In this document: positions 1 through 64,000 of the stretch, in pieces
How the letters are laid out: the number at the start of each line of letters is the position of its first letter
Position numbering within the stretch: the first letter of the stretch is position 1
Assembly (NCBI GenBank): GCA_963930775.1
Contig: OZ005699.1
Location: forward strand, 641,501 to 705,500
Direction of reading: 5' to 3'
Origin: Cliona cf. orientalis
Taxonomy: Eukaryota; Porifera; Demospongiae; Clionaida; Clionaidae
DNA: 64,000 bases
Notes under the pieces: model-generated
What the model was told of the DNA's origin: nothing
Seen by the model: the letters and a program-made list of their open reading frames with translations, nothing else
Database searches by the model: none
Program-made: the position numbers and the translations under genes

Positions 1-119
1 ATCAAGCCTTGCACGCCAATAGCTGGGGAATTTCTTCCAGGTCAATAATTGCTAGGCCTGATTGAAGCCAGCCATGGCCACCTCCACCATAGGTATGTTA
101 TGTATGGCCACACAGCTCT

Positions 120-124
<5 letters not shown>

Positions 125-162
<38 letters not shown>
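125..162 (+). repeat. GA microsatellite
   Basis: Nearly pure (GA)n of about 38 bp in the intron before the first visible golgin exon. Confidence 0.9.
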
Positions 163-168
<6 letters not shown>

Positions 169-381
169 TACCGTGGGTACATGATAATAGTATTATGGCT
201 GCTGTTACGTACTTCGTGCAGGTGGGAGATAAATATGGTGGATTTTATTATCGTAGATTGGGAAATTTATTTTTGTCAAAAATTAATGTCAAAAATTATG
301 GCATTGTGCATTATATGAAATGGCTGTCGCACTGCAAAATAACTTTCTCTCTCTCTCTATCTCTCCCCCTTCACCCATTAG

Positions 382-28545
<28,164 letters not shown>

Positions 28546-28720
28546 CTCGATCAGCTCTAGTCCAATTTAAAACACCAACTATATTCTCATCCTCCCTTTT
28601 ATATTAAAATTTAATACACCATTCAAGTCACAGGCTTTATGAAATTTTATGCTTTTAAGCTTTTTTTTTTTCGAGATCGGAAGTTTTTCACATAATTATA
28701 TAAATTATATAAATAATGTA

Positions 28721-28726
28721 AATAAA
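28721..28726 (+). promoter_or_regulatory. Candidate polyadenylation signal of the golgin gene
   Basis: AATAAA lies 175 bp after the golgin stop codon. The GLUT gene on the opposite strand stops at 28761, only 35 bp further, so the two 3' UTRs probably overlap tail to tail. Confidence 0.4.
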
Positions 28727-28760
28727 AACATGTAAAAATTTCATTGATCGGCTACAAAGA

Positions 28761-31640
28761 TTAGCTAGCTATAGCTGCTGAATCTGGGTGTCTGTTTTGT
28801 ATCAATAATGTGCTATCTTTCTCTCTCGTTCTCTGTCGGAGCTCCGTGGTGATGTCATCAACACTCCGCCCCTTGGTCTCTGGCAGACAGAGGTAGAGGT
28901 AGAGCCAGATGATGGCACAGAGGAATATGAATATCGCCGTACCGTAGGGGTACAGGAAATTCTGTGTAGAAAGGGTTAAAAACGAACAGACAAAAAGCAG
29001 TAAACAAACGTCATGACTATTCTCGGTTTGGCATAATGTGCATAGGATGATATTGACTATCAAAATTTTTAGCAGTAGCTATTAACTTACAAGAATGTAA
29101 GGGAAGACAAAGCCAACCAGAAACGTCGCCATCCAATTCACAATAGTTGCCATGGTAACAGCTACTGGTCTTGTCTCCTGTAGAAATAGCTCTGGTACCA
29201 TTGTCCACGGAACAGCTCCTGTAATTATATAATTATATTCCATAAAAAATCAGCTATTTCAGATGTTTGTGAAATTTTGTCAATAAATTTTACCTGGTCC
29301 GAGGGCATAGAATATGGTGATCCCCAAACTACTGAGCACAAGGAGAATACCCGGAGCTGTCACTGCAGGTGCTGAGTCAGCGTCGCTATAGAAACCCTCC
29401 TGCACATGGGCGTAAAAAAATTGACATGATCATAAAGGTGTCTTAATTGTATTCAAAGCAAGAAGCTCTTGTCCAAAATTTGACTACTAACTAACCTTGA
29501 AGCAGAACATGCTAGTTAGTAAAGTGAAGCAGATGGCCATCCCACCAAGACCATAGAGCATGAGGGTCCTCCTTCCCGCTATTTCAACCAGAAATACCTT
29601 CAGAAAGAACATGTTATCACATTTGCCATGGTTGCGGCAGAACCATGTCATTAATACTTACAGTGATGACTGTAAATGTGAGAAGTGTTAATCCAACCAC
29701 TATTGTGGCCACTTCGCTGTACTGGACACCAGCTGCTGCAAATATCTCAGTACTGTAGAACAGCACCTGCGGAGAGAAATGATATGAGGTGATTATTAAG
29801 TAATAATAGGGGCAGTTATAATTATTAATTAATTAATACAACCTACTCCTCCCATTCCGCTGAGCTGTTGTGAGAGGTGGAGAACAATACTGAGCATCAT
29901 GGCGTATCTTAGCGATGGCCTAGTGATGAACTGCAACAGTGATACTTTAGCCCTGGGCTTCTCAATTTCAGCCAACTCGTCCTATAATGACGACATATGG
30001 GAGTCACATGATAGTCATGTGACTGCAACATGGTAATTAACCTTCATAGCCTGTAGTTCCTCTTCAAAGCTGTTGCTACCTCTTAGCTGACGCAAGGCTT
30101 TGATGGCGTCTGCTTCTCTCCTTTTCTTGATGAGTAAGAACCTCGGGCTTTCTGGGCACCAAGGCAGTGTCACAACTTGGAATGCAGCGAATACGAGTGG
30201 CACAGCAAATAGTATTCTCCAACCATAGAACTGATCGTCAGGACGACCTAACGCCTGTCACAAAGAAGATGGACAAACAATAGCTAAAAAAATAATTGTG
30301 TATTATTATGGCATAACAATTAAGCAACATATGAAGGGGTAAATTAATAGCCTCGTCCCCAGGCCACTCCCACGTTTTCAATGTTGCACGCAGAAAACGT
30401 GGGAGTGGCCTGGGGACGAGGCTAGAATCTGTACTGTCGTGCAAACATACATAGCTTAGTCCGAGAATCTGTGACAGAAGGATGGCTCCGGTGATGCCCA
30501 GCTGATGGCAGAGCCCCACTGCTCCTCTGAGGCTGACTGGGGGGATCTCTGTCATATACAGGGGCAGCACTGCCGTATTGGTTCCTGGAGTGGGAAAAAA
30601 TTATAGGAGCTAAAATTTTAACTGTCACTTGAAAAATTATGCCCATCTAGCCTCGTTTTCAGGCCACTCCCATGTTTTCAATGCCACACACGGAAAAAGA
30701 TCATTGCGTTGAAAATGATCGGGAGACTGGGGAGGAGGCTAATGCCCATCCATGAATGTGCCTATAAAAATTATTATTATATTATGTACATGTATAGTGG
30801 AACCCCTCCACAGTGGCCATTGTTGGGGAATGAAGATTTTGGCTATTATAGAGAGGGTGGCCTTATCTTAGGGTTTTGGCGATGCAAGGTGAGTGGCCAT
30901 TATAGAGGGGCCAGGGCGGTCATTAAATAAGAGGAGGGTTCCACTGTATACCTGAGTTTATGCCGGAGATGAATCGACCCACGATGAACATGACTGGATG
31001 GACGGCCAATGACTGCAAACCAACGGCAACTACTATCACTGCATTGTTGAGCAACATGGTGTACTTCCTGCAATGAACAAAAAACAATCAATTTTTGACT
31101 GAGTTGACTAGGTACAGTAGAACCTGTCTATAGTGGTTGTACATGGGCCGAAAATTATCAGTAGCGAGAGAGAGAGAGAGAGAGGTGCACATGCGCAATA
31201 TTCTATGAAGCTTTGCCACTTTGAGCATGAACTACAAATAATTATTATACAAATAAGGAGGTGGCCACCTTACATGGTGACCATTATACATACATACATA
31301 CATACACAGGTGTCACTGCTATATTGTGTATAATAAAACGCTCCACTTTAGAGAATTTGCTGACATTGACATTTGTCAGATATGAGTTTGGGCCACAAAG
31401 GCTACAAGGTTCCCTCCAAGAATACGCCAAAGCCACTCGTGTGGGTAGGCAAGCTCTTCATTATTATTACCTTCCAATGTAGTCAGCTAGGATGCCAGAT
31501 AGCAGAGCTCCAGTCATCCCACCGATGGCATAGATAGCCACGGCGAGGTACAGCTCTGTGTCAGAGAAATGTCCATGCAGCTTGGAGGTGTTGCTGTTGA
31601 AGGAATTAGTAATGGCCTATATGTAGTTTGTGTGAGTAAG

Positions 31641-31687
<47 letters not shown>

Positions 31688-32183
31688 CAGGATAAGCACA
31701 TTTAATAATCGGATCTGGGGAAGGCTAAATAATTATGCTAAAAGTATAATGATTTGATATGAAGTGCTCACCTTTTTTGGGTTATTGATGACACCTGTGT
31801 TGTATCCAAACTGAGTGCATGACCCCAGCACTGCCACTGTCACTGTCAGGAAGAGAGCCCATGTCACCTCGCTCCTCCTACCTCCCCCAGCTTTGTGACT
31901 TTCCCGTCGATCTTGAAGATCAATCTATCCAAAAAACACAGAGCACATCAACTTATAGACTGGACTATACCCCTGGGCAATGACGTTGTAACACACTGGA
32001 GGCCTACTAACGAGCCCCACCCACATAGACAGAATCATAGGTGATTATCATGCTACTGCTAGAACCAATGAAGTAGCATAGTACAGCTAGACTGGGTCAT
32101 ACCTTCTCTTGATCTTTATTCGAATTTGTGTTATAATTGTCGCTGAAGGCAGCTGCATTTAGAAGAGAGTCACTCTCGGACAT
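28761..32183 (-). CDS. Facilitative sugar transporter, SLC2A/GLUT family (copy 1)
   Basis: Twelve-helix MFS sugar porter of the plasma membrane. Exons, 5' to 3': 32183-32103, 31924-31772, 31616-31471, 31067-30952, 30584-30451, 30254-30042, 29981-29847, 29766-29662, 29597-29496, 29399-29294, 29218-29091, 28961-28761. These total 1620 nt, 539 residues, with every junction GT-AG and in phase. GLUT signatures in order: GYNTGVINNP (TM1), GRKYTMLLNN (loop 2-3), GRFISGINSG (TM4), R-G after TEIPPVSL, PESPRFLLI (loop 6), QQLSGMGG (TM7), GRRTLML (loop 8-9), GPGAVPW (TM10) and PETKGRS (after TM12). N-S-N-T-S in the first outer loop is a likely glycosylation site. TM7 keeps the QLS triplet linked to glucose selectivity in class I GLUTs. 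It lacks the intron that splits exon 6 in copies 2 and 4. Substrate is not determinable from sequence. Confidence 0.93.
30348..30424. repeat. AGCCTCG snapback repeat 1
   Basis: Perfect 32-bp arms beginning TAGCCTCGTCCCCAGGCCAC around a 13-nt loop, in GLUT copy 1 intron 5. Confidence 0.85.
30648..30741. repeat. AGCCTCG snapback repeat 2
   Basis: Diverged copy of snapback 1 (TAGCCTCGTTTTCAGGCCAC). ATGCCCATC occurs directly before and just after it, a possible 9-bp target duplication. Confidence 0.65.
30793..30950. mobile_element. pogo/mariner-like MITE in GLUT copy 1 intron 4
   Basis: Ends TATAGTGGAACCCCTCC and GGAGGGTTCCACTGTATA. The CAGTGGAACC(C/T) terminus next to TA is typical of pogo-type MITEs (family knowledge). 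Inner GGCCATTATAGAG pieces are also inverted. Confidence 0.6.
31642..31686 (+). repeat. GA microsatellite (CT on coding strand) at a GLUT copy 1 acceptor
   Basis: (GA)n on the plus strand, that is (CT)n on the coding minus strand, about 25 bp upstream of the acceptor for exon 31616-31471. Confidence 0.85.
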
Positions 32184-32739
32184 TTTGGCTGTGCATGAAT
32201 TAATTATCGTTTGTCATGTGACTTCAATACCAGCAACCCACGCAAGTATTGCTGTAGAACTCTCGTGTACGACCTGGCGTTGATATCCAAGCGTATCTAT
32301 AAATTATAGCTATGCTCGATTGTTGTATCATGTCCATCAATCATCCAACTGGTTAGCACTCAATGTTTCAGTGGTTGTGAGATGTCCAAAGAGTCAGTGG
32401 TGTCATAGATGGTACAGTCCAGATACTATGGCACAGTCTTCAGGATGTGAAGAAGCTTGGTATGTATACTATGGCATAGTCTAACACGTTCAGGACCATG
32501 GTAGCTGCTTTCATCTGCTCAAGAGCTACATTTTGGTTTTTGTTCCAGCTCCATAGCTCTTTCCGTTGCCGAGATACACTTTGGCGCGCGCCGCGGTATA
32601 GAATTAATGATATTCATAGCTTTTAATTAATTACGTCACGGTCCGTACATTCCAACGTGAAAACCATACGCGTTTTGCTACCCCCTTTCCCAGCTCAATA
32701 AATAGCATTTTCTGGGAGGGACTATCGATAACGGGGCTA

Positions 32740-32955
32740 GACGGTGTCAGGGGTACCCCCTCTGGCACCTGCAGCTGAAAACTGCACATGGTCCTGGGCA
32801 TATATGGCTTAGGGGTCGCCCAGGTTCCTCCCTTGAATACCCCCCATCCCTGGAAGTATGCCTGCGGTAATGTCCGCAGTAGTCACTCCAAAACGGATCA
32901 CCGAAGCTGCGGCACCTCGGCCCGAGGGGAGGGATGATTGGGACATTTTTTTTTT
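32740..32955 (+). repeat. 5S-rRNA-like repeat, copy 1
   Basis: A leader of about 120 bp precedes GCCTGCGGTAATGTCCGCAG, GGATCACCGAAGCTGCGG, TCGGCCC and GGGATGATTGGGAC, then a T run. Order and wording resemble 5S rRNA (GCCTACGGCCATACC; GATCxCxGAAGCT; TCGGGCC; TGGATGGGAGAC). Too diverged to be a working 5S gene. Confidence 0.5.
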
Positions 32956-33000
32956 TCAAAAATCATGAATTATTCACAGTATTGCCCTCCACTATATATT

Positions 33001-33420
33001 TTGCTTTGCTTTGCTATGGATGCTACAGCCTCGGGCCTCCGAGTGACCAATCGGATCACAGTATTTGTTACTACTACATATATAGGGTAATGTAGGTATT
33101 GTAAGGTATTGTAAGGTATTATAAGGTATTGTAGGGTATTGTAGATCAGGAATCTGATTGATCAGTTGACGGTCCACTATTTCACTTTGTTTTGCTCGGG
33201 ATGCTACAGCCTCGGGCCTCTGAGTGACCAATCGGATCACAGTATTTGTTACAACTATAGGGTAATGTAGGTATTGTAAGGTATTGTAGGGTAATGTAGG
33301 TCAGGAATCTGATTGATCAGTTGGCAGTTCACTACTTCACTTCGCTTTGCTCGGGATGCTAAAATACAGCCTTGGGCCTCTGAGTGACCAATCGGATCAC
33401 AGTATTTGCTATACATATAC
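33001..33420 (+). repeat. Direct repeat, three copies, containing small GTAAGGTATT tandems
   Basis: Each copy carries GGATGCTA..ACAGCCT, GTGACCAATCGGATCACAGT and GGTAATGTAGGTATTG-like runs, followed in the first two by AGGAATCTGATTGATCAGTT. The third copy is shorter. Confidence 0.7.
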
Positions 33421-33607
33421 ATACCTGTGTGATGTCAATTATGAGGCAGGCTCCTTGTAGAACACATTGATTTTAGTACACCACATTAATTTTGTTTTTG
33501 GTATGAGTACTTTGGAAGTAGTGCAAGTTTCCATCGTTTGTTACTTAATTTTGTAGGAAGGTTTCTATAGTGATCCAGATACCAAGCCATCCGTGACAGC
33601 CTGGTAC

Positions 33608-33705
33608 GACGAGGCTAGCCTACGGTAATGTCCGCAGTGTCACTCCATACGGATCACCGAAGCTGCGGCGACTCGGCCCAGGGGGAGGGATGATTGGGAC
33701 TATTT
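33608..33705 (+). repeat. 5S-rRNA-like repeat, copy 2
   Basis: The best 5S match of the three: GCCTACGGTAATGTCC start, ACGGATCACCGAAGCTGCGG, ACTCGGCCC, GGGATGATTGGGAC and a T8 run that could act as a Pol III terminator. It lacks the leader seen in copies 1 and 3. Confidence 0.5.
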
Positions 33706-33816
33706 TTTTTACAAAAGTATGTTTGTTTGATTGTTTGATGTAACAACTAACTAGCATTATCATTAATTAAAATTAATTAATTATTGTTAATTAATTGATT
33801 GATTAATAAATTGTTA

Positions 33817-34050
33817 GGGGGGTACCACCTCCAGCACGTGCAGCTAGCATTGAATTACTGCAAGGATCTGGGCATTATGGCTTAGGGACTGCCCTTGTAA
33901 ACCCCCCCCCCCCCCCATCCTGGAAACTGTTTTGTGGTAAATAATAATCTGCGGTAAATTAATAATCTGCGCACACCTTATATATACAGATCACCGAAGC
34001 TGCGGCGACTCGGCCTGGGGGGGGGGGGAGGATGGTTTTTTTTTTCTCCA
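33817..34050 (+). repeat. 5S-rRNA-like repeat, copy 3 (degenerate)
   Basis: Leader (GGGGGGTACCACCTCCAGCA ... ATTATGGCTTAGGGACTGCC) followed by AGATCACCGAAGCTGCGGCG and ACTCGGCC, then a G run and T run. The 5' portion of the 5S-like part is replaced by AATAATCTGCG duplications. Confidence 0.45.
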
Positions 34051-34275
34051 TTACAAGTATGTAGCTATTATGCACTTAATTAATGCCCGCCTTCTCTCTT
34101 TATTACTCCTGCAATTGTCTGTACTATCATCTGACGTCCATACTATAATACTATTAAATTTTGGTAAATTTAATATTTAGACCAAAAAATACTTATCTCT
34201 GGCTTTTAATTAATAGTGCATAATAATGCTGGACAAACATAAATAAACTGAAGATAAAAACATAATCCGTCTTAT

Positions 34276-37200
34276 TCATAAAGTAGTCACGACTTCTTTC
34301 GCTAGTTCTCTCTCATTTCCCGAGTCAGTTCTCTGCCTTATCTCCACACCAATGTCCACTTCAACCTCTCTGCTTTCTGTGTCACTCTCAATTTCAGGCT
34401 GGTCCTGAAATTGGTGCAGACAAATCGAAGCTTAATTATTGAACAGTTTAACAAATAATTAATTGTAGCTACATAGTACTTTCTTTTTACCAATTGTGCT
34501 TGGCCTTTGAATGCTCTCTGGGTTCGTGGGGTCATGTCTTGAAGCTCTACGGCATCAATTATATCTGCAGTCTTTGTTGTCTCAACTGTAGTCTAAAATA
34601 TCAATATTAGTGATCGCCACAATCATAAAGCAATCTCATAACATTTTTGGGCTATGTAATAATTACCTTTCTTAAATCTTCCTTCACTTCCCCAGCTCTC
34701 TCCCTTAGCTCCATGGTGATGCTCTCGACACTCCGCCCCTTGGTCTCGGGCAGGTAGAGATAAAGATAGAGCCAAATGACCGCACAGAGCACGATGAAGA
34801 TTGATGTACCATAGGGATACAGATAAATCTGCAGGCCGATCATATTGAGTTAATGTGATCAAGTTAGTCAGCAAGATCAATCTGAATTAATTCTAGCATT
34901 GATTTTTTGAGACTCACGAGAATGTATGGGAAGACAAAGCCGACTACAAACGTTGCCAGCCAGTTGACAATAGTTGCCACGGTAACAGCCACTGATCTAG
35001 TCTCTTGCAGGAAGAGCTCTGGTACCATCGTCCAAGGAATGGCTCCTAATTAATTAACCATAATATTAATGATCTGACATCACTTAACACAATTTCCATA
35101 CCTGGTCCAAGGGCATAGAATATCGTAATTCCCAAACTGCTGATTACCAAAAGTACACCAGGAGCTGTGACTGTGGGTGTGGTTTCAGGATTGCTATAGA
35201 AACCCTCCTGGATATATAGTTGATGACACATGGAGGTGATTTTTATGCAAACAAAGCCTAAGATTTTTTTTATTAACCTTGAAGCAGAACATGCTAGTTA
35301 GTAAAGTGAAGCAGACTGCCATCCCTCCAAGACCATAGAGCATCAGGGTCCTCCTTCCCAAGACTTCCACCAGGAATAGCTAATTAAATTAAGGCAAGAA
35401 ATTATCTTACTGTACCGAGCAATGGTGTGTTAAGGTTAATAGCTATACTCTATTAAAGTCTTACTGTGACAATTGTGAATGTAAACAGGGTGACTCCAAC
35501 CACGACGGTAGCCACTTCACTGTACTGGATACCGGCAGCTGCAAATATCTCAGTACTGTAGAACAGCACCTATGAATGAGAGAAGCAAAAGAAGATGGTT
35601 ATGAAATTTTAAACATGTGCTGGGATTGTAAGTAATGTGTACCCCTATCATTCCAGTCAGCTGCTGAGAGAGGTGGAGAACGATGCTGAGCGTCATGGCG
35701 AATCGTAGAGAAGGTCTTGTAATAAACTGCCACAGTGATACCTTCACTTTTGGTTTTTCAATCTCTGCCAATTCATCCTACATCAGAAAAAAAAACAACA
35801 TTTAACGGTATTCATGAGGAATATAAGATTTAATAATCAAACCTTCATAGCCTGTAGTTCGTCGTCAATGTCAGCTGTCCCCCTTAGTCTCACCAAGGCT
35901 AAAAATAGCAACATTGATTATGTCATTATTACATCACAGATCAGAGTATGTACCCCTTATAGTTGCTTCTTCGTTCTTTCTCTTGATGTAAAGGTATCTC
36001 GGGCTTTCAGGACACCATGGCAACGTCACTCCTTGAAACAGTGCAAACAGAAGTGGCACGGCAAATAGAATTCTCCACCCATAGAACTGACTGTCAGGGC
36101 GACCTAAAGCCTGCAAAATAAACATATCATGTTATTAGCCATCAATAATTATTTTAGACTATAAATAAAATTACCACAACTGGTGGCGCTATAAGCCTCG
36201 TTCCTAATGCCCTATCACTGGCGTAAGAACCAGGGGGGCGGGGGGGGGGGGGGGGGGGCAGAGCCCCTCTGATTTTTAGACTGCTGTACAAGCCAGGGGG
36301 TGGGGCTCACCCTCTGAGGTTTGCACTTTTCTTTTTCATCTGTGCAGGGTTGAGTTATTCATGATTGTGGTGTATCTCAGCCCCACGGTGTGTAGATATC
36401 AATAATTGTCACATGTGAACACAGATCAGTAGTCACTACTGATCTGTGTTCACATGTGACAAGCTAAGAGTCCAGAATGTCCTCGAAAATGCACTAGAAA
36501 AGCTCTCAGAAGGTCTAAAACTTCAAAATTTTCCTGGGGGAGCATGCCCCAGACCCCCCTAGCTTTCGCGCGCTACGCACAAGTCTTCACCTGCTTACTT
36601 TCAGCCCCCCTGCTCAAAAACATCTTCCTACGCCACTGCCTATATACCCCCTGCAGCATTTCAACGTTGCATTAGCAGGGGCGGATCTAGGATTTTTAGT
36701 ATGGTGGGGTTGTAGATATAATTATTGCGCGCGAAAAATTTTGCGACCACGCCCACTTTTAATGAGCCACGCCCACTTTTAATCATCTTCTCGCGCCCCA
36801 GAGTGCCTAGTAAGGTACTGTAACACTGTAGGTACAGAGCTTTACCATGCCTAGCACCACAGCTGACTCTTGTGGTCTATAGTAGATTATTCATAGCTGA
36901 AGCCATGTTCAGGGTGTACCACTAACCACCGTGCACCACCTGTTGGTTTGAGGCCAATTATGTACTACACAGCTTGTCTGCTGCTAACCATACAGTGGCA
37001 ACTACTGTGCCAAGCTATAGTAAGCCTTGTATATAAGTGGGAGGGGCTGCTCAAAATCGTTTGGGGGGTTGCAACCCCCTGAACCCCCCCCCCTAGATCC
37101 GCCCCTGATTAGAGCCTGGGAACCAAGCTAAACTTAATAATCATTCCAGCCAGATTTTGACCACATTATGACATTATATGATGGCTTTGGGCCATACATA

Positions 37201-39065
37201 CATAGTTGAGTCCGAGAATCTGTGAGAGGAGAATTGCTCCAGTGATGCCCAGCTGGTGGCTGACTCCAACTGACCCTCGCAGATGCACAGGAGGAATCTC
37301 GGTCATGTAGAGAGGCAGAACGGCCGTATTTGTTCCTGCAAGTTGTGGGAAAAACGATATAAATATTGACCAGCTTCCTTAAATACACCATTAGCCTGGT
37401 GCCAAAATTTGTACACTACAAAGAAAACTACTAGTACCGGTAGCCCATTTTGAGGAGCAGTTTAAAAAAATGTGTCTGCAATTATAAATCCATTACACTT
37501 AATTGTGTGTAATTTGAGCTGTTGGTAACATACATACCACAAACACACCAAAATTTGAGAGATCTAGGTAACAGTATACTGATAGTATACTTCCCTATCA
37601 GTATCAGTATACTGGTACCTAGATCTCTCAAATTTTAGTGTATTTATGGTATGTACATTTGTATGTACCTGAGTTTATGCCACATACGAATCGACCAATG
37701 ATGAACATTGCTGGGTGGACGGCAAATGACTGCAAAATCACGGCTAGGCCAATGACAAGGTTATTGAGCAACATGGTATATTTCCTGAAAGAAACAGGAA
37801 TCCATTAATTAAGTCATTGAAGCGATAAATAATCATACATATTTCACTCTATTACCACTGCTACTGTACAATCCCATATTCTCACATACCACAGTTCTCT
37901 CAGTGAAGCCAGCCTTAGCCTAACCATTGTCCATGCAACAAAAAGAAGGCTGCTTTGCCTTTCAAACACAAGATTCAGGTACCTCACTGAGTGTGCCTAA
38001 ACAAGCACTGAGAGATATTTTTACCCAATAAGCTTGGGACTGGATAAACCTGAGCTTTCATATGAATAGGCGGGTACCTGTACCTTTTGGTAGCTAGACA
38101 TTGCACAGTGCATGGCATCATATGGCATTGTGCATCTATATAGTCTGTTTGTACCTTCCAATGTGGTCAGCAATGAACCCCCCAGTCAGAGCTCCTGTCA
38201 TCCCACCAATAGCATAGATGGCCACTGCAATGTACACTTCGGCGTTGGTGAAGTGTACGTGTAGTCTAGAGGCATTGCTGTTGAATGAGTCTGTGATCGC
38301 CTGTGGAGAGTGTGTGTGTGTATGTGTGTGTGCACGCATGGATGTATGAATTTTTTTGTAGCCAGCTGCACAATATTTCATAATATTACTACATGTACAA
38401 GTTTATGTTTAATCAAATTCCATACCCACACTCTACAAACTTAACAGCTTGGTTACTCTTATTCTAGGAAACCAGCATGATGCGGACTTTCATCTTCATG
38501 TCTACCACGTGTACACACTGATTTTTGTTTACTTTACAAACTTACTCCTTTGGGGTTGTTGATGACTCCAGTGTTGTATCCAAACTGTGTGCAAGAGCCG
38601 ATGATCGCCACCAGCACGGTCAGCACTAGGACACAGGTCACTCCTCTCCACTTGCTGCTCTGCTGCTGGTTCGCACTAACTGCTTGCTTCTGAGAAAAAA
38701 AAATTAATAACGATACGTATACAGCACTGACCATCAGTTGCTACTGGCTAAATTGATGAATTTATCTGTTGGCAACTATAAGTCCATGCATGCTGAAGTG
38801 ACCGTCTATGTGTAGCTTGCGTATCCTAAGTGTTTGATCTTATTTTATCGTTATAGATCTAGCAACTTTGACAGCAAACATACAAATATTTAGACAGCTC
38901 AGTAGCCCCACCCACCTGAACGCCGACAGCGGTGATATCGGAGCTCGGCTTTGTGCCCTCTTTCTCTGAGGGCTTGATATCTTCTCCTGTACTAGTCTCC
39001 AACTCATCGACGGCGTCTCCTAGGTCGATAGAGTCTAGAAGATTGTCTAGATCCTTTTCCGACAT
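34276..39065 (-). CDS. Facilitative sugar transporter, SLC2A/GLUT family (copy 2, long C-terminal tail)
   Basis: Exons, 5' to 3': 39065-38916, 38689-38546, 38300-38155, 37784-37669, 37335-37202, 36110-35954, 35898-35843, 35777-35643, 35569-35465, 35379-35278, 35207-35102, 35045-34918, 34828-34667, 34592-34491, 34404-34276. Total 1872 nt, 623 residues. Motifs: GYNTGVINNPK, GRKYTMLLNN, GRFVCGINSG, PESPRYLYI, QQLTGMIG in TM7 (Thr where copy 1 has Ser), GPGAIPW and PETKGRS. The N-terminus is a 50-residue acidic cytosolic segment (SEKDLDNLLDSIDLGD). Two extra 3' exons add about 76 charged residues after the usual GLUT end. Intron 5 houses two hAT-like elements, and intron 4 contains a long foldback. 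The first four exons and their introns are closely matched by the pseudogene at 42959-44320. Confidence 0.92.
36216..36638. mobile_element. hAT-like non-autonomous element 2
   Basis: Inverted ends CACTGGCGTAAGAA and TTCCTACGCCACTG (imperfect), flanked by CCTAT on both sides. It contains a G19 run and a 53-bp perfect palindrome. Lies in GLUT copy 2 intron 5. Confidence 0.7.
36408..36460. repeat. 53-bp perfect inverted repeat
   Basis: 25-bp arms starting GTCACATGTGAACACAGATC with a 3-nt loop, inside hAT-like element 2. Confidence 0.85.
36676..37106. mobile_element. hAT-like non-autonomous element 3
   Basis: Ends CAGGGGCGGATCTAGG and CCTAGATCCGCCCCTG (16-bp perfect TIR) flanked by ATTAG on both sides. 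CAGGGGCGGATC is a common hAT-type terminus in invertebrates (family knowledge). Lies in GLUT copy 2 intron 5, 37 bp from element 2. Confidence 0.8.
37531..37655. repeat. Foldback in GLUT copy 2 intron 4
   Basis: Imperfect inverted repeat spanning 125 bp, with a long matching core AAATTTGAGAGATCTAGGTA and outer TACATACCA. Confidence 0.75.
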
Positions 39066-39273
39066 GTTCGCAATCGATATAACCCCGCCCACCTTGACCT
39101 TTAAAATACCGATATTCATTTCCTCGCATAGTAATTTATGCGCATGCGTGCTAACACTGTGGAATTTCTGCAATGATTATTATACAAGCAGCTGTAACTG
39201 GACTACTGGTAAAGATTAACGGGATATAAAAACACTCAGCAAAGTTCATAATTATTAGGGATGGCTGCATTAG

Positions 39274-41566
39274 CTAAGTGCTAACAAGATGCACTTCGGG
39301 GAGAGTAGATTCATTTTTTATGGTCGGGTAGTCATAGGCCGCACTGAAGTTGAGGTGGTTCTCCTTTTGAGGCTCTGGAGGTGGCTGCTTCACCTTGAAC
39401 ACCTTGACTAAGATGACCATAACTAGCACAAGGAGCATAATAACAGCCCCAATAGCAACATAGCCAGGCACTACAGTGTGTAGGCTGGTTTGTGCCGAGT
39501 CTTGCTGATTATCACGGTCTCCGACTCGATCGTCAGTCTGGCCAGTGGTCACTGCAATAGTTTGAGGGGGAGTTGTTTTCGCCACAGTGATGCTGTCTGC
39601 AGTTATAGTCTTAGGTTGAGGGGTAGTTGCAGCCATTATGGTACTATCTTCAGTCAGAGTAATTGTAGTGACATCTTCAGTTGTTGGCCCAGCATGCGCA
39701 GTTGTGGTGACATCTTCAATAATTGTTGGAGCAATTGTGGTGATATCTTCAGTCGTTGGAGTTGTGGTGGTGACATCTTCAGATGTAGTGGTGACGTCTT
39801 CAGTCGAAGCGATTGTGGTGACATCTTCAGTCGTTGGAGCAGTAGTAGTGATGTCTTCAGTCGTTGGAGGAGTTGTGGTGACATCTTCAGTTGTTGTGGT
39901 GACGTCTTCAGTTAAAGCGATTGTGGTGATATCTTCAGTCGTTGGAGCAGTTGTAGTGATGTCTTCAGTCGTTAGAGCAATTGTGGTGATATCTTCAGCC
40001 ATTGAAGCAGTTGTAGTGACGTCTTCGGTTGTGGTGATAGTTTCTATGCCAGGAGTTACGCTAGTTGTACCATGGTCATACAGAGAGCAGAAAGAGTAGG
40101 TAGGGTCTTGGATTATATGGAAGCCAGCATTATAAATGGTGACAATACTGTTGCAGGCACTGACTATCTCTCCCATTGCTGCATAGTTTTCAAAGATGCT
40201 ACCACTGTTGATTACTTCCAATTATGGCAATCACTCCACCTCTCTCGGTTGCATTGTTAAAACTAAAGATGCTCTGACTGATAGTCACATGACTGCCAGC
40301 TCTTCCAACATACATCACTCCACCATCACCACCCGCTCTGTTGTTGGTAAAAAAAGAATCAATAATAGTGTATACAGTAGGGTAAAAGTATGTATGCAGC
40401 ACTCCTCCATTCCCACCAGCTGTGTTGTTACTAAAAATAGATCTCTCTATGATGACATCACTTTCATCCACTTGTATCACTCCAGCATCTCCGGCTGCTG
40501 AGTTATGACTGAATGTGTTATCCAGAAGTAAGATGGAGGCATTTCTAATGCAAATTACTCCTCCTCCATTATTGCCAGAAATTTGCCTTACTGCTCTATT
40601 GTAGACAAAAGTATTTCCAGTTATGTTAACATTGTCATGATAGAATTCAGCGACTTCCATCACTCCACAGTAGGCTGCTGTTTTGTTGATGAAAGTATTA
40701 TTCACCAGTGTTATGTTAGTATAGCGTCTGACTGAGTGTATGGCCCCTCCCCCTCCAGCAATGGCTTTATTGTTGATGAAACTGCTGTTAGTGATAGTGA
40801 TATTGTTACCATCAAAATAAATAGCTCCACCAGCAGTTGCCACTGAATTGTCACTGAAGTTACTATTGAGTATATTCAGATTTCCATCATACTGATATAT
40901 TGCACCTCCATATGTATCACTGTTGCAACTATGTGGATAATTATCCCTGAAGGTAGATTGTTCAATTACAAAAGTGGATCGATAACCATGGATGGCTCCG
41001 CGGTACACTCTGTTATTAGAAATGATGCACTGTCTGATCAGCACTGAAGAGTACCGAGAATAAAGAGCAGCTCCACCGGAGTAACATCCACTAGCATCCA
41101 AAAATGAGCTTCTTTCAAATGTTGCATTTGTTACATACCACAGCTCCATCCTGCTATTAAAAGTGACACTTCTTTCAAATATTACATTTCTTACATACTC
41201 CAGGTTCATCCTGCAGCCAACAAAAGTGATACCACTGATATGAACCTGCTGCAGTTGATTGAAATAGAATCGTTGTTGTCCACATGCGACTGTAGCTGAA
41301 TTATTAGCTCTCATTATAATGGAATTAATATTTTGCACTCGCAGTTGAGAATTCAGGCTATGGTTTCCAGGGTGAAGTTCAAAGGTGATGTTGGAGCTCA
41401 GACTAGGATTAGAGACGTACTGCTGTAGAGTGAGACAAGGCTCTCCAGTGAACTCCCCAGGACAGGGGCTGTCTGGAGAGGGAACAATGTTCAACCTCTC
41501 ACAGCTGGAGTACTGAACAGCATTCAGGAGGAGGAGCAATAATATTGTAGCAGAAATAAAATTCAT
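39274..41566 (-). CDS. Beta-helix surface protein A: mucin-like stalk, single membrane helix; frameshift near 40210
   Basis: Apparently intronless. Residues 1-20 form a signal peptide (MNFISATILLLLLLNAVQYS), then S-P-D-S-P-C-P-G-E-F-T-G-E-P-C-L-T-L opens the ectodomain. Many right-handed beta-helix rungs follow, with the Pmp-like pattern S-x-F-x-x-N and G-G-A-I-Y, numerous N-x-S/T sites and paired Cys. The frame ends at a TAG at 40199-40201; the continuation (from NSGSIFENYAAMGEIV) is in another frame that runs to TAG at 39274. Against gene B, whose two modules agree with each other here, 8 nt are missing, so this is a frameshift or an assembly error. Then come TYSFCSLY, a Thr-rich stalk of repeated TTEDVTT/TTEDITT (about 39640-40050), a membrane helix (about 39415-39475) and a tail containing AYDYPTIKNE and LPEVHLVST. 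The beta-helix family call is firm; function is unknown. Confidence 0.8.
39640..40050 (-). repeat. Coding minisatellite of the gene A stalk
   Basis: Repeats of a unit encoding T-T-E-D-[VI]-T-T plus a few variable residues, with lengths of about 7-12 codons. The plus-strand motif GT(G/A)GTGA(C/T)(A/G)TCTTCAG recurs more than ten times. Confidence 0.85.
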
Positions 41567-42688
41567 TTTATGCCAGATATCGATATCACTGTTAGGCCAA
41601 TCAAACTATATTATTAGTTTCTTGTCCACCCGTTTTTATATTTCTATGCGGGCGGGTGGTCATTATTCATTATCCATTATTATGGCATTTTGAGGGAGCA
41701 AAAAAGAGGTGTGGCTGGTATTTCAAGGCAATAATGAAGGCAGATGCGGTAGGTTGAAACTGACATGGGAGGTGACGAGAAACCGTAACATTCAAGTTTA
41801 TGTGGCCTTGTATATTATATTATATACACTATAAAAAACTAATGGCTATTTTAACAGTTGTCTCGGTTTCACGCCTCCTTTCTAGATCATTAACCATGTT
41901 AGCATGAGGAGATCTCATTGTCTGAATATTCCAGATTCCTAATTGTAAACAACTTAATATACATTTTCTGGAACATTGGTTAATCATGCAGAGGAGTCAG
42001 ATGCAATACATGTAGACTATATAGCTAAGTAATACATTAAAATGTATACCTTAAATGAATGGTTTTGCACTTTGCCAACTGATGGTCTTCAGTTATAAAC
42101 TGATCCCAGATTCTATACTGATTATTATGCATACATAATCATTCACTGAGTAGGCTATTATGAATCAATCCAGCTGTCGATAAAGGTCGAGCATGTGAGA
42201 TTATAACATGCATATTATGGACCAAGTGACTCTGCAATCATTCCACTCTAGCTTGCATGCATCTTTTGAGATATTACCAGTATCAGCTTCATTAATAGAT
42301 CTATCTATGGATGATTTTTGAAATGATTCCCACATCCCTAGTAGCGTCACTGTATATGGTAAAGGGTCACTATGTATATATGTAAGTAGCATACTTGAGT
42401 TATATATGCAATGTTATGTAATCGTCAAAGTGCTTTAAAGGGGCATAACTTGAAAATGAACATAGATGACAAACTTTAAAAATTTTATAGAACCATTTTT
42501 TACTGGTATATATCTGTGCCAAATTTCAAGATCTGATGCCCTTACGATTCGATACCCTTAGCTACTGTTTCAGAAAAGTAAATTGCTACTATATAGGGAT
42601 GTACTAATAATTAATATGTGATAAATGTGGTGGAAACATAATATAGCTAAAACAAAAAAAATTAATGCTTTAAGTTTATATTCATACA
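41567..42688. other. Spacer upstream of beta-helix gene A
   Basis: 1.1 kb with no credible gene. Parts near 42133-42320 resemble the upstream flank of gene B (48690-48910), so the 5' flank was carried along in the duplication. AT-rich, no TATA box or other element called. Confidence 0.5.
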
Positions 42689-42958
42689 TCATGATGCAAC
42701 TTCAGGGAGAGTAAGTTCATTTTTCATGGTTGGATATTCATAGGCCTTGAAGTTGAGGCGATTCACTGTTGGAAGCTCGAGAGGTGCCACTGGGTGCTTC
42801 ACCTTAAACACCTTGACTAATATGACTACACCAAACAGGGCAACTAGCACAAAAAGCATGACAACAGCTCCAATGGCAACATAACCAGGCACTATAGTGT
42901 GTAGGCTGGTTTGTGCCGTATCTTGCTGGTTGTCTTGATCTTCAACGTTAACCTAGCT
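42689..42958 (-). pseudogene. 3' fragment of a third beta-helix surface protein gene (C)
   Basis: Homologous only to the last 90 codons of genes A and B: the end of the stalk (QQDTAQTSLHT), membrane helix (GYVAIGAVVMLFVL, then GVVILVKVFKVK) and cytoplasmic tail with AYEYPTMKNELTLPEVAS, ending in TGA at 42689-42691. No beta-helix or signal peptide is present upstream. Homology stops at about 42958, where GLUT exon-4 sequence begins. It is the remnant of a deleted gene, but its tail is still open and conserved. Confidence 0.8.
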
Positions 42959-44320
42959 ATTGCTGGGTGGACGGCAAACGATTGCAAAATCACAGCTAGG
43001 CCAATGACAAGGTTGTTGAGCAACATGGTGTACTTCCTGAAAGAAACAGGAATCCATTAAGTCATTGAAGCGATAATAATCATGTATACAATGTCATATT
43101 TCACTCCATTACCACTACTACTGTAAAATCCCATATTCTCACATACCATAGTTCTCTCAGCAAAGCCAGTAGCCATTGTCTATGCAATAAAAAGGAGGCG
43201 GCTATGCCTTTCAAATACAAGATTCAAGTACCCAACTGAGTGTGTCTAAGCAAGTACTGCGAGATATTTTTCCCCAATAAGCTTGGGATTGGATCATATG
43301 AATAGATGTATTGGGTACCTGTACCTTTTGGTGGCTAGATATTGCACAGTGCATATAATAAAAGGCATTGTGCGTCTATAATATAGTCTGTTTGTACCTT
43401 CCAATGTGGTCAGCAATGAAACCCCCAGTCAGAGCTCCTGTCATCCCACCTATAGCATAGATGGCCACTGCAATGTACACTTTGGCATTGGTGAAGTGTA
43501 TACGTGTAGTCTAGAGGCATTGCTGTTGAACGAGTCTGTGATTGCCTGTAGTGTGTGTGTGTGTGTGTGTGTGCACGCATGGATGTATGAACTTTTTGTA
43601 GCCAGCTGCACAATGTTTCATAATAATATTATTACTACATGTACAAGTTTATGTTCGTGTAATCAAATGCCATACCCACACTCTACAAACTTAACAGCTT
43701 GGTTACTTTTACTCTAGGAAACCAGCATGATGCGACTTTCGTCTTCATATCTAATAAGTTCAACCATGTGTACACACTGATTTTTGTTTACTTCACACTT
43801 TGGGGTTGTTGATGACTCCAGTGTTGTATCCAAACTGTGTGCAAGAGCCGATGATTGCCACCAGCACGGTCAGCACTAGGACACAGGTCATTCCTCTCCA
43901 CTTGCTGCTCTGCTGCTGGTTCACACTAACGGCTTGCTTCTGAGAAAAAATTATTAAAATTAATGATACAGCATTGACCATCAGTTGCTACTGGCTAAAT
44001 TGATGAATTTATCTGTTGGCAACTAGGAAATCCATACATGCTGAAGTGACCTTCTATGTGTAGCTTGCGTATCCTAAGTGTTTGACCTTATTTTATCGTT
44101 ACAGATCTAGCAACCTTGACAAGGAACATACAAAATCCTTCTATTTAGACAGCTCAGTAGCCCCACCCACCTGAACGCCGACAGCGGTGTCAGCGGAGCT
44201 CGGCTGCGCGCCCTCTTTCTCTGAGGGCTTGGTGTCTTCTTCTGTGCTAATCTTCAACTCATCAATGGTGTCTCCTAGTTGGATAGACTCTAAAAGATTG
44301 TCTAGATCCTTTTCCGACAT
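42959..44320 (-). pseudogene. Truncated SLC2A/GLUT pseudogene (copy 3)
   Basis: Matches copy 2 exons 1-4 and their introns: exon 1 44320-44171 (open, 50 codons), exon 2 43939 to about 43798, exon 3 about 43543-43397, exon 4 fragment 43036-42959. Three lesions: about 10 nt around the exon-2 donor are missing compared with copy 2, so the GTAAGT donor is gone; a 2-nt insertion in exon 3 near 43500 shifts the frame and produces an early stop; and exon 4 breaks off inside the AVHPA segment, where sequence switches to the beta-helix fragment. Nothing corresponding to exons 5-12 is present. The intron similarity to copy 2 indicates a fairly recent duplication. Confidence 0.87.
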
Positions 44321-44579
44321 GGCTGGTTTGTCTCTCGTAGGTAACCCCGCCCACCCTGACCTTAAAAATGACGAGATTCATTTCCTTGATAATTATGCGC
44401 ATGCGTGCTAGCACATACTATATACAATGCTTAGATATCTTAAAAGCAATGAAGTATTAAAATATGCCTCTAGATATGGGTGGCAGCTCTATAGCTGGAC
44501 TACTCTAACAATAGATAAAGTTAAAAAAAAGCTTTACTATAAAGTTTTATACATAAGCTCATTTTCAGAGAGGGGTGTA

Positions 44580-47500
44580 TTAAGTGCTAACAAGGTGCAC
44601 TTCAGGGAGAGTAAATTCATTTTTAATGGTTGGATATTCATAGGCACTGACGTTGAGGCGATTCACCTTTGGAGGCTCGAGTGGTGGTCGCTTCACCTTG
44701 AACACCTTGACTAAGATGACCATTACTAGCACAACAAGTACAACGAGCACAATAAATACAACTCCAATGGCAGCGTAGACAGGCACTGTTGTGTGGAGGC
44801 TGTTTTGTGCTGTATCTTGCTGGCTATCTTGATCATCTATGTTAACCTTGCTAGTGATCATTGTAACAGTTTCTGCTGAATCAGGTTTCGTTGTATGAGT
44901 TGAACGGGTGTCTTCTGTAGCTGGTTTGGAAGTGACATCATCACGGTCTGGTTGGTGGGGTGTTGTTCTAGCCATGGTGATGCTATCTGTAGTTGTGTCC
45001 TCAGCCTGAGAGACAGCTGTAGTCATTACGGTAACATCCTCAGTAGTATCGTTAGGTTGAGGGACAGGTGTGGTTGTCATGGTGACGCCCTCAGTTGTAT
45101 CATTGAGTTGAGGGAGATTAGTTGCTGTCATGGTGACATTCTCTTCAGTAGGTTGAGGGATAGTTGTGGTCGTTATGGTGTCAGTGGTATCATCTGTTGT
45201 GCTGATATCTTCTAAATCTTCCGTTGTATTTCTCTCCTGAGTCCAAGGGTCAGTGGTGGGTAAAACTGATGTTGTAACAGTCGTTGGGGACACTGAATCG
45301 TTATATGGAGCACAAAGTGATGACACTATAGGATTTCGAGTTGCTAGGACTACAGGGTTGACAATAGTGACGTTGCTATTGCATGAGTTAACTACTTCAC
45401 CAGTTCTCGCAAAATTCTCATAAACGCTGGCTCGATTGAGTTGAAGGGTGCTTCCAATAATAGCAATGACTCCTCCTCTTTCAGCTGCATAGTTGTTACT
45501 AAAGGTACTCCCATATATTGTCACATGACAGCCACCTCTTCCGATGTACATTGCACCTCCATCACCTCCAGCTTGGTTGTTGGTAAAGGATGAATTGACG
45601 ATCATGTAGTTGGTGGGATATAAATAGGTTTGTAATGCTCCTCCATTCCCTCCAGCTGTATTGTTACTAAAAATAGATCTCTCAATTGTTATTTGGCTAT
45701 CGTCAGCCTGTATCACTCCAGCATCTCCAGTCGCTGAGTTATGACTGAAATTGTTATCCACGACAGAAATGGAAGCATTTCTAGCACAGATTACCCCTCC
45801 TCCATTGTTTCCAGGTATGACATCTATTGCTCTGTTGAAAGTGAAAGTGTTTCCAGTGATATTTAAGTCAAAGTGGTAAAATTCAGTCATTTTGATCACG
45901 CCACAGTAGGCAGCAGTGTTGTGACTGAAGGTATTATTCACCAGCAACATGATAGCACTGCCACTGTACCATCTTGATGCAAAATATATGGCCCCTCCAC
46001 CTCTGCCATTCGCTGTGTTGTTGATGAAATTGCTGTTAAAAATTGTGACGTTGGCATTGTTGAAGTGAATAGCTCCTCCATCACCACCACTACGTGCTCT
46101 GTTGGCCTTGAAGGTACTGTTAAAAATGTTAACACCATGTGGTAAGTAATCAAAAATGATACCAGTATTATTCTTAAAGGTACAATTACTTATACTGACA
46201 TCCTGTCTGTCATTAGAGCCTTGGAAATTGATGCCATAGTTATCCTTGAAGATGCTGTTAACTATGTTGACTCGTCCATTGGGATAGACTGCCATGCCAT
46301 TATAGTAACCAGAATCTATATAAATTGCTCCTCCACCATAATAATAGTAACCAGGATAATAATAGTAACCAGTATTAAAACTGTTACTGTTATTGCTGAA
46401 GAGACTTTGATCAATTGTTAGCGAAAACAAATTTGATCCAGAAAAGGAAATAGCTCCATTTCTGTTGTTAGACATTGTACATTGTTGGATCCACACAGAA
46501 GAGCCATAGGTGCTCAAAGCTACTCCATTCCTAGTACGGTTTAAAAATGAGCTTTTCACAACTGTGGCATTGACTACTGATCCCAGATTCATTGAGCAAC
46601 CAATGAATGTAATGCCACTGACATGAATCAGTTGCAGTCGATTGAAGTCAAATGATCTATAATATGTTTCCTCTCTGCATATTATTATAACTGTAGTTGA
46701 CATATTTCCATGCATTGTAAAGGAATAGATGTTTGACACGTAAAGCCGGGTATTTAGATGGTGGGTTCCAGGATGGAGATTAAGTGTTATATTGGGGCTG
46801 TGGCTAGGAGGATAAGCTGCATATTGCTCAAGAGTGAAGCAGGGCTCCCCAGTGAACTCACCAGGACAGGGAGAATCTGGAGTGGGAACAATGTTAGTAA
46901 TGTGTACCTGTGAAGCAGGGCTTGAGGTAGTTACATCATCAATCTCAGCAATTGTATAGTTAGCAGAAGATATATTAGTAGTTACACTTTCATTGTATAG
47001 AGAGCAGAATGAGTAAGTGGGATCTTGATTTAATAAAAGGTCCAGATTGAAAATTGTTGTATTACTATTGCAGGCACTGATAGCATCTCCTAGTTCAGCT
47101 GAGTTTCCAAAGATGCTAGAGCCATTCATTTCTAGTGTGCTCCCGATAATGGCAATCACTCCTCCTCGATTAGTCGCATAATTAAAGCCAAAGGTACCTT
47201 GATTAATGGTCACATGACTTAGAGCTCTTCCGACATACATCACTCCACCATCACCTCCAACTCTGTTGTTGATAAAGGAACAATCCGTGATTGTGTATGT
47301 GGTTGGATAAAAGTAAGTATGCAGCACTCCTCCATTTCCTCCAGCTCTATTGCTACTAAAAATAGATCTATTGATGATGATGTCACTTTCCTCTGCTTGT
47401 ATCACTCCAGCATCCCCAGCTGCTGAGTTATGGCTAAAAGTATTACCTGTAACTAAAACTGAAGCATTTCTAATACAAAGTACTCCTCCTGCATTGTTAC

Positions 47501-48596
47501 CAGATATCTGCTGTACTGCCCTGTTGTAGATAAAAGTGTTTCCAATGATGTTGACATGATAGTGATAAAATTCAGCGACTTCCATCACTCCACAGTAGGC
47601 TGCTGTATTGCGATTGAAGATGTTATCAACCAGCGAAATGTTAGTGTAGCGTCTAGCTGAGTATATAGCCCCTCCCCCTCCACTATTGGCTGTATTGTTG
47701 ATGAAACTACTGTTACTGATAGTGATGTTACCACCAAAATAGATAGCTCCACCAGCACCAGCGATGGCTGCATTGTTGATGAAAGAGCTGTTAGTGATAG
47801 TGATATTGTTACCATAAAAATAAATAGCTCCACCATTACCACGCGTACGATAAGTTGATACTGAATTATCACTGAAGCTACTGTTGAGTATATTCAAATT
47901 TCCATCACGTAGATATATTGCACCTCCATAAGTATCACTGCAACACCTATATGGATACCTATTATTCCTGAAGGTAGACTGTTCAATTACAAAAGTGGAT
48001 CGATCGCCATAGATAGCTCCGTGGTACACCCAGTTATTAGAAACACTGCACTGTCTGATCAGCACTGAAGAAGAGCGATATGCATAAAGAGCAGCTCCAC
48101 TATAGCAACATCTACTAGCATCCAAAAATGAGCTTCTTTCAACTGTTGCATTTGTTACATACCGTAGCTCCATCCTGCCATCAAAAGTGACACTTCTTTC
48201 AAATATTGCATTTGTTACAGATCCCAGGTACATCCTGCAGCCAACAAAAGTGATACCACTGACATGCACCTGCTGCAGTCGATTGAAATAGAATCGTTGT
48301 TGTCCACATGTGACTCTAGCTGAAGTGTTAGCTCTCATTATAAAGGAATTAATATTTTGCACTTGCAGTTGAGAATCTAGGCTATGGTTTCCAGACTGTA
48401 GTTCAAAGATGATGTTGGAGCTCAGACTGGGATTAGACACGTACTGCTGTAGAGTGAGACAAGGCTCTCCAGTGAACTCACCAGGACAGGGGCTGTCTGG
48501 AGAGGGAACAATGTTGAACCTCTCACAGCTGGAGTACTGGACAGCATTCGAGAAGAGAAGCAACAAAGGAGCAAAAATGAGATGGATTATCTTCAT
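44580..48596 (-). CDS. Beta-helix surface protein B: two beta-helix modules, Thr/Ser stalk, one membrane helix, conserved tail
   Basis: Single open exon. The chosen start (48596) gives 1338 residues and a clean signal peptide (MKIIHLIFAPLLLLFSNAVQ) matching gene A; the frame is open 27 codons further upstream without a signal-like start. Module 1 (about residues 28-530) and module 2 (about 567-1098) each open with a P-[DS/TP]-DSPCPGEFTGEPC segment, run through beta-helix rungs with N-[ST]-x-F-x-x-N and GGAIY repeats, and end near a Cys-containing CSLY or CAPY motif. A Thr/Ser/Asp-rich stalk (about 1100-1255) is probably O-glycosylated. The membrane helix is about 1271-1293. The tail has RPPLEPPK, a possible SH3 ligand, and AYEYPTIKNE, a possible SH2 or PTB ligand, ending HLVST. 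The rungs resemble chlamydial Pmp repeats by motif, which is a fold resemblance rather than orthology. Ligand unknown. Confidence 0.87.
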   Translation of the reverse strand: MKIIHLIFAPLLLLFSNAVQYSSCERFNIVPSPDSPCPGEFTGEPCLTLQQYVSNPSLSSNIIFELQSGNHSLDSQLQVQNINSFIMRANTSARVTCGQQRFYFNRLQQVHVSGITFVGCRMYLGSVTNAIFERSVTFDGRMELRYVTNATVERSSFLDASRCCYSGAALYAYRSSSVLIRQCSVSNNWVYHGAIYGDRSTFVIEQSTFRNNRYPYRCCSDTYGGAIYLRDGNLNILNSSFSDNSVSTYRTRGNGGAIYFYGNNITITNSSFINNAAIAGAGGAIYFGGNITISNSSFINNTANSGGGGAIYSARRYTNISLVDNIFNRNTAAYCGVMEVAEFYHYHVNIIGNTFIYNRAVQQISGNNAGGVLCIRNASVLVTGNTFSHNSAAGDAGVIQAEESDIIINRSIFSSNRAGGNGGVLHTYFYPTTYTITDCSFINNRVGGDGGVMYVGRALSHVTINQGTFGFNYATNRGGVIAIIGSTLEMNGSSIFGNSAELGDAISACNSNTTIFNLDLLLNQDPTYSFCSLYNESVTTNISSANYTIAEIDDVTTSSPASQVHITNIVPTPDSPCPGEFTGEPCFTLEQYAAYPPSHSPNITLNLHPGTHHLNTRLYVSNIYSFTMHGNMSTTVIIICREETYYRSFDFNRLQLIHVSGITFIGCSMNLGSVVNATVVKSSFLNRTRNGVALSTYGSSVWIQQCTMSNNRNGAISFSGSNLFSLTIDQSLFSNNSNSFNTGYYYYPGYYYYGGGAIYIDSGYYNGMAVYPNGRVNIVNSIFKDNYGINFQGSNDRQDVSISNCTFKNNTGIIFDYLPHGVNIFNSTFKANRARSGGDGGAIHFNNANVTIFNSNFINNTANGRGGGAIYFASRWYSGSAIMLLVNNTFSHNTAAYCGVIKMTEFYHFDLNITGNTFTFNRAIDVIPGNNGGGVICARNASISVVDNNFSHNSATGDAGVIQADDSQITIERSIFSNNTAGGNGGALQTYLYPTNYMIVNSSFTNNQAGGDGGAMYIGRGGCHVTIYGSTFSNNYAAERGGVIAIIGSTLQLNRASVYENFARTGEVVNSCNSNVTIVNPVVLATRNPIVSSLCAPYNDSVSPTTVTTSVLPTTDPWTQERNTTEDLEDISTTDDTTDTITTTTIPQPTEENVTMTATNLPQLNDTTEGVTMTTTPVPQPNDTTEDVTVMTTAVSQAEDTTTDSITMARTTPHQPDRDDVTSKPATEDTRSTHTTKPDSAETVTMITSKVNIDDQDSQQDTAQNSLHTTVPVYAAIGVVFIVLVVLVVLVMVILVKVFKVKRPPLEPPKVNRLNVSAYEYPTIKNEFTLPEVHLVST

Positions 48597-48981
48597 TTTT
48601 ACGCTGAAGTACAACTGATAGTGTGCAGTGATACCTATATTATTACAACTGCAGAGTATAAAATTTAATGCATCCAAGTGTGTTAAGCATAATCATCCAC
48701 TGGGTAGTCTATTGTGAATCGATTTTGGCTTGAAACATGAGCTTTAAAAACAAGAGCATCAGGGCTTGAATAAACGGTTGCCTTAAAAAACATGCACACC
48801 TGCAAGGTCAAAAAAAATAAAGGTCAGACAGCACGAGAGTAATTTGAGATCAAGTACTTGTGCAATCGCTCCATTCTTAAATACCAGTATCAGCTTCAAC
48901 ATAATAGAGGATGATATTACTAATTTTACCAATAATAATTATGGTGGTGAACACTGATTATTATTGTGATAGCATCGACTT

Positions 48982-51713
48982 TCAATCTGCTGGGCCTATT
49001 TCAATTTCTCTAGTTCTAGTTCTCTTCCTGAACTCCATGGTGATGTCATCAATGCTCCGCCCCTTAGTCTCAGGCAGGTAGATGAACAGGTAGACCCATA
49101 ATAGGGCTCCACTCACAATGAACACAACTGTGCCATAGGGGCAGAGAAATGCCTGTGGAGATAAAGGTCATCATAATGTCTGGGTGGAGGTGAATTATTA
49201 TGTGTGCATGTATGAGTGTACTATGAACTGACCAGAATATATGGAAATGCTAGTCCAACCACAAAGTTTGCCAACCAATTCACGATAGTTGCTATGGTAA
49301 CAGCAATGGGTCTGGCTTCTTGGAGGAACAGCTCTGCTACCATCAACCATGGGATTGGACCTACATTATTTATGAAAAAAAAAAACAAAACTCATAGTCA
49401 AGAGCAAACTAAAAAATGTTAAAACACCCTTACCTGGACCCAGTGCAAATAGAGCAGTGATTCCCAGGCTGCTAATTACCAGGAGTATCCCCGGAGCTGT
49501 CACAGATGGCCTGGTATCTGGGTTGCTATAGAAACCCTCCTATAAAGATAAGAACTAAGTCAATGATCAAGATTGGACTGCGTATAGCATTATACCTCAA
49601 AGCAGAACATGCTTGTGAGGATGGTATAGAAAATGGCCATTCCTCCAACACCATACAGCATGAGGATTCGCCTACCCACTGTCTCTATCAGAAATACCTA
49701 AAAAGAAGTCAATCGCATGACACAAAATAGCAGAGACTTGTACGGTCTGACACGATGTTACTCTTACCGCTAAGACGGAGAAAGTGACTAGAGTGACTCC
49801 GGCAACTACAGTGGCTATGTCGCCATGTTTGATCCCAGCAGCTGCAAAAATTTCAGTGCTATAGTACAGTACCTGTACGTGTGTAGAGTTAGATATATCA
49901 TAAAGATTCAGCTTGAGGCTAGTGGCAAAAAATGGCCGACCTACTCCTGCCATTCCAGTCAGCTGCTGTGAGAGATGGAGCACAATGCTAATTAATAGGG
50001 GCAGCCTCAATGAGGGATGCTTAATGAGTTGTAAGAGAGTCACTTTCTTTTTCGGTTGTTGAAACTTGAGTAGCTCATCCTGAAAAAATTAAATTAAATT
50101 TAGAGCTGTGGTCTGGAAATAATATAATTATTATACCTTCATTTCTCGTAGTTCCTCTTTAATATCACTGCTTCCTCTTAATCTCTTCAGAGCTACAAAG
50201 AAATGTCACACTGGCATCAAAATGGAGGATCCACAAGTGAAAATATCAAATCCTTCGCAACTAAAATTTAATTTAGGTCCTCAATTCCAGTCCAAAATGT
50301 ATAGGAGCCAACACCCTCCCTTCACTCATGCATGCATGATAAATAACACAAGTTCACTATGCACCTTATGTAGCTATGCTGGGAAGAACACTGGGTACTG
50401 AAATGTAATTCCCTGGGAACTGACCTTGAACAGCTGCCACCTCCTTCTGTTGCTTTATGTACAAGTACCTTGGACTCTCAGGGCACCAAGGCAGGGTGGA
50501 CACTTGGAATAGAGAGAAAAACACAGGGACAGCAAAGAGGAGCCTCCAGCCATCATAGTAGCCTTCACTGTCAGGCTTACTCAATACCTAGAAACATGAA
50601 TGATAAATTAATCTAAATGGTCTAAATCAATATCTGGTTCTTAGCCCTTCATAATATGTGCGAAGTTAGCTTGTTTGTGACTATCAATGATCTATTATCC
50701 CTTAAATTGGCTACATTGCACCGCTGCAGTGCACGTACATACTTTGTTAAGTCCAAGTATATCTGAGAGCAGTATTGTGATGGTGATCGCCATCTGGTGA
50801 CACACCCCCATGGAGCCACGCAGTCTGATGGGAGATATCTCCGATATGTACATTGGAACAACTACTGTATTGATACCTGTGTCATTGAATAAATGTGTGA
50901 GTGTATACAAAATTTAATATATAAGTATGTGTATGAGAGTACTAGAGTTACCTGAGTTTATACCAACCACGAATCTGCCGAGAATGAACATGGCTGGATG
51001 GACAGCAAACGACTGCAGACCAACAGCCACTAGCACCACAATATTGTTCAGCAGCATGGTGTACTTCCTGAGAATGGAGAATGAAAAAAAAATCAATAAA
51101 ACTGGCTGAAGATGTTGTGGTAGGTAGCTACTGCTAGACCGTTTCCTCACCTTCCCAGGCGGTCTGCAATGAGTCCAGCCGGCAGAGCTCCCAGCATCCC
51201 ACCAATGGCAAAGATTGCAACAGCAAACGTCATCTCAAGAGAGGAGAAGTTGGCATAGAGACGAGAGCCATTGCTGTTGAACGAGTCATAGATTGCCTAT
51301 ACACCAATACACGATAATAATATTATTTATAGTATAAGCAATCTTTAGCATCATTTTTTTTTCATTTTCACCTGTTTGGGGCTGTTGATGACTCCAGTGT
51401 TGTATCCAAACTGTGTACTGGATCCAATCACAGCAGCTGACACTGATAGCACTAGGATACCCGTCATCCCTTCACATGCACTGCTTTCAGATGGTCGAGC
51501 AGCAGTATTGCGCTACAGTGCAGAGAAACATCACTAACTGCGCATGCGCATTAGGTTTGGAATCGACCTTCGGACCTCATCAATAGTACAGAACAAAGGA
51601 ACACGAATTTGGCTTTACTTTACCTTTTTACTCGCGTCTCTCCACGCATCACTAGAGTCGCCTCCTAGACTGGCCGTATCCAATAGAAGTGACTCTTCCG
51701 CTGCGGCCATCAT
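48982..51713 (-). CDS. Facilitative sugar transporter, SLC2A/GLUT family (copy 4)
   Basis: Exons, 5' to 3': 51713-51624, 51512-51372, 51296-51151, 51067-50952, 50876-50743, 50587-50425, 50192-50137, 50079-49945, 49872-49768, 49697-49596, 49539-49434, 49360-49233, 49152-48982. Total 1593 nt, 530 residues. The start has two adjacent ATGs (51713 and 51710). Motifs: GYNTGVINSP, GRKYTMLLNN, GRFVVGINSG, PESPRYLYI, QQLTGMAG in TM7, GPGPIPW then VAELF in TM10 (closest to vertebrate class I GLUTs of the three) and PETKGRS. It shares the exon-6 intron with copy 2, so that intron is probably ancestral. DHX8 ends about 460 bp upstream on the same strand. Confidence 0.92.
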
Positions 51714-52169
51714 CCAAGTGCTCCACCCTCGATCTCTGTACGATCATAGACCCTATACCAACTGCTCAATTTCTCCAGACTTGTGATACCGTTGGATATG
51801 GCTGTGTACAGTGGCGCACATCAGATGATAATCGATTGAGCTCTATAGATCTGTTACTTATTTATATAGTAGCTAGTAATAGTAAAAATTAATCTAATTA
51901 CACGTGGAATATTTACGCATCTCTATTTATGCACTTTGTGGCTTTCTGGGGTATGCAGGGAATGCCAATAGAATGCAATCAATGTCATGCTACTGCCTAC
52001 CATGCATAGTAAGACCATTAATAATTATTTAAGCTCAAAAAGGAAGGAACAATGTGATATGAATGAAATGCATGGATACACAAAGCACGTATATTAAACC
52101 TATATTAAAACAGGACACAATGAGTAATCGTAGTATGATAATGAATCACAAGGTTTCAAAGGGTGGTGT

Positions 52170-63767
<11,598 letters not shown>

Positions 63768-64000
63768 CTGATCGATGTTAAAGCATTTAAAGCAGTAAAG
63801 AGGTCAACTGACCACAATTTATGCTTATGGCATTACTGTGCGGATAGATCAGTACATTCTCCCCCCCCCCCATGCCCCTCAATCAGCAAACCAGATGTGC
63901 ATGTTTATTGCTAGTCTCGTAGCCCAGCCCCCTTAAACGCACGCGAAAAAGGGGTCTGGCAACATTGTGTATAACGAGTTGTCCCAAACTCTGGAATGTG
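63768..64000 (-). other. DHX8 intron at the right edge
   Basis: Non-coding. A small inverted repeat near 63916-63962 (TCTCGTAGCCCAGCCCC ... GGGGTCTGGC) resembles the dispersed AGCCTCG snapback repeats. Confidence 0.5.

Follow-up and report, generated by a model that had tools for sequence, protein, structure and literature searches.

How sponges discriminate at the receptor level among microbes, symbionts and other sponges is, to our knowledge, largely unknown, and a beta-helix gene locus of the bioeroding sponge Cliona cf. orientalis raises the question of whether it encodes such receptors. A large clustered surface family joining a variable binding part to a tyrosine-bearing tail would be a concrete, testable candidate for sponge recognition and, if the reading is true, would carry over to an animal the Pmp-type adhesin plan that chlamydiae and Trichomonas have. 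Sequence of Symbiodiniaceae is reported from the sample in the genome note of this sponge (PMC12639293). The window, that is, the whole stretch analyzed (64,000 nucleotides on chromosome 11), carries three family members, of which gene A is real and intact, the sole intact-looking member within the window, and B and C are damaged. The features of A are as follows.

44580..48596, minus strand: gene A, intronless, receptor-like, 1338 codons (open frame; Pfam Beta_helix and Chlam_PMP)
48525..48596, minus strand: signal peptide of A, about residues 1-24 (read by eye)
46941..48524, minus strand: beta-helix module 1 of A, PDSPCPGEFTGEPC opening followed by rungs (sequence, Pfam and AlphaFold2 model)
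46995..47666, minus strand: C-terminal half of A module 1, the constant part, 224 residues (cut by local alignment)
45297..46895, minus strand: beta-helix module 2 of A, second PDSPCPGEFTGEPC opening (sequence and Pfam)
44802..45296, minus strand: Thr-rich stalk of A, 30% Thr (composition)
44709..44780, minus strand: single predicted membrane helix of A, limits approximate (hydropathy scan)
44583..44708, minus strand: cytoplasmic tail of A, 42 residues, with PLEPPK, YEYPTIKNE and LPEV (sequence)

PF02415 (Chlam_PMP) matched A with an E value of 1.4e-18 in Pfam, FxxN and GGA(I,V,L) rungs were repeated in the module, and Pfam together with the hydropathy scan showed that the plan of Pmp-type repeats with one C-terminal membrane helix is present in the genes of the window. 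The damaged copies and their neighbor are listed below.

39274..41566, minus strand: gene B, one-module paralogue of A with a broken frame (open frames and comparison with A)
40199..40221, minus strand: frame break of B, the overlap of two open frames (open frames)
42689..42952, minus strand: fragment C, reduced to membrane helix and tail (sequence comparison)
42959..44350, minus strand: incomplete sugar-transporter-like gene copy (its first exons, by eye), truncated at fragment C (alignment and repeats)

The first-pass annotation had placed all three loci on one plan, which A shows in full; B shares it with one module instead of two and a broken frame, and C retains its end alone. Fragment C sits at the joint of a tandem duplication of ~5.25 kb, in which sugar-transporter exons were also copied. 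Positions 37707-39513 and 42959-44828 were 81.6% identical over 1931 alignment columns, the A tail included, and the duplication was also seen as repeats D6, D9-D11, D14, D16, D17, D19 and D20.

Tail motifs were counted in 29 tails, with L023, L026, L057 and L058 (frame-broken or truncated), L048 (short), L051 and L052 (GPI-like ends), L039 and L041 (spliced ends) and L011 omitted. Tyrosine was found in 29/29 tails, and YxxP, the Crk-type SH2 consensus, in 19/29 where shuffling expects 3.3, a count over related genes whose weight comes mostly from one cluster. A, B and C carry YEYP or YDYP; the ten tails in which YxxP was missing were those of C12 (2), C17, C19, C16 and five chromosome-1 genes (L043-L046, L053). 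The SH2/SH3-type signaling proposed in the first-pass annotation gained support on the SH2 side, but the SH3 consensus PxxPx[KR] occurred in 2/29 tails, those of A and B only. The motif Y-[DE]-Y-P-T-[IM]-K-N-E was, in its exact form (YxYPT[IM]KNE), confined to A, B and C among the 29 tails. Similarity of the A tail to those of C12a, C12b, C17 and C19b was weak (uncorrected p 0.0065-0.03, the lowest for C12b), and conservation of the tail across the family was rejected (for A compared with two tails from chromosome 1, p 0.52 and 0.59; with C16b, p 0.40; with C8, p 0.06). As a separate observation, [DE]xxxL[LIM] occurred in 9/29 tails, compared with 1.2 under shuffling, and seven of the nine are chromosome-1 tails. 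ITIM (0/29; 1.9 expected by shuffling), NPxY (0/29, the NPxY and not the NPxF form being counted), YxN and YxxPhi (7/29, below 10.3 from shuffling) were rejected as family-wide tail signals, their counts lying below chance.

If these proteins were endocytic or scavenger receptors, the tail would be a sorting signal, with YPT[IM] read by AP-2 as YxxPhi, and particles would be taken up without tyrosine signaling. YPTI or YPTM, a YxxPhi match, is present in A, B and C, and the Trichomonas study describes endocytic motifs in Pmp tails (PMC6701047). The family-wide shortage of YxxPhi and NPxY, however, means that this explanation would account for the locus in the window but not for the whole family, and we consider it unlikely.

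Across the Cliona genome, the family occupies 52-60 gene places, 24-30 of them on chromosome 1 (4.19-4.97 Mb); merging gaps of 600, 900 and 1300 bases gave 60, 59 and 52 places (30, 30 and 24 on chromosome 1), from match positions entered by hand with rows merely overlapping or adjoining entered ones omitted. A Chlam_PMP search of the genome, in which the best 150 of 2145 candidates were scored, found at least two places and gives no family count. The chromosome-1 members stand in tandem groups with broken copies. Secreted-looking (C3, C7 and C14 genes), GPI-like (two C11 genes) and single-membrane-helix forms were found, so the family has the membrane-anchored members expected by the first-pass annotation, and not every homologue is secreted. 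The close paralogues on C3, C7 and C14 end shortly after the module and were called secreted because the stop lies within a few residues of it, a provisional class: short hydrophobic frames follow L006 and L009, and splicing to a membrane exon may occur. Ig-fused paralogues on C19 and C3 were read by eye and were not confirmed by Pfam. A tree of 22 C-halves grouped the genes of the window with secreted-looking C7, C14 and C3 (support 100/99) and separated them from the membrane groups C1 and C12/C17; C16_5017 was labeled membrane although its frame stops before the hydrophobic stretch, and the A and B modules were entered as separate rows, so the number of changes is soft.

The modules of A and B were 80% identical (before the break in B) and their tails 81%. 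Omega was 0.20 for the A-B tails (Fisher p 0.0028) and 0.14 for the C12a-C17 tails (p 0.0004). The paired tails tested are thus under purifying selection, likewise the module, and the dN/dS check proposed in the first-pass annotation did not reveal neutral tails. Analysis of eight chromosome-1 genes showed that the membrane-proximal half of the helix was most constant (omega 0.11-0.14) and that the tail ranked with the more loosely constrained parts (0.54-0.62 across the gene sets used, C1_4952 being absent from some and included in 'all8'; 0.62 for the big cluster, bootstrap 0.39-0.93). The earlier picture of variable ectodomains on an unchanging tail was right only in part: tested tail pairs are constrained and middle rungs vary, but the A and B modules are as alike as their tails and the chromosome-1 tails are loosely held.

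A pure adhesin or matrix protein would stick to matrix or neighboring cells by its beta-helix, with the tail serving as anchor only and the secreted paralogues as a soluble matrix form. Such a role is consistent with a module common to secreted-looking, GPI-like and (by eye) Ig-fused forms, with the place of the window's genes in the tree and with the weak tail constraint in the big cluster. Purifying selection on two tail pairs and a tyrosine in every tail counted argue against it, and it seems improbable.

Variation among the chromosome-1 genes was found in the middle rungs, stalk and tail. N-half length varied between genes and C-half length was fixed (216 from landmarks in 7/8 chromosome-1 genes, the eighth set to 216 in agreement by eye); for C1_4753 and C1_4781, which miss the landmark, the N-half was started at the first Met. 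In most groups compared, the membrane-proximal half is constant and the middle rungs vary, but C12a versus C17 breaks this pattern. Patchy dS suggests gene conversion. Positive selection on the ectodomain was rejected, as no scorable 24-codon beta-helix window had pN/pS above 1 (in three, pairs were too few to score) and the sole window above 1 (1.07) lay in the stalk; the scan, NG86 on pooled related pairs with dS exceeding 1 in part of the regions, is crude. Histocompatibility receptors of the sponge that tell self from non-self, their specificity lying in polymorphic middle rungs, would fit the tandem-grouped places with broken copies, the patchy dS and the fixed C-half behind an N-half of varying length. 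The same features fit microbe sensing, and with the pN/pS result against it we hold this explanation to be quite improbable.

AlphaFold2 predicted module 1 of A, fairly confidently, as a right-handed parallel beta-helix, in line with the first-pass reading. Many of its structural neighbors are lyases, epimerases and glycosidases. Even so, a membrane-bound polysaccharide-acting enzyme of pectin-lyase fold is very unlikely, given 9-16% identity to the listed chains and no invariant acidic or basic residue in 16 C-halves, whose invariant columns are Phe, Asn, Gly, Ala and Cys.

Hydractinia Alr allorecognition receptors are likewise clustered and single-pass with tail Tyr motifs, but their ectodomains are Ig-like, whereas no Ig domain matched A or B in Pfam at E up to 1 and ITIM, as above, was absent from the tails. 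Sponge aggregation factors carry Calx-beta/Wreath domains, and Calx-beta was unmatched in A or B at the same threshold. Both the beta-helix fold and the single-membrane-helix plan have precedents in the Pmp proteins of chlamydiae and Trichomonas. Chlamydial Pmp proteins share the rungs, the right-handed beta-helix, the Chlam_PMP matches and variable-length N-terminal repeats ahead of a middle region of ~200 residues (PMC10715098). They differ in that the autotransporter barrel and Pmp middle domain were unmatched in A or B (Pfam, E up to 1), while the sponge proteins have an opening with Cys, a stalk, a membrane helix and a tail; convergence may explain why the fixed C-half looks alike. The NCBIfam POMP repeat matched paralogue L025 (E 5.6e-9) and not A. 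Trichomonas vaginalis Pmps are an expanded eukaryotic family with Pmp repeats, one C-terminal membrane helix, a short tail and demonstrated adhesion, as well as an ATPITK motif, NPx[YF] tails and an undetectable signal peptide (PMC6701047). ATPITK was absent from A and from the second frame of B, and the sponge genes have a signal peptide (by eye), mucin-like stalk and YxxP. Choanoflagellate membrane proteins also bear cytosolic YxxP, proposed to partner Crk, but have several repeats each under other ectodomains, rather than a short tail under a beta-helix (PMC5043372).

Our preferred reading, held tentatively at somewhat less than even odds, is that the A/B family consists of glycan- or microbe-binding adhesion receptors with phosphotyrosine docking. 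A and B would be type I surface glycoproteins whose right-handed beta-helix, with exposed loops and variable rung number, binds an extracellular ligand, most probably glycans on the surface of microbes, symbionts or other cells. The Thr-rich stalk, probably O-glycosylated, would keep the beta-helix off the membrane, the single helix would anchor it, and the short tail would offer a phosphorylatable YxxP site. Clustering may lead to YxxP phosphorylation and recruitment of a Crk/Nck-type SH2 adaptor, which could drive adhesion or engulfment; the genome encodes SH2 proteins, among them a Nck-like open frame. Architecture, family expansion, predicted fold, purifying selection, the constant membrane-proximal half, excess YxxP and the SH2 proteins support this as the best explanation. 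Counted against it were the ten tails without YxxP, the weak tail constraint in the big cluster, the short C3/C7/C14 ends, the C12a-C17 exception and the mostly ER/Golgi location of Trichomonas Pmps (PMC6701047).

A wider proposal, which we regard as speculative and rather unlikely, is an undescribed innate recognition repertoire of dozens of beta-helix receptors, with middle rungs varying between a constant cap and the membrane-proximal block and reshuffled by gene conversion, signaling through YxxP and Crk/Nck, and secreted or GPI-like forms acting as decoys or soluble partners. The open-license PMC literature yielded no account of this sponge family. An Amphimedon segment cluster in SECOM, likened by description only, is also a recurrent unnamed sponge segment, and 2/18 of its members have a known domain, annotated pectin-lyase-like (PMC3386278, Table 3). 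A contig pattern search for relatives beyond the Cliona genome gave 22 matches, 0 confirmed, and none on viral contigs. A PDB sequence search with protein A alone gave nothing below E 0.41; with the C-half profile, a hit to 7w5z_U2 ('Transmembrane protein, putative'; E 1.9e-16) was obtained.

The sequence comparisons showed that, of the three members at the beta-helix locus of the window, gene A is intact, gene B is damaged by a break in its frame, and fragment C is a remnant with a membrane helix and tail alone. The features of the locus are as follows.

C11:641501-705500: the window, in the 216.8-Mb assembly
44580-48596 (-): gene A, intact, 1338 codons, two beta-helix modules, Thr-rich stalk, membrane helix and tail
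39274-41566 (-): gene B, a single module but otherwise the plan of A; frame break at the overlap of two frames, 40199-40221
42689-42952 (-): fragment C, nothing but membrane helix and tail
37707-39513 and 42959-44828: copies in a ~5.25-kb tandem duplication, 81.6% identity over 1931 alignment columns
D6, D9-D11, D14, D16, D17, D19, D20: window repeats in this duplication
28761-51445 (-): sugar-transporter-like exons in repeated copies, interspersed with the beta-helix genes

Chromosome 11 of the assembly odCliOrie1.1 is 9.46 Mb long, and the primary assembly has a consensus quality of 58.0 (PMC12639293), at which the broken B frame is less likely to reflect a base error. Fragment C adjoins truncated sugar-transporter-like exons, a partial copy, at one end of the duplication. 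Pfam Sugar_tr was matched in four open frames of 28761-51445 (-), two of them above the cut-off.

Comparison of A and B over 450 aligned codons 5' of the B break gave an omega of 0.27 (dS 0.41, 80% identity), and the tails gave 0.20 (dS 0.42, 81% identity). Identity was 56% in the 45 codons beyond the break (dS 1.47) and 37% in the stalk. Within the module, the N-half had dS 0.19 and omega 0.49, and the membrane-proximal C-half had dS 0.91 and omega 0.13, the ratio of changes differing between halves (P = 0.003). A dS so uneven inside one gene is suggestive of gene conversion. Between modules 1 and 2 of A the contrast was nearly absent (omega 0.29 in the N-half versus 0.25 in the C-half).

The same contrast was observed in eight chromosome-1 genes, whose 216-residue C-half (from landmarks in seven genes; the eighth was set to 216, agreeing by eye) had a mean identity of 96% and whose N-half ranged from 305 to 424 residues. 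With the frame-broken C1_4952 left out, bootstrapped omega was lowest in the C-half at 0.11 (0.07-0.18); the N-half had 0.46 (0.37-0.58), stalk plus membrane helix 0.49 (0.41-0.58) and the tail 0.62 (0.39-0.93). At its start the N-half was constrained as well, over ~72 residues (window ratios 0.23-0.27), which leaves the middle rungs as the variable zone, with ratios of 0.33-0.92 in the windows scored. Four secreted-looking C3 copies showed a similar contrast (0.43 versus 0.19), which was absent between the C12a and C17 paralogues (0.24 versus 0.41). The C-half alignment spanned 205-237 residues at all of the 19 places except B (177, cut by its frame break), and its invariant columns in 16 aligned sequences comprised Phe, Asn, Gly, Ala and three Cys.

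The first-pass annotation had proposed a constant cytoplasmic tail under a variable ectodomain. Purifying selection on the tail reached significance in two pairs, A-B (P = 0.0028) and C12a-C17 (P = 0.0004). The proposal was only partly upheld: the modules of A and B are as alike as their tails, and in the chromosome-1 genes the tail ratio of 0.62 exceeded that of the C-half. With remnant C as the partner, the tail of A had an omega of 0.53 and that of B 0.38, both above the A-B value. In a tree of 22 C-halves the window genes fell with secreted-looking C7, C14 and C3 genes (support 100/99) and not with the C1 or C12/C17 membrane groups; on this tree the membrane label required three changes, at least two of them forced by well-supported branches, with the labels themselves soft. 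Placement and tail comparisons together indicate that the A tail is not constant across the family.

Tails were counted for motifs in 29 genes, leaving out truncated, broken, short, GPI-like and spliced ends. Tyr was present in all 29, and YxxP in 19 versus 3.3 expected when each tail was shuffled; as the tail genes are related, these 19 are not independent events. YxxP was distributed over three tail groups (C11, C1 and C8) and missing from the C12/C17/C19 tails, the C16 tails and five chromosome-1 tails. PxxPx[KR] occurred in two of the 29 tails (0.7 expected), and ITIM in none (1.9 expected).

Given the membrane anchor and YxxP, the simplest reading would be an adhesion or uptake receptor recruiting a Crk- or Nck-type adaptor. 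The Crk SH2 preference for pYxxP predates animals (PMC5043372). In this genome SH2 was matched 103 times, and a Nck-like open frame combines three SH3 matches with a partial SH2. The main rival is sorting or endocytosis. Motifs of the YPT[IM] type are textbook endocytic signals, and the YPT[IM] of the window tails could double as one; across the 29 tails, YxxPhi was found in seven (10.3 expected by shuffling) and NPxY in none (0.3 expected). For an adaptor-recruiting receptor of the A type, we infer a ligand, phosphorylation and an adaptor. The predicted ectodomain resembles beta-helix proteins that bind or cut glycans. Chlamydial and Trichomonas Pmps are surface proteins with a similar beta-helix; in the former, loops project from a single face of the FxxN/GGA framework (PMC10715098), and the latter raise adhesion (PMC6701047).

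Query P0001 gave at least 74 matches in its own genome and two paralogue queries at least 100 and 94, merging by distance into 52-60 gene places; chromosome 1 holds 24-30 of these at 4.19-4.97 Mb. A Beta_helix family search listed 122 matches, mostly outside these places. Paralogues on C1, C8, C11, C12, C16, C17 and C19 end in membrane helix and tail, those on C3, C7 and C14 stop a few residues beyond the module, and two further C11 genes have a GPI-like hydrophobic end. Ends without membrane helix on C19 and C3 appeared Ig-like by eye, with no Ig match in a Pfam search. In the C1 cluster (L023, L026, L057, L058), tails out of frame or ending early in several copies suggest birth-and-death turnover. 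Elsewhere on that chromosome, C1:15779000-15788999 (L041) carries two beta-helix modules; a frame downstream of them probably encodes a membrane helix, and RING-like and Ig-like frames (by eye) follow beyond it, in the same or a neighbouring gene.

A second class was represented by both of the two Beta_helix places read, which by eye have a multi-pass membrane part C-terminal to the beta-helix.

C7:9104000-9110600: L062, intronless
C3:11493000-11498000: L063, intronless (the two ~1300-1440 codons)

L062 was related to A across the opening and rungs (E = 6e-23) and shares the PCLTL opening; a Pfam search of it gave no family at cut-off. C7, C3 and C1 all hold clusters of long open frames that match Beta_helix.

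The beta-helix fold, the repeat type, the single-membrane-helix plan and YxxP in membrane proteins are already known; a description of the present sponge family was not found among the open-licence PMC papers searched. An Amphimedon segment cluster of 18 members, two of them pectin-lyase-like, listed in a tool paper (PMC3386278), is possibly related to the Cliona family.

Two other open frames lie in the window. The 1794-codon frame at 22496-27880 (+) is nearly pure coiled coil, golgin-like by eye, with no Pfam family above cut-off. The 658-codon frame at 56090-58066 (-) encodes both a protein kinase domain and Kelch repeats, an unusual combination.
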